Assembly (NCBI GenBank): GCA_947488235.1
Contig: CANLAQ010000003.1
Location: 1 to 64,000, forward strand
Direction: 5' to 3'
Source: Flavobacteriales bacterium
GTDB lineage: Bacteria; Bacteroidota; Bacteroidia; Flavobacteriales_D; Crocinitomicaceae
Length of the DNA: 64,000 nt
Shown here: piece after piece, positions 1 to 64,000 of the stretch
How positions within the stretch are numbered: the first letter of the stretch is position 1
Layout: the number at the start of each line of letters is the position of its first letter
Notes under the pieces: generated by a model
What the model saw: only the letters and a program-made list of their open reading frames with translations
The model's database searches: none
Told to the model about the DNA's origin: nothing
Program-made: the position numbers and the translations under genes

Positions 1-81
1 GCTGTTTCCTTATTCCTCAATATTTCAATGAACTCTTTGTTGTAATCATTAACTTATTCCTAAATTAACAACTCATTAAAT

Positions 82-149
82 CCGCATTAAGTTATGACGC
101 GTTCGTCAATTGCGGGGTGCAAAGATACATACTCTTTTTGTTTTAGCAA
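82..149 (-). promoter_or_regulatory. Bacteroidota-type promoter (TTG 147-149, 19-nt spacer, TATCTTTG 120-127) followed by a structured leader hairpin; resembles an rRNA operon promoter/leader reading out of the window
   Basis: Minus strand reads TTG-N19-TATCTTTG-CACCCCGCAATTGACGAACGCGTCATAACTTAATGCGG. TGACG-AACG-CGTCA is a perfect hairpin inside a CCGCA/TGCGG outer stem. No ORF follows to position 1. Confidence 0.55.
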
Positions 150-270
150 GCATTTTGGAAAAAAATGTGAGATATTTTTAATTATTTTATTTACCTAATC
201 TAAACGCGCTCAATATGAGCTACATAGAACCAAGATAAAAGTTGTGAAAAATTAATTATTGAATAGTATC

Positions 271-861
271 TTACCTTTCAATGAAATTTTGATTTTGGAT
301 GTCAACGAAACTTTGAGCTTTTAATTCAGATACCTCTTGGTAACTGCTAAAAGGAATCGAAACAATTTCCTTGTTTCCAACTGCCTGCCCCTCTTCTGAA
401 ATATGTATATACTTAACATCTGAAGAAAAACTCATGTCTTGTCCTAAAAAAACCAGGACCGCTGCAAATTTTATTGCTATCTCTTTGTCAGCAACCAATT
501 GGTCTGTTCCAAGAATAGGATAACGAGAAAGAATGATACCAATTCTATCTTTTAGTATTGTGAGCTCAGATTTATTCCAAGATTTTAAAAAAGGAAAATA
601 GCGTACTAAATCAAAAATGTCATTCGCATTTAATACAATTCTATCTATTTTATTATTTCTCTTTTTCGCAATTGAAAACCAAAAGCGGATTGCGAACACT
701 AATAATACGGTAGTAAGAACTCCTGCTATTTTAGCAATACTGATATTGCCCAACATAACGCTAACAGGTACGGTGATTAAACACAAAAAAATTACCGCCA
801 ACCAAAAAGGAAAGCGGTAACTATAATTGGTTTGATTGGTTGGAAGCTGATCTACTGACAT
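271..861 (-). CDS. conserved hypothetical membrane protein
   Basis: ORF with two N-terminal TM segments; ATG at 861 overlaps the upstream stop as TAATG, so the upstream ATG at 876 is less likely. Confidence 0.6.
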   Translation of the reverse strand: MSVDQLPTNQTNYSYRFPFWLAVIFLCLITVPVSVMLGNISIAKIAGVLTTVLLVFAIRFWFSIAKKRNNKIDRIVLNANDIFDLVRYFPFLKSWNKSELTILKDRIGIILSRYPILGTDQLVADKEIAIKFAAVLVFLGQDMSFSSDVKYIHISEEGQAVGNKEIVSIPFSSYQEVSELKAQSFVDIQNQNFIER

Positions 862-1055
862 TAATGGGCAACCCATTTATCGTTTAACATCTCTCCCTTA
901 ATAACGACTGTTTTAGTTCTTGCATAATCTTCAGCAGCAACTAACATTTGTTCTCTTGTATCTCTTCTTATTAATATTGAACCAGAGCCTTGTGATTTTA
1001 TCTCAATATAGAATCCATTTTTAAGTCGAGCTGGTTTTGTTGGTGGTCTTCCCAT
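861..1055 (-). CDS. small conserved hypothetical protein (64 aa, MGRPPTKPARLKNGFYIE...)
   Basis: Complete small ORF, translationally coupled to the downstream ORF; N-terminal GRPP resembles an AT-hook core. Confidence 0.6.
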   Translation of the reverse strand: MGRPPTKPARLKNGFYIEIKSQGSGSILIRRDTREQMLVAAEDYARTKTVVIKGEMLNDKWVAH

Positions 1056-1199
1056 TTTAGTATTTTCAGTTTAATAATATTCTAAAGATAGTTACCTTTT
1101 TGGGATAATGGAGCTGTTTTGTGAAATTTTGTGAAAAGAAATAATAAACAATACTAGCTAAATAATAGTTTGAGCATGAAATATTAGATATTTTTGCGC

Positions 1200-3110
1200 A
1201 TGATTAATTTAGAAAAACTAGGGTATTTCCTTCCTCAAGGGTATCTTTTTCAGAATACAAGTTTACAAATCAATAGAGGAGATAAGGTTGGCTTAGTTGG
1301 AAAAAACGGTGCGGGAAAATCAACATTGCTTCGGATATTGTCAGGAAGAATAAAGCCTTCAGAAGGAAATGTACATCTACCAAAAGGAACAGTAATTGGA
1401 TTTTTAACACAAGATATTGTAATCGATTCTACTCAAAGTGTCTTTGAATACCTTAATTGTTCAAATGAACGCATCGACTTTATTCGAACACGATTAGAGA
1501 CAATAAACGATGAATTAACCACAAGAACGGATTATGAAAGTCAGGATTACGCTGATTTACTAGATGAATTATCAGAGAAAAATCATGAATTTCAAGTAAT
1601 TGAAGGATTTCAATGGGAAGAGAAAATAATGACCACGCTTCTTGGATTGGGATTTAAAAATGAAGAACTTCATCAAAGTCTCAATACTTTTTCTGGAGGA
1701 TGGAAAATGAGAGCTGAATTGGCTAAAATTTTAGTCAATCAACCTGATATTTTATTATTAGATGAACCTACCAACCATTTGGATATTCTTTCTATTGGAT
1801 GGTTAGAAAGTTATCTTCAAAAATTTGATGGTGTAGTTGTCATTATTTCCCACGATAGATTTTTCCTAGACAATGTCACGCAAAGGACGCTAGAGATTAG
1901 TATGCAAAAGGTATTTGATTTTCCTTATGGTTATACTAAATACAAAACGCTCAGAGAAGAGGAAATGGGTCGCTTAGAGCAAGCAAAAAAACAACAGGAA
2001 AAAGAAATTAAGCATACTGAAGAACTCATTAATAAATTTAGAGCCAAGCAATCTAAAGCTGCATTTGCTCAATCTTTGATTAAAAAACTAGAGAAGACAG
2101 AACGCATAGAAATTGAAAAGGAAGATTATAGTGGTATTCGCATTTCATTTCCACTAAGTGTTCAGCCTGGTAAATGGGTACTTGAAATGTCGGACCTCGG
2201 CAAATCTTACGGTCCAAAAGTTTTATTTAAAAACATAAACATCACCGTTGGAAGAGGAGAGAAAATTGCTTTGCTCGGTCCAAATGGCGTTGGTAAATCC
2301 ACCTTGCTTAAAGCAATGATGCGCTCTATTGATTTCGAAGGAACGGTCAGTAATGGTCACAATGTTAATCTTGCCTACTTTGCTCAAGATCAAGCAGAAA
2401 AATTAGATCCGACTTTAACCATTTATGAAACTGTTGACAATACCGCCAAAGGCGAACTTCGGAAAAATTTAAGGACCATATTAGGAGCCTTTTTATTCTC
2501 TGGCGAAATTGTAGATAAAAAAGTAGGTGTCTTATCGGGTGGTGAACGAACGCGCTTAGCTTTATGTCAATTGTTATTGAGTCCCTCAAATTTTATTATT
2601 CTAGATGAGCCTACCAACCATTTAGACATGCAGAGCAAGGAGATTCTTAAGTCTGCACTTTTAAATTATGAAGGCACTTTCTTGGTCGTATCACATGATA
2701 GAGAATTTCTAGCTGGATTAACCAATAGAATTTGGGATATAGAGAACCAAGGTTTGAAAATACATCATTTTACCTTAAATGAATATTTACAATATAAAAA
2801 TGATACTAAGAATGATTTTCCTGCTGGTAATAATTTAAAATCAGAAATAAAACCCAAACCAATTCTTTCAAAAGAGGAAGAAAAACCTAAGAAAACAGTT
2901 CACCCCAATCTTGAAAAAGAAATTAAACAGATTGAAAAAAAAATAACCCAAGCAGAGGAAGAGCTAGCCTCTTTAAACGAATTATTAGGTAAATTCAATT
3001 ACGGCGATACCGAATTTCAACCTGCCTTAGATGCCTATACTTCAAAAAAAGAAATGCTGACGGTTTTAGAACAAGAATGGGAAGGATTGATGATTCAAAT
3101 AGAAGCTTAA
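1200..3110 (+). CDS. ABC-F family ATP-binding protein
   Basis: Two ABC domains (GKNGAGKST, LLLDEPTNHLD; GPNGVGKST, LSGGERTRLALCQLLL, ILDEPTNHLD), linker and C-terminal coiled coil. ATG at 1200 preferred over TTG at 1194. Confidence 0.93.
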   Translation: MINLEKLGYFLPQGYLFQNTSLQINRGDKVGLVGKNGAGKSTLLRILSGRIKPSEGNVHLPKGTVIGFLTQDIVIDSTQSVFEYLNCSNERIDFIRTRLETINDELTTRTDYESQDYADLLDELSEKNHEFQVIEGFQWEEKIMTTLLGLGFKNEELHQSLNTFSGGWKMRAELAKILVNQPDILLLDEPTNHLDILSIGWLESYLQKFDGVVVIISHDRFFLDNVTQRTLEISMQKVFDFPYGYTKYKTLREEEMGRLEQAKKQQEKEIKHTEELINKFRAKQSKAAFAQSLIKKLEKTERIEIEKEDYSGIRISFPLSVQPGKWVLEMSDLGKSYGPKVLFKNINITVGRGEKIALLGPNGVGKSTLLKAMMRSIDFEGTVSNGHNVNLAYFAQDQAEKLDPTLTIYETVDNTAKGELRKNLRTILGAFLFSGEIVDKKVGVLSGGERTRLALCQLLLSPSNFIILDEPTNHLDMQSKEILKSALLNYEGTFLVVSHDREFLAGLTNRIWDIENQGLKIHHFTLNEYLQYKNDTKNDFPAGNNLKSEIKPKPILSKEEEKPKKTVHPNLEKEIKQIEKKITQAEEELASLNELLGKFNYGDTEFQPALDAYTSKKEMLTVLEQEWEGLMIQIEA

Positions 3111-3223
3111 ATAATTTACTGTAATTAAGAATTAGTCTGGTTTTATATTTTTTAAAATAGCTTGGATAGAATTTTTTTGATTTTTGCTTGTTTAGCTTTT
3201 CTAACTATTCTTAAATTTACCAC

Positions 3224-3649
3224 ATGAAATATCTTTTTTTCTCTCTGATTTGTTTTGTGCTTTTAAGCTCTTCGTGTGTGAAAAACAATCAAAATCCAGT
3301 GCCTAGTATTCCATTCGATATTACTATTGATGTTAATTTACCCAGCTACAATCAATTACAAGGGGTTGGCGGTTGGACTTATGTTAATGGAGGTTCAAGA
3401 GGGATAATTGTTTATCGGAGGTCATTGACTGAGTTTGTTGCTTTTGATAGACATTCACCTGCTGATGCTGCTGGAACTTGTTTTTTACCACTATTTCCGG
3501 ATACTAATAATTTTTTACAACTGAAAGACACCTGCAACAGTGCCACTTTTTCTCTTTACGATGGTTCAGCAATTACTGGAAGTCAATTTGGACTTAGGCA
3601 ATATGCAACGCAATTCGATGGAAGTAATTTATTAAGAATATACAATTAA
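3224..3649 (+). CDS. lipoprotein with degenerate Rieske-like fold
   Basis: Lipobox-like LLSSSC; pattern GGxxGIIVYRR..EFVAFDRHSP....TCNSATFSLYDGS....LRQYATQFDG..LRIYN matches Rieske-type layout without the ligands. Confidence 0.55.
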   Translation: MKYLFFSLICFVLLSSSCVKNNQNPVPSIPFDITIDVNLPSYNQLQGVGGWTYVNGGSRGIIVYRRSLTEFVAFDRHSPADAAGTCFLPLFPDTNNFLQLKDTCNSATFSLYDGSAITGSQFGLRQYATQFDGSNLLRIYN

Positions 3650-3650
3650 T

Positions 3651-3971
3651 ATGGATGAAATAACTGTAACCATAATTGACCGTGAAGGCAATAATCATGA
3701 ATTGATTGGACCAACTGATATGAACATGAACATCATGGAGTTGTGTAAAGCCTATGAATTACCCGTTTTAGGTGAATGTGGAGGAATGGCCATGTGTGCT
3801 ACTTGTCAATGTTACTTAGAATCTGAAACGATTTTACCTGAGCAAAGCGATGCAGAATTAGATATGTTAGATCAAGCCTTCTTTGTAAAGCAAAATAGCC
3901 GCTTAGGATGTCAAATTCACCTAGATGAATCTATCAATAACATTGTATTGAGATTAGCTCCTGAAGCTTAG
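3651..3971 (+). CDS. 2Fe-2S ferredoxin, adrenodoxin type
   Basis: CGGMAMCATCQCYL motif and downstream Cys (RLGCQIHL). Confidence 0.9.
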   Translation: MDEITVTIIDREGNNHELIGPTDMNMNIMELCKAYELPVLGECGGMAMCATCQCYLESETILPEQSDAELDMLDQAFFVKQNSRLGCQIHLDESINNIVLRLAPEA

Positions 3972-3983
3972 TTTTATTTCTTA

Positions 3984-4745
3984 TTATCCTCTTGGGATAA
4001 TGCAAACAGGAATTGCTTTCATTTTGTGCTGATTGATGCGATTAAAGTCACGATAAATAACTAATACTTCTCGTTCACGAATACTCAGAGAGGATTCATC
4101 TCCTTTGAAATCCATTGCCCACTCAAGCTCAGGATAAGTAGCGCCAATTTGATCCTCATCGTTTCGATCATCTCCCCATAAACCATCTGTTGGTTTCGCT
4201 TCAATAATGGATTGACTTACCCCTAAAACTCTTCCAATCTCCCATACTTCTGATTTTTTTAGATCCGCTATTGGACTTAAATCAACCCCACCATCACCAT
4301 ACTTAGTAAAAAATCCTATTCCAAAATCCTCTACTTTGTTTCCTGTTCCCACGACCAAACAATTATTTGCTTGAGCAACAGAATACAAACTGGTCATGCG
4401 TAAGCGAGCTCTTGAGTTGGCCATTCCTAACTTATTATCACGAACTTCTGAAGGCAATGCATTCTCAAATTCAGAGAAAACATGAGACAAATTTATCTCC
4501 AATGCAGTAATATTAGAAAATTTGTTTTTTAAATATTGAATATGCTCCTCTGCTCTTAGGTACTCAGTTTCTGCTTGCCTAATGGGTAAATTTAAAGCAA
4601 TGACTTTTAGTCCTGTTCGAGCGCATAGCGTTGATGTGACGGCCGAATCAATTCCTCCTGAAATCCCAATCACGAAGCCATCAGAACCAGCCTGATTAGC
4701 ATAGCTTTTTAGCCAATCAACAATATAATCAATGGTATTATCCAA
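3984..4745 (-). CDS. nadE: NAD+ synthase
   Basis: SGGIDSAVTSTLCAR P-loop; GTGNKVEDFGIGFFTKYGDGGVDLSPIADLKKSEVW motif. Confidence 0.93.
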   Translation of the reverse strand: MDNTIDYIVDWLKSYANQAGSDGFVIGISGGIDSAVTSTLCARTGLKVIALNLPIRQAETEYLRAEEHIQYLKNKFSNITALEINLSHVFSEFENALPSEVRDNKLGMANSRARLRMTSLYSVAQANNCLVVGTGNKVEDFGIGFFTKYGDGGVDLSPIADLKKSEVWEIGRVLGVSQSIIEAKPTDGLWGDDRNDEDQIGATYPELEWAMDFKGDESSLSIREREVLVIYRDFNRINQHKMKAIPVCIIPRG

Positions 4746-4757
4746 AAGAAAGTCTTT

Positions 4758-5549
4758 TTAAAATAGAATAGCGATTTTCAAAATCAATTGATTTTGTCTT
4801 GCCTTAGTATAAAAATAATTATCAGCCCCACTATAAAGGGTATAATTATCTTTACTAAATCGATAATGCATTGGAGTTAAACCATAAAAGAATCCTAATT
4901 CAGAAACCAAACTAGTGGAGCCAATAAAGTTCCATTCTGCCCCAGCAGAAAATCCAATAGATCCTTTATAAAAAAAGGTTTCTCCAACAGACTTCATATT
5001 GGTGTTTTCCTTTACCGCCGTTGGAGCGGATAAATCTACACCGGTATCGTTAATTTTTTGTGAAACTAAAAAACTATTTCGAAGACCAAATTTTCCAAAA
5101 TATTTCCAATCTCCAATCGGATCAGTTCTGAAAAGTAACATTAATGGAATGCTTACATAAACAGGATTGTATTGACGAGAACTCAGTCTATAAATAGTTC
5201 CACCCGCCTCATCTTTTTGCAAAATGGCATTGTCTGTATATCTATAATAAACACTATCAGCTCCTACTTTATATCCGAACTTTTGAAAATCGAATTCTAA
5301 TCCAGTTGCTAATCCAAGGTTAGATGAATTTTTAAAGGAGGTATGTAGGCATATTCCAACAGATAAATCTGTCCCTACTCCATCTTTCAACATTTTATTG
5401 TCACCCATTTGGTTGAGATTCAATCCGAAGTTACCGGTCATCCCTGCCTGTAGTTTCTTAGTGCTTCCTTCCTGTGCAACAAGTATTTGCGAAGAAAAAA
5501 GAAAAAGATTTAAGATTGAAAATAGATAAATTTTGCTTGCTTTATTCAT
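4758..5549 (-). CDS. PorT-like outer membrane beta-barrel protein
   Basis: Signal peptide MNKASKIYLFSILNLFLFSSQILVAQ and beta-barrel-like repeats; ATG at 5549 chosen over the 5723 extension. Confidence 0.65.
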   Translation of the reverse strand: MNKASKIYLFSILNLFLFSSQILVAQEGSTKKLQAGMTGNFGLNLNQMGDNKMLKDGVGTDLSVGICLHTSFKNSSNLGLATGLEFDFQKFGYKVGADSVYYRYTDNAILQKDEAGGTIYRLSSRQYNPVYVSIPLMLLFRTDPIGDWKYFGKFGLRNSFLVSQKINDTGVDLSAPTAVKENTNMKSVGETFFYKGSIGFSAGAEWNFIGSTSLVSELGFFYGLTPMHYRFSKDNYTLYSGADNYFYTKARQNQLILKIAILF

Positions 5550-5595
5550 GAGCTTATGATTATCATTAAATTTGAACAAAATTAATAAAAATTCA

Positions 5596-6603
5596 ATGAG
5601 AATTACCACAGTTTTTCTTCTATCGATTTTCGCATCTATTATTCTTTCCTGCAAGGACAATAAATATGACATTAACACAGCCTCAATTGAATTGCCTTTA
5701 ACCTTTATTAATATGGATTCCATGCTATTTCATGCGAATCAAACTGATTACCTTGCTATTAGGGAGGTTCAAATGAAACAAAATAGTGATTTATTTTCCT
5801 ATAATCTTTCTTATTGTCTAGGGATAAAATTGTATCCAGATACTACTTATCAAATAGGTTTATCCAATTTTTATCGCGACAAATACATTCAGAACTTGGA
5901 GAAAACCATTGCAACAAATTTCAATAAATCAAATCGACAAGAGAAAGAAATCCAAGATGCCTTTAAAAGAATGAAGTTTCACTTTCCTAATCAAGACCTA
6001 CCCGTAAAAATCGCTTATGTGAATTCTTTATTCTCAGCGAGTGTTAATTGTGGCGAAGATTATATTGCAATTGGCTTAGAACGGTATCTTGGAAAAGATA
6101 AAAAAGTAATTAAACAACTGCCTACACAAGAATTTTATCTTTGGATTAAGGAAGGAATGGACCGCAAATATTTATCTAGAGATGTAGTTCTCGCTTGGCT
6201 AATGTCGCATTACATTGAAGAAACAAGTGAAAATTATTCTAGCGAAATGATACGATGGGGTAAATTAATTTTCATCACCCATGCCTGTTTGCCAGCATTG
6301 GAGGATGATATACTTTTAAGGTATTCCAAGAAAGATTTAGAATGGGCTAGAAATAGTGAAGCTTCCTTTTGGAAATATCTAGTGAAGGAGGAAATGCTGT
6401 TTAAGACAGATGAGGAATCTAAACTTAACCTATTACACGAAGGTCCGTTTACGATTGGCTTACCTGATAAAAGCCCAGACAGAATGGGTGTTTATTTAGG
6501 GTATTCCATGGTGCGTCAATACATGAATAACAATGATATCAGTTTAAAACAATTAATTAACCTACCTTACAATTCGATTTTGCAAGGTTATGAAGCAGAA
6601 TAA
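5596..6603 (+). CDS. gldB: gliding motility lipoprotein GldB
   Basis: Lipoprotein signal MRITTVFLLSIFASIILSC; GldB-like sequence followed directly by a GldC-like ORF. Confidence 0.85.
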   Translation: MRITTVFLLSIFASIILSCKDNKYDINTASIELPLTFINMDSMLFHANQTDYLAIREVQMKQNSDLFSYNLSYCLGIKLYPDTTYQIGLSNFYRDKYIQNLEKTIATNFNKSNRQEKEIQDAFKRMKFHFPNQDLPVKIAYVNSLFSASVNCGEDYIAIGLERYLGKDKKVIKQLPTQEFYLWIKEGMDRKYLSRDVVLAWLMSHYIEETSENYSSEMIRWGKLIFITHACLPALEDDILLRYSKKDLEWARNSEASFWKYLVKEEMLFKTDEESKLNLLHEGPFTIGLPDKSPDRMGVYLGYSMVRQYMNNNDISLKQLINLPYNSILQGYEAE

Positions 6604-6609
6604 AAAATT

Positions 6610-6957
6610 ATGAACGAAGAGATAACAAAAAATTCAGAGATAAAAATTAATGTCGGATTAAACGCCAATAATTTACCCCTCCAAATTCATTGGTTGGCAG
6701 AAGACAGCAATAAAGAGACGCAAGAAGCAAGTTCATTTCTCCTTTCTATTTGGGATAAAAAAGAGAAGAATACTTTAAAAATTGATCTTTGGACGAACGA
6801 GATGACGGTTGAAGAGATGAAACAATTTATGCATCAAACACTTTTAACCATGGCGGATAGTTTTGAAAAATCTACCGGGGAACATTTAATGGCCGAAGAT
6901 TTACGCGATTATTGTTTTCATTTTGCAGATAAAATGAATATACTTCCAACAGAATGA
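6610..6957 (+). CDS. gldC: gliding motility protein GldC
   Basis: 115-aa acidic protein IKINVGLNANNLPLQIHWLAEDS...; adjacent to gldB. Confidence 0.88.
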   Translation: MNEEITKNSEIKINVGLNANNLPLQIHWLAEDSNKETQEASSFLLSIWDKKEKNTLKIDLWTNEMTVEEMKQFMHQTLLTMADSFEKSTGEHLMAEDLRDYCFHFADKMNILPTE

Positions 6958-7745
6958 AAATAGTTTTAGAGAAATTATCGAGTACTCTTTTAGAAGAGGT
7001 CAACTATACACTCAGTAATGGAAGTGAAACGATTTTATTAAATGATCTTATTGGTAAAACAATTAGTTTGAATTTTACTGGAATCATTTTTTGCAGTAAA
7101 TGTCAAGTAATTACCAAACAATCTTTTGGGCAAGGATTTTGTTTTTCATGTTTCAATACCGCTCCAGAAGCAAGTCCTTGTATCATACATCCAGAACTTT
7201 GTCAAGCCCATTTAGGTATTGGAAGAGATCTAGAATATGAAGAAAGACATCACAATCAAACACATTATGTTTATCTCGCAGCTACGGACCGTGTGAAAGT
7301 TGGAATCACTAGAACTACACAAATACCAACGAGATGGATAGATCAAGGGGCAAATGCTGCACTAATTATTGCTGAAACCCCTAATAGATATACTGCTGGA
7401 GTAATTGAAGTAGCCTTAAAGGATTTTTTTGTTGACAAAACCAACTGGCAAAGTATGCTGAAAAATATTGGCGATGAAAGTATTGATCTAGTTGAAGAGA
7501 AATGGACGGCACACGAACAACTTCCATCTGATTTAGCTCAGTACTTTACAGAAGATGAAGAGATTTTATCCTTAAAATACCCAGTCAAAAATTATCCCGA
7601 ACAGGTTCAATCCATGACTTTTGATAAAACAGCTGAGATTAGTGGTGAGTTAACTGGAATTCGAGGTCAGTATCTTTATTTAAACGGCAACCAAGTACTC
7701 AATATTAGAAGACATACCGGTTACGAAATTGAATTTAATTACTAA
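6954..7745 (+). CDS. DUF2797 family protein
   Basis: CSKCQV...CFSC zinc-ribbon-like region and HYVYLAATDRVKVGITRTTQIPTRWIDQGA; ATGA overlap with gldC. Confidence 0.75.
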   Translation: MKIVLEKLSSTLLEEVNYTLSNGSETILLNDLIGKTISLNFTGIIFCSKCQVITKQSFGQGFCFSCFNTAPEASPCIIHPELCQAHLGIGRDLEYEERHHNQTHYVYLAATDRVKVGITRTTQIPTRWIDQGANAALIIAETPNRYTAGVIEVALKDFFVDKTNWQSMLKNIGDESIDLVEEKWTAHEQLPSDLAQYFTEDEEILSLKYPVKNYPEQVQSMTFDKTAEISGELTGIRGQYLYLNGNQVLNIRRHTGYEIEFNY

Positions 7746-7748
7746 ATC

Positions 7749-8237
7749 ATGTCCGAAAATAAAGGAATTCCTCAAAAAATAATTGGATTAATGGATATAT
7801 TTTATCCACTATTCAAACGGTTTTTTGATCCTACAACTTACTATTATGCTGTTTGCGGAGTAAGCAATATGGTTTTAAGTTGGATTTTATTTTTTGTTTT
7901 CAATAACCTCATCTTTCAAAAAAAAATATGGAATCTTCCATTTTATAAGATGCAATTAAGTTCCTACACAATTTCTGCCACGATCTGCTTTGTAATTTCG
8001 TTTATCATTGGTTTTTCCTTACTGAAATTTGTTGTGTTTACCGCTAGCGAAATTAAAGGAAAGACGCAGTTGTTTAGATATTCACAAAGTGCCCTTATCT
8101 CTTTCGTTTGCAGTTGGTCCTTACTGAAATTATTTATTGTGTATTTTGGATTTTACCAAACAATATCAAATATATTAGCTTCGATTATTGTGGTTGTTAT
8201 CAGTTACTTAATACAACGGAATTATACCTTTAAATAG
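7749..8237 (+). CDS. GtrA-like membrane protein
   Basis: Four TM segments and C-terminal YLIQRNYTFK typical of GtrA-like proteins. Confidence 0.7.
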   Translation: MSENKGIPQKIIGLMDIFYPLFKRFFDPTTYYYAVCGVSNMVLSWILFFVFNNLIFQKKIWNLPFYKMQLSSYTISATICFVISFIIGFSLLKFVVFTASEIKGKTQLFRYSQSALISFVCSWSLLKLFIVYFGFYQTISNILASIIVVVISYLIQRNYTFK

Positions 8238-9393
8238 CAACTAAACTTCGATAAATGCTATCGAATTGATCCCCAACTGATGCATAACTAAATTTTTCTA
8301 GAGCATAGTTTTGCAATTCTTTGGGAGGAAATACTATTTCTTTATTAATAATAGTCAGCATTGCTTCCGCTAAACCATTCTTATCTCCTACTGGAATAAA
8401 AATACCATTAGTAGTATTTACATATTCAGGAATACCATTGACTGGAGTTGAGATTACAGGAATGCCGGACATAAACGCCTCAGGAATAACACAGGGGAAA
8501 TTTTCAAAATTACTAAACAGCACTAAAGCCGAACAATTCCTAATGAAGTCTGCTATTTCTTGAGTGCTCATCGTTGGGTAAAAAAACACCTTTGAGTTCA
8601 GCAATCCCAATTCTCTGGCCAATTCATGCGGGATTTTAACATCGCCATCACTAATGATATGAAAAGTGAAATTTATTTTTTTTAAGGCCAAAATATGCAC
8701 TGCATGAAGCATTCCAATAATATTTTTAGCCGGCTCAAATGCAGTAGAAATATGCACCAATTTATTGGATTCTACTGATGAAGTTAAAGGATGAAAAATT
8801 GCCTCATTGACCACATTCGGTACAATGGTGCAATTGACTTGTGCATTATATTCCAATAAGCGATTTGCCAAATCTTGAGATACGGGCATAATATGATCTG
8901 CTGACAACAAAACCCTTTTACAACTCTTTAGAATTAAGGAGGAATAAGCATTTACTCCAGGATGAAATCCACTTGAATGTTCCGAAATAACCAATGGAAT
9001 GGACCATTTTCTCTTTAAATAAAGGCACCAAATTCCTAATGGATATATTACATTCAAATGAATTATGTTGGGTTTTCCATATTTTTTTAGAACCAAGTCA
9101 CAAGCTAAACGAAAAGCCTTTTTTGAATTCCGAATCGATTGTAACTTAACCAATATGGAATTAGCATTGATATTTTTAGGGAAATAGACAATGATTTCTG
9201 TGAGATTTCCTTTGGTCCTTTCTGTGATTTCAATGTTATGAATGGAAGGGTCTGGAAAAATAGCCAGTACGATTACTTTATTTTTAAGAGCACTAGCTTC
9301 CGCATGTTTTTGTACAAAATTACCCAAGGTAGGATTCGTCCTGTTGGGATACCAGGAGGAAACAAACAAGGAAGTCAAGAGTTCTTTAGACAT
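8230..9393 (-). CDS. glycosyltransferase family 4 protein
   Basis: Rossmann-like GT-B fold; C-terminal FENFPCVIPEAFMSGIPVISTPVNGIPEYV. Confidence 0.88.
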   Translation of the reverse strand: MSKELLTSLFVSSWYPNRTNPTLGNFVQKHAEASALKNKVIVLAIFPDPSIHNIEITERTKGNLTEIIVYFPKNINANSILVKLQSIRNSKKAFRLACDLVLKKYGKPNIIHLNVIYPLGIWCLYLKRKWSIPLVISEHSSGFHPGVNAYSSLILKSCKRVLLSADHIMPVSQDLANRLLEYNAQVNCTIVPNVVNEAIFHPLTSSVESNKLVHISTAFEPAKNIIGMLHAVHILALKKINFTFHIISDGDVKIPHELARELGLLNSKVFFYPTMSTQEIADFIRNCSALVLFSNFENFPCVIPEAFMSGIPVISTPVNGIPEYVNTTNGIFIPVGDKNGLAEAMLTIINKEIVFPPKELQNYALEKFSYASVGDQFDSIYRSLVAI

Positions 9394-9394
9394 C

Positions 9395-10534
9395 TTAAAC
9401 TAAAATACGATCGTAGATGACTTTTATTTGTTCTATTGCAAAATCAACCTCTTGGAGCGTTGTATAACGAGAAAATGAAAAGCGAACATTCGGCTTAGTC
9501 ATATCTGCATCAATCCCTTCCAGAACATGTGAGCCTTTGGCTGCTCCGGATGTACAAGCACTTCCCCCACTTACTGCAACTCCCTTCAAATCAAGGGTAA
9601 AAAGTAACATAGCAGATTTATCTGTTTTTGGAAAACAAACATTTAAAACAGTATACAATGATTTGTCTTCTTCAATTTCGCCATGAAAGGAAATGTCAGG
9701 AAAAATTTCTCTAAGTTCATTAATCATGTGGGTTTTTATCCCCTGAACATGTTTTTGATGCGCTTCGATGTCATGATTCGCTAAATCTAAGGCTGTCACC
9801 AAGCCAACGATTCCGGCTAGATTTTCAGTCCCTCCTCGCATGCCTCTTTCTTGTGATCCACCATGAATAAAAGGTGCGATTTTAGTGTTTTTATTTACAT
9901 ATAAAAATCCTATTCCTTTTGGACCATGAAATTTATGCGCTGCACAAGTAATAAAATCAATATCTAATGCCGCCATATCAAATGGATAATGTCCCATGGT
10001 TTGAACAGTATCTGAATGGAGATAAGCACCAAATTCGCGACACAACAAACTTACTTCCTTTAATGGCGTAAGGGTAGAAATCTCATTATTAGCATGCATT
10101 AAGGTGACCAATGTTTTGATGTCCTTAGATAAAAGGGTGCGCAATTCGTCTAAATTGATATTCCCTTTTTTATCTAATGTTAGATTAATTATTTCAATTG
10201 AATTTTTATGACCAATTGCCTCTACTGTATGACCCACTGCATGATGTTCGATAGCAGAAGTAATAATTCTCTTAACTCCTAAATCCTCCACTGCAGCTTG
10301 TATTGCCATATTATCAGCTTCTGTACCTCCAGAGGTGAAAATTAGCTCTGATGATTGACAATTGATGTGTTTTGCAATTGATCTTCTTGCGGTTTCTAAA
10401 ACTGCTTTGGCTTGACGACCATAATAATGAGTTGATGAAGGATTTCCAAAATTATCTTTCAAGGTGGAAACCATGGCTTCTATAACTTCAGGTGCGACAG
10501 GAGTAGTGGCAGCATTATCTAAATAAACGCGCAT
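9395..10534 (-). CDS. cysteine desulfurase (NifS/IscS family)
   Basis: YLDNAATTPVAPEV, AHKFHGPKGIGFLY (PLP Lys), SGGSACTSGAAKGSHVL (active Cys). Confidence 0.93.
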   Translation of the reverse strand: MRVYLDNAATTPVAPEVIEAMVSTLKDNFGNPSSTHYYGRQAKAVLETARRSIAKHINCQSSELIFTSGGTEADNMAIQAAVEDLGVKRIITSAIEHHAVGHTVEAIGHKNSIEIINLTLDKKGNINLDELRTLLSKDIKTLVTLMHANNEISTLTPLKEVSLLCREFGAYLHSDTVQTMGHYPFDMAALDIDFITCAAHKFHGPKGIGFLYVNKNTKIAPFIHGGSQERGMRGGTENLAGIVGLVTALDLANHDIEAHQKHVQGIKTHMINELREIFPDISFHGEIEEDKSLYTVLNVCFPKTDKSAMLLFTLDLKGVAVSGGSACTSGAAKGSHVLEGIDADMTKPNVRFSFSRYTTLQEVDFAIEQIKVIYDRILV

Positions 10535-10593
10535 AAAAATTCTTTTTGCGAAGATACAAATTTGAAGTAAAGAAATCGAATTACACTAAAGTC

Positions 10594-12003
10594 TTATTTA
10601 GCATTGCTGGAGCAAGTAAATTTGGTAGTTGCAATAGAAGTTTTAGCAATTGCTGAAAAACCACCTATTACATCAATGATCGAATTATACCCTCTTGATT
10701 TTAAAATAGATGCAGCGATTACACTTCTATATCCTCCTGCACAATGTAGAACAAAAGGGTCATTTTTAGGAAATTCTCCCATGAGTTCATTTATAAAATC
10801 CAACGGAATACTTTTCGCTCCCTCCATATGTTCCGCTTCAAATTCACCAGGTTTTCTAACATCAATTACCAAGGTTTTAGCATCGATTGTTTTTTCTAAT
10901 GTTTCCGCTGTAATACGAGAAATAGTATCTACTTCCTTATTTTCTGCAAGCCAGGCATTAAAACCACCTTTCAAAAAACCAATAGTTTTATCATAACCAA
11001 CTCTTGAAAGTCGTTTAACAGATTCTTCTTCTTGTCCTTCCTCGGTAATTAATATTATTTTTTGTTCAATGTTGGTTATTAAGGCTCCTACCCAAGGTGC
11101 AAATTGTCCGTCTAAACCGATTGAAATGCTATTCGGAATAAATCCGGCGGTGAAAATTCCTGATGGACGCGTATCGAGCATTAAAACATCTTCTTCATTT
11201 GCTAAAACTTCAAATTCTCTAACAGATAAAGGAGTTAGACCTCTTTTCATTACCTCAGTAATGGATTCATATCCTTGTTTATTCATAGCGACATTCATTC
11301 CGAAATATCCAGGAGGAGGCAATAAACCATCGATTACTTCATTTACAAATTCAACTTTATCCATATCTGCACGCAAAGCATAATTCATTGCTTTTTGTTC
11401 ACCGATAGTACTTACAGTTTCTTTGGACATATTTTTACCACAGGCACTACCCGCTCCATGCGCAGGATAGACCGTTACAGCATCAGGAAGTGTCATAATT
11501 TTAGACCGCAGAGAATCATAAAGTAATCCTGCCAATTCTTCCTGCGTCATGGATGCTGCTTTTTGAGCAAGGTCTGGTCGACCAACATCACCGATAAACA
11601 AAGTATCACCTGAAAATAAAGCTTCTGGATTTCCTTCTTTGTTGTACAACAAGAAACAAGTGCTTTCCATGGTATGACCAGGAGTATGAAGCACTTCAAT
11701 TTTTAAGGCTCCGAAGTGCAAGAACTCACCATCTTTAGCGCTATGAAAATCAAAACTTGGACTTGCATTTGGACCATAAACAATTGTTGCTCCGGTTGCT
11801 TTAGCTAAATCAACATGTCCACTCACAAAATCAGCATGAAAATGAGTTTCTAAAATATATTTTATTTGAACCCCATCTCTTTTTGCGCGCTCTAAATAAG
11901 GTTCAATTTCTCTTAATGGATCAATAATAACCGCTTCATTATCGGAAACTAAATAGTAAGCACCTTGAGCTAAACATCCTGTATAAATTTGTTCGATTTT
12001 CAT
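10594..12003 (-). CDS. MBL-fold persulfide dioxygenase-like hydrolase with two rhodanese domains (CstB-like architecture)
   Basis: THFHADFVSGH metal motif; first rhodanese lacks the catalytic Cys (ILITEEGQ); second has LHCAGGYRS. Confidence 0.88.
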   Translation of the reverse strand: MKIEQIYTGCLAQGAYYLVSDNEAVIIDPLREIEPYLERAKRDGVQIKYILETHFHADFVSGHVDLAKATGATIVYGPNASPSFDFHSAKDGEFLHFGALKIEVLHTPGHTMESTCFLLYNKEGNPEALFSGDTLFIGDVGRPDLAQKAASMTQEELAGLLYDSLRSKIMTLPDAVTVYPAHGAGSACGKNMSKETVSTIGEQKAMNYALRADMDKVEFVNEVIDGLLPPPGYFGMNVAMNKQGYESITEVMKRGLTPLSVREFEVLANEEDVLMLDTRPSGIFTAGFIPNSISIGLDGQFAPWVGALITNIEQKIILITEEGQEEESVKRLSRVGYDKTIGFLKGGFNAWLAENKEVDTISRITAETLEKTIDAKTLVIDVRKPGEFEAEHMEGAKSIPLDFINELMGEFPKNDPFVLHCAGGYRSVIAASILKSRGYNSIIDVIGGFSAIAKTSIATTKFTCSSNAK

Positions 12004-12021
12004 GATCTGAGTTTTATATTA

Positions 12022-12052
12022 CAAAGTTAAAAAATTAGTGGGGTTTTATCAA
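12022..12052 (-). promoter_or_regulatory. predicted promoter for the MBL-rhodanese gene (TTG-N20-TAACTTTG)
   Basis: Minus strand TTG (12050-12052), 20-nt spacer, TAACTTTG (12022-12029), about 20 nt before the ATG. Confidence 0.65.
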
Positions 12053-12850
12053 AAAGGCAGCTAAAACAATATAAATTGCAATCAATAATACGAAATAACC
12101 AAAATACTTTTTCAGTTTAGAGCCATTGATTTTGGCACCTAAAAGAAGTCCAATAAAAATGCCAAGAACTGAAGCAGCTGAAACATAAAGTAAAAGTCTC
12201 CAGTCTATTTGAGCATGTTGTTGAAAAGTACCTAAAAATCCAACGGAAGCATTCATTGCGATAATCAATAAAGAGGTTCCCACTGCTTTTTTCATAGGCA
12301 AACGCATGAGATTAATCAGAACAGGAATGATGACAAATCCTCCACCCGCGCCGATCAATCCAGCCAACAAACCAACTAGGAGCCCTTGAAGAATTAATTT
12401 AACTGCAAAAGAAAAGCTATTCGAATTTTTAGATATCGGAATCTCCTTTGGAGAATCACTTTTTATCATCTTAAAAGCAGCAATAAACATTACGATTGAA
12501 AATAAGACCAAGAGATAAATATCTTTTGAAAATGAAAATCCATCCAATGAAAATAATTCATCGGGCAAGAGCGGCATGATATAATTTCTGGTTAAATAAA
12601 TACTAATGATGGAAGGTATCCCAAAAAGAAAAGCGGCACGATAATCAATATTTCTATGATAAGCAGCTTTTCCAGCACCTACTGCCGAAGTAATTCCAAC
12701 AATAAATAAGGAATATAGAATGGCCAATTCTGTTGGAACATGAAATATATACACAAGTATAGGCAGCGTTAAAATAGAGCCTCCACTACCAATCAAGCCC
12801 AAGGTTAAACCAATAAAAAGCGCTGCAATGATGCCCAGAACAAATTCCAT
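12035..12850 (-). CDS. TauE/SafE family sulfite/sulfonate exporter-like permease
   Basis: Two GLIGAGGGF / GLIGSGGSILTLP repeats and multiple TM segments; alternative start at 12868. Confidence 0.9.
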   Translation of the reverse strand: MEFVLGIIAALFIGLTLGLIGSGGSILTLPILVYIFHVPTELAILYSLFIVGITSAVGAGKAAYHRNIDYRAAFLFGIPSIISIYLTRNYIMPLLPDELFSLDGFSFSKDIYLLVLFSIVMFIAAFKMIKSDSPKEIPISKNSNSFSFAVKLILQGLLVGLLAGLIGAGGGFVIIPVLINLMRLPMKKAVGTSLLIIAMNASVGFLGTFQQHAQIDWRLLLYVSAASVLGIFIGLLLGAKINGSKLKKYFGYFVLLIAIYIVLAAFLIKPH

Positions 12851-12943
12851 TGAAAATATTTTCAACAAAGGTGACTATAATTTGAAGATTAAGTGTAAGG
12901 TAAGTTACACAGATGAGAGCAATCAAAATTCAAGAGATTTAAG

Positions 12944-13046
12944 CTATTTCATGGGAGCAGCTCATTTCGACTACGCTCAATGAGCGATAAGTGGATCGAG
13001 CGGAGTCGAGAGACACTTTCAAAGAGTTTTGGACTATTTCATGGGA
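12944..13046. repeat. REP-like imperfect palindrome flanked by direct repeats
   Basis: Arms TTTCGACTACGCTCAAT (12965-12981) and ATCGAGCGGAGTCGAGA (12995-13011) match 14/17 as an inverted repeat; flanking CTATTTCATGGGA at 12944-12956 and 13034-13046. Confidence 0.8.
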
Positions 13047-13138
13047 TTGGTTGAATAATGTTGTACTTTCGCACTTTAAATACAGTTCTTTCGATTAAAA
13101 AGTTGTCCCAGGAATTGTAGATCACTTAAACAATTCGA

Positions 13139-14257
13139 ATGAATTTTGAACAACTTGGGGTCATTCCCACGATTTTAACCGCAATCGAAAAACAAGGTTA
13201 CACGCAAGCAACTCCTATCCAAGAAAAATCTATACCTATTGTCTTAAATCGCAGCGACCTAATTGGTTGTGCGCAAACAGGAACAGGTAAAACAGCTGCT
13301 TTTTCGATTCCGATTTTACAATTATTGTACGAAAGTCCTGAAAGAAAAAAACACGGAAAAATTCGCTCCTTGATTGTTACACCAACGAGAGAATTAGCCA
13401 TACAAATTGGAGAAAGTATTAAATTATACGGTCAAGGACTAAACATCCGTCATGCCGTAATTTTTGGTGGTGTATCACAACACAATCAAGTCAATCAATT
13501 AAAATCTCATGTAGATATTCTTATTGCTACACCTGGACGCTTATTAGACCTTATTCAACAAGGATTTGTGAAATTGAGCGATCTTGAGATCTTTGTTTTG
13601 GACGAGGCAGATAGAATGTTGGACATGGGTTTTATTCATGATATCAAAAAAATCATCAAATTACTTCCACAGAAAAGACAAAATTTATTTTTCTCTGCCA
13701 CCATGCCGAAAGAAATTATTGGTCTAGCGAATACGATCCTAACGGATCCTAAAATGGTAGAGGTTACCCCAATTGCATCTACTTCAGACTTGGTAGAACA
13801 GCATCTTTATTACATTGAGGCAGATGAGAAGAAAAGTCTCTTGATCAAAATGGTGAAAGATCAGCCAACTGCAAGGGTTTTGGTATTCACCAGAACGAAA
13901 CATGGAGCTGATAAAGTGGTGAAATTACTTCAAAAAGTACAGGTAAAAGCTGCTGCAATACATGGAAATAAATCTCAAAATGCAAGACAGAATGCATTGA
14001 GAGACTTTAAAGATCATTCGATTCAAGTATTGGTTGCAACAGACATTGCTGCACGCGGTATCGATATCGATGATTTGGAAATGGTATTGAATTATGAGGT
14101 TCCTAATATTCCTGAAACATATGTACATCGCATTGGAAGAACAGGAAGAGCAGGAGTTAAGGGTGTTGCAGTTTCTTTTTGTGATCAATCAGAAAGAGCT
14201 TACATTAAGTTAATTCAACGACTTACCAAAAAAGACCTCATCGTAAAAAAGTCTTAA
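13139..14257 (+). CDS. DEAD/DEAH box RNA helicase (RhlE-like)
   Basis: CAQTGTGKTAAF, PTRELAIQI, TPGRLLD, VLDEADRMLDMGF, SATMP, HRIGRTGRAG. Confidence 0.95.
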   Translation: MNFEQLGVIPTILTAIEKQGYTQATPIQEKSIPIVLNRSDLIGCAQTGTGKTAAFSIPILQLLYESPERKKHGKIRSLIVTPTRELAIQIGESIKLYGQGLNIRHAVIFGGVSQHNQVNQLKSHVDILIATPGRLLDLIQQGFVKLSDLEIFVLDEADRMLDMGFIHDIKKIIKLLPQKRQNLFFSATMPKEIIGLANTILTDPKMVEVTPIASTSDLVEQHLYYIEADEKKSLLIKMVKDQPTARVLVFTRTKHGADKVVKLLQKVQVKAAAIHGNKSQNARQNALRDFKDHSIQVLVATDIAARGIDIDDLEMVLNYEVPNIPETYVHRIGRTGRAGVKGVAVSFCDQSERAYIKLIQRLTKKDLIVKKS

Positions 14258-14294
14258 GCTAAAACTTTTTGTGTTTGATTTTGTTTTAGTTTTT

Positions 14295-14945
14295 ATGATT
14301 ACAAAATCCTTTGACAAGTCAGATTTTCTAAATTTCGAGAAACGATATAATGCACTTTTTTTTAATTCCTTGTCAGGAATAAAGAATGTGTGTCTTATTG
14401 GTACAAGAGATAACGAAGGTCAGAGCAATCTTGCAATTTTCAATTCTCTTATTCATGTTGGATCAAATCCTCCGTTGCTGGGTTTTATGACCCGTCCAGA
14501 CCTTGTTGATCGCCATACTTTGCAAAACATTTTAAGCACAAATGATTATACGATTAATCTTTTGGTAAAAGGTATGGAGGGTAAAGCACACCAAACCTCG
14601 GCGCGCTACCCAAAAAATATTTCGGAGTTTGATGCCTGTGGATTAACAGAAACCTATTTAGACAACTGTAAGGCACCGTTTGTTGGAGAATCTAGCGTGA
14701 AAATCGGAATGACATTCCGAGAAAAAATTGATATCGAAAGCAATGGAACACATCTAATCGTTGGGGAAATCACTACAATTCAACTTCCGGAATTTATTCT
14801 TAATGCGGATGGATTTGTTGACCTAGAAGCTATTGAAACCCTAGCTTCAAGTGGTGTTGATGCCTATTATTCTGTAAAACTACTTGCTAGATATCAGTAT
14901 GCAAAAGCCAATCAGGAACTTAAAAAGATAAAAAATGATGACTAA
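14295..14945 (+). CDS. flavin reductase family protein
   Basis: Flavin reductase-like pattern SLSGIKNVCLIGTRDNEGQSNLAIFNSLIHVGSNPPLLGFMTRP; ATG at 14295 preferred to GTG at 14271. Confidence 0.82.
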   Translation: MITKSFDKSDFLNFEKRYNALFFNSLSGIKNVCLIGTRDNEGQSNLAIFNSLIHVGSNPPLLGFMTRPDLVDRHTLQNILSTNDYTINLLVKGMEGKAHQTSARYPKNISEFDACGLTETYLDNCKAPFVGESSVKIGMTFREKIDIESNGTHLIVGEITTIQLPEFILNADGFVDLEAIETLASSGVDAYYSVKLLARYQYAKANQELKKIKNDD

Positions 14946-15180
14946 CTATTGTCATTATAGCGATTTGCCTTCTGTTGAAGCCTACAGAAAACCAGAAGTT
15001 CCTGCAACTATAACTGCAGTTGAAATAGATCACATTATCGAAATGGCTTGGGAAGGTCGAAGTCCTTTTGATAACATTAAATTACATTTTGGTTGGAATG
15101 AACAAAGTGTAAGAGACCTCATGCGAAAAGAACTAAAATCGAGTAGTTATAATCGGTGGATAGCGCGGATAGAAAAATAA
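14935..15180 (+). CDS. TIGR03643 family small protein
   Basis: IDHIIEMAWEGRSPFDNIKLHFGWNEQSVRDLMRKELKSSSYNRWIARI; overlaps the flavin reductase by 11 nt. Confidence 0.75.
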   Translation: MMTNYCHYSDLPSVEAYRKPEVPATITAVEIDHIIEMAWEGRSPFDNIKLHFGWNEQSVRDLMRKELKSSSYNRWIARIEK

Positions 15181-15189
15181 AAAAAATTA

Positions 15190-15894
15190 TTAAATAAAAT
15201 CAAATGATTCGCCTGTTTTTAAGAATTTAATCTGAGGATGTTCTCCCACATATTCTTTATTAGCAAATCGTTCCACTACTCCTGTTCCCAATTTTGCTTC
15301 GTCGTGTGTATTTAGGATCCACTTTGCCTTACAACTTTGAGCAAGCTCCAATAAATTATTTAATCCTAGGTTAACTGTTCCTCCTAACCAAAAAGGCAGT
15401 TGATACAAGGTACTTGTTCCAATAAGAACATCTACTGCGAAGCTTAACTTTTTGTTTTTTGTGCCATGAGGAGCAAAAAGTACAGTAGCACTTTTTGTTT
15501 TTAGTAGATAAGCATGATGCACTAAATCAAGTAATCCACTTGGTTTATAACAAAGCATTTCAAATGGAGCTTGTTTTAATGAAATTAGATTCTGAAAATA
15601 GCCCCATGAATTTATTTTTCTTAAAATGGAAGGGGTAGCGATAATTGGTGTAGTCTCGGGAAACTGCAATAATGTTTCTTTATTACAATGATCACTAAAG
15701 GAATGAGAAATAAAAATAGCGTCGAAATGCGGTAATGCTCCTATTGCTGGTTGACGCGTCAAATGTCTTTGAGTCGAAAACCAGGGTGCTAAGTCGACTT
15801 GTTGTGGTGTAAACCACGGATCTACCAAAAGTGAATACGAATCAAATTCCCATAACCAAGAATTATCATCATTCAACTTGGTAAGTCTCATCAA
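15190..15894 (-). CDS. MBL-fold hydrolase-like protein
   Basis: FISHSFSDHCNKET metal-binding-like motif, N-terminal LLVDPWF, TLLFAPHG-like strand. Confidence 0.7.
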   Translation of the reverse strand: MMRLTKLNDDNSWLWEFDSYSLLVDPWFTPQQVDLAPWFSTQRHLTRQPAIGALPHFDAIFISHSFSDHCNKETLLQFPETTPIIATPSILRKINSWGYFQNLISLKQAPFEMLCYKPSGLLDLVHHAYLLKTKSATVLFAPHGTKNKKLSFAVDVLIGTSTLYQLPFWLGGTVNLGLNNLLELAQSCKAKWILNTHDEAKLGTGVVERFANKEYVGEHPQIKFLKTGESFDFI

Positions 15895-16736
15895 TTCTTA
15901 AACAATTTAAGAGATAAAGCCAACTTCTGTCTAATTTCTGTGCGGTCAATTATATAATCTAAAAAACCATGTTCTAACAAAAACTCAGATGTTTGGAATC
16001 CATCAGGTAATTCTCTACCGATTGTTTCCTTAACAACTCGTGGTCCAGCGAAAGCAATTAATGCACCCGGCTCAGCGATATTGATATCTCCCAACATGGC
16101 AAAAGACGCTGTAACGCCACCCGTAGTCGGATCTGTAAGATAAGAGATGTAAGGAAGTCCTGCCTCAGATAAAAGTCCTAGTTTACCTGAAACTTTTGCC
16201 ATTTGCATTAATGAAAATCCAGCTTCCATCATTCTTGCACCACCTGACTTGGAAATAATCATAAACGGAGCTTTCAATTTAATCGCTTCATCAATTGCTC
16301 TTGCAATTTTTTCACCCATTACACTTCCCATTGATCCACCAATAAAACCGAAATCCATAGCAGCTACAACAAAATCAATCCCATCTAATTTGCCTTTTGC
16401 CGTTCGGATTGCATCCTTTAAACCTGTATTCTTTTGAGTTGCAACAACACGATCTTTATATTTTTTAGTATCTGTGAAGTTCAAAGGATCACCAGAAGAT
16501 AATTTAGCGTCCAATTCTTTGTATTTCTGATCATCAAAAATCAGATCAAAGTATTGTCCAGCAGTAATGCGCTCATGATGAGAACATCGATCACAAACAA
16601 AGTTATTTTTCCCCAAATCCTCAGCTGTAAATAAGGTCTTACAATTGGAACATTTTACCCAATAACCTTCAGGAGTTTCTTTTTTATCGTTTGTAAGGGT
16701 AGTAATCTTTTCCGTTTTTCTATTAAACCAACTCAT
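15891..16736 (-). CDS. accD: acetyl-CoA carboxylase carboxyltransferase subunit beta
   Basis: N-terminal zinc finger CSNCKTLF...CDRCSHH and carboxyltransferase motif SGGARMMEAGFSLMQMAK. Confidence 0.95.
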   Translation of the reverse strand: MSWFNRKTEKITTLTNDKKETPEGYWVKCSNCKTLFTAEDLGKNNFVCDRCSHHERITAGQYFDLIFDDQKYKELDAKLSSGDPLNFTDTKKYKDRVVATQKNTGLKDAIRTAKGKLDGIDFVVAAMDFGFIGGSMGSVMGEKIARAIDEAIKLKAPFMIISKSGGARMMEAGFSLMQMAKVSGKLGLLSEAGLPYISYLTDPTTGGVTASFAMLGDINIAEPGALIAFAGPRVVKETIGRELPDGFQTSEFLLEHGFLDYIIDRTEIRQKLALSLKLFKN

Positions 16737-16754
16737 AACTTTTCTTTTTTTAGG

Positions 16755-17822
16755 CTAAAGTGTATTCACATTATTCAGATCTTCAAATGATTTAGTTAGG
16801 CGCTTAATTAAAGTCAATTCACTTTCTCGCAACCATTTCCTTGGATCGTAATATTTTTTATTTGGCAATTCACTTCCTTCTGGATTTCCAATTTGAGTAA
16901 ATAGATAATCCTTATATTTTAGAATATAATCTCTCGTTCCTTCAGTGAAGGCATACTGCAAATCTGTATCTAAATTCATTTTTATCACACCATAAGTAAT
17001 TGCTTCTCTAATTTCATCGACAGAAGAACCTGAACCACCATGAAAAACAAAATCAATTGGATTTGGGCCGGTATTAAATTTTTGCTGAACAAAAACCTGA
17101 GAATTTCTAAGAATAATAGGCGTCAAAAGAACATTTCCTGGTTTATAAACACCATGAACATTTCCAAATGCTGCTGCTATGGTAAATCTTGGTGAAATTT
17201 TCATCAATTCCTCGTAGGCGTAAGCTACCTCCTCCGGTTGTGTATATAATTTAGCATTATCCACATTTGAATTGTCTACACCATCTTCTTCACCACCTGT
17301 AATACCTAATTCAATTTCTAAGGTCATACCCATTTTGGACATGCGCTCTAAATACGATTTACAAATTTCTAAATTTTCAACGATAGACTCCTCAGAAAGA
17401 TCAATCATGTGAGAACTGTATAGAGGTTTACCATGCACTGCAAAGAATTTCTCTCCAGCGGTCAATAAACCATCAATCCAAGGCAAGAGATTTTTAGCAC
17501 AATGATCTGTATGTAAAATAACCGTCGCTCCGTATAATTCGGCAACTTCATGTACATGCATTGCACCACTAATCCCTCCAGCAATGGCAGCGCGCTCCTT
17601 ATCGTTGGACAAGCCTTTTCCTGCATAATAGATACAACCTCCATTTGAAAACTGCACTATAACAGGTGCATTAAGTTTTGCGGCGCATTCTATAACGGCA
17701 TTAACAGTAGAAGTACTGGTAACATTTACAGCCGGCAGCGCAAAGCCATTTTCTTTGGCGGTTCTAAAAATTTCTTGAACTTGATCACCTGTTGCAACAC
17801 CAGGAAGAATCGAATGAGACAT
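16755..17822 (-). CDS. fbaA: class II fructose-bisphosphate aldolase
   Basis: HTDHCAKNLLPW, LEIELGITGGEEDGVDN, FHGGSGSSVDEI. Confidence 0.95.
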   Translation of the reverse strand: MSHSILPGVATGDQVQEIFRTAKENGFALPAVNVTSTSTVNAVIECAAKLNAPVIVQFSNGGCIYYAGKGLSNDKERAAIAGGISGAMHVHEVAELYGATVILHTDHCAKNLLPWIDGLLTAGEKFFAVHGKPLYSSHMIDLSEESIVENLEICKSYLERMSKMGMTLEIELGITGGEEDGVDNSNVDNAKLYTQPEEVAYAYEELMKISPRFTIAAAFGNVHGVYKPGNVLLTPIILRNSQVFVQQKFNTGPNPIDFVFHGGSGSSVDEIREAITYGVIKMNLDTDLQYAFTEGTRDYILKYKDYLFTQIGNPEGSELPNKKYYDPRKWLRESELTLIKRLTKSFEDLNNVNTL

Positions 17823-17845
17823 ATTTGTTGTTTTGATTGATAGTG

Positions 17846-17853
17846 CAAATTTA
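17846..17853 (-). promoter_or_regulatory. putative -7 element TAAATTTG upstream of fbaA-accD
   Basis: Minus strand TAAATTTG, 24 nt upstream of the fbaA ATG; no clear TTG at the -33 position. Confidence 0.4.
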
Positions 17854-17959
17854 GAAAATTAGAGGAAATAAGAACTAAAAATTAATGTGAAAAAAAAATC
17901 TTAAATATTTATACTAAGAATGAAAATGATTCGTTTTGAACAAAACTTTAAATCTGCCT

Positions 17960-18109
17960 ATGATCCAAAAATTTACTCCCGAAATTCAAGGTACAACTAA
18001 AACGAAAATACAAGTTGCTCCATCAGTTCTAAATTTTATTCTTAATTACAGTAAATCCTTAGAAGTGAAAAAAGTTCAAAAACAAATCATTGTGATTCAC
18101 AAGAATTAA
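17960..18109 (+). CDS. unannotated small ORF (49 aa, MIQKFTPEIQGTTKTKIQVAPSVLNFILNYSKSLEVKKVQKQIIVIHKN)
   Basis: Complete ORF between fbaA and the hexosaminidase gene, ending at a rho-independent terminator; below the 60-aa track cutoff. Confidence 0.5.
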   Translation: MIQKFTPEIQGTTKTKIQVAPSVLNFILNYSKSLEVKKVQKQIIVIHKN

Positions 18110-18134
18110 AAAAGCGCCGAAAGGCGTTTTTTTG
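18107..18134 (+). terminator. rho-independent terminator
   Basis: AAAAAAGCGCC-GAAA-GGCGTTTTTTT directly after the small ORF stop. Confidence 0.8.
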
Positions 18135-18165
18135 TTTATAATTTGTTCATTTGTAAAAAATAAAG

Positions 18166-20406
18166 ATGACTAAATTATTTTACGGACTGATTTTCATTTT
18201 ATTCATCAGTCTAGCGCAAGCGCAAGATTGTCCTATATTACCTACACCTGTTGTCTATACAACTCAAACAGGCTCCTTAAATTTCTCTAATAATTTAGCT
18301 GTTGATTTGACGAATTTAGACCAAAATTTAAAAGCTCAACTCATTGCATTAGCGGATACTTACCACCAACTTAAAATTGAATCAGGTCAAGATAAATCAT
18401 TGATTATCTTCAAAAAACTAGAGAATGTTAAGCAAGATTCCTATAGCATTAATGTCAACGAATCCATTATTATTTCCTATTCAAGTGATCGCTCTTGTTA
18501 CTATGCCTTTCACTCTTTGATGCAAATGATTGAAAAAATTAATGCAAATGAATTTTCAATTTCAAAATCCTTTGTAAAAGATTACCCTTCTTACCAATGG
18601 AGAGGATTGCATCTTGATGTGGCAAGACATTTCTTTAGTGTTGAGGAAGTTAAACAATTCATTGATCAGATGGCCATATATAAGTTCAATGTTTTTCATT
18701 GGCATTTAACTGATGATCAAGGTTGGCGCATAGAAATAAAAAAATATCCTAAACTAACCAGTATAGGCGCTTGGCGGGATTCGACTGTTGAAAATCATTT
18801 TACAACAGCACCAAGAACATACAAAAAGGAAAGATACGGAGGATTTTATACCCAATTAGAAATTAAAGCAATTGTTGCTTATGCCCAAGAGCGTTACATT
18901 ACGGTTGTTCCGGAAATTGAAATGCCTGGACACGCTAGAGCAGCATTAGCGGCATATCCCATGTATTCATGCACAGGAATTCAGCAAGAAGTTCCTGGAC
19001 TTTGGGGGATATTTGATGATATTTTTTGTGCAAAAGAGGAAAGTATAGTATTCCTTCAAGATATTCTTTCAGAGGTCATCCCTTTATTTCCAGGTGAATT
19101 TATTCATGTTGGTGGAGATGAAGCGCCGAAAACAAGATGGCACGACTGTGAAAAATGTCAAGCAATTATGAAAGAGCAAAAGCTTAAAGACGAGCATGAA
19201 TTGCAGAGTTATTTTATCCAAAGAATGGATAAATACCTTCTTTCAAATGGAAAAAAATTAATAGGTTGGGATGAAATATTAGAGGGTGGACTTTCACCGA
19301 ATGCAGCTGTAATGTCCTGGCGTGGTTTTGATGGTGGAATTGAAGCAGCAAATCAAGAACACCAAGTCGTGATGTCGCCCGGATCGCATTGTTATTTTGA
19401 TCATTACCAAGGTAAAGGAAGTGAAGAACCTCTTGCAATTGGTGGCTTTACGCCTCTAGAGAAAGTTTATGAATTTCAACCTATACCCAGAGGATTAGAT
19501 TCTTTCAAGGCATCCTATATATTAGGTGGACAAGCAAATTTGTGGACGGAATATATTCCTGATTTCAATCAACTTATGTACATGACTTATCCGAGGGCAA
19601 TTGCTTTAAGTCAAGCGCTATGGTGTGAGGATCTGCCTAAATATGAGCTCTTTGAAAAAACTTTAATGAACAAGCATCTTGACCTGCTTACAGCAAATAA
19701 AATAAACTACTCCCCTACCTTTTTAAAACCAAATTTCAGTTTTACAAGAACGATAACAGGTATTGATTTTAAGGTGAAATCAAAGTCCAATGAGGAACAA
19801 TTTGAATTTAAAGATAGAAGTGATTCTTCCCTTAATGTAAATTTTAAAGGGTCTTATGACTTGCCGATCAATAGAACGAGAGGAACAAAAAAACTTACTT
19901 ATTCGGTAAATTCTTTTACAACAGGCATCCAGAAAAACATAGCAATTACGAATAATCCATGTTTAGGAGTTCCGGTTGTGTATCTTACAAAACCCAGTAA
20001 CCAATACAATAATGGTGACTTAACATTAGTAGATGGACAATTTGGTGCACGACCATGGAAGGGAAATGAATGGATTGGATTTGATACATCGGTTGTGGTA
20101 ATTGAAATAGATTTAACAAAAAAACAAAGAATTGATAGTTTACAAGTTAGTTTTTTAAAAGATGAAAACTCATGGATTCATTTACCTTGTACCATTGAAT
20201 TTCAAGATTTAAAAACTAAAAAAGGCAAAGGAATTGGAGCAGCTCCAAATTTTTACGATGAAAGACAAGTTTTATACATCGGAAAGAAAGTTCAAAAATT
20301 TACAATTACCATCAAAACTTTAGATCAAATACCCCAAGGTAAACCCGGAGCAGGATCACATCCATGGCTTTTTATAGATGAGATTTCAATTAAAAATAAA
20401 TTATGA
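18166..20406 (+). CDS. beta-N-acetylhexosaminidase, GH20
   Basis: Signal peptide; WRGLHLDVARHFF, FHWHLTDDQGWRIEIKKYPKL, HVGGDEAPKTRW catalytic DE. Confidence 0.93.
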   Translation: MTKLFYGLIFILFISLAQAQDCPILPTPVVYTTQTGSLNFSNNLAVDLTNLDQNLKAQLIALADTYHQLKIESGQDKSLIIFKKLENVKQDSYSINVNESIIISYSSDRSCYYAFHSLMQMIEKINANEFSISKSFVKDYPSYQWRGLHLDVARHFFSVEEVKQFIDQMAIYKFNVFHWHLTDDQGWRIEIKKYPKLTSIGAWRDSTVENHFTTAPRTYKKERYGGFYTQLEIKAIVAYAQERYITVVPEIEMPGHARAALAAYPMYSCTGIQQEVPGLWGIFDDIFCAKEESIVFLQDILSEVIPLFPGEFIHVGGDEAPKTRWHDCEKCQAIMKEQKLKDEHELQSYFIQRMDKYLLSNGKKLIGWDEILEGGLSPNAAVMSWRGFDGGIEAANQEHQVVMSPGSHCYFDHYQGKGSEEPLAIGGFTPLEKVYEFQPIPRGLDSFKASYILGGQANLWTEYIPDFNQLMYMTYPRAIALSQALWCEDLPKYELFEKTLMNKHLDLLTANKINYSPTFLKPNFSFTRTITGIDFKVKSKSNEEQFEFKDRSDSSLNVNFKGSYDLPINRTRGTKKLTYSVNSFTTGIQKNIAITNNPCLGVPVVYLTKPSNQYNNGDLTLVDGQFGARPWKGNEWIGFDTSVVVIEIDLTKKQRIDSLQVSFLKDENSWIHLPCTIEFQDLKTKKGKGIGAAPNFYDERQVLYIGKKVQKFTITIKTLDQIPQGKPGAGSHPWLFIDEISIKNKL

Positions 20407-20441
20407 AATTGATGGTAGAACTAAATAAAAAAACTTAGCTT

Positions 20442-21071
20442 ATGAAAAAAATAATATTTCTAATACTCTTATTCCTTTCTCAAAACCAAGTTTTTGCACA
20501 AGCAAATTCGAAATTCGATAAAGATCCCAGTGTTTTTAGTTTAGGAGTGCGATCTACTTTTTCAGCCTTTAATGATGGGATCGAAAATAAAGTTGGCAGT
20601 GGTGTTGGTGGACAATTCAGGTTAAGGTTTTCAGAAAAAGTTAATAGCGACTGGTTTTTTGATTATTTAACCAGTGATATTGGTAATTATGCCCACCGTA
20701 CAGATTATCATATTGGTTGGAGTGTACTCTATTATCCATTAGAAAACGATCTTCATTTATTCAAGCTCTATATCCTAGCAGGTCATTGCTTTGATTACTC
20801 CAAAATTCAAGCGAATACCAACCAATTTGACTATGCTGAACGCTGGAGTTCGGCAGTTCAAGCTGGTTTAGGAACTCATATAAGATTAACGGAGCGACTT
20901 GACCTTTCAGTGACAGCACAATATATGTGTCATTTAGGAAAACATTTACATGCTGAATGGGTTAACAATCAAGTGAGTTATTTTGAGGAGAGAGGTTCAA
21001 GTTTAGAAGGTCATTTGCTCATGAATGCTAGTGTAAATTACAAAATTGGGAAATTATGGGGAAGAAAATAA
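20442..21071 (+). CDS. secreted/outer membrane beta-barrel hypothetical protein
   Basis: Signal peptide MKKIIFLILLFLSQNQVFAQ and beta-strand-rich body. Confidence 0.6.
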   Translation: MKKIIFLILLFLSQNQVFAQANSKFDKDPSVFSLGVRSTFSAFNDGIENKVGSGVGGQFRLRFSEKVNSDWFFDYLTSDIGNYAHRTDYHIGWSVLYYPLENDLHLFKLYILAGHCFDYSKIQANTNQFDYAERWSSAVQAGLGTHIRLTERLDLSVTAQYMCHLGKHLHAEWVNNQVSYFEERGSSLEGHLLMNASVNYKIGKLWGRK

Positions 21072-21643
21072 GCCTTGTTTTAGCACTAGTTTGCACCTCT
21101 TTTATTTTTGGTCAAACTAAAGTAAATAACTATCCTCTGCTTAATTTTTCAGGAACTATTAGTCCTGGAAAGTTTACGAGTCAAAAATCAACTGCAATTC
21201 ATCTTAATGGATTTCTTGAGTATACTTTAGATCGTAAATATAGCGTGAGAGGTGATGTTTATAAATTTATTCAAGGAGCAGCAAGCTCTAGTAATTTGGT
21301 TTTACCCTATCAAATGAATCAACTTTATGTAGGGGCTTTCCGAAGCTTTGGTAAAAACAATTGGAGACAATATATCGGATTTCAACCTGGAATTACTGTA
21401 AGTCGGGATTTACTTTCAAGCTACAACAAACCACAAATTAATCCTTCTTATGGATTTAAAGTCGGGAGTTCTTTTTCCTTTTATAAATATTTTAATTTCT
21501 ATCTTGATCTTAGTTTTAATAAAACTCAACTTAGAGGTCTACACTCGGGTCCGAATAATTTGAATGAATTTTTACTATCAGGCGGATTAGGATTTCAAAT
21601 ACCCAGAAAGATTAAAAAAGTGCTGTACCCTCACTGGATGTAA
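21056..21643 (+). CDS. outer membrane beta-barrel-like hypothetical protein
   Basis: Signal peptide ISLVLALVCTSFIFGQ; overlaps the preceding ORF by 16 nt. Confidence 0.6.
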   Translation: MGKKISLVLALVCTSFIFGQTKVNNYPLLNFSGTISPGKFTSQKSTAIHLNGFLEYTLDRKYSVRGDVYKFIQGAASSSNLVLPYQMNQLYVGAFRSFGKNNWRQYIGFQPGITVSRDLLSSYNKPQINPSYGFKVGSSFSFYKYFNFYLDLSFNKTQLRGLHSGPNNLNEFLLSGGLGFQIPRKIKKVLYPHWM

Positions 21644-21846
21644 TCCAGATGGATTTAATGCCTTTACTATTTTAATTGGACATATTAAAAATATACCCAA
21701 TCTTCACATACAGTTGTTCCATCAAAAAGATTCAAAAATGGATCAATCACGGTTATCCAAATAATTAATTCAACATCATAAGATAAGTTGCAATTTTATC
21801 GTGCTTTTAGCACTCTTCTTCTTATTTTTGCATTAAAATAATTCTT

Positions 21847-22668
21847 ATGTCAACAAGAAATTGGAGTTCTATTAAAAGCTATCAAGATATTAAGTTTGAT
21901 TTCTTTCAAGGGATTGCGAAAATAACCATTAATCGCCCTCAAGTTTATAATGCATTTCGTCCTGAAACCAACATGGAAATGTTAGATGCTATGCACATTT
22001 GTAGGGAAAGAAATGATATTAATGTCGTTGTGCTAACCGGAGCAGGCGATAAAGCTTTTTGTTCGGGTGGTGATCAAAATGTAAAAGGAATTGGTGGATA
22101 CATTTCAGAAAATGGTGTGCCCCGTCTTAATGTACTAGATCTTCACAAAGCCATTCGTTCTCTTCCTAAACCGGTAATTGCCATGGTAAACGGTTACGCT
22201 ATTGGTGGTGGACATGTATTGCATGTAGTTTGTGATCTAACAATCGCTTCTGACAACGCGAAATTTGGACAAACGGGTCCGAAAGTAGGTAGTTTTGATG
22301 GTGGATTCGGTTCCTCTTTCCTTGCCAGACATGTTGGACAGAAAAAAGCGCGTGAGATTTGGTTCTTATGCAATCAATATACTGCTGAAGAAGCCGAAAA
22401 AATGGGAATGGTGAATAAAGTTGTTCCTTTTGACCAATTAGAAGATACCGTTGTTGAATGGTGCAATATCATCATGAAAAGAAGTCCGCTTGCCATAAGA
22501 ATGATCAAAAGATCTATGAATGCTGAGCTCGATGGACAACATGGATTGATGGAATTGGCTGGCGATGCTACCCTACTCTATTACTTAACTCAAGAAGCTC
22601 AAGAAGGAAAAAACGCCTTTTTAGAAAAAAGAGATCCTGATTTTCAACAATTTCCAAAATTCCCTTAA
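21847..22668 (+). CDS. menB: 1,4-dihydroxy-2-naphthoyl-CoA synthase
   Basis: Crotonase fold; [54 protein letters not shown]. Confidence 0.93.
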
Positions 22669-22669
22669 G

Positions 22670-24127
22670 ATGAGTCAATTTAAAACCATAGAGCCACAAG
22701 CGTTGTGGAAATATTTCGAACAATTAAACGCAGTTCCTCGCCCATCAAAAAAAGAAGAGCGTGTAAGACAATTTATGTTGGATTTCGGAAAAGGATTAGG
22801 ACTTGAAACCATTGAAGATGCTATTGGTAATGTAATTATAAAAAAACCAGCAAGTGAAGGAATGGAAAATTGTGTGACAACTATATTACAATCACACTTG
22901 GATATGGTGCATCAAAAAAACAATGCTACAACCTTTAATTTTGATACACAAGGAATTGAAATGCTGATAGAAGGTGATTGGGTGCGTGCCAATGGTACTA
23001 CCCTAGGAGCTGACAATGGTATAGGAGTCGCTGCAATTATGGCTGTTTTAGCTTCCGACAATATAAAACATCCTGCTCTTGAAGCACTATTTACCATTGA
23101 TGAAGAAACTGGAATGACCGGTGCTAAAGAATTAGACGGAACTTTGTTGGAAGGAAAAATTTTACTCAATCTGGACACTGAAGATGATGATGAATTATCC
23201 GTAGGATGTGCAGGTGGCATTGATACCAATACTAGTTTATCCTATAAAGAAGTAGCAATAAATAACAATGCTCAAGTTTTTGATATTACCATTTCAGGTT
23301 TATTAGGCGGACATTCAGGAATGGATATTGATAAAGGAAGAGGAAATGCTAATAAAATATTAGCCCGAATTCTTTGGAAAATAAATAAAGAGATACCAAT
23401 CCAATTGATTCAATTTGATGGAGGCAGTTTGAGAAATGCTATACCAAGAGAAGCGAGTACTCAAATCGCAGTGGCCATTGAAAATGAATCAAATTTAAAA
23501 GCACTTTTTCAAGAAGATACTTTAGTAATCATTGAAGAATTTAAAACGATAGAACCGAATTTTAAAATTGATCTTTCTCCTGCTGAAGCTAGAGGAAAAG
23601 CAATGGATACTGAAGGTTTTAATTCCATCATAAATACCTTGTGCGCAGTTCATAATGGAGTCTTTAGAATGAGTCCGGACATCAAAGGATTGGTAGAAAC
23701 ATCTTCAAGTTTGGCACGAGTAATCATTAAGGATGGTCATTTTTCGACACAATCGCTACAAAGAAGTTCTGTTGAATCCACTAAAGCTGAAGTGGCTATG
23801 GCGATTCGTGCTTGTTTCGAATTAATTGGAGCAACAGTAACTCAAGGTGGTGATTATCCAGGATGGAAACCGAATCCAAGTTCAAATATTTTACAACTTA
23901 TGCGCGATTTATATGTTAATTTATTTGAAGAGGAACCACAAGTGAAAGCTTGTCATGCGGGACTTGAATGTGGAATTTTAGGCGTTCATTTACCAGGCGT
24001 TGATATGATTTCTTTCGGTCCGAATATTCGTGCAGCGCATTCTCCAGATGAAAAAGTTCAAATTTCATCCGTTCAAAAATTCTGGGGATTTTATTTAAAA
24101 ACATTAGCTCAAATACCAAGTAATTAA
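22670..24127 (+). CDS. pepD: aminoacyl-histidine dipeptidase (PepD, M20)
   Basis: [45 protein letters not shown]. Confidence 0.92.
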
Positions 24128-24131
24128 AAAT

Positions 24132-25346
24132 ATGGAATTTCAACTCAATAGTATAGAGGAAGCAATTGCTGCAATACAGCAAGGAGAGGTGATTATTGTC
24201 GTTGATGACGAGGATCGTGAGAATGAAGGTGATTTTTTAACGGCAGCACGAAACGCAACTCCAGAAGTGATTAATTTTATGGCTACCCATGGCCGTGGAT
24301 TAATTTGTGCTCCAATAAGTGAAGAACGCTGTGATAAATTAGGTTTAGAAATGATGGTGAGTAACAATTCAGCAGCATATGAAACCCCATTTACGGTAAG
24401 TATAGATCTAATTGGACATGGTTGTACCACAGGAATTTCTGCAAGTGATCGTGCTAAAACCGTATTGGCCATGATAGATCCTGCAACAAGACCCGAAGAA
24501 TTGGGGAAACCAGGACATATTTTTCCTTTAAGAGCCAAAAAAGGTGGTGTGCTAAGACGCGCTGGTCATACAGAAGCTGCTGTTGATTTGTCAAGACTTT
24601 CGGGATTCGAAGAAGCAGGAATTATTGTTGAAATTTTGAATGAAGATGGGTCTATGGCGAGATTACCGCAACTGATCGAAATTGCACAAAAATTTAATTT
24701 GAAAATAATTTCTATCGAGGAATTAATTAAATATAGAATTGCCCATGAAAGTTTAGTTGAAAAGGTAGTGAATGTATTTTTACCCACTGATTTTGGCGAT
24801 TTTCAATTGCATGCCTTTAAGGATAAAAGCAATGACATGGATCATTTAGCTTTAGTAAAAGGAACTTGGGAAATCGATGAGCCTATTTTAATTCGTGTGC
24901 ATTCTTCTTGCTTAACTGGTGATATTTTTGGTTCTTGCAGATGTGATTGTGGTCCACAACTCCACCGAGCAATGGATCTTATCGAAAAAGAAGGAAAAGG
25001 AGTTATCGTATACATGAATCAAGAAGGAAGAGGAATTGGTCTTGTCAATAAATTAAAGGCCTATAAACTTCAAGAAGGTGGAATGGATACAATGGAAGCC
25101 AATATTGAATTAGGATTTCAAGCAGACGAAAGAGATTATGGTATCGGAGCTCAAATTTTGCGTGAATTGGGTGTGAGTAAAATGAAATTAATGTCGAATA
25201 ACCCCAAGAAAAGAACAGGTTTAATTGGTTATGGACTTGAGATCATCGAAAATATTTCACTTGAAATTCATAGTAATATTCATAATGCGTCTTATCTTAG
25301 AACTAAAAGAGATAAAATGGGACATACCTTAAAATTGGACAAATAA
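24132..25346 (+). CDS. ribBA: bifunctional DHBP synthase / GTP cyclohydrolase II
   Basis: Rib[39 protein letters not shown]; Rib[32 protein letters not shown]. Confidence 0.95.
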
Positions 25347-25996
25347 TGCTAAAAGCTGAAGGTATACATAAGAAATATGGTTCATTAGAAATCCTTCGCG
25401 GAGTTGATCTTCATATTAATGCAAAAGAAATAGTTTCCATTGTAGGTTCCTCTGGAGCTGGAAAAACTACTTTGCTGCAAATCTTAGGCACCTTAGATAG
25501 ACCAGATTCAGGCACCGTTATTATCGATGGAGTTGATCCATTTAAATTGAATAGTAAAGCATTAGCTAAATTTAGAAATGAGAAAATTGGATTTATTTTT
25601 CAATTTCACCAATTATTACCTGAATTTAATGCCTATGAAAATGTAATGCTTCCCGCACTCATTCATGGATTTAATAAAAAAGAAGCGAGCGAAAGAGCAA
25701 AAGGTATTCTTGAAAAATTAGGTTTAGGTGATCGCATCAACCATCGACCATCAGCACTTTCAGGCGGAGAACAACAACGCGTAGCTGTTTGTAGAGCATT
25801 GATGAATCAACCTGCCATTATATTTGCCGATGAACCTTCTGGGAATCTAGATTCAAAAAATGCGGCAGAATTGCATGATTTATTTTTTCAATTAAGAGAA
25901 GACTTTAACCAAACTTTTGTAATCGTAACTCATAATGAGAAGTTAGCCCAAATGGCAGACCGAACTTTAGTAATGGCAGATGGAGTTTTCTTGTAA
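25346..25996 (+). CDS. ABC transporter ATP-binding protein (LolD/MacB-like)
   Basis: [40 protein letters not shown]; coupled to ribBA via TAATG. Confidence 0.9.
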
Positions 25997-26001
25997 CATC
26001 A

Positions 26002-26751
26002 ATGAACGAACTCGAACTAAAAGAATTCCTAGATTATAAAGCTGAACAATACGAATCAGCTGATTTTATCGAATCCGATCCTATACAAATTCCACATCAA
26101 TTTAATTCAAAAGCAGACATTGAGATCAGTGCCTTTTTTGTTGCGATGTTGGCCTGGGGAAATCGTAAAAGCATTATTAAAAGTGGTGAAAAACTAGTTG
26201 AAATTATGGGAAACACCCCTCATGACTACATCATGAATTATGATAAAAATACCCACTTAAAATTTGCACATCGAACATTTAATGGAACCGATTTAGATTT
26301 TTTCTTCCGTAGCCTGCATCAAATTTATAAAGAATCAGATTTAGAGGCTTGCTTTAAAGGAGATGAGCATTCAAGTTTAATGAGCAACATTAGTGGATTT
26401 CGTGAAATTTTCTTTTCGACGGAACATGAATACAGAAGTGAAAAACACATCTCAAATCCGTTAAAGAATTCTGCTTGTAAAAGACTTGTAATGTATTTAA
26501 GGTGGATGGTTAGAGACAGTAAGAAAGGCGTCGATTTTGGAATTTGGAACAACATAAAACCAGCTCAACTATACATTCCACTAGACATTCACACCGGAAA
26601 TATCTCCAGAAAATTAGGGATATTATCCCGCAGTCAAAGCGATTGGAAAGCGAGTGAAGAACTCATCAATTATTGTCGAAAACTAGACCCGGAAGATCCC
26701 GCGAAATACGATTTCGCCTTGTTCGGATTAGGTGCTTTTGAGAATTTTTAG
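26002..26751 (+). CDS. TIGR02757 family protein
   Basis: IEISAFFVAMLAWGNRKSIIKSGEKL, RWMVRDSKKGVDFGIW, YIPLDIHTGNISRKLGIL. Confidence 0.82.
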   Translation: MNELELKEFLDYKAEQYESADFIESDPIQIPHQFNSKADIEISAFFVAMLAWGNRKSIIKSGEKLVEIMGNTPHDYIMNYDKNTHLKFAHRTFNGTDLDFFFRSLHQIYKESDLEACFKGDEHSSLMSNISGFREIFFSTEHEYRSEKHISNPLKNSACKRLVMYLRWMVRDSKKGVDFGIWNNIKPAQLYIPLDIHTGNISRKLGILSRSQSDWKASEELINYCRKLDPEDPAKYDFALFGLGAFENF

Positions 26752-26752
26752 A

Positions 26753-27433
26753 CTAAAACAGATATTGTTTATCTATTAATATTTGTTTAACCACATTGGA
26801 AACTGAGTCTTGCAATGGCACTTTAATTTTTTGATCATTAATTTCTTCGCAATTTACATACTGATATTTATTATTTTTCCAGGTAAACAAACAATGATAA
26901 AAATATTTCTGACGGTCATAGCGTTCGAAGAAACGAATTACAATATCATCATAAGCGCTATTGGTCTTTCTTCTCTCAATGATATATCCAATAAACCCAT
27001 TGACCTTAATTAATTTTTTGTTTTGTCTTTCAAAGACCACCAACCTGCGCGTTGGAAAAGCATTCACTCCAGACCTAATCAACAACATAAAACCACTTTT
27101 TAATGGGGTACTATTTTTCAAGGTAAAAAACCTAAAAAAGCGTGGTGAACAAGCAGGGACATCCAAATTATTTTCCACTACATTCATCGTATCACATATA
27201 CCAATCTCTTGCAATAAACCTCTTTCTGTACCTTCTGTAAATCGATTAAGACTATAATCCGTTGATATCTCCTTATGCTCTTTAGGGGCACTGTCTTTCG
27301 GCTGATTAGTGTCAGGTGTAGTGTTTTCTTTAGGAGTTAAAATAACAACTAAGGCTACTAATATTAAACTCAAGAGAAGAATAATCCCTCTTCTTCTGCG
27401 GATTTTTTTATTGTTTTCTTCTGTTGATTTCAT
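26753..27433 (-). CDS. hypothetical membrane-anchored protein
   Basis: Single N-terminal TM (IILLLSLILVALVVIL) and long extracytoplasmic domain. Confidence 0.55.
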   Translation of the reverse strand: MKSTEENNKKIRRRRGIILLLSLILVALVVILTPKENTTPDTNQPKDSAPKEHKEISTDYSLNRFTEGTERGLLQEIGICDTMNVVENNLDVPACSPRFFRFFTLKNSTPLKSGFMLLIRSGVNAFPTRRLVVFERQNKKLIKVNGFIGYIIERRKTNSAYDDIVIRFFERYDRQKYFYHCLFTWKNNKYQYVNCEEINDQKIKVPLQDSVSNVVKQILIDKQYLF

Positions 27434-27442
27434 ACAAATGAA

Positions 27443-28300
27443 TTATTTAAAAAAAATACTTGCTGCGTTTGATGCCTTTTCGAACGCCTCTAAGTTAAGA
27501 TGATTTTCCAAATTGTTCTTAGACAACCAAGCGGTGAATTCTTCGGTATCCAAATTCCCAGTCAAATCATCCTGAGCCATTGGACAGCCCCCCATTCCTT
27601 TAAAAGCTGTATCAAATCTGCGACATCCTGCAGCATAAGCTGCTGTCAATAGTGGCGCCGCTGAACCAGGAAGCATGTGAAAATGAGCCCCTAATTCAAC
27701 TTGAGGCAGCTCAGCGGATAAAGAAGTAAATAGATGCTTTACTTTATCTGGATTCGCACATCCAATCGTGTCTGAAAGTGCCAGTATTTCAACACCTAGT
27801 TCATTTACCAAACGATCAGACCAATGTAACGCGATTTCGGGACTCCAAGCTTCTCCATAAGGATTTCCAAAACCCATAGAGAGATAAACTACTAAGTTCT
27901 TACCTTTTTTATGAACCAAATCTTGTACTTTTTCCAGTGATTGGAATGTTTCTAACAAGGAAGCATTAGTATTGCGCAATTGAAATTGCTCAGAGATTGA
28001 AAATGGATATCCCAAAAAGTCAATTTGCTGAAATTCCAGAGCCTCCTCTGCCCCTCTTAAGTTAGCAATTATAGCCAATAGCTTAGTGGTCGAACTTGTA
28101 TTCAATCCATTCAAGACTTCAGCAGTATCGCGCATTTGAGGAATAGACTTAGGAGAAACAAAACTTCCAAAATCAAGTGTGTCAAAACCACAATCTAATA
28201 AGGTATTGATATATGCAATCTTGTCTTTTGTTGGAATGAATACATCAATTCCCTGCATAGCATCTCTCGGACATTCAATAATTTTTAGTGCCTTACTCAT
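27443..28300 (-). CDS. hydroxymethylglutaryl-CoA lyase-like protein
   Basis: [63 protein letters not shown]. Confidence 0.88.
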
Positions 28301-29337
28301 TTCGAATGCTCTATTATTGCCCTATTAATTTTTGCAATTAAGGCTGGTCCTTCATAAATGAAACCCGTATAGATCTGAAGTAATTGAGCGCCTGCTTCCA
28401 ACTTCTCAAGTGCATCTTCAACGGAATGAATTCCACCTACACCAATAATTGGAAAAGAACCATTTGAATGCTTGTGCAAATAACGAATAACTTCAGTGGA
28501 TCTGTGAGCCAGTGGTTTTCCTGAAAGCCCACCCGCACCCATATTATCTACACTTTCTTTTTTTGCTTTCAATCCACCACGATCAATGGTAGTATTTGTC
28601 GCAACCAAACCGTCTAACTTCGTTTCTTGCATGATTTCAATAATGTCATCTAACTGGGAATCACTTAAGTCGGGCGCAATTTTTAATAGAATTGGTCGAT
28701 GAATTTCAAACTGCGCATTAACTTTCATCACGGCATTAAGTAATTCTTTCAAAGGTTCTTTTTCTTGAAGCGCTCTTAAATTAGGTGTATTGGGCGACGA
28801 AACATTTACCACAAAGTAATCTACGAATGGATGTAAGGCATTTAAGGCTATGATATAATCCTCGATTGCATGTTCATTAGGCGTAATTTTATTTTTACCT
28901 ATGTTTCCACCAATGATCAATCCATCACTTTTCTTTCTATTTTTTAAGTTTTTAATTACCTCCTCTACTCCTTTATTGTTGAATCCCATTCGATTGATAA
29001 TCGCTTCGTCTTCAATTAATCTAAATAATCTAGGCTGATCATTTCCAGGTTGCCCTAGTGGAGTAACCGTACCAATTTCAATAAAACCGAAACCGCACAA
29101 GCCCATTTGTTGATAATGTTCTGCATTTTTATCAAATCCAGCTGCTAAACCAATAGGATTTTTGAAGGTTAAACCAAAAACATTACGGGTTAATTTAGGA
29201 TTTTCTACACAAAATAATTTTCTAAAAAACCAATTGGAAAATGGTAGATATAGAGCAAAGTGAAGCAGATTGGTTGTAAAAGAATGTGCAGTTTCTGCGG
29301 ATAGTTGAAAAACAAAAAATCTAAAGAAACGATACAT
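28297..29337 (-). CDS. pyrD: quinone-dependent dihydroorotate dehydrogenase
   Basis: [58 protein letters not shown]. Confidence 0.95.
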
Positions 29338-29367
29338 AAATAAACGCTGACGCGTACTAATATTTAA

Positions 29368-30282
29368 TTAAACCTTATACTTAGAAGAAGAAGCTTCTAT
29401 TTTTTTACGCTGTTTTCCGTAATCTTTGTAAGTGATATTTCTAGTGATGATAATATTCAAATGATAATAAGCATCATTTTGTTTAGAATCTCCCCTTTGA
29501 GAACCAGGTACAAAACCAGTATTACCGTTAGATCTATCTGCTAAATCAATTGCCATCTGAGAGGATAATTGAGAAGTTGAAATGTAATTTGTACTTACAT
29601 CGTCAATATAATCAGAGAAAGTCTTTACATAAGAAACTTCCATTCCAATTCTCCACATATTGGAAATTCCAACTCTAAATCCTAGTCCAGCAGGAACGGT
29701 TAATGAAAAAGGCTTGTAATTTACTCCTTCAGTCTTTAAAGGGCGTAAGGCAACCCAGTCACCATTATATTCAGCTTTTGGATTAAAATAACTAAAACCA
29801 ATTCCACCAAAGATATAGGCTTGAATAGCTTTGTTTTTAAGATTTGCTGCACCTGGAAGATTATAACCTGGACTGAACTGTTCTTTGGAGAAAAGAATTA
29901 ATTCTAATTTCTGCTGTACTTCAAAAACGCCACTTTTAAAACTTAAATTTCTTGCATTTCGAACAGACTCTTGAGAATATTTGTCATCACCTTTCAAAGT
30001 AAAGAAGCTCAAACTAGAAGAAGTAGATAACATAGGGTGAAATCTGTAACGGAAGCCGATCAAACCGGAGATTCCTGTAGATGCCCAATCAATATCTTTA
30101 GGACTATAATCAATTCCGTAGGTTGCGCCACCGCCTAAATCACCATTGAATTGGGTTGCCCCTATTCCAAATTGAAGTTCTTTTTTGTTAAGTGACCAAT
30201 TCTTTTGAGAATTAAAATTAACATGCTGAGAGTAACTGGTAGCCGAGCATAAAAGAATGAAAAGTAGACTTAAAATTTTCAT
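29368..30282 (-). CDS. DUF6089-like outer membrane beta-barrel protein
   Basis: Signal peptide; ELQFGIGATQFNGDLGGG...GIDYSPKDIDWASTGISGLIGFRYRFHP. Confidence 0.7.
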   Translation of the reverse strand: MKILSLLFILLCSATSYSQHVNFNSQKNWSLNKKELQFGIGATQFNGDLGGGATYGIDYSPKDIDWASTGISGLIGFRYRFHPMLSTSSSLSFFTLKGDDKYSQESVRNARNLSFKSGVFEVQQKLELILFSKEQFSPGYNLPGAANLKNKAIQAYIFGGIGFSYFNPKAEYNGDWVALRPLKTEGVNYKPFSLTVPAGLGFRVGISNMWRIGMEVSYVKTFSDYIDDVSTNYISTSQLSSQMAIDLADRSNGNTGFVPGSQRGDSKQNDAYYHLNIIITRNITYKDYGKQRKKIEASSSKYKV

Positions 30283-30382
30283 AGCAATATATATTTATCC
30301 ACTGCGAAGTTAAGTAAATTATTTATAATTATCGACGGAATAAATAGAAGTTCTATATTAAATAATAATGATCAAAGTATAT

Positions 30383-30565
30383 TTATTTCATAAGCAGTAT
30401 TAGAGTTGCAGCAATAAAGACGGAAGAAAGGCCAACAGCCCCATAGAACCAGGGACTGAGCCAGACTTTCTTCTTTGGCAATTGATTTAAAATATGATTA
30501 AAATCTCTTCTAGAATTTATCTCTTCCGATGACAAACTAGGGCGATCGACATAAATTTTTATCAT
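30383..30565 (-). CDS. small protein with one C-terminal TM segment; candidate anti-sigma or partner of the sigma factor
   Basis: 60 aa, RPSLSSEEINSRRDFNHILNQL...WFYGAVGLSSVFIAATLILLMK, 5 nt after the sigma factor stop. Confidence 0.5.
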   Translation of the reverse strand: MIKIYVDRPSLSSEEINSRRDFNHILNQLPKKKVWLSPWFYGAVGLSSVFIAATLILLMK

Positions 30566-30570
30566 GGTGT

Positions 30571-31143
30571 TTATTTTAATTTATTAAAAATATCTTTTAA
30601 TTTAACTAATGCTCTAAAGGTCTTTACTTTAGTGTTGTTTTCTGTTAATCCAATGATTTCACCTATTTCTCGAAAAGATCTTTTCTCAAAGAAACGCATT
30701 TCAATTAATTGTAATTGATTGTCTTTTAATAAAGGTAATGCCTTCAGCAACTTCGCCTTATTTTCTTCAGAATACACTTCAGTAAAATCTTCCACTAATT
30801 GCGCTACTTGAATACTGTCAATATTTACTGTTCTCTTGGCTTTGCTGTCGCGGAAAGACTGATACAATTCACTTTTTGCAATTCTAAATAACCAAGAAGA
30901 AAAAGGAACACCTCTAAATTCATATCTCTGAATATTGGTCAAAGCTTTTATAAAAACACAAGAGGTAATATCAAATGCTGCTTCTTCCTCATCCACTCTT
31001 TTAATTACATACCTAAAAATTGCTTCATGGTATTTTTTATAAAGTGGAGCGAAATGAGCAGGGTTCAACTTCGCCTTTTCGATAATTTGCAGTTCCTCTG
31101 CTAAGAGAAAACTGCTTTGGTAGTACATCGCGTTCGTCTTCAT
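30571..31143 (-). CDS. ECF-type RNA polymerase sigma factor
   Basis: Sigma region 2 (VFIKALTNIQRYEFRGVPFSSWLFRIAKSELYQSFRDSK) and region 4 (FFEKRSFREIGEIIGLTENNTKVKTFRALVKLK). Confidence 0.88.
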   Translation of the reverse strand: MKTNAMYYQSSFLLAEELQIIEKAKLNPAHFAPLYKKYHEAIFRYVIKRVDEEEAAFDITSCVFIKALTNIQRYEFRGVPFSSWLFRIAKSELYQSFRDSKAKRTVNIDSIQVAQLVEDFTEVYSEENKAKLLKALPLLKDNQLQLIEMRFFEKRSFREIGEIIGLTENNTKVKTFRALVKLKDIFNKLK

Positions 31144-31251
31144 AATGCTTAGTTTTATTTTCTAGTTTAATTGGAGAAATTTAAAGGCTTGCAGTCCTTA
31201 TATTTTCATAACGCAGAACATAAAAAAAAGTAACAAAGAAAATTACAAAAA

Positions 31252-33339
31252 TTACAAAGTGATCCGCAATTGAAGAATTAGATCAGTCTTTTTACTACCC
31301 TGAATCCCTTCTGTACCGGAGGAAATAGCGTTTTTATTATTATATAAAAATATTCCATAACGCAACCATAAATCACAATGGCGCAAAAAAGAATACCTGA
31401 CCAAGACATACGCCCTACTTCCTTGATAATAATAAGCAGGAACTGCAAAAGCATAAAGCGCTGTATTTTCAAAGGAATAAATCCGTGTGTCGTATCCATC
31501 TGTATCAAATAGAGCATAGCGCAAAGCGAAATCTAGTGGAAAACTTTTTGGTTTGTACAATAAATCCTGAGTAAAGAGCATCCCTTTTTGCTTTCCTGAA
31601 CTGGCTCTTTCAACATGCACCATCTCAATACGAGTTTTAAAGGTAAAGGCCTCGTTTATTATATAAGACAAATTAAACCTAAAATTCCTTTGCAATACCG
31701 CTTCAATTGGAGTGATATTTCCTGTATAATCGCGGCTATTTTTCTCTCGTAGTTGTTGTCTATACCTGAAGTAAATTTCTAAAACTTTATTGGGTTTGTA
31801 AACAGGCTGGATCAAAAATTCATGTCCTTGAGATGGTGCGTCTACTCCATACTTTAGCCAAGGAAATCGAAATATATCAATGTATGCATTCATTGAGATT
31901 GCAGAGGTAAACTTTAATTTTGTCCCAACATACAAGCCATTTTCATTTTGCGTATTGCTACCTTCAGAAAAACCAGCATTATAAAAAGTCTGATAATCTT
32001 TTTGATAATTCCTATATAGGATTCCAATACTCGCTCGAGGGTCCAATGCAATTAATGCTCCATGAACCATTGCCCAACCAGAATTAGCTGAGGTAATCTG
32101 TTGATTGTAAATTTTCGATACCTCGCCAAAAACATTTAAATTTTTAAAACTATAGGAGTAATCACCACTAATAGAGACTTGTTGCGTTCCACGAAAATCA
32201 AATTGATTATAAATTTGAACATCTTTATTGTAAACTTTATCATATCCTTGGTAGATCGCTGCCACTCCAGTTTTAAAAGTACCCGAGGTATATTTAACAT
32301 GGGCTCCTGCTATTCGTTCTTGCAATCCATTCATCTTAGCGATTTCGCGATTGGTTCGGTGTAAACCTGAAAGATCAATAGTTGATATAAATTCTAGGTC
32401 ATCATAAGTTGAATCAGCAATGGAACTGGCATCAATTTTCTTTTGTGATATAAAAGCTAATAAACCAAAATTCTTATATCCTAAATCAATCGCGGAACCA
32501 CGCAAAAATCTCGATTCGTCTACTGAGGTGTAGGCTCTAATTGGAATTGCAGTTCTTTTCATCGTGGCGATGTCAGCCGTTTTACCAAAAGCATAACTAG
32601 ACCAAAGATTTAATCCTTGACCTATTTGAAGTTGATAATCACCGATTACCGCTGACTTTAAATATTTTCCACCTTTAAAAAATGCGTGCGCTGAATAAAA
32701 ATCAAATCCATTTTTTTGAGTACCTCTAAAAAATTGTTCTCCTGGATCTTTTTCGGCGGTAAGTCCAACACTTATATTTGATTTATAGGTATATCGAAAT
32801 CTTGTGTAATACCGATCACTATTTCCATGATAATAATTATTAGAGGTAGCAGCAAGTGAATCTGGCACTTTAAGATAACCTGCTTTTTGTTCAACAGTGG
32901 GCTGATACCTTGTATAAAGTTCAAACTTCCCTTCCTTCATTGCCTCTTTTAAAGTGATGTGCAAATTATCGAGCCGATCATCAACCTTAATAAAGGGAAG
33001 CGCCAATTGAACGGTGTTTAAATCCCAGTATTCAAATCCCTGTAATTCGTATATTGATATTAATTTTCCAAACAGTTTTCGATGAACAATTAACTCATTT
33101 ATCTGAATTCCACTAAGCAATCCTAGCGCCTCAAGTTCTTCACCATTGGTTGAATTTAGATTGATTGGATGCTCATAATAGTAATTCAACTGTTCTAAAT
33201 AATTCGTTAAATCGACGGATTCTGATTGCAATTGCTCCGTAATAAATTCAATTCTTTGTTGGATAATATCACTTTTAACTTGTGCAAACGCCCCAGCTTG
33301 AACGCATAGCAATAAGCCTAAAAATACTAGAGACTTCAA
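31252..33339 (-). CDS. helix-hairpin-helix domain-containing outer membrane protein
   Basis: Signal peptide; HHH-like INLNSTNGEELEALGLLSGIQINELIVHRKLFGKLISIYELQ; long beta-barrel-like C-terminal part. Confidence 0.75.
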   Translation of the reverse strand: MKSLVFLGLLLCVQAGAFAQVKSDIIQQRIEFITEQLQSESVDLTNYLEQLNYYYEHPINLNSTNGEELEALGLLSGIQINELIVHRKLFGKLISIYELQGFEYWDLNTVQLALPFIKVDDRLDNLHITLKEAMKEGKFELYTRYQPTVEQKAGYLKVPDSLAATSNNYYHGNSDRYYTRFRYTYKSNISVGLTAEKDPGEQFFRGTQKNGFDFYSAHAFFKGGKYLKSAVIGDYQLQIGQGLNLWSSYAFGKTADIATMKRTAIPIRAYTSVDESRFLRGSAIDLGYKNFGLLAFISQKKIDASSIADSTYDDLEFISTIDLSGLHRTNREIAKMNGLQERIAGAHVKYTSGTFKTGVAAIYQGYDKVYNKDVQIYNQFDFRGTQQVSISGDYSYSFKNLNVFGEVSKIYNQQITSANSGWAMVHGALIALDPRASIGILYRNYQKDYQTFYNAGFSEGSNTQNENGLYVGTKLKFTSAISMNAYIDIFRFPWLKYGVDAPSQGHEFLIQPVYKPNKVLEIYFRYRQQLREKNSRDYTGNITPIEAVLQRNFRFNLSYIINEAFTFKTRIEMVHVERASSGKQKGMLFTQDLLYKPKSFPLDFALRYALFDTDGYDTRIYSFENTALYAFAVPAYYYQGSRAYVLVRYSFLRHCDLWLRYGIFLYNNKNAISSGTEGIQGSKKTDLILQLRITL

Positions 33340-33340
33340 A

Positions 33341-34222
33341 CTAATTTTTCATTTGATAGGTGAAGGAAAAATGAGGCGACCACCCTAAAGTCTGATGATA
33401 AGAGGAGCCGAAATCCAGATTATACTGAGATTTAAATTTATATCCAAATCCTGCGCTAAGCTCAATCGGCTGGGTAGCAATGCCTCCACGCAAGAACACT
33501 TTTGACATAGGTGCATATTCTAAAGCTGCCTTTATTCTAAGAGGGTATTCTATATTTTTTTCTACCTCAGCAAGTACCATCACTTTTTCTGAGAGTTTAT
33601 AATAGGTTCCGAAACGAATTAGGGTTGTCAAGCGATCTTCTGAATAAGATGAAAGTAACGATCGACCTATATTAAATATACTACATCCTATTTTCCAATT
33701 CTTATTAATCATAGCTTGTAATCCTACCTCTGCCGTAAGTGATTGTTTCATTCCATAGGCATCTGTTAAGCGCAATTGATGATAATTTAATTGAACACCC
33801 ATTGATAGAAATTCAGAAAGAAATAAACTGTAACCAAGTCCAATTCGATTGGTTCTAAAGTTCTTAAATCCATAACTTTGAATTCCAGTCGAAATGACAC
33901 CAACTTTTAATGGGAGCGCAACTACCAGACCCTGTGATTGCAATTCCTTTAACAAAAATCGATTTTCATAAGATATTCCGCAACTCCACTTTTTCAAGGC
34001 AGTTAAATTGGCAGGATTGTGGTGATAAGCCCAAACATCCTCAAGAGCAACACTAGCATTTGCGAGCGAATTGGACCTTGCTCCTACTGGTGTCCATCCT
34101 TGAGCGCATACCACTTGTCCGATAAATAAAGACAGTAATAGTGGAAATAGACCCGTTCTTTTTTTAAATTCCAAACGAGTGGGACTATTTTTTGATATTA
34201 GAGAAAATCCTTTCAGCATCAT
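33341..34222 (-). CDS. PorV/PorQ-like outer membrane beta-barrel protein
   Basis: GARSNSLANASVALEDVWAYHHNPANLTALKKWSCGISYENRF pattern. Confidence 0.65.
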   Translation of the reverse strand: MMLKGFSLISKNSPTRLEFKKRTGLFPLLLSLFIGQVVCAQGWTPVGARSNSLANASVALEDVWAYHHNPANLTALKKWSCGISYENRFLLKELQSQGLVVALPLKVGVISTGIQSYGFKNFRTNRIGLGYSLFLSEFLSMGVQLNYHQLRLTDAYGMKQSLTAEVGLQAMINKNWKIGCSIFNIGRSLLSSYSEDRLTTLIRFGTYYKLSEKVMVLAEVEKNIEYPLRIKAALEYAPMSKVFLRGGIATQPIELSAGFGYKFKSQYNLDFGSSYHQTLGWSPHFSFTYQMKN

Positions 34223-34413
34223 AATCTGTAAAATATTTTACGGTTATGCTTATTGTAGAAAGAAAGTGAATTATGTCGCAATTTAAATTTGTTTGAATTT
34301 GAACAACTAAATTAAAATTTTATTCCTTTTTATGGTAAAATATCTTCAAAACTCCCTAAAAAAATCAACCTTATAAGCAAGTGTCGTATATTTGAATTAT
34401 TAAAAATGAAGGA

Positions 34414-35700
34414 ATGACAGCTAGCGCAGATTTGGAGGATGATCTAAAGACTGAAAGATGGAAAGCAAAAGTTTTGAGTGAAATCGAGAAGAGTAAAGGC
34501 GATTACCAAGCATTCAATCCAATTGAGGAACTTTCTTACGAAATTGAAGACAATGTGACACGCATCCATCCTGTTGTTGATTTTGCCCAGCCAAGAAATG
34601 ATAATAATTGGAAAAATTGTTTCATTTGTAAAGCTGAAGAAGAAAAACAAACCAATAAAAAAATTCTAACTGCCTTAATGGATGGCGCAGAAGTAATCCA
34701 AATTCTTGTTACAAATCCTAAGACTCAATGGGATTTATTATTGGAAGCGATTGAATTTAAATATATCGAAACCTTTATTTGCCTTAGAAATTTAGAAACA
34801 CTTCATTCTTTTTGTCAATGGTACAAGCAAGAGGAAAACACAAAAGCTTGTATCGATTTATTTGACTTTAAAGAAGCGGAATTCGAAGAAGTTTTTACGC
34901 TTCTTAAAAATGTTCCATCAATTTTTCAAATCAATGGCTTTGACTTTCAGCAATGTGGAGCGAATGCAAGGCAAGAAATTGGAATAATATTAAGTCAAAC
35001 CAATGAACTTCTATTATTACAGAAATCTTTCGGAATTGAAATCCCTATTCGAATTGAAGTAGGAATTGGATCTGATTTTATGATCGAAATTGCTAAACTC
35101 CGCAGCCTTAAATATCTTGTCAATAGAATTTTGAATGACCACGGTCGTAAAGAGGATGATGTGCAATTCAATGCCAAAATTGGTTGGACCAATAAGTCGC
35201 TTTCAGATTTACATACCAATCAACTTAGACAAAGCACAGAAGCGCTAGCAGCAGTAATGGCAGGAGTTGATTACTTAAGCATTCAGGCTTATGATAATTT
35301 AAGCACTTCTGGTTCAAGTATTCTTTCGCAGCGTATGGCGATAAATATTTCTCACCTACTGAAAGAAGAGGTTCAGATTCGTTTCATCAACAATCCTTTC
35401 AACAATAGTTTCGCTATAGAAAATCTATCTCATAAACTGGCTGCATTAGGATGGCAAACATTCCAAGAGCTTGATGGCTATGCTACTTGGTTGAATACAG
35501 AAAAACTAGATAAGATTAAAGCCTTAATTCATCCTGTCAGAGCGTTAAAAGTCAAATCATTTAAAGAAAATAAGATTCAACTCATTGGGGTAAATATTTT
35601 TAAAAATCCAAAAGAAGATCAAAAAGAATGGGAAGTAGAAGGTTTATTTCTTGAAATGGAAAAATTACGATTTGATAAAATTGAGCGCCATGAGAATTGA
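34414..35700 (+). CDS. mutA: methylmalonyl-CoA mutase small subunit
   Basis: MutA-like: [50 protein letters not shown]. Confidence 0.85.
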
Positions 35701-37810
35701 TTACAGCAAACAAAACTGGTTCTCTGCTTCAAAATCAACGAGTTTAGAGCATAAAAAGAAAGAACCAATAAGCATAGATGGTATTGAAATTCCAAGTGAA
35801 TTTGAATCAAAAATCATTGAAAAAGAAGCTTTATCTGGCGGGCCATTTTTTAAGCGCGGTCCATATGCGTCCATGTATTTATCAAAGCCTTGGACCATTC
35901 GTCAGTATGCTGGTTTTTCAACCGCTGAAGATTCCAATGCATTTTACAGAAAAAATCTAGCAGGTGGACAAAAAGGTCTCTCCGTTGCCTTTGACTTGGC
36001 GACGCATAGAGGATATGACTCAGACCACGATCGTGTAATCGGTGATGTCGGAAAAGCGGGAGTGGCTATTGATAGCATAGAGGACATGAAAATCCTTTTT
36101 GATTCCATTCCATTAAATGAAATGTCGGTTTCAATGACCATGAATGGAGCTGTAATTCCAATTATGGCATTTTATATTGGTGCTGCAATGGAGCAAGGAG
36201 TTTCTATTTCTGAACTTCAGGGTACGATTCAAAATGATATTCTTAAAGAATTTATGGTGCGTAACACCTACATATATCCACCGGCTCCATCGATGAAAAT
36301 AATTGCAGATATTTTTGAGTACACTTCTCAAAAAATGCCAAAATTCAATTCGATTTCAATTTCAGGTTATCATATGCATGAGGCAGGAGCAACTGCAGCA
36401 ATTGAATTGGCTTACACTTTAGCAGATGGAAAAGAATATATTAAAGCAGGAATTAACACTGGACTATTAATTGATGAATTTGCTCCCAGACTTAGTTTTT
36501 TCTGGGCCATCGGAATGAATTATCCAATGGAAATTGCCAAACTGAGGGCTGGGAGAGTTTTATGGAATGAAATTGTTCAAGAATTTAATCCTCAAAAGGC
36601 AAAATCACTTGCTTTAAGGACCCATTGTCAAACCTCTGGATGGTCGCTTACAGAGCAAGATCCATTTAATAACATTACCCGAACTTGCATTGAGGCATTA
36701 GCAGCAGTTATGGGTGGGACACAATCTTTGCATACCAATGCATTAGATGAAGCAATAGCCTTACCAACAGATTTTTCTGCCAGAATTGCAAGAAATACTC
36801 AGTTATATCTTCAGAAGGAAATTGGAATTACCAATTACATTGATCCAACTGGCGGTGCAGATTACATTGAATTCTTAACAGAACAATTAATCGTCAAAGC
36901 GAAAGAATTGATTCACGAAGTGGATGAATTGGGTGGTATGGCAAAAGCCATTGAAACGGGTATTCCTAAAATGCGCATTGAGGAAGCATCGGCAGAAAAA
37001 CAATCAAGAATTGATGCAGTTGTGGATGTGATTGTTGGAGTGAATAGATTTGTAGCATCAGAACAAGAAGAAATTGAATTGCGAGAAGTCGACAATACCT
37101 CAGTCTTAGAGCAGCAATTGGCTAAACTTAAACAATTAAAAAGTCAAAGAAACGAGCAGGAACAAAAAGATTTAATAGAGGAGTTAAGCAATGCTGCAAA
37201 AACTGGAAAGGGAAATTTATTAGAAATTGCTGTTCGTTGTGGACTTGCAAGATGCACCTTAGGCGAAATTTCAAGTGCTTTAGAACTTGCCTTTGGACGC
37301 TATCAAGCAAAAGTAAATACGATAAGTGGCGTTTACGAAAAACTAGCTATGAAAAACGAACATTTTATTAAGGCCAAAGAAATGTGCCAAGAGTTTGCTG
37401 TTTTAGAAGGTCGTAGACCTAGAATTTTAGTTGCGAAAATGGGTCAAGATGGACATGATCGTGGTGCAAAAATAATTGCGACAGCATTTGCAGACCTTGG
37501 ATTTGATGTAGATATGGGGCCTTTATTTCAAACACCTGCAGAAGTAGCAAAGCAAGCCATTGAAAATGATGTTCATATTGTAGGTGTTTCGTCACTTGCA
37601 GCAGGACATAAAACACTTGTCCCAGCGCTAATTCATAGCCTTAAAGATGCAGGTAGAAATGATATTATGGTCGTGGTTGGAGGAGTAATTCCTAAGAATG
37701 ATTATGAATTTTTGAGAGCCGAAGGAGTCTTTGGAATTTACGGGCCAGGAACTGTTTTAGCCCATGCTGCACAAGAAATTTTAGGGCTATTAATTAAAAG
37801 TCACAATTAA
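35690..37810 (+). CDS. mutB: methylmalonyl-CoA mutase large subunit
   Basis: [62 protein letters not shown]12 motif GQDGHDRG; start ATG 35690 overlaps mutA by 11 nt. Confidence 0.97.
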
Positions 37811-37861
37811 ATTGTAAATTCGGCATAGAATTTGAAAACACTACAAGCAAATTAAATCATT

Positions 37862-38989
37862 ATGAAAAGAATTCTTTTACTTTCAATTTCCCTAATAGCA
37901 CTTAGTTTAAGTTCAGTAGCACAAAGTGTAACTTTCAGCGCTGCTAAACGACTAGTAGAACCCGTTTTTGAAAGGGTTGTTAAACCGGAGAATATTATTG
38001 AAATAAAAAGTGAGGTTAAACCAGATCCTAAAATTAAAATTACTAACAAAAGTTACCTGTGGACCATTTCAGGTGTAAAAGGAAAGGATTGGGAATTTGA
38101 AAAAGGTTCGACTGAAACCTCAGCATCTATTAAATTAACCTTTAATAAATTAGGAAATTACACTGTAAACTTAACTGTAATCTTGAATAAAGAAAAGGAT
38201 GATGAAAATGAAATCTCCTATGAATTAGAGGATTATTTGACTGTGAGAAGTGTTTTTCCTGAATTAGCAGCCTTATATGCTCAAAAGCCAAAACCCAATT
38301 ACAAGAAATTAGTAGAACGCGCATCTGATTTTATTGTAAAACCTAAATATGCAAATGACCCAACTCCTTATCTATTTTTGGCTAAAGGATATCTTGGCTT
38401 AGTACAAGAAGGCAATTCAGACCCTGAATTTGAGGGTGCTTTAGAAGAGTGTGTTTCTAGTTTTGCTACAGCCAAGGAAATGGATAAAAATGGAGTGTTA
38501 AATGATGTAGAACATCAAAATTTCATCAATGATCTTGAAATGTTATTATTGAAAGAATATTTGGAAGTTCAAATGGAAGGCGATATGTCTGAACTAGCCG
38601 AAGCAATTGACTTTTACAGTCAGATTACCTTGAATCCTATTTGCATTAAATATGTTGAAGCCTATCAAAAATATAAAACTAAAAATGCAAAAGGAGCTAA
38701 TTTAATTTGGACAGCTGAAATTCCAAAGCTTTTAAAATATGAGCGAGGAGAAACCGAGGAAAAATACAACAACTCTTTTAAAAATGAATTGGGTGAATGG
38801 GTCCAATTTACTGAAGCTGATATTATGGTATTAAAATATGGCGTAATGTACTCCGCTATTGCATTGAAAGAACAAAAGAATATCAAAGCATGTGATATCT
38901 TAAAGAAAGTTGATCCATGGTTTCAATTTGAAAAAGATTTCCGTGAACTATATGAAGGAAGTGAATTTAATAGTTGTGTAAATAAATAA
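37862..38989 (+). CDS. secreted hypothetical protein with PKD-like and helical repeat regions
   Basis: Signal peptide; YLWTISGVKGKDWEFEKGST...LTFNKLGNYTVNLTV PKD-like segment. Confidence 0.6.
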   Translation: MKRILLLSISLIALSLSSVAQSVTFSAAKRLVEPVFERVVKPENIIEIKSEVKPDPKIKITNKSYLWTISGVKGKDWEFEKGSTETSASIKLTFNKLGNYTVNLTVILNKEKDDENEISYELEDYLTVRSVFPELAALYAQKPKPNYKKLVERASDFIVKPKYANDPTPYLFLAKGYLGLVQEGNSDPEFEGALEECVSSFATAKEMDKNGVLNDVEHQNFINDLEMLLLKEYLEVQMEGDMSELAEAIDFYSQITLNPICIKYVEAYQKYKTKNAKGANLIWTAEIPKLLKYERGETEEKYNNSFKNELGEWVQFTEADIMVLKYGVMYSAIALKEQKNIKACDILKKVDPWFQFEKDFRELYEGSEFNSCVNK

Positions 38990-39061
38990 TTAACATTAAT
39001 TTTTTCACAACTTTATCTTTTTACAACAAATCACCTTTTGATTTTAGCGTAATTTTAGTGT

Positions 39062-39346
39062 ATGAATAAGATACCTAAATTTCTCAAGAACAAATACAGT
39101 ATTACATTCATTGTTTTTTTGCTCTATTCTCTATTCTTAGATGATTTAGATGTGTTCACACTGTCTCATAATTTAAACAAGCGCTTTGAATTACATGAGC
39201 AGAACATAGTAATGAACCAACAATTGGTAGATACTAAAAAAACATTAAAATCTTTACATGGGATGAATTATCTTGAGGCCTATGCGAGGTCTGAGAAATT
39301 CTTCAAAAAAGATAATGAAGATATCTTTGTGATTATTTATAAGTAA
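39062..39346 (+). CDS. FtsB/DivIC-like septum formation initiator
   Basis: One TM then coiled coil; C-terminal EAYARSEKFFKKDNEDIFVI (ARE-like motif). Confidence 0.78.
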   Translation: MNKIPKFLKNKYSITFIVFLLYSLFLDDLDVFTLSHNLNKRFELHEQNIVMNQQLVDTKKTLKSLHGMNYLEAYARSEKFFKKDNEDIFVIIYK

Positions 39347-40472
39347 AATCAACTATTTTAACAGAGGGGAAGTAAAACCTAATGATTTGATCATAGGAAT
39401 ACCCATTCCTTGCCATTTTCATTGCTCCTTCTTGACAAAGACCAACACCGTGTCCGTAGCCCCTTCCTTCAACAATTATAAAATCACCTTCCTTTCTAGT
39501 ATTAAAAAAACTAGACTTCAAATGAAATTTTTCCCTGATATCTCGCATTGGGATCCCATAACCTGGATGCAGATAAAACGCAGTTCTTTCCGGTTGAACG
39601 AAGTGAAATAGTAGCTGCCTACTCAAACTATCATCAATAGGAAAATTATAAGTATTAACTAAGTAACTGATCCACTCCGCTTCAGGAATTGATTTTTTCC
39701 ATGTGGCTTGCTTTGTATAAATGCAAAAAGTATCTTTAAAAGAAGTTAGTCCATCAATGGTTTCATTCCAAACATGTGCTGGATTACAGGTTTGACCGCC
39801 ACAATTTGCAGAAAAGTAACTTGGTGCTAATTCATTATTTTGATCATAAATTACTTTTAATGTAGTTTGTCGCACTGCAGAATCAATTATTGAATTCCCT
39901 AAGCGCTTATGTAAATATGCTTGACAATGAACACGATCACAAATTTCATATCCATCTTCTAGATGTTTATTTCGAAATTTCAGGGCATAAGTCCTACTGA
40001 TTAATGCTTGAACTTTATAGTATTCTAATTTTTGACCTGTACCAGATTCAGATTCAACTACGCCTTCGAGATAAGTATCTAATTCGACCATATTAACCAA
40101 TCGCATCGCATTATTCGCCAAAGAAAATTCAAAATCACCTTCATATTGTCTCGATTTAACGGAAGGAATAACGCCTGTAAACTCAATAGATTCCTCCTTA
40201 TTGATGGTGTAAAAAGAGATCTTTTTGAATTTTGACAACTTATTTCCACGAAATAAAATTGAAATTTTACCTCCTTCTAGAAAAACTTCCACAATATCAT
40301 TAGCGTTTGCTATACCAATATAGGTGGAATCGGCAATAATGTGATAGGGTGCAGTTGCATGAGCCGCTTTAACTTTTTTCAATTGAGAGTCGGTAAATAA
40401 GCCGATACGCATTTTTTGAGCCTGTCCTAAAAATGAACAAATAACGAACAATAAAAAAAATAATTTATTCAA
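39333..40472 (-). CDS. SpoIID/LytB domain-containing protein
   Basis: YLEGVVESESGTGQKLEYYKVQALISRTYALK; GRGYGHGVGLCQEGAMKMA. Confidence 0.9.
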   Translation of the reverse strand: MNKLFFLLFVICSFLGQAQKMRIGLFTDSQLKKVKAAHATAPYHIIADSTYIGIANANDIVEVFLEGGKISILFRGNKLSKFKKISFYTINKEESIEFTGVIPSVKSRQYEGDFEFSLANNAMRLVNMVELDTYLEGVVESESGTGQKLEYYKVQALISRTYALKFRNKHLEDGYEICDRVHCQAYLHKRLGNSIIDSAVRQTTLKVIYDQNNELAPSYFSANCGGQTCNPAHVWNETIDGLTSFKDTFCIYTKQATWKKSIPEAEWISYLVNTYNFPIDDSLSRQLLFHFVQPERTAFYLHPGYGIPMRDIREKFHLKSSFFNTRKEGDFIIVEGRGYGHGVGLCQEGAMKMARNGYSYDQIIRFYFPSVKIVDFTYK

Positions 40473-40503
40473 AAGAGCTTAGGTAAAAGTCAATCATAAT
40501 ACC

Positions 40504-41622
40504 TTATTTAGCGAAAAAAGTTTCAAGTATGTCCGCTGCAACACGATCACTTGCTCCTTGATTACCTAAGGATTTTATCAATATCTTATAATTTGATAAT
40601 AAACGCGAACGATCCGGTGCGCCTTCTTCAAGCTTTTTTAGATAATGAACCATATTTTCAGAGGTACAATCTCCTTGAATTAATTCTTTAACAAGTTCTT
40701 GATCTAAAATTAGATTGACCAAGGAAATAAATTTAATCTTCACTAGTAATTTAGCAATACGAAAGGAGACCGGTGAGGTAGCATAGCAAACTACTTGAGG
40801 TACTTCAAATAAGGCAGTTTCAAGCGTTGCCGTACCTGAGGTGACCAAGGCTAAATTTGCTTTTTCTAAGATCGAATAGGTTTGACCAAAAACCAATTGA
40901 GTGTCATCAGCAACTAAATTTTTATAAAAATCAAGTGATAAATTGGTTGAGCAAGCAACAACAATTTCGTAATCTGGAAAAGATTTTGCTGCAGCTATCA
41001 TATTGGGCAGTTTACGCTTCACTTCTTGCTCCCTACTTCCTGGAAGCAATGCCAATATTTTTCGATCACTGCGCAGCGTAAGAGGCAGATGCGTTTCTTC
41101 CTTAAATTTCATCACTTCATCCAAAAGTGGATGACCCAGATATTTTACGGGGTAATCATAGGTCTCATAAAAACTTTTTTCAAAGGGGAGAATACAATAC
41201 AATTGCGCTACATCCCTTTTAATAGCATGTACTCTAGAGGTCTTCCAAGCCCAAATTTGTGGGGAAATATAATATATAACAGGAATTCCTTGTTCCTTGG
41301 CCCAAGAAGCTATTCTAAGATTGAATCCTGGAAAATCGATCAAAACTAAAGCATCAGGTTGAAATTCTTTAATTTCTTTTTTACAGGTCTTGATGTTGCC
41401 TAGAATCGTTCGGAGATTCATCAAAACTTCAAGGAACCCCATAAAAGAAAGAGACCTCACATGCTTCAATAATAACAAGCCTTCTGCTTCCATTCTATCT
41501 CCACCCCAGCCCTTAAAAATAAAATTGTTGGATTGTTTATTCCATGAGCGCATTAGATTTGCTCCATGTAAGTCACCTGAAACTTCTCCAGCAATAAAAA
41601 AAATACGCTTCTTAGAGTTCAT
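40504..41622 (-). CDS. lpxB: lipid-A-disaccharide synthase
   Basis: FFIAGEVSGDLHGANLM, YYISPQIWAWKTSRV, LALLPGSREQEVKR, TSGTATLETAL. Confidence 0.95.
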   Translation of the reverse strand: MNSKKRIFFIAGEVSGDLHGANLMRSWNKQSNNFIFKGWGGDRMEAEGLLLLKHVRSLSFMGFLEVLMNLRTILGNIKTCKKEIKEFQPDALVLIDFPGFNLRIASWAKEQGIPVIYYISPQIWAWKTSRVHAIKRDVAQLYCILPFEKSFYETYDYPVKYLGHPLLDEVMKFKEETHLPLTLRSDRKILALLPGSREQEVKRKLPNMIAAAKSFPDYEIVVACSTNLSLDFYKNLVADDTQLVFGQTYSILEKANLALVTSGTATLETALFEVPQVVCYATSPVSFRIAKLLVKIKFISLVNLILDQELVKELIQGDCTSENMVHYLKKLEEGAPDRSRLLSNYKILIKSLGNQGASDRVAADILETFFAK

Positions 41623-41928
41623 TTAAGAAAGTAGATTTACATATATCATGTAAGGAATAAAACAAAACATTGCAAAAATGATTCCTCTCGAAATTTGATA
41701 TTCTTCTTTATTAAGAAAAATATAGAACCACATTAAATTAGAAATCAAAGCAAGAGAAATGTACTTACTTGTAAATTCAGGATAGGCCACAAATTGATCC
41801 CAAAAAAAACTAAAAGGATAATCGTTTATTAAGGCTAGAATAAAAAGTACTATTGGTAAAAAAACCACCGGGGAAATAAATCCGATTGCAGTTCCAATTA
41901 GATGTTTTTTTGTAATGTTGATTTTCAT
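41623..41928 (-). CDS. hypothetical three-TM membrane protein
   Basis: Multiple hydrophobic segments; overlaps surE stop; between surE and lpxB. Confidence 0.6.
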   Translation of the reverse strand: MKINITKKHLIGTAIGFISPVVFLPIVLFILALINDYPFSFFWDQFVAYPEFTSKYISLALISNLMWFYIFLNKEEYQISRGIIFAMFCFIPYMIYVNLLS

Positions 41929-42689
41929 AAATTAAATGATTTTAAATTTCCAATAACAGCATGATTGGTTAGGTCAAAATGAGTCGGCACAATGCTAATA
42001 TAACCTTCCTTTAATACCGCCAAATCAGTGTCTTCTCTTTTGTCAACTTCAGTAAAGTCGCCTGTTAACCAATAATAAGGATTACCAAATTGATCCAATC
42101 GTTTATCAAATCGATCCGACCAAAAAGCATGTGCTTGTTTACAAATACGCGTTCCCTTAATTTCTTGTTTTTTTAATTTTGGGATATTAACATTTAAACA
42201 AGTATTAAGCGGTAAGTTACTGTCAAGAACTTTTTTAATTATTTTAGAAATCCATTCTGAACCTTGCGTAAAATCAGCATCATGTGCATAATCAGCTAGA
42301 GAAAATCCAATGGATGGTATCCCTTCCATTGCGCCTTCTATTGCAGCGGACATCGTGCCAGAATACAGAACATTGGTAGAGGTGTTTTCACCGTGATTAA
42401 TTCCGGATAGCAACAAATCAGGTTTCCTATGCAATACTTCGTAAATAGCTAATTTCACACAATCTACAGGAGTTCCTGAACATGAAAATGCTTTGATGTC
42501 ACCAAAAATATAGCTAGGACTCAATCGTAAAGGATGATTTATAGTTATAGCATGACCCATGCCAGATTGAGCCTTGTCGGGAGCAACTACTACTACTTCT
42601 CCATATTGCTTAGCAATATGAACCAAAGCACTTATACCATTAGAATTAATGCTATCATCATTGGTTATTAAAATTAATTTTTGCTGCAT
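41925..42689 (-). CDS. surE: 5'-nucleotidase SurE
   Basis: LITNDDSINSNGI, DLLLSGINHGENTSTNVLYSGTMSAAIEGA. Confidence 0.95.
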   Translation of the reverse strand: MQQKLILITNDDSINSNGISALVHIAKQYGEVVVVAPDKAQSGMGHAITINHPLRLSPSYIFGDIKAFSCSGTPVDCVKLAIYEVLHRKPDLLLSGINHGENTSTNVLYSGTMSAAIEGAMEGIPSIGFSLADYAHDADFTQGSEWISKIIKKVLDSNLPLNTCLNVNIPKLKKQEIKGTRICKQAHAFWSDRFDKRLDQFGNPYYWLTGDFTEVDKREDTDLAVLKEGYISIVPTHFDLTNHAVIGNLKSFNL

Positions 42690-42760
42690 ATTCCTTGCTC
42701 TTTAACAAAATTACTTAATATTAGCAGACTTTAAGTATTTTTGAAGCATAGAATTATAAA

Positions 42761-43525
42761 ATGAAACTTCTCACCTCAAACCAACATAATGCATTTTGTT
42801 TTGTTGGAATAAGTCCTATCCGCAGCTCACCCAATGACAGTAGTGAACAAGTAAGTCAACTGGTTTTTGGAGAAGTGGTTGAGGTACTTGAAATCAAAAA
42901 CTATTGGGTCAGCATAAAAACATACAAAGATTCCTATGAAGGATATGTAGACTATAAGCATCTATTGGCGCTGAGCGATAAAGAATTAAGACATTGGCTT
43001 GATCAAGGGGAAATTACGAGTGTTCTAACGCAAACCATAAAATGCCCTTGGGGAGAGCAGATAATACCCTGCGGTAGTTTTATTGGAAACGAGCAAATCT
43101 TTACTATTGGCACCTACCCATTTGAAAAAATAATTGGTGATAGTTTTGTGAAAAGCGGAATTGAATTGGCCAATTCATTATTAAACACTCCCTATCTATG
43201 GGGAGGGAAATCAAGTTTTGGAATAGATTGTTCTGGTTTTACACAACTTATATTCAGAAGTGTCTTTATCAACCTACCACGAGATGCCTATCAGCAAGAA
43301 GAATTAGGTCAACATGTTAGCTTTAAAGATCGGGAACCTATGGATTTAGCCTTTTTTAGCAATGATCAAGGAAAAATAACGCATGTAGGCATAATTTTGG
43401 ACGGAAATTTAATTATTCACGCTTCGGGAAGGGTTAGAATTGACACCTTAAATCAAGAAGGGATTTGGAATGAGGAAATGGGAACTACTACACATAAATT
43501 AACTGTTATTAAAAGATTAAATTGA
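42761..43525 (+). CDS. C40 (NlpC/P60) peptidase with SH3-like domain
   Basis: GIDCSGFTQLIFRS, ITHVGIILDGNLIIHASG. Confidence 0.88.
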   Translation: MKLLTSNQHNAFCFVGISPIRSSPNDSSEQVSQLVFGEVVEVLEIKNYWVSIKTYKDSYEGYVDYKHLLALSDKELRHWLDQGEITSVLTQTIKCPWGEQIIPCGSFIGNEQIFTIGTYPFEKIIGDSFVKSGIELANSLLNTPYLWGGKSSFGIDCSGFTQLIFRSVFINLPRDAYQQEELGQHVSFKDREPMDLAFFSNDQGKITHVGIILDGNLIIHASGRVRIDTLNQEGIWNEEMGTTTHKLTVIKRLN

Positions 43526-43596
43526 TTTTCTAATCCATTAATTTGAATAACTATCTCATTTTTTATTCCGATATTTACCCATTAAAAATTCTAAAA

Positions 43597-44520
43597 ATGC
43601 AGATACTAGTAAGTGGGGGTGCAGGATTTATTGGAAGTAATTTGGTTAAGCGACTTGTATCAGAAGGACACGAAGTAGTTGTACTTGACAATTTATTACG
43701 CGGAAATAAATTAGATAAAGATACTTTTGAAAAAATAAAATTCATTCGCGGAGATGTGCGAGATTTTGCAATCGTTTCTGAGGCAATGAAGAATTGTGAC
43801 GCGGTCTATCATTTCGCAGCTGTTTTAGGAGTTGATATAGTAGCTGATCAACCCGTTGAAACCATGGATGTTGAAGTAATCGGGACAAGAAATATGGTTG
43901 AAGCTGCTGCTGCCAATAATATAAAATACTTTTTATACGCTTCAACAAGCGGGATATACAGCCACAGTGCCATTGTTAAAAGCGCCTTGTCTGAAGATGT
44001 TTTGGTTGATCCAAGAACTTCTTATGCTATGGCTAAACGATACAATGAAATTTATTTGGCGGCGCATCACAAAGAGCGAGGACTTAATGTTATATCACTG
44101 AGATTTTTTAATGTCTATGGTCACAATCAAGACAATAGAATGGTAGTCCCTAGATTTTTTGAGCAAGCAATAAAAGACGAAGAAATTACAGTGTTTGGTA
44201 CTGGAAATCAAACCAGGGACTTTACTTATATTGACGATACTGTTGAGGCATGTGTTAGTTTACTAGGAATTAGTGGAGCGCATATCATCAATATCGCAAA
44301 CGAAAAGGAATGGAATATTACTACCCTTGCAGAAAAAATTATTGAAATCACGAAATCTAAATCAAAGATAAATTACATAGAATCTCCTGCTAAACGCTAC
44401 GATTATGAAGTAGAACGAAGGGTTGGAAGTTCCGGCAAATTAAAGGAATTAGTGAATTATAAGCCCGCAACCGAATTGGTAGATGGATTACAAAAAATTT
44501 ATGAAATCAATTATTTATGA
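43597..44520 (+). CDS. NAD-dependent epimerase/dehydratase
   Basis: [23 protein letters not shown] (YxxxK), RFFNVYG; ATG at 43597 preferred. Confidence 0.9.
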
Positions 44521-45788
44521 GAGATACCGTTTTATTTAATCTGATCAAAGAAGAAAAACAAAGACAAACTTTAGGTTTAGAATTGATCGCGTCTGAGAAC
44601 TTTGTAAGTGAACAAGTAATGGAGGCGATGGGAAGTGTACTTACCAATAAATATGCTGAAGGACTTCCAGGAAAGCGTTATTATGGTGGATGCGAAATCG
44701 TAGATCAAGTAGAACAACTGGCAATCGATCGTTTATGTGAACTTTTCGGTGCGACTTGGGCAAATGTCCAACCACATTCTGGAGCACAAGCAAATGCTGC
44801 TGTTTTTTTAGCATGTCTAAATCCTGGAGATAAAATACTAGGCTTTGATTTATCACACGGTGGACATTTAACGCACGGCTCGCCCGTAAATTTCTCAGGT
44901 AAACTATATCAACCTTTCTTCTACGGAGTATCAAAGGAAACCGGAAGAATAGATTACGATGCTTTAGAATCAATTGCATTAAAAGAAAAACCAAAAATGA
45001 TCATCTGTGGAGCCTCTGCATATTCTAGAGATTGGGATTATGCAAGGATTAGACAAGTAGCAGATAAAATTGGAGCGCTTGTTCTAGCTGATATTTCGCA
45101 TCCTGCAGGACTAATTGCCGCAAAATTATTAAATGATCCTTTAGATTATTGTCACATAGTTACTACAACAACACATAAAACACTAAGAGGTCCTCGTGGT
45201 GGTGTAATTATGATGCGAAACAATTTTGACAATCCTTTCGGTATCAAATGGAACAATGGAAATTTGAGATCTATGGCTGCGCTATTAGACGCTGCAGTAT
45301 TTCCAGGAATTCAAGGCGGACCGCTCGAACATGTAATTGCAGCAAAGGCAGTTGCTTTTGGAGAAGCGCTTAGCGATGGTTATAAAACCTACATGAAACA
45401 AGTACAAATAAATGCTGCTAAAATGGCGGAATCATTTATGAGTGAGGGGTATGAAATTATTTCAGGAGGTACACAAAATCACAGTATGTTGATTGATCTG
45501 AGAGGAAAAGGAATCACCGGAAAAGATGCGGAAAACTGTTTGGTTAAAGCCGACATAACAGTAAATAAAAATATGGTTCCCTTTGACACTGAATCTCCAT
45601 TTGTAACATCAGGAATTCGTATAGGAACTCCGGCCTTGACTTCAAGAGGAGTTAAAGAAGGAGAGATCGAATTGATTGTTAGTTTAATTGATCGCGCGCT
45701 AATGTCTAAAGATGATGCTAACACCTTGTCTCAAGTCAAAAAAGAAGTTAATCTCTTAATGCAAGACAGACCTTTATTTACTTGGTAA
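44517..45788 (+). CDS. glyA: serine hydroxymethyltransferase
   Basis: [47 protein letters not shown] overlap with epimerase. Confidence 0.96.
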
Positions 45789-45814
45789 GTATAAAAGATT
45801 GAGGTGAGGTATTT

Positions 45815-46960
45815 CTAACTTTTGCTATCTACATTAGGCTTTTTAAAGCCAAAACGCATTATCGACATGGATTCTTTTCCTATTCCAACAATGGAAATAA
45901 CATTAAGAGGGAATTCAAGCAATACATGGCAGAAACTTAAAAAGAACAAAAAGGTCAATCCCATTGCATAATCATAAGCATAAATACTACATGCGGCAAT
46001 CCATAGAAAGATAATAATTCCTAAGCGCACCTTTGGTACTTGATGCCATTTGATTACTTCCGTTTTACTGAACCAATTTAGATAATGATATAAGTATGCG
46101 AAAGCAATGATACGCATGAGTACTATTCCGACTTTAGAATTAAAAATTACAGCGAAAATAGCCTTTGGAGTAGTGTCAATTGCAGGATCACCAAATTGAT
46201 CCACATAACCTTTCTTAATAGGAAGATTCGTAAGATTAAATTCTTTTATCAGAGAGACATTTAAATCCCAAAAACCATCTCCGCCGGCGTAATATGCTGT
46301 TTTACCTAATTCGGTTATTGGAATCATCGACTGCCCAGGAAGAATATTCCATAGAATAAAAGGAGCCAATACAAAGACTAGAAATGAAAGTAAACCCGTC
46401 CAATTTCTTGATTTTAATGAACCGTAAAGTATAAATAAACCCGTAAAAACATAGACATGAATTAAGGTGGGAACCAATGAAGTTATCGCGAAAGTTGCTG
46501 TGTTGGGTCTAAAAATTTCTTCTCCTAAATAATTCGTTGCATTAGGTGCAAACCATTGATCTACAAAAGCAAAGAGAAGAATAATGGCAATGATTTTGAC
46601 AAAAATATTTTTAACTAATGCAAAAAGAATACTTCCAAATAAGGCAAGTGCTAAAAGCTTTCCATATAAATTGAGATCGCTGTACATTGCAGTAAAACTG
46701 GTGTGAAAATTATATTTTACAGCAAAATAATCATAAGTAATAAGCAGACCCGTAAATAATAAAAATAAAAAATCCCATTTACCTTTAGCGAAATACTTTC
46801 TATCGTGTAACCAACTAATTTCAGTAAGATAATGCAGGGGACCTAGGAAAGCATAGGCAAATAAGAAAGTCTCAAATGGCATTACGAAAGCTGCAATAAT
46901 ACTTGCCAGCATCAATGCTATATTGATATAATTAACCTTGTTTTCTTTTTGCAGTTCCAT
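45815..46960 (-). CDS. polytopic membrane protein; possible distant Brp/Blh-like family
   Basis: Many TM segments; FAYAFLGPLHYLTEISWLHDRKYF and FLSFCHVLLEFPLN histidine-containing helices. Confidence 0.5.
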   Translation of the reverse strand: MELQKENKVNYINIALMLASIIAAFVMPFETFLFAYAFLGPLHYLTEISWLHDRKYFAKGKWDFLFLLFTGLLITYDYFAVKYNFHTSFTAMYSDLNLYGKLLALALFGSILFALVKNIFVKIIAIILLFAFVDQWFAPNATNYLGEEIFRPNTATFAITSLVPTLIHVYVFTGLFILYGSLKSRNWTGLLSFLVFVLAPFILWNILPGQSMIPITELGKTAYYAGGDGFWDLNVSLIKEFNLTNLPIKKGYVDQFGDPAIDTTPKAIFAVIFNSKVGIVLMRIIAFAYLYHYLNWFSKTEVIKWHQVPKVRLGIIIFLWIAACSIYAYDYAMGLTFLFFLSFCHVLLEFPLNVISIVGIGKESMSIMRFGFKKPNVDSKS

Positions 46961-47013
46961 TTTAAAACTTTTTAATAGAAAACAAAATTACCAAAAAATA
47001 AGATATATTATCA

Positions 47014-48120
47014 CTAGTTAAAACCTTTTAAAACTGCTTTTTCTTTCATTGATTTATTTACGGCAGTTCCAAAGTCATCCTTCACACCTGCATTCGCTGG
47101 ATTACGATTTACCTTAGAAAGAAATACCGCTCTTTGTTTACTTAAATCCTGTATTTCGGCTTGAATTTTAGCTCTTTCTTCCTTCTGGGCGTTTATGATC
47201 TCCGCCTTCTCTTCTGGTCCTTTACCTTGTAATTCTTCCGGTAATTGATCGTCCTTTAATTCTAAAATTTTAGTGGAATCGGCTTGAAAAGCATCCACCA
47301 CATCCCAGGAGGCATTATTATAAGCTGACTTAGATTTCACTAAAGCCCGCTCTGAAGCTATACCTGAACCCAAATTAAAGGCGTTTTTATCCTCAATAAT
47401 TTGGTTGTTTTTCTTCATAACACCTTGCTCACCAAACCACAAATAGGTAGTATTGAGGCTTTTGTTGAGTTGAATGATTTGATCATCGTATGGCGTTGGG
47501 GTCGACGCTATTTTAGCATCTGAATTAATATTAAAATAGGCGCCATTTGAACAGGTCGCTCCATCTTTCCATGATTCCTTAACCCCTTGTTGATATTCAC
47601 CACAATAAATGGTATTGATAAATACACCTCTGCTTTTAGCAATAGTACATATAGACTTATAATTCACTGGCCCCTGATTAAAAGGCTCATTACCTGCTAT
47701 ATATATTAACAAGAGGTCATTAGGGTCTCTTGACCAGACTAATTCTTGCAATGATTTTTCAATAACGGCTCCACAATACTCTTCTCCACCATTGGTGCGC
47801 AGCGCAAATAACTTCTCAGAAACCACATCCAAATCAGAAGTAAAATTGGTTTGCAAGCGGACATAGTTTTTATCACTTATTCCTGAATTTCCAAAATCAT
47901 AAACTGCAATTTCAAGAATTGGAGCTACGCCATTAACGGTTAATGAACTTGCTTCGTTTACAATCGCCCACAATCTAGATTTCGCTTGTTCAATAAGGCC
48001 ATCCATACTATTTGACGCATCTATCAAAAGTGCTAGTTGAACTTTTCTCTGTGGTTTGTTTTGTGCATTTAAAAAGGAAACACTGGTGATAATTAGAAGC
48101 GTTAAAAAAAGATTTTTCAT
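47014..48120 (-). CDS. secreted von Willebrand factor A domain protein
   Basis: Signal peptide; MIDAS-like LALLIDASNSMDGLIEQAKSRLW; start 48120 preferred. Confidence 0.78.
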   Translation of the reverse strand: MKNLFLTLLIITSVSFLNAQNKPQRKVQLALLIDASNSMDGLIEQAKSRLWAIVNEASSLTVNGVAPILEIAVYDFGNSGISDKNYVRLQTNFTSDLDVVSEKLFALRTNGGEEYCGAVIEKSLQELVWSRDPNDLLLIYIAGNEPFNQGPVNYKSICTIAKSRGVFINTIYCGEYQQGVKESWKDGATCSNGAYFNINSDAKIASTPTPYDDQIIQLNKSLNTTYLWFGEQGVMKKNNQIIEDKNAFNLGSGIASERALVKSKSAYNNASWDVVDAFQADSTKILELKDDQLPEELQGKGPEEKAEIINAQKEERAKIQAEIQDLSKQRAVFLSKVNRNPANAGVKDDFGTAVNKSMKEKAVLKGFN

Positions 48121-48181
48121 AAAATAAATGTTTGTTTTATCTGAATACAACCTTAATTGAAAAGGGTTCAAATATTTTTTA

Positions 48182-48589
48182 CTATTTGTTAAAATACGAT
48201 AGTGCTAATTGATAAGAAGTCAAGCCAAAACCAAAAATACATCCCACACATACTGGAGAAATAAAAGACTCATGGCGGAAAGATTCTCTTCCAGCAATAT
48301 TGGAAATATGGACCTCAATTACAGGTGCTTCAATGGCAGCGATACAATCTCTCAAGGCAATACTCGTATGGGTATAAGCGCCTGCATTTAAAATTATTCC
48401 ATCTACTTTAGCTTCTTGCAGACAATCTATTAATGCTCCTTCAATATTTGATTGATAATACCTTAATTCATGCGAAGTTTCCAATTGCAAAGAGGCAAAA
48501 TAAGAATCAAAGGATTCAATTCCATATATTTTTGTTTCACGCGCGCCAATTAAGTTTAAATTTGGGCCATTAACGATTAAAATTTTCAT
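48182..48589 (-). CDS. aroQ: type II 3-dehydroquinate dehydratase
   Basis: ILIVNGPNLNLIGARE, QSNIEGALIDCLQEA, ILNAGAYTHTSIALRDC, EVHISNIAGRESFRHESF. Confidence 0.93.
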   Translation of the reverse strand: MKILIVNGPNLNLIGARETKIYGIESFDSYFASLQLETSHELRYYQSNIEGALIDCLQEAKVDGIILNAGAYTHTSIALRDCIAAIEAPVIEVHISNIAGRESFRHESFISPVCVGCIFGFGLTSYQLALSYFNK

Positions 48590-48591
48590 AC

Positions 48592-49497
48592 TTGTCGAAT
48601 TGGAACCGCTATATTAAGGAATTTGTTTCATACCTAAAAATAGAAAAAGGTATGGCAGAGAATTCTATTTTTGCTTATCAGCGAGATGTAGCCAAATTAA
48701 GCGTCTTTAGTGAGGGTCGAAATAAGACAGCAATTGAGCTCACGCATAAGGACTTAAGCGATTTTATTGCCATTTTATATGACTTAGGACTTAGTGCTCG
48801 ATCGCAAGCGAGGATAATTTCAGGAATAAAACAATTCTATTCTTTTTTAATTTTAGAAGATCATTTGAAAGAAGATCCGAGTGAATTAATTGAACAGCCT
48901 AAAATTGGACTTAAACTTCCCGAGGTATTAACAATAGAGGAAATTGACCAATTAATTGCTGCAATTGATATGAGTAAAACTGAAGGTCATCGTAATCGAG
49001 CCATCATAGAAACATTGTACAGTTGCGGATTAAGGGTTTCAGAATTAGTTGCTTTGCGCTTCTCTGATTTGTATTTTGATGAGGGATTTATTAGGGTAAT
49101 CGGAAAAGGAAATAAGGAAAGATTGGTTCCTGTTTCGCAAAGCGTTGAAAAAGAAATTAAAATATACAATGACCACATTAGAAGACATCAGAATATAAAT
49201 AAAGGAGACGAGAATGTTGTCTTTTTAAATCGTAGAGGAGCTAAATTAACGCGCGTGATGATCTTCACTATAATCAAACAACTTTCAGAAGCCATTGGAT
49301 TAAAAAAAAATATATCTCCTCACACTTTCAGACATTCATTTGCAACACATTTAATTGAAGGGGGTGCTAATTTGAGGGCAATTCAAGAAATGCTTGGACA
49401 TGAATCTATTACAACGACTGAAATTTACACGCATTTAGATCAAAGATTTCTTAAAGAAGCTATTCTTTCTTACCATCCTAGAAATGCAGGATCTTAA
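48592..49497 (+). CDS. xerD: XerC/XerD-type tyrosine recombinase
   Basis: Catalytic RXKGNKERLVPV, HTFRHSFATHLIEGGANLRAIQEMLGHESITTTEIYTHL; TTG start. Confidence 0.92.
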   Translation: MSNWNRYIKEFVSYLKIEKGMAENSIFAYQRDVAKLSVFSEGRNKTAIELTHKDLSDFIAILYDLGLSARSQARIISGIKQFYSFLILEDHLKEDPSELIEQPKIGLKLPEVLTIEEIDQLIAAIDMSKTEGHRNRAIIETLYSCGLRVSELVALRFSDLYFDEGFIRVIGKGNKERLVPVSQSVEKEIKIYNDHIRRHQNINKGDENVVFLNRRGAKLTRVMIFTIIKQLSEAIGLKKNISPHTFRHSFATHLIEGGANLRAIQEMLGHESITTTEIYTHLDQRFLKEAILSYHPRNAGS

Positions 49498-51494
49498 TAG
49501 GCGATTAAAGCATTAATAGCTTCGATCAAGCGATCTTGAGGTAAGAATAACTTTTCTAAATCTACCGCAAATGGAACAGGAGTATCAATGGAGGCAACCC
49601 GTTTTACTGGCGCGTCTAGAGACTTAAAGCAATTTTCTGTAATCAGTGCAGAAATTTCTCCACCTATTCCACCCATCATACAATCTTCGTGCAAAACGAT
49701 AACCTTACCTGTCTTCTCTACTGCACGATAAATAGCTTCTGTATCCAAAGGTAACAGCGTGCGTAAATCTAAAATTTCAGCACTTATTTCAGGCATAGAA
49801 GCGATTGCATCTATAGCCCAATGAACCCCTGCACCATAGGTAACGATGGTGAGATCAGTTCCTTCAGCTGCAAGAGCAGCTTTACCTATTTCTGTAGTGT
49901 AATAAGCGCTAGGGACATCACCTTTCAAACTTCGGTACAGCATTTTATGTTCAAAAAACAAAACAGGATTCGGATCTTCGATAGCTGCATTCAACAAGCC
50001 CTTCGCATCAACTGGATTGGAAGGGTATACCACTTTTAAGCCTGGTGTATGTACAAACCAAGCCTCATTACTTTGCGAATGAAAAGGACCGGCTGCTGAA
50101 CCAGCACCTGTAGGCATTCTGATAACAACATCTGCATTTTGGCCCCATCTCCAATGAATTTTAGCCAAGTTATTTATGATTTGATTGAAACCACATGTCA
50201 CAAAATCAGCAAATTGCATTTCAACTACAGCCTTCATTCCAGCAATAGACAAACCTAAACCTGCTCCAATAATAGCCGATTCACACAAAGGCGTATTTCT
50301 AACGCGATCCGCTCCAAATCTTTCGAGCATCCCTTCAGTTACCTTAAATGCACCACCGTAGGCTGCAATATCTTGTCCCATGATGATTAATTCTGGGAAT
50401 TTTTCCATGGATTGATTCAAAGATTCCTGAATGGCATCAATAAATCTCAGTTCATTTTTTGAATCTGTCTCAACTGTTGCTGTATATTCAAAGGGTGCGT
50501 AAACATCCCTTAATTCAGCGCTTAAATCAGGGATTATAGCGGCTTGACTATTCGCTTCATCAAATGAATCTTGAATGTGTTGTTTGATTTCCGACTTTAA
50601 TTCGGCATCATAAGCATCTGTTAAAATTCCTTTAGACTTTAAAAATTGCTCATAATTTGTAACTGGATCTCTTTTTTCCCATTCGTCTTGTAGACCAACA
50701 GGATAATATTTTGTCCCAGATGCTTCTTCATGACCACGCATTCTGAAGGTCATCAATTCTAAAAGAACAGGTTTGGGATCTAAGCGAATTTCATCATTAA
50801 TGGTGCGCACTGCACGAATTACTTCAAGGATATTATTACCATCAACTTGTACAGCTTTCATACCATACCCAATACCTTTATCAATAAATTGTTTGCATTT
50901 AAATTGTTCTGAAGAGGGCGTTGACAATCCCCAAGCATTATTCTCAACACAAAAAATTACAGGTAAATCCCAAACTGCAGCAACATTTAATGACTCATGA
51001 AAGTCGCCTTCAGAGGCACCGCCATCACCTGTAAAAACAAGAGTAGATTTTTTTTCTTTTTTAATCTTATGTGATAAAGCAATTCCATCTGCAATACCTA
51101 ATTGTGGACCAAGATGCGATATCATTCCAACAATTTTATAGTCTTGCGTTCCAAAATGAAAAGAGCGGTCTCTACCTTTTGTAAATCCTGCAGCTTTCCC
51201 TTGAAATTGAGCAAATAATCGAGTAAGTGGAATGTCCCGTGTGGTAAAAACTCCAAGATTCCGGTGCATCGGCAGTATATATTCCTCTTTGTCCATTGCA
51301 TAGGTAGTTCCAACAGAAATACCTTCTTGTCCCCAACCAGAAAACCATTTTGTAATTTTTCCTTGGCGCAGTAGAATCAACATTTTTTCCTCTATCAATC
51401 GAGGCGTTATTAATTTTCTATAGATTTCTAGTAACTCAGCAGATTCAAATCCAGTTGCATCAAATTCAATAGTATGTTTTTCTAAAACTTTCAC
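49494..51494 (-). CDS. fused 2-oxoacid dehydrogenase E1 alpha/beta protein
   Basis: E1 alpha TPP motif GDGGASEGDFHESLNVAAVWDLPVIFCVENN; E1 beta MGQDIAAYGGAFKVTEGM, TPLCESAIIGAGLGLSIAGMKAVVEMQFADF. Confidence 0.92.
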   Translation of the reverse strand: MKVLEKHTIEFDATGFESAELLEIYRKLITPRLIEEKMLILLRQGKITKWFSGWGQEGISVGTTYAMDKEEYILPMHRNLGVFTTRDIPLTRLFAQFQGKAAGFTKGRDRSFHFGTQDYKIVGMISHLGPQLGIADGIALSHKIKKEKKSTLVFTGDGGASEGDFHESLNVAAVWDLPVIFCVENNAWGLSTPSSEQFKCKQFIDKGIGYGMKAVQVDGNNILEVIRAVRTINDEIRLDPKPVLLELMTFRMRGHEEASGTKYYPVGLQDEWEKRDPVTNYEQFLKSKGILTDAYDAELKSEIKQHIQDSFDEANSQAAIIPDLSAELRDVYAPFEYTATVETDSKNELRFIDAIQESLNQSMEKFPELIIMGQDIAAYGGAFKVTEGMLERFGADRVRNTPLCESAIIGAGLGLSIAGMKAVVEMQFADFVTCGFNQIINNLAKIHWRWGQNADVVIRMPTGAGSAAGPFHSQSNEAWFVHTPGLKVVYPSNPVDAKGLLNAAIEDPNPVLFFEHKMLYRSLKGDVPSAYYTTEIGKAALAAEGTDLTIVTYGAGVHWAIDAIASMPEISAEILDLRTLLPLDTEAIYRAVEKTGKVIVLHEDCMMGGIGGEISALITENCFKSLDAPVKRVASIDTPVPFAVDLEKLFLPQDRLIEAINALIAY

Positions 51495-51581
51495 AGGAAT
51501 TAATTTATTACAAAATTATTCAATTTAACAGTTCAATGGAAGGATATAAAAATATTATTTCAACAAATAAGAAAATCAATT

Positions 51582-51611
51582 TAAAAAAAAAGCCCACAGA
51601 GCGTGGGCTTT
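51582..51611 (-). terminator. rho-independent terminator downstream of gdhA
   Basis: AAAGCCCAC-AGAGC-GTGGGCTTT hairpin; T-tract on the minus strand. Confidence 0.88.
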
Positions 51612-51631
51612 ACTTTTATTTAAGTTGATAT

Positions 51632-52987
51632 TTAAACCAAACCTTGATCAATCATTGAATCGGCAACTTTCACAAAACCTGCTATATTCGCGCCTTTAAC
51701 ATAATCTACAAAACCATTAGCATCTGAACCATATTGCACACAAGCACTATGAATAGAAACCATGATACCATGAAGTCTTTGATCTACCTCTTCAGCAGGC
51801 CAAGACAAACGCAATGAATTTTGAGACATTTCCAAACCGGAAGTTGCAACACCACCTGCATTCGAAGCTTTACCTGGAGCAAAAAGGATTTTTGCTGCTA
51901 AAAATTCAGATATCGCCTCAGGAGTTGAAGGCATATTTGCTCCTTCAGCTACACAAATAACGCCATTGGAAAGCAACATTTTAGCTTCGTCACCATTCAA
52001 CTCATTTTGAGTAGCACACGGAAGCGCTATATCAACCTTAACCTCCCAAGGTCTTTTTCCTGCAACAAACTTAGCCGATGGATATTTGGAAATATATTCA
52101 GAAATTCTACCTCTTTTTACATTTTTAATCTCCATTACAAATGCCAATTTTGATGCATCAATTCCATCAGCATCATAAATATAGCCTTCAGAGTCGGAAA
52201 GAGTAACCACTTTAGCGCCCAATTGAGTTGCTTTTTCACATGCATATTGAGCGACATTACCAGAACCAGAAACTGCTACAACTTTTCCGTTAAAAGAATC
52301 ATTTTTTGTAGCAAGCATTTCTTTAGCAAAATAAACAGTTCCATAACCTGTTGCTTCTGGACGAATCAAAGAACCACCCCAATTTCTAGCTTTACCCGTT
52401 AAAACACCTGTAAATTCATTTCTAATTCTTTTATATTGACCGAACATATAACCAATTTCTCTTCCACCAACGCCGATATCTCCAGCTGGAACATCCGTGT
52501 CAGCTCCAATATGTCTAGATAATTCAGTCATAAAAGATTGACAAAATTTCATTACTTCATTGTCAGATTTACCTTTTGGATCAAAATCAGATCCGCCTTT
52601 ACCACCACCCATCGGAAGTGTAGTAAGAGAGTTTTTGAATATTTGTTCAAATCCTAAAAACTTTAAAATAGACAAATTAACAGAAGGATGAAAGCGCAAA
52701 CCACCTTTGTACGGTCCAATTGCCGAGTTAAATTCAACTCGGTAACCACGATTTACTTGAATATTTCCATTGTCATCTAACCAAGGAACTCTAAAAATAA
52801 TTGTTCTTTCTGGCTCAACAATCCTTTCTAAAATCTTTGCCGATTTGTATTTTGGATGCGCCTCCATAAAAGGAATGACCGCTTCAGCTACTTCATGCAC
52901 AGCTTGAAGGAATTCTGATTCATGAGAATTCTTCGCTTTAACAGCAATCATGAAATCTTCGATTTGTTTTTGATACATATTAGACAT
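51632..52987 (-). CDS. gdhA: NADP-specific glutamate dehydrogenase
   Basis: [60 protein letters not shown]-type sequence; start MSNMYQKQ at 52987. Confidence 0.96.
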
Positions 52988-53013
52988 GTTAGTTAGTTTG
53001 ACATTTATTGGCG

Positions 53014-53021
53014 CAAATGTA
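53014..53021 (-). promoter_or_regulatory. putative -7 element TACATTTG for gdhA
   Basis: Minus strand TACATTTG, 27 nt upstream of the gdhA ATG. Confidence 0.45.
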
Positions 53022-53117
53022 ATAAGTTTTTTTAGCCAAATAACCAATATTTATCAACAAATTATTAGTGTCAAAAGTACACTAACACTTACTTAAAATA
53101 CTTAGTTAATTATATTT

Positions 53118-53148
53118 TTGATTTTTTTACGCTTTTTGATTAAATTTG
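53118..53148 (+). promoter_or_regulatory. predicted promoter (TTG-N20-TAAATTTG) for the T9SS type-B protein gene
   Basis: TTG 53118-53120, spacer 20 nt, TAAATTTG 53141-53148. Confidence 0.7.
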
Positions 53149-53212
53149 GTCATCTATTAAGGCAACCTCTAGCTTAGATGGTCGTAATAGCAATGAACTT
53201 AATAAAATAATC

Positions 53213-55921
53213 ATGATTTCTACACTACTGAAATATTCTAAGGCTCTATTATTTCTTGTCTTAACCATTGTTACCCTTGAAGCTAATGCTCAAGTTCAAT
53301 TGTGCTTAGGTCAAGATGCAACTGTTTGTCCCGGGCAAACTGTTACCATTACCAATTGTAATGCAGCAACCAATCCAGTAGCGGGTTTATTTCTTAATGC
53401 TCCTACCAATGTGAGTTTATCAGATGACTCATGGTCTGCATCCGTTAATATTGGCTTTCCATTTAGTTTTTATGGAAATACTTATAATCAATGTGTGATT
53501 GGCTCCAATGGATTGGTTTCATTCAATCTAGCAAATGCAGGTGGATATTGTCCATGGTCCTTAGCCGGCATTGGTGGATTACCAAATGCAGGTTTTGCGC
53601 CTGCAAAAAACTCCATCATGTTGACCTATCAAGATATCAATCCTTCCCTTGGAGGACAAATTCAATATCAATGTATTGGAACTGCTCCCAACAGAAGATT
53701 TGTAGTGCTTTACAAGAATGTATTTATGTTTAGTTGTACTTCTCAGTGTAACTACATGGCAATCGTACTTTACGAAACGACGAATGTATTTGAATTACAT
53801 ATTGGAAATAAGCCTTTGTGTACTTCATGGAATGGTGGTTTAGCAATTCAAGGTTCAGAAAACAACCCTGGAACTGTTGCACACATCACACCAGGAAGAA
53901 ACAACACGCAATGGTCTGCCAATCAAGATGGTAGAAGATTTACGCCTACAGCACCCAACAATACTGCTACTTATGGCATGGCACAAATTCCATATTTAAT
54001 GGTTTCAAGTGCTGGAACTAATTTTCTTTGGGCAAATACCTTAGGTCAGACATTCCCTTACAATAATGGGGTATTAAATGTGGCGCCTGTTCCGCCAGGA
54101 ACAACGGGATATTTTCTTTCTGCATCAGCTTGTAATACCAGTATTGGTTCCATTACTAACGATACCACATGGTTAACTGTTGGTAATCCTTCTGTTACTA
54201 CCTCTTCGATTCCAGATATTTGTTCACAAGGTCTTGGTTCTGTTACCGCGATACCTGGAGCATTAGCTGTGCCTCCATTTAATATAACTTGGTCTCCGGG
54301 TGGCGCTACTACAGCTACAGTAAATAATTTAACTGCAGGAACTTACACGGTAAATATGATGGATGCAAGTGGATGTCTTGCTATTGGAACTGCAGTAGTC
54401 GGAGATACACCAGCATCTTACAGTGGATCTACAACTTTAGTATCATGTCCCGGTGGTAATGATGGAACAGCTACGGCCAATATAATCCCTGCTGGACCAG
54501 CAACTACTTATCAATGGAATAATGGACAGACTACTCAAACCGCTGTTGGACTAACAGCAGGTGCTTATAATTGTATAGTTTCTTCCAATACAGGTTGTTC
54601 GGATACAGTTTTTCTAACAGTTACTGAGATTCCTGCTATGACCTTAAGCGTATCAAATTTAGTAGATGCCAATTGTAATTCAATCAATAATGGTTCAGCA
54701 ACAATTACTACACAACTTGGAACCGCACCTTATATTTACAATTGGGACAATTCCATTTCAACAACCAACACAGCTAATGATTTAGGCGCTGGATTACAGA
54801 CTATAATTGTTCAGGATGCTTTAGGATGTTTAGATACGATTACACTAACCATTAACGAACCGTCACCACTTAATATTTCCGTGATCACTCCAGACACAAT
54901 GATTTGTCCAGAAGCTTCGATTAACCTTACCGCAATAGGTACAGGTGGATCTTCTCCTTATATTTATACTTGGACAGAAAATGGTAATTACCATAGTGTT
55001 GGACAAAATACAATGGTAGATCCTGCCAATTCAAACACACAATATTGTTTGACTTTAAGTGAGCAATGTGGTTCACCAACTACCAATGCATGTTTAACAA
55101 TTACCTTCCCTACTCCAATAGTACCAGATGTTACTCCAAACATTCCTATTGCTTGTATGCCTGGAGCGTTTATCTTCAGCAACACATCGCAAAATGCTAT
55201 AGAAACAGCTCAAACAGTATATAACTTCTCCAATGGTGATGTTCAAACTGCAGTTGGCACGCAAGATGTTGCTAATACTTTCCCACTTCCTGGATTGTAT
55301 AGCGTAAACATGATTACGACTTCTATTTACGGTTGTGTATATTCTGGTTCTGTAATAGACATCGTTGAAGTAACTCCGATCCCAACAGCTGATTTCACCT
55401 TATCAAAGAATCCTGCTACATGGTTTGAGACTTCCATTCAAACCAATGATAATTCTGAAGGAAATATCGTAGACTGGCAATGGTCAAGCATTGGCGCTGT
55501 ATCTGTAATTGAAAACAGTTCTTCTGCGATTGTAACCTATCCAGAGGGTGTTGTGGGTAATTATCAAATAATGTTAATTGTAACTACGGCACAAGGTTGT
55601 TCTGATTCTACCATGGTAGAGGTTGAAATTATCCCTGATGTTGTTTTTTATGCGCCGAATACCTTTACACCAGATGATGATGAGCACAATCAAACTTGGT
55701 ATATCTATGTTGAAGGAATTGATCAACAAAGTTTTGATTTAAAAGTATATGACCGTTGGGGAGAGATTATCTGGGAAAGTCATGATACCCATGCAGAATG
55801 GGATGGAACTTACAATGGAAAACTTGTAACCTCTGGTGTTTACAATTGGACTGCTTGGTACAAAGAAAAAGACAATGATGGTAAGAAAGTATTGAATGGT
55901 TATATTAATGTATTGAGATAA
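53213..55921 (+). CDS. large secreted adhesin-like protein with nidogen-like region, SprB-like repeats, PKD-like region and T9SS type-B (CHU_C) sorting domain
   Basis: Signal peptide; PFNITWSPGGATTATVNNLTAGTYTVNMMDASGC repeats; C-terminal FYAPNTFTPDDDEHNQTWYIYVEG...KVYDRWGEIIWES...GVYNWTAWYKEKDNDGKKVLNGYINVLR. Confidence 0.9.
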   Translation: MISTLLKYSKALLFLVLTIVTLEANAQVQLCLGQDATVCPGQTVTITNCNAATNPVAGLFLNAPTNVSLSDDSWSASVNIGFPFSFYGNTYNQCVIGSNGLVSFNLANAGGYCPWSLAGIGGLPNAGFAPAKNSIMLTYQDINPSLGGQIQYQCIGTAPNRRFVVLYKNVFMFSCTSQCNYMAIVLYETTNVFELHIGNKPLCTSWNGGLAIQGSENNPGTVAHITPGRNNTQWSANQDGRRFTPTAPNNTATYGMAQIPYLMVSSAGTNFLWANTLGQTFPYNNGVLNVAPVPPGTTGYFLSASACNTSIGSITNDTTWLTVGNPSVTTSSIPDICSQGLGSVTAIPGALAVPPFNITWSPGGATTATVNNLTAGTYTVNMMDASGCLAIGTAVVGDTPASYSGSTTLVSCPGGNDGTATANIIPAGPATTYQWNNGQTTQTAVGLTAGAYNCIVSSNTGCSDTVFLTVTEIPAMTLSVSNLVDANCNSINNGSATITTQLGTAPYIYNWDNSISTTNTANDLGAGLQTIIVQDALGCLDTITLTINEPSPLNISVITPDTMICPEASINLTAIGTGGSSPYIYTWTENGNYHSVGQNTMVDPANSNTQYCLTLSEQCGSPTTNACLTITFPTPIVPDVTPNIPIACMPGAFIFSNTSQNAIETAQTVYNFSNGDVQTAVGTQDVANTFPLPGLYSVNMITTSIYGCVYSGSVIDIVEVTPIPTADFTLSKNPATWFETSIQTNDNSEGNIVDWQWSSIGAVSVIENSSSAIVTYPEGVVGNYQIMLIVTTAQGCSDSTMVEVEIIPDVVFYAPNTFTPDDDEHNQTWYIYVEGIDQQSFDLKVYDRWGEIIWESHDTHAEWDGTYNGKLVTSGVYNWTAWYKEKDNDGKKVLNGYINVLR

Positions 55922-55926
55922 TAATC

Positions 55927-56682
55927 ATGAAGAAAAATTATATAGTAGGTTTAATTTTCGTTGCAATCACCCTTTCATCATGTGATGTATTAACTCAAAT
56001 TCCTAAGGTAAATCTCAAGCAGAATTTAAATACAATTCTACCTCCTGCAGCAGCTCCTGCTTTAAGTAACGAGGAAGTGATTTCTGGATTAAAAGAAGCA
56101 TTGAATGTTGGAATCAAAAACGCAAGTTCCTTAACATCGATTACAGATGGATTTTTAAAAAATGAAGCGATTCGTTTACCCTTCCCTCCGGATGCCATTA
56201 AGGTAAAAGAAAAAGCGCTAAATCTTGGACTAACCAATCAAGTAGATAAGTTTGAAACTACACTTAATCGTGCTGCAGAAGAAGCTACAAAAGAAGCTTT
56301 ACCTATCTTTATTGATGCCATTAAAAACATGTCCGTACAAGATGGTTTTGCTATTTTAAAAGGTGGTGATGGTGCAGCAACAAAGTACTTAAAAGACCAA
56401 ACAACAGCTGCACTTTATACAGCATTTCTTCCTAAGGTAAAAGAAGCAACTGCAAAGGTGAAATTAACGGAATATTGGAATCCTATATTAACAAAATACA
56501 ATACTGCTGCAAGCCTAACAGGTGGCGAGAAAATAAATCCAGATTTAGATGCATTCATTACACAGAAAGCAATTGAAGGATTATTCCATATGATTGCCAT
56601 TGAAGAAAATAAGATTCGTGTTGATCCTTTGGCTCGCGTTAGTGATTTACTTGCTAAAGTGTTTGGAAGTCTAAACAAATAA
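55927..56682 (+). CDS. DUF4197 lipoprotein
   Basis: Lipobox TLSSC; EVISGLKEALNVGIKNAS, FLKNEAIRLPFPPDAIKVKEKAL. Confidence 0.85.
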   Translation: MKKNYIVGLIFVAITLSSCDVLTQIPKVNLKQNLNTILPPAAAPALSNEEVISGLKEALNVGIKNASSLTSITDGFLKNEAIRLPFPPDAIKVKEKALNLGLTNQVDKFETTLNRAAEEATKEALPIFIDAIKNMSVQDGFAILKGGDGAATKYLKDQTTAALYTAFLPKVKEATAKVKLTEYWNPILTKYNTAASLTGGEKINPDLDAFITQKAIEGLFHMIAIEENKIRVDPLARVSDLLAKVFGSLNK

Positions 56683-56683
56683 C

Positions 56684-57550
56684 TTGAATACTTTTCCTCC
56701 AACAGAGCTAGTCCTTGATAAACATGGAAAAGTATATCATCTAGGGATTTCCTCTGATGTATTAGCTGAAAAAATAATATTAGTGGGCGATCAAGATCGT
56801 GTCGCTATCGTGTCGTCCTTATTTGATACGATAGACTTTAAGTCACAGAATAGAGAGTTTGTTTGCCACACAGGATACTTTAAAGGGAAACGCATTACGG
56901 CCTTATCTACAGGAATTGGCACAGATAATATTGATATTACGCTAAATGAATTAGATGCATTAGCAAATATTGATTTAAAAACCAGGACAGAACTACCGAA
57001 TAAAAAAAGTCTAGAAATAGTTAGAATTGGCACCTGTGGAATCCTACAAAAATCTATTCCTTTACACAGTTATATCATTAGTGACTATGCATTAGGTTTG
57101 GATAATGTAGCTCACTTTTATCAAATTGATTACAGCGAAAAAGAACTTTATCTTCAGGAGCAACTTAGTGAATTTCTAAATTTACCCAAGGCAATTGTAC
57201 CTTATGTTGCCGCTGGTGACGAAACCATAGCGCATAGATTACAATCCTCTAATTCATTTTCGGGAATTACAGTAACAGCATCAGGCTTTTATGGACCGCA
57301 AGGCAGGCAATTAAGATTAAAAAACAGTACTGAAAATCTTCAATTGAAGTTGGGGCAATTTAATATGAACGGCTTACTCGTTTGTAATTTTGAAATGGAA
57401 AGTTCCGCCTTATTTATTTTAGGAAAAGCCTTAGGACATAGATGTTCAACAATATGTTTGGGAATTGCTAATAGGCCGAATCTAGAATTCTCAAAAGAGC
57501 ATGCAATAGAAATGAAAGAACTCATTTTGCATGTCCTTGAAAAAATATAA
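56684..57550 (+). CDS. nucleoside (uridine-type) phosphorylase
   Basis: VGDQDRVAIVSSLFD, STGIGTDNIDITLNELDAL, VRIGTCGILQ, NFEMESSALFILGKALGH; TTG start. Confidence 0.88.
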   Translation: MNTFPPTELVLDKHGKVYHLGISSDVLAEKIILVGDQDRVAIVSSLFDTIDFKSQNREFVCHTGYFKGKRITALSTGIGTDNIDITLNELDALANIDLKTRTELPNKKSLEIVRIGTCGILQKSIPLHSYIISDYALGLDNVAHFYQIDYSEKELYLQEQLSEFLNLPKAIVPYVAAGDETIAHRLQSSNSFSGITVTASGFYGPQGRQLRLKNSTENLQLKLGQFNMNGLLVCNFEMESSALFILGKALGHRCSTICLGIANRPNLEFSKEHAIEMKELILHVLEKI

Positions 57551-57551
57551 A

Positions 57552-58076
57552 TTACTTTAAAAGTTTATCGATCGTAATATGAAGATTTAAGCCTCTTAAC
57601 GCTTGACCTTGTGCAATTATATTGCCTTCACCATCTATCAAAAAGGCACTTGGTATAGAGGTCACACCATATAATGCTGATACTTTTCCTTCCTTATCAA
57701 TGCCGTGATTTTTCCAAATCAATTTATCATTTACAATGGCATTCTTCCACGCTGAGATATCACGATCAAGGGAAACACTAAAAACTTCGAATCCCTTAGC
57801 GTTATTGAATTTTTGTGATTTATATTTCGCGTATGCTTCCATTACAATTGGACTCTCCTTGCGACAAGGCCCACACCAAGAAGCCCAAAAATCAATGAGT
57901 ACTAATTTCCCTTTCAATTTAGAAAGCTTGATTAATTTTCCACTTGGAGATTCAAGAACAATTTCAGGAGCGATTGATTTTGCTGGTAAAGATTGTTCCT
58001 TATTGAAACAAAAACCGACACAGAATAAACTTAAGAGTAGTCCTGTAAAAACAATTAGAGTTATCTTAGACTTCAT
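57552..58076 (-). CDS. TlpA/ResA-like thiol-disulfide oxidoreductase
   Basis: LVLIDFWASWCGPCRKESP; VTSIPSAFLIDGEGNIIAQG. Confidence 0.92.
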   Translation of the reverse strand: MKSKITLIVFTGLLLSLFCVGFCFNKEQSLPAKSIAPEIVLESPSGKLIKLSKLKGKLVLIDFWASWCGPCRKESPIVMEAYAKYKSQKFNNAKGFEVFSVSLDRDISAWKNAIVNDKLIWKNHGIDKEGKVSALYGVTSIPSAFLIDGEGNIIAQGQALRGLNLHITIDKLLK

Positions 58077-59383
58077 TAACCTATTCTTCTGATATCAGCA
58101 CCAATATTATTCAATCGAATCTCAATATCTTGATAACCACGATCAATTTGTTCAATATTATGAATGGTACTTTTTCCTTCTGCAGAAAGAGCAGCAATAA
58201 GAAGTGATACACCAGCACGAATATCAGGAGATGTCATGCTTATCCCTTTCAATGAATGCTCTCTATTCATACCTATAACAGTTGCTCTATGTGGATCACA
58301 CAAAATTATCTGAGCACCCATATCTATTAATTTATCTACAAAAAAGAGTCTAGATTCAAACATTTTTTGATGAATCAAAACAGAACCTTTAGCTTGAGAG
58401 GCAACCACCAAAATAATAGACAATAAATCTGGAGTAAATCCAGGCCAAGGGGCATCATAAATGGTTAGAATGGAGCCATCGATGAATGTTTCAATCTCAT
58501 AATGTTCTTGAGCAGGAATATAAATATCATCTCCTCTTCTTTCTAATTTAATTCCTAATCTTCTGAACACATTTGGAATAATACCTAGATTGTCCCAACT
58601 CACATCCTTAATGGTAATTTCAGATTTTGTCATGGCTGCCAAACCGATAAAACTTCCAATTTCAATCATGTCAGGAAGCACCCGATGAAAACAACCTTTC
58701 AATTCCTTCACTCCTTCAATATGTAGCATGTTTGAAGCGATACCAGTAATTTTGGCACCCATAGAATTCAACATTTTACACAATTGTTGAATGTATGGTT
58801 CACAAGCAGCATTATAAAAAGTTGTTTTTCCTTCCGCCAACACTGCAGCCATTAGTATATTTGCCGTTCCGGTAACAGACGCTTCATCTAAATGAATGTA
58901 AGCTCCTTTTAATTTTTTCGCTTCGACAGAATAAAAATGTTCTCCTGCATCATAATTAAATTTTGCACCTAATAAAGCAAATCCCTCAAAATGAGTGTCC
59001 AAACGACGGCGACCAATTTTGTCACCTCCTGGTTTTGGAATAAATCCTCGACCAAATCTTGCGAGCAAAGGACCAACAATCATAATGGATCCTCGTAAAG
59101 AAGAGGCACGCGACTTGAAATCCTCACTTGCTAGATAATCAAAATCAATTTCTTTTGCTTGAAAAATATAAGTTCCTTTTTCCACTTTTTCCACTTTAAC
59201 TCCCATTGCTTGAAGCAAGGAAATTAATTTAACCACATCTACAATGTCAGGAACATTAGAAATAGTTACTTTTTCAGCTGTTAATAGTGGAGCACACAAT
59301 ACTTGAAGCGCTTCATTCTTTGCTCCTTGAGGAGTAAGTTCCCCTTTAAGTGGTTTTCCACCAAAAATTTCAAATGATGCCAT
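58076..59383 (-). CDS. murA: UDP-N-acetylglucosamine 1-carboxyvinyltransferase
   Basis: LTPQGAKNEALQVLCAPLLTAEKV, SRASSLRGSIMIVGPLLARFGRG, PDIRAGVSLLIAALSAEG. Confidence 0.95.
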   Translation of the reverse strand: MASFEIFGGKPLKGELTPQGAKNEALQVLCAPLLTAEKVTISNVPDIVDVVKLISLLQAMGVKVEKVEKGTYIFQAKEIDFDYLASEDFKSRASSLRGSIMIVGPLLARFGRGFIPKPGGDKIGRRRLDTHFEGFALLGAKFNYDAGEHFYSVEAKKLKGAYIHLDEASVTGTANILMAAVLAEGKTTFYNAACEPYIQQLCKMLNSMGAKITGIASNMLHIEGVKELKGCFHRVLPDMIEIGSFIGLAAMTKSEITIKDVSWDNLGIIPNVFRRLGIKLERRGDDIYIPAQEHYEIETFIDGSILTIYDAPWPGFTPDLLSIILVVASQAKGSVLIHQKMFESRLFFVDKLIDMGAQIILCDPHRATVIGMNREHSLKGISMTSPDIRAGVSLLIAALSAEGKSTIHNIEQIDRGYQDIEIRLNNIGADIRRIG

Positions 59384-59386
59384 TAT

Positions 59387-60016
59387 TTATCTTTTAATAA
59401 ATTTCTTTTTTTGTTTTTGCTTAAAATTAGGTCGGTTCACTGGTTTCTTGTTCAGCCCCATAACTTTTAAAAGCGTACTGGTGTGAACCAATTCATCTGG
59501 ATTTTCTAAGACCAATTCTCCATTGGACAATTCTTTAAGGTGATCGGCAATTACATTATTTTCAACAGCATCATTGTTGTGTGCTAAATACTGTTTTTTC
59601 ATAAAATTGGCCATCGTATTTTTCAAATACTCCTTCTCCTTTTCATCTGTAATATCTTTAGAATCCACCAAAATCGTCTGGGTATATTTTCCGTAATGAC
59701 CATACTTAATAGTGCCTTTTGGATACGCCATACGCATTGGTTTTTCATTGAGCGTCTCAGGCATTGGGATTTCATAAGGAGAGTCTACATCCAACATAAA
59801 GTCCGACATCACGAATAAATGTGTCCATAATTTATGGCGATAATCATCGACATCTCTCAAGTGAGGGTTTAATTGTCCCATCACTTCTATAATTGCAATT
59901 GCGGCTCTATTGCGTTCTTTTTTATCCTCAATTTCCATTGCATGCGCAATCATATTTTGGACATTTCTACCATATTCTGGCAGAATTAACTTCCCGCGTG
60001 TTGTATTATATTCCAT
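59387..60016 (-). CDS. DUF4290 family protein
   Basis: YNTTRGKLILPEYGRNVQNMIAHAMEIEDKKERNRAAIAIIEVMGQLNPHLRD. Confidence 0.85.
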   Translation of the reverse strand: MEYNTTRGKLILPEYGRNVQNMIAHAMEIEDKKERNRAAIAIIEVMGQLNPHLRDVDDYRHKLWTHLFVMSDFMLDVDSPYEIPMPETLNEKPMRMAYPKGTIKYGHYGKYTQTILVDSKDITDEKEKEYLKNTMANFMKKQYLAHNNDAVENNVIADHLKELSNGELVLENPDELVHTSTLLKVMGLNKKPVNRPNFKQKQKKKFIKR

Positions 60017-60019
60017 GAT

Positions 60020-62263
60020 TTAATTTTTATTTTCTAGGATATTACCTAAGGCATTATTATAAATTTCTTTTGCTTCAGCAATGAAACCAAAATGCTCTTC
60101 ATCAATTTGCATTTTTCCTTTAGTTACATGTCCAAGCAAAGTCATATTTACATTCTGAGTTAGCATAAATTCAATAAAGGCATCTTCATCATCTTCAGTA
60201 ACCGTAGCAACTACCCTACCCTGTCCTTCACCGAATAAGAAGGCGTCAACGCGTATTTCAGAATCTGTAACGATATCAAAACCAAGATTTCCAGGTAAAG
60301 ACATTTCAACTAAGGTAACATAAAGTCCACCATCTGAAACATCATGAACGGCATTTACCAATTTTTCCTTTATCAATAATTGGACTGTTGCTTGCATATC
60401 GAATTCCTTATCCAAATCAAAGTAAGGAGCAGGAGATGCTTTAACACCTAGATAAGTAGCCAAATACTCAGAAGATGAAATGTCATTATGATATTCACCA
60501 ATTAAGAAAATTAAATCTCCTTTTCCTTTAAAATCAAGGGTCATGACATTATCTTTATTAGGAACAATTCCTATCATTCCAATCGTAGGTGTTGGGAAAA
60601 CAGGAACTTCTTTTCCATTGATAACTGATTGATTATAGAAAGAAACATTACCACCTGTTACAGGAGTTGAGAACTTAATACAGGCAGCACTCATTCCCTT
60701 AATTGCTCCAACAAATTGCCAATAAGATTCAGGATTATAAGGATTACCAAAATTCAAACAATTTGTTATTGCAGAGGGTATTCCACCTGAGCAGACAATA
60801 TTTCTAGCTGCTTCAGCAACTGCAATCATTGTCCCTACTTCCGGGTCAGCATTAACAAAACGCGAATTACAATCAACCGTCAAACTCAAACCTTTTTCTG
60901 TTCCATTAATAAAAACTACTCCAGCATCAGAAGGTCTATTGGTTGTCATTGTTCTTGCACCAACCATGGAATCATATTGTTCATAGATCCATTTTTTGGA
61001 AGCGATGTTCGGTAATGCAAGCATTTTAAATGCTAATTCCTTGATATTTTGCGGTTGTTCAATAGTATCAATATCAAACTTTTTAAATTCATTATAGTAT
61101 GCCGGTTCAGAATAATCTCTTTTATATTGAGGAGCACCGCCACCAAGCACCAATGATTCTGCTGGAACATCACCAACTAATTGATCGTGCATGTAATAAC
61201 GAATACGGCCCGTGTCAGTTACTTTTCCAATCTCTGCAGCATGTAAATCCCATTTATCAAAAATGGCTTTAACAGTTTCTTCTTCTCCTTCTCTTACCAC
61301 TACAAGCATACGCTCTTGCGATTCAGACAAAAGAATTTCATAAGGAAGCATATTTTCTTGTCTCGTTGGAACCAAATCAAGATTTATTTCCATTCCAACA
61401 TTTCCAGCAGCAGACATCTCACATGTAGAACATGTAATTCCCGCTGCACCCATATCTTGCATTCCAACAATGGCATTAGTTGTAGCCAATTCCATTGTTG
61501 CCTCTAGTAATAATTTTTCCATAAATGGATCCCCTACTTGAACTGAAGGTAAGTCATTAGCAGAATCTTCAGTAATATCTTTCGATGCAAATGCAGCACC
61601 TGCAATACCATCTTTTCCAGTGGCAGAACCTACTATGAATACAGGATTTCCAGGGCCTTTAGCGGTAGCCGAAATTATTTTCTTCGTATCAATGATTCCA
61701 GCTGAAAAAGCATTTACTAGGGGATTCGTATTGTATGATTCATCAAAGAAAACTTCACCTCCAACAATTGGAATACCAAAAGCATTTCCATAATCTCCAA
61801 TTCCTTTAACCACTCCTTTCACCAACCACTTGGTTCTAGCCTCTTGAATATTTCCAAAACGCAAAGAATTCAATTGAGCAATAGGTCTTGCTCCCATGGT
61901 AAAAATATCACGATTGATTCCCCCTACTCCAGTTGCAGCACCTTGATAAGGTTCTAATGCACTTGGATGGTTGTGAGATTCAATTTTAAAGACACATCCC
62001 AAACCACCACCAATATCAACCAAACCAGCGTTCTCTTCCCCTGCTTTAATTAACATATGCGGACCGTCCTTAGGTAATGTTTTTAACCAAAGGATAGAAT
62101 TTTTATAAGAACAATGTTCAGACCACATCACTGAATAAATGGCAGTCTCTGTAAAATTCGGTGTTCGACCAAGAATTTCTTTAATCATTTCAAACTCATC
62201 GGCCCGAAGACCTAATTCAATTGCTTGTTCAAGCGTAGCCTCAATGTGCAAGGTGTTTTCCAT
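60020..62263 (-). CDS. purL: phosphoribosylformylglycinamidine synthase subunit PurL
   Basis: [56 protein letters not shown]; start 62263 preferred over the 62383 extension. Confidence 0.95.
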
Positions 62264-62280
62264 ATCTAATTTTTGCATTA

Positions 62281-62288
62281 CAAAAGTA
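62281..62288 (-). promoter_or_regulatory. putative -7 element TACTTTTG for purL
   Basis: Minus strand TACTTTTG, 17 nt upstream of the ATG at 62263. Confidence 0.45.
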
Positions 62289-62437
62289 GCGATTATATTA
62301 TGAAAATAACGAGAAATCACAATGATTAACAAGCATTTTTCAACAAGTAATAAAGTAGTATTTATAATTATCAATTCCCACACAGAAAAATTGGTGGTAA
62401 TAAAAACTAAATGAGCAGCAATTTGATCAATTTTGAT

Positions 62438-62445
62438 TAATTTTG
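62438..62445 (+). promoter_or_regulatory. putative -7 element TAATTTTG for lpd
   Basis: TAATTTTG, 18 nt before the ATG at 62464; the TTG of the longer ORF call lies inside this box. Confidence 0.45.
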
Positions 62446-62463
62446 CTCTCTAAAATTGAAGGT

Positions 62464-63855
62464 ATGAATTATGATGTCATTGTTGTAGGAAGTGGTCCTG
62501 GAGGTTATGTTACCGCTATACGCGCTTCACAACTAGGTCTTAAAACGGCTATTGTAGAACGAGAATCTCTTGGAGGTGTTTGCTTAAATTGGGGATGTAT
62601 ACCAACCAAAGCTTTAATAAAAAGCGCCAATGTTTTTGAGTATTTGAATCATGCAGCGGACTATGGAATTACTGTTAAAGATGCCAAAATGGATTTTGGA
62701 GCTATGGTGAAGAGAAGTCGTGATATTGCTAATGGTATGAGTACTGGTATTCAATTTTTAATGAAAAAGAATAAAATTGATGTCCTTACTGGAAATGGTA
62801 AAATTGCAGCTGGAAAATCTGTAATCGTTACAGACGCATCAGGACTTTCCACAACATATACAGCAGGAAAAGCTGTTATCATTGCAACTGGATCTCGATC
62901 TCGTGAATTACCAAATCTTCCGCAAGATGGCAAGAAAATAATCGGATACAGACAAGCAATGACCTTAGACAACCAACCTAAACGCATAGTAATTGTTGGA
63001 TCAGGTGCTATTGGAGTTGAATTTGCCTATATCTATAATGCCATTGGTACAGAAGTTACCGTTGTTGAATACCTTCCAAACATTGTTCCTGTTGAAGATG
63101 AAGATGTATCTAAGCAATTGGAGAAATCATTCAAAAAAGCAGGTGTAAAAATTATGACCAATGCTTCTGTTGAAAGTGTAGATACTTCAGGAAAAGAATG
63201 TATTGTTTCCATTAAGACAGAAAAAGGTGAAGAGAAAATTTCTTGTGATGTAGTACTTTCGGCTGTTGGAATTCAAGCAAATATTGAAGGAATAGGTTTA
63301 GAAGAAATTGGCATTGTGGTTGATAAAGGCCGCGTCTTAGTAGATGAATACTACCAAACAAATATGCCAGGATATTATGCCATTGGTGATATTGTTCCTG
63401 GTCCCGCTTTAGCACATGTTGCTTCTGCAGAAGGAATTATTTGTGTTGAAAAAATCGCTGGACATGATCCTGCACCCTTAGATTATGGAAATATACCAGG
63501 ATGTACTTATTGTTCACCAGAAGTAGCCTCTGTGGGTATGACTGAAAAGGCAGCGAAAGCCGCTGGAATCGATGTTAAAATAGGTAAGTTTCCTTTTTCT
63601 GCATCTGGAAAAGCAAGTGCTGCCGGAGCAAAAGATGGATTTGTCAAATTAATTTTTGATGCCAAATATGGCGAATTATTAGGCGGTCATATGATTGGTG
63701 CTAATGTTACGGAAATGGTTGCTGAATTGGTAGCAGTTCGTAAATTGGAAACAACAGGACATGAATTAATTAAAACAGTTCACCCTCATCCAACGATGTC
63801 AGAAGCAATAATGGAAGCCGCTGCTGCTGCATATGGAGAGGTAATCCACTTGTAA
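62464..63855 (+). CDS. lpd: dihydrolipoyl dehydrogenase
   Basis: VVGSGPGGYVTAIRASQLGLKTAIVER, GGVCLNWGCIPTKALI, AIGDIVPGPALAHVASAEG, HPHPTMSEAIMEAA. Confidence 0.96.
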   Translation: MNYDVIVVGSGPGGYVTAIRASQLGLKTAIVERESLGGVCLNWGCIPTKALIKSANVFEYLNHAADYGITVKDAKMDFGAMVKRSRDIANGMSTGIQFLMKKNKIDVLTGNGKIAAGKSVIVTDASGLSTTYTAGKAVIIATGSRSRELPNLPQDGKKIIGYRQAMTLDNQPKRIVIVGSGAIGVEFAYIYNAIGTEVTVVEYLPNIVPVEDEDVSKQLEKSFKKAGVKIMTNASVESVDTSGKECIVSIKTEKGEEKISCDVVLSAVGIQANIEGIGLEEIGIVVDKGRVLVDEYYQTNMPGYYAIGDIVPGPALAHVASAEGIICVEKIAGHDPAPLDYGNIPGCTYCSPEVASVGMTEKAAKAAGIDVKIGKFPFSASGKASAAGAKDGFVKLIFDAKYGELLGGHMIGANVTEMVAELVAVRKLETTGHELIKTVHPHPTMSEAIMEAAAAAYGEVIHL

Positions 63856-63873
63856 GTTTCTTTAATTAATATT

Positions 63874-63909
63874 AAAAAGGTAATTTAGGGAACTTAATTA
63901 CCTTTTTTT
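63874..63909 (+). terminator. rho-independent terminator of lpd
   Basis: AAAAAGGTAATT-TAGGGAACTT-AATTACCTTTTTTT. Confidence 0.75.
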
Positions 63910-64000
63910 ATGCGAATAACTTTTTTATTGACGCTATTTATTTTGATTTTCACACAAAATTCAAATGCTCAAATTGTCCTCAATGAAGCCTGTAATAAAA
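63910..64000 (+). CDS. secreted protein, N-terminus only (truncated by window edge)
   Basis: ATG with signal peptide MRITFLLTLFILIFTQNSNAQ followed by IVLNEACNK; open to the window end. Confidence 0.6.
   Translation, partial: MRITFLLTLFILIFTQNSNAQIVLNEACNK

Follow-up and report, generated by a model that had tools for sequence, protein, structure and literature searches.

A doublet of REP-like hairpins located between a DEAD-box RNA helicase gene and a divergent TauE/SafE-family transporter gene was found to belong to a repeat family shared with related lake bacteria. It was studied in a stretch of 64,000 nucleotides of Flavobacteriales DNA (contig CANLAQ010000003.1), referred to below as the window. 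The finding is real and mostly ordinary: a member of a REPIN/BIME-like family, together with the footprint of a secondary duplication. The direct repeat now bracketing the doublet probably reflects a later local duplication of the block preceding the helicase promoter, next to an ancestral doublet that was in place before several of these lake bacteria diverged as species; it would not be an insertion scar.

The REP-like palindrome noted in the preliminary description was real, being multi-copy, intergenic, arranged as inverted pairs and composed of covarying hairpins (Table 1). Both hairpins displayed the core TCGACTNCGCTC, to which the window contained only these two matches, even with one mismatch allowed (0.2 expected), and their two 12-nt loops are mutually complementary. 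At stem position 1 the left arm carried T-A and the right arm C-G; each arm therefore keeps its own pair at this position, while pairing between arms is broken or reduced to G-T. No terminator and no known RNA family was found for the element.

Table 1. Positions of the features discussed; coordinates refer to the window unless a locus is given
Feature	Position	Strand	Remarks
TauE/SafE-family transporter gene	12035..12868	-	divergent neighbour of the helicase gene
Left direct-repeat copy	12929..12956	+	only in the window's genome; secondary duplication
REP doublet	12960..13016	.	two inverted 26-nt hairpins and a 5-nt spacer; based on family copies and arm covariation
Left arm	12960..12985	+	GCTCATT (12960-12966), loop TCGACTACGCTC of 12 nt (12967-12978), AATGAGC (12979-12985); perfect 7-bp stem
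Right arm	12991..13016	-	forward strand GTGGATC (12991-12997), GAGCGGAGTCGA (12998-13009), GAGACAC (13010-13016); minus-strand reading: stem GTGTCTC / GATCCAC, 12-nt loop TCGACTCCGCTC
18-nt deletion site relative to G098	13016..13018	.	between near-identical 11-mers TCGAGAGACAC / TCGAGAGATAC, by alignment
Right direct-repeat copy	13018..13046	+	original; single copy at the orthologous sites of relatives; overlaps the conserved block upstream of the helicase promoter
Putative -7 box of helicase promoter	13064..13071	+	TACTTTCG here; TACTTTTG in six of nine species
DEAD-box RNA helicase gene (RhlE-like)	13139..14257	+
REP insertion in RAYT-like gene, L127 (G096:C5)	about 1640-1724
REP insertion in RAYT-like gene, L124 (G097:C7)	about 1640-1724

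The window's own genome (2.45 Mb in 100 contigs, 89 % complete) contained 17 exact TCGACTNCGCTC cores at about 13 places, against none for the reversed-pattern control; these and the following counts stem from exact pattern searches, which miss diverged arms. The element is multi-copy, the arms recurring genome-wide as the preliminary description had supposed. The direct repeat, for which a genome-wide search had also been suggested, had no match outside the locus: when the whole region was searched against the own genome at the DNA level, off-locus matches were exclusively to REP copies. None of the 17 cores was located within an ORF of at least 120 aa, though such ORFs made up 76 % of the fetched DNA. 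Within the genus, ten genomes (own, G006, G058, G064, G076, G089, G091, G096, G097 and G098) harbored seven to 51 arms and the remaining 76 genomes zero to three each. Nine of the ten arm-rich genomes, and no others, had the helicase upstream region in common at an identity of at least 88 %. REP-rich genomes were also encountered elsewhere in the order.

Among 126 arms with distinct context, conservation began sharply at position -7 and stopped at +18 or +19, which delimited a 26-nt unit. Complementary pairs at stem positions 1, 4, 5 and 6 exceeded those of all 500 shuffles, as expected of hairpin-forming imperfect palindromes, and two-sided stem changes included C-G to T-A and G-C to T-A. Because of this within-arm covariation, each arm was taken to form its own hairpin. 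The GCTCATT-N12-AATGAGC hairpin, formerly described as competing with the longer palindrome, is thus present with a perfect stem, but it represents the unit itself. Two arm classes could be distinguished; pairing was mostly inverted, with core-to-core distances of 31 to 34 nt, and the clade held 31 distinct paired elements, that is, inverted REPs with a short spacer as in REPINs and BIMEs. Copies were numerous, interspersed and mostly extragenic, while their number remained low relative to classical REPs. The elements constitute a clade-specific REP-doublet family (BIME/REPIN-like) of non-identical 26-nt hairpins with 7-bp imperfect stems and 12-nt TCGACTNCGCTC loops. No match to the core was found among the papers searched, which is weak evidence since such sequences are often confined to figures or supplements.

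Some further repeats were encountered around these copies. In several REP arms (L001 1501-1640, L009, L013) the loop was replaced by a longer palindrome, TACTTGTGCTGAGCCTGCCGAAGTA, and the orthologous loci differed in the loop carried, which looks like nested insertion or loop conversion. A longer repeat containing CCAAATTTGGTGGGGATTAAAAATACTTCGAA (L007 1-313, L174 600-1140, L002) occurred at more than ten places in G091; it often adjoined REP doublets, was also located at contig ends and was missing from the window.

REPINs are REP doublets forming hairpins (Bertels and Rainey 2011, PMC3116915); they occur in tandem clusters including flanking sequence, and their excision has been seen in population reads (PMC3116915). 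The present elements resemble them in being inverted short palindromes with a short spacer, intergenic, multi-copy, missing at some orthologous sites and found in tandem clusters with flanking sequence. Unlike REPINs, no copy found flanked a cognate RAYT, copies per genome amount to tens and not hundreds, and the arms are 26 nt long with 12-nt mutually complementary loops. Alternating orientation, two arm classes, mosaic arrays and intergenic location are shared with gammaproteobacterial BIMEs and RAYT-associated REPs (Nunvar et al. 2010, PMC2817692), from which the family differs by lacking both the GT(A/G)G head (GTRG within ten bases 5' of the stem in seven of 126 arms, and in two on the other side) and a RAYT flanked by two copies. 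CGTC-tagged REPs are known from five phyla, Bacteroidetes among them, and have no dedicated transposase (PMC3733652). Like these, the family consists of palindromes, mostly dimers, flanking no transposase gene; in contrast to them, it displays a 7-bp stem and a 12-nt loop versus their 8-9 bp and 4-5 nt, and CGTC was not encountered within ten bases of the stem on either side (0 of 126 arms). The family accordingly belongs to neither the GTAG- nor the CGTC-tagged superfamily. It looks and behaves like a REP doublet, without the tags and the RAYT association of the superfamilies described.

Bacteroidetes-type -7 motifs read TAnnTTTG. On the basis of this motif and of sequence conservation, a putative -7 box was assigned to the helicase gene. 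As the element and the two copies of the repeat lie upstream of it, the element would not be part of the helicase leader, where the preliminary description had placed it; the leader itself would measure about 65 nt, with a putative transcript start near 13076. In all nine species, the sequence beginning with ATGGGATT and extending across the -7 box into the leader was conserved, and the direct repeat overlapped the upstream edge of this block. The 5' leader (13072-13138) was nearly invariant in the nine species and its AAGTTGTCCCAGG might base-pair with CAACTTGGGG, located behind the start codon; the predicted fold was not significant (z -1.2). Leader conservation suggests that control may be exerted at the RNA level.

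The two copies of the direct repeat tightly bracket the doublet, as already described: they agreed at 13 of 13 positions in CTATTTCATGGGA and at 84 % over 25 nt, with a spacing of 90. Of 5000 dinucleotide shuffles of this intergenic region, only four produced an exact direct repeat of 13 nt within 120 bp. In the assembled sequence, the left copy rests on the junction between CATGGGA and GCAGCTCATT.

The history of the locus was examined in relatives, the named ones of which were lake metagenome genomes labelled Flavobacteriales or Crocinitomicaceae; all genomes were MAGs, one per species, and the duplication is known from this single locus. Four relatives (G091, G098, G058 and G076) yielded the TauE-helicase spacer; the region upstream of the helicase was additionally obtained from G064, G089, G096 and G097. 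A further entry, CAMDAH010000013.1 (L255), titled Chryseobacterium gleum, carried the helicase region of this Crocinitomicaceae-like clade, and its species label is probably wrong. G091 and G058 lacked the REP and displayed one repeat copy, in agreement with the single-copy empty site predicted in the preliminary description; empty sites with both copies were not seen. However, the REP-bearing orthologs also had one copy: in G098, G089, G097 and G096 the doublet occupied the orthologous site in the same orientation, with a repeat copy on the right only. The stretch linking REP and repeat, of the GATGAA(A/C)TC.AGAG..ACTTTCAAGAG type, was locus-specific and common to these four genomes, in which it was followed by the same promoter. 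In G076 just the right edge of the REP remained. Since four relatives share REP, site and right flank and a fifth retains a remnant, the REP was considered ancestral at this site; sites without it are probably losses. The left repeat copy would be later than the REP, given that REP-bearing orthologs have the right copy only.

The upstream gene differed in G089, G096 and G097, so the REP is older than the TauE neighbourhood. Among fetched loci, the copies closest to the window REP were its orthologs in G089, G098 and G096 (scores 49, 47 and 45); the best non-orthologous copy scored 44.5, a clear margin for G089 and G098 and a small one for G096. Relative to G098, the window REP has lost 18 nt at its right end, which is a typical slippage deletion, and in G096 and G097 the REP unit had undergone a tandem change in copy number, with extra units at the helicase site. 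At the start of the TauE gene (12750-12900), G098 displayed a tract of six sites resembling G058 and G076, which indicates that the locus has undergone recombination between species. In the species tree, the three closest genomes grouped as ((G091, G098), own), while the left part of the own locus shared the REP-less junction of G091. This tree does not fit the shared junction without recombination or lineage sorting, which is why the sequence in which duplication and loss took place is uncertain. A left spacer common to G098 and G076 was dismissed as a proof of ancestry, as it was not significant (136 of 2000 shuffles).

These observations are best accommodated if a doublet was placed upstream of the helicase promoter before TauE became its neighbour and was then inherited there, the direct repeat arising later, in the window's lineage. 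The most likely route would be a tandem duplication of the REP together with the promoter-upstream block, in which hairpins would have induced replication slippage or template switching; the first REP would then have been lost. Alternatively, REP-less and REP-bearing alleles may have been joined during recombination between strains. The own locus would then combine a G091-like REP-less allele on the left with a REP-bearing allele on the right, joined at the edge of the REP, its repeat copies originating from two alleles. Such an origin is possible, if somewhat doubtful. It agrees with the G091 junction on the left, with the recombinant tract seen in G098 and with the sequences of the copies: the left one displayed AAGC, like G091 and G098, whereas GGAC in the right one is nearer the GGGC of G058 and G076. 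Yet homologous recombination does not explain a join exactly at the REP edge, and few differences distinguish the alleles.

Reading the 28-29-bp repeat as a target-site duplication, produced when the doublet inserted into the REP-less allele now found in G091, was one of two interpretations offered by the preliminary description; the other, a footprint of duplication or recombination, is the one that stood. An insertion would account for the tight bracketing and for the left flank, which through the first copy was collinear with the one-copy empty site of G091. It is nevertheless very unlikely and was rejected, because the REP-bearing orthologs with the same site and right junction carry one copy and because few other doublets are flanked by repeats: most of 33 doublets had none, in contrast to the target duplications of MITEs, and the exceptions were mostly tandem REP units. 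Furthermore, the own copies have diverged (84 % identity over 25 nt) though the DNA around them matched G091 and G098 at about 99 % identity, a separate insertion of the REP, into a RAYT gene, produced no duplication, and IS200/IS605-type enzymes make none (PMC2817692). That two operator-like copies of the block around a hairpin control the divergent genes is suggested by the position between divergent promoters and by the overlap of the right copy with the conserved promoter-upstream block. This is extremely unlikely, as the second copy was encountered solely in the own genome and as four of the nine orthologous sites have kept an intact promoter with the REP missing or decayed, which also argues against an essential role of the REP. 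Local duplication beside an ancestral doublet is therefore retained as the probable origin of the repeat.

The family may have been spread by a single-strand (Y1, RAYT-like) transposase. Mobility was indicated by G096 and G097, in which a doublet interrupts a RAYT-like gene with intact orthologs in the own genome (L033), G091 and G076; the insertion replaced about 23 bp of its target. Y1 and RAYT genes, for which the preliminary description had proposed a search, do exist, and none of those checked was flanked by this REP. Among the fetched flanks of 76 Y1/RAYT loci the core was present in two only, both representing this one interruption, and no RAYT gene between two inverted copies of the REP was found among these 76 Y1-transposase loci. 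The same held for a cognate RAYT in the genus and in 16 REP-rich genomes of the order, an absence that is no proof since the genomes are incomplete MAGs. Two candidates of the own genome, an IS200-like TnpA (C15) and a RAYT-like gene (C4), were discarded as cognate enzymes, neither being flanked by this REP. Other repeats were located near both. Directly upstream of the IS200-like transposase gene (L032 1910-2382, G000:C15), a tandem run of about eight 46-50-bp units with a GAGCTTGCTTTTAAGCAAGCT-type hairpin may constitute a second REP-like array. Downstream of the RAYT-like gene (L033 1250-1460, G000:C4), the palindromes GGGCAATTGCCC and GTTGATTCGGGTATTCGG occur repeatedly and are candidates for its cognate REPs.

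A more far-reaching proposal is rather unlikely: that these are tagless REP doublets of freshwater Flavobacteriales whose arms can switch between two separate hairpins and one long cruciform via their complementary 12-nt loops, which are moved by an enzyme other than those identified, and which, at this locus, cause the block ahead of the helicase promoter to be duplicated in tandem and lost again and again.

The locus illustrates that a textbook insertion signature (an element, a direct repeat and a single-copy empty site) can mislead, and that element-bearing orthologs settle the matter. It also outlines a family of REP doublets in a group with few descriptions of such repeats. The losses, the tandem expansions and the one dated insertion seen in this family make a search for the mobilising enzyme possible.
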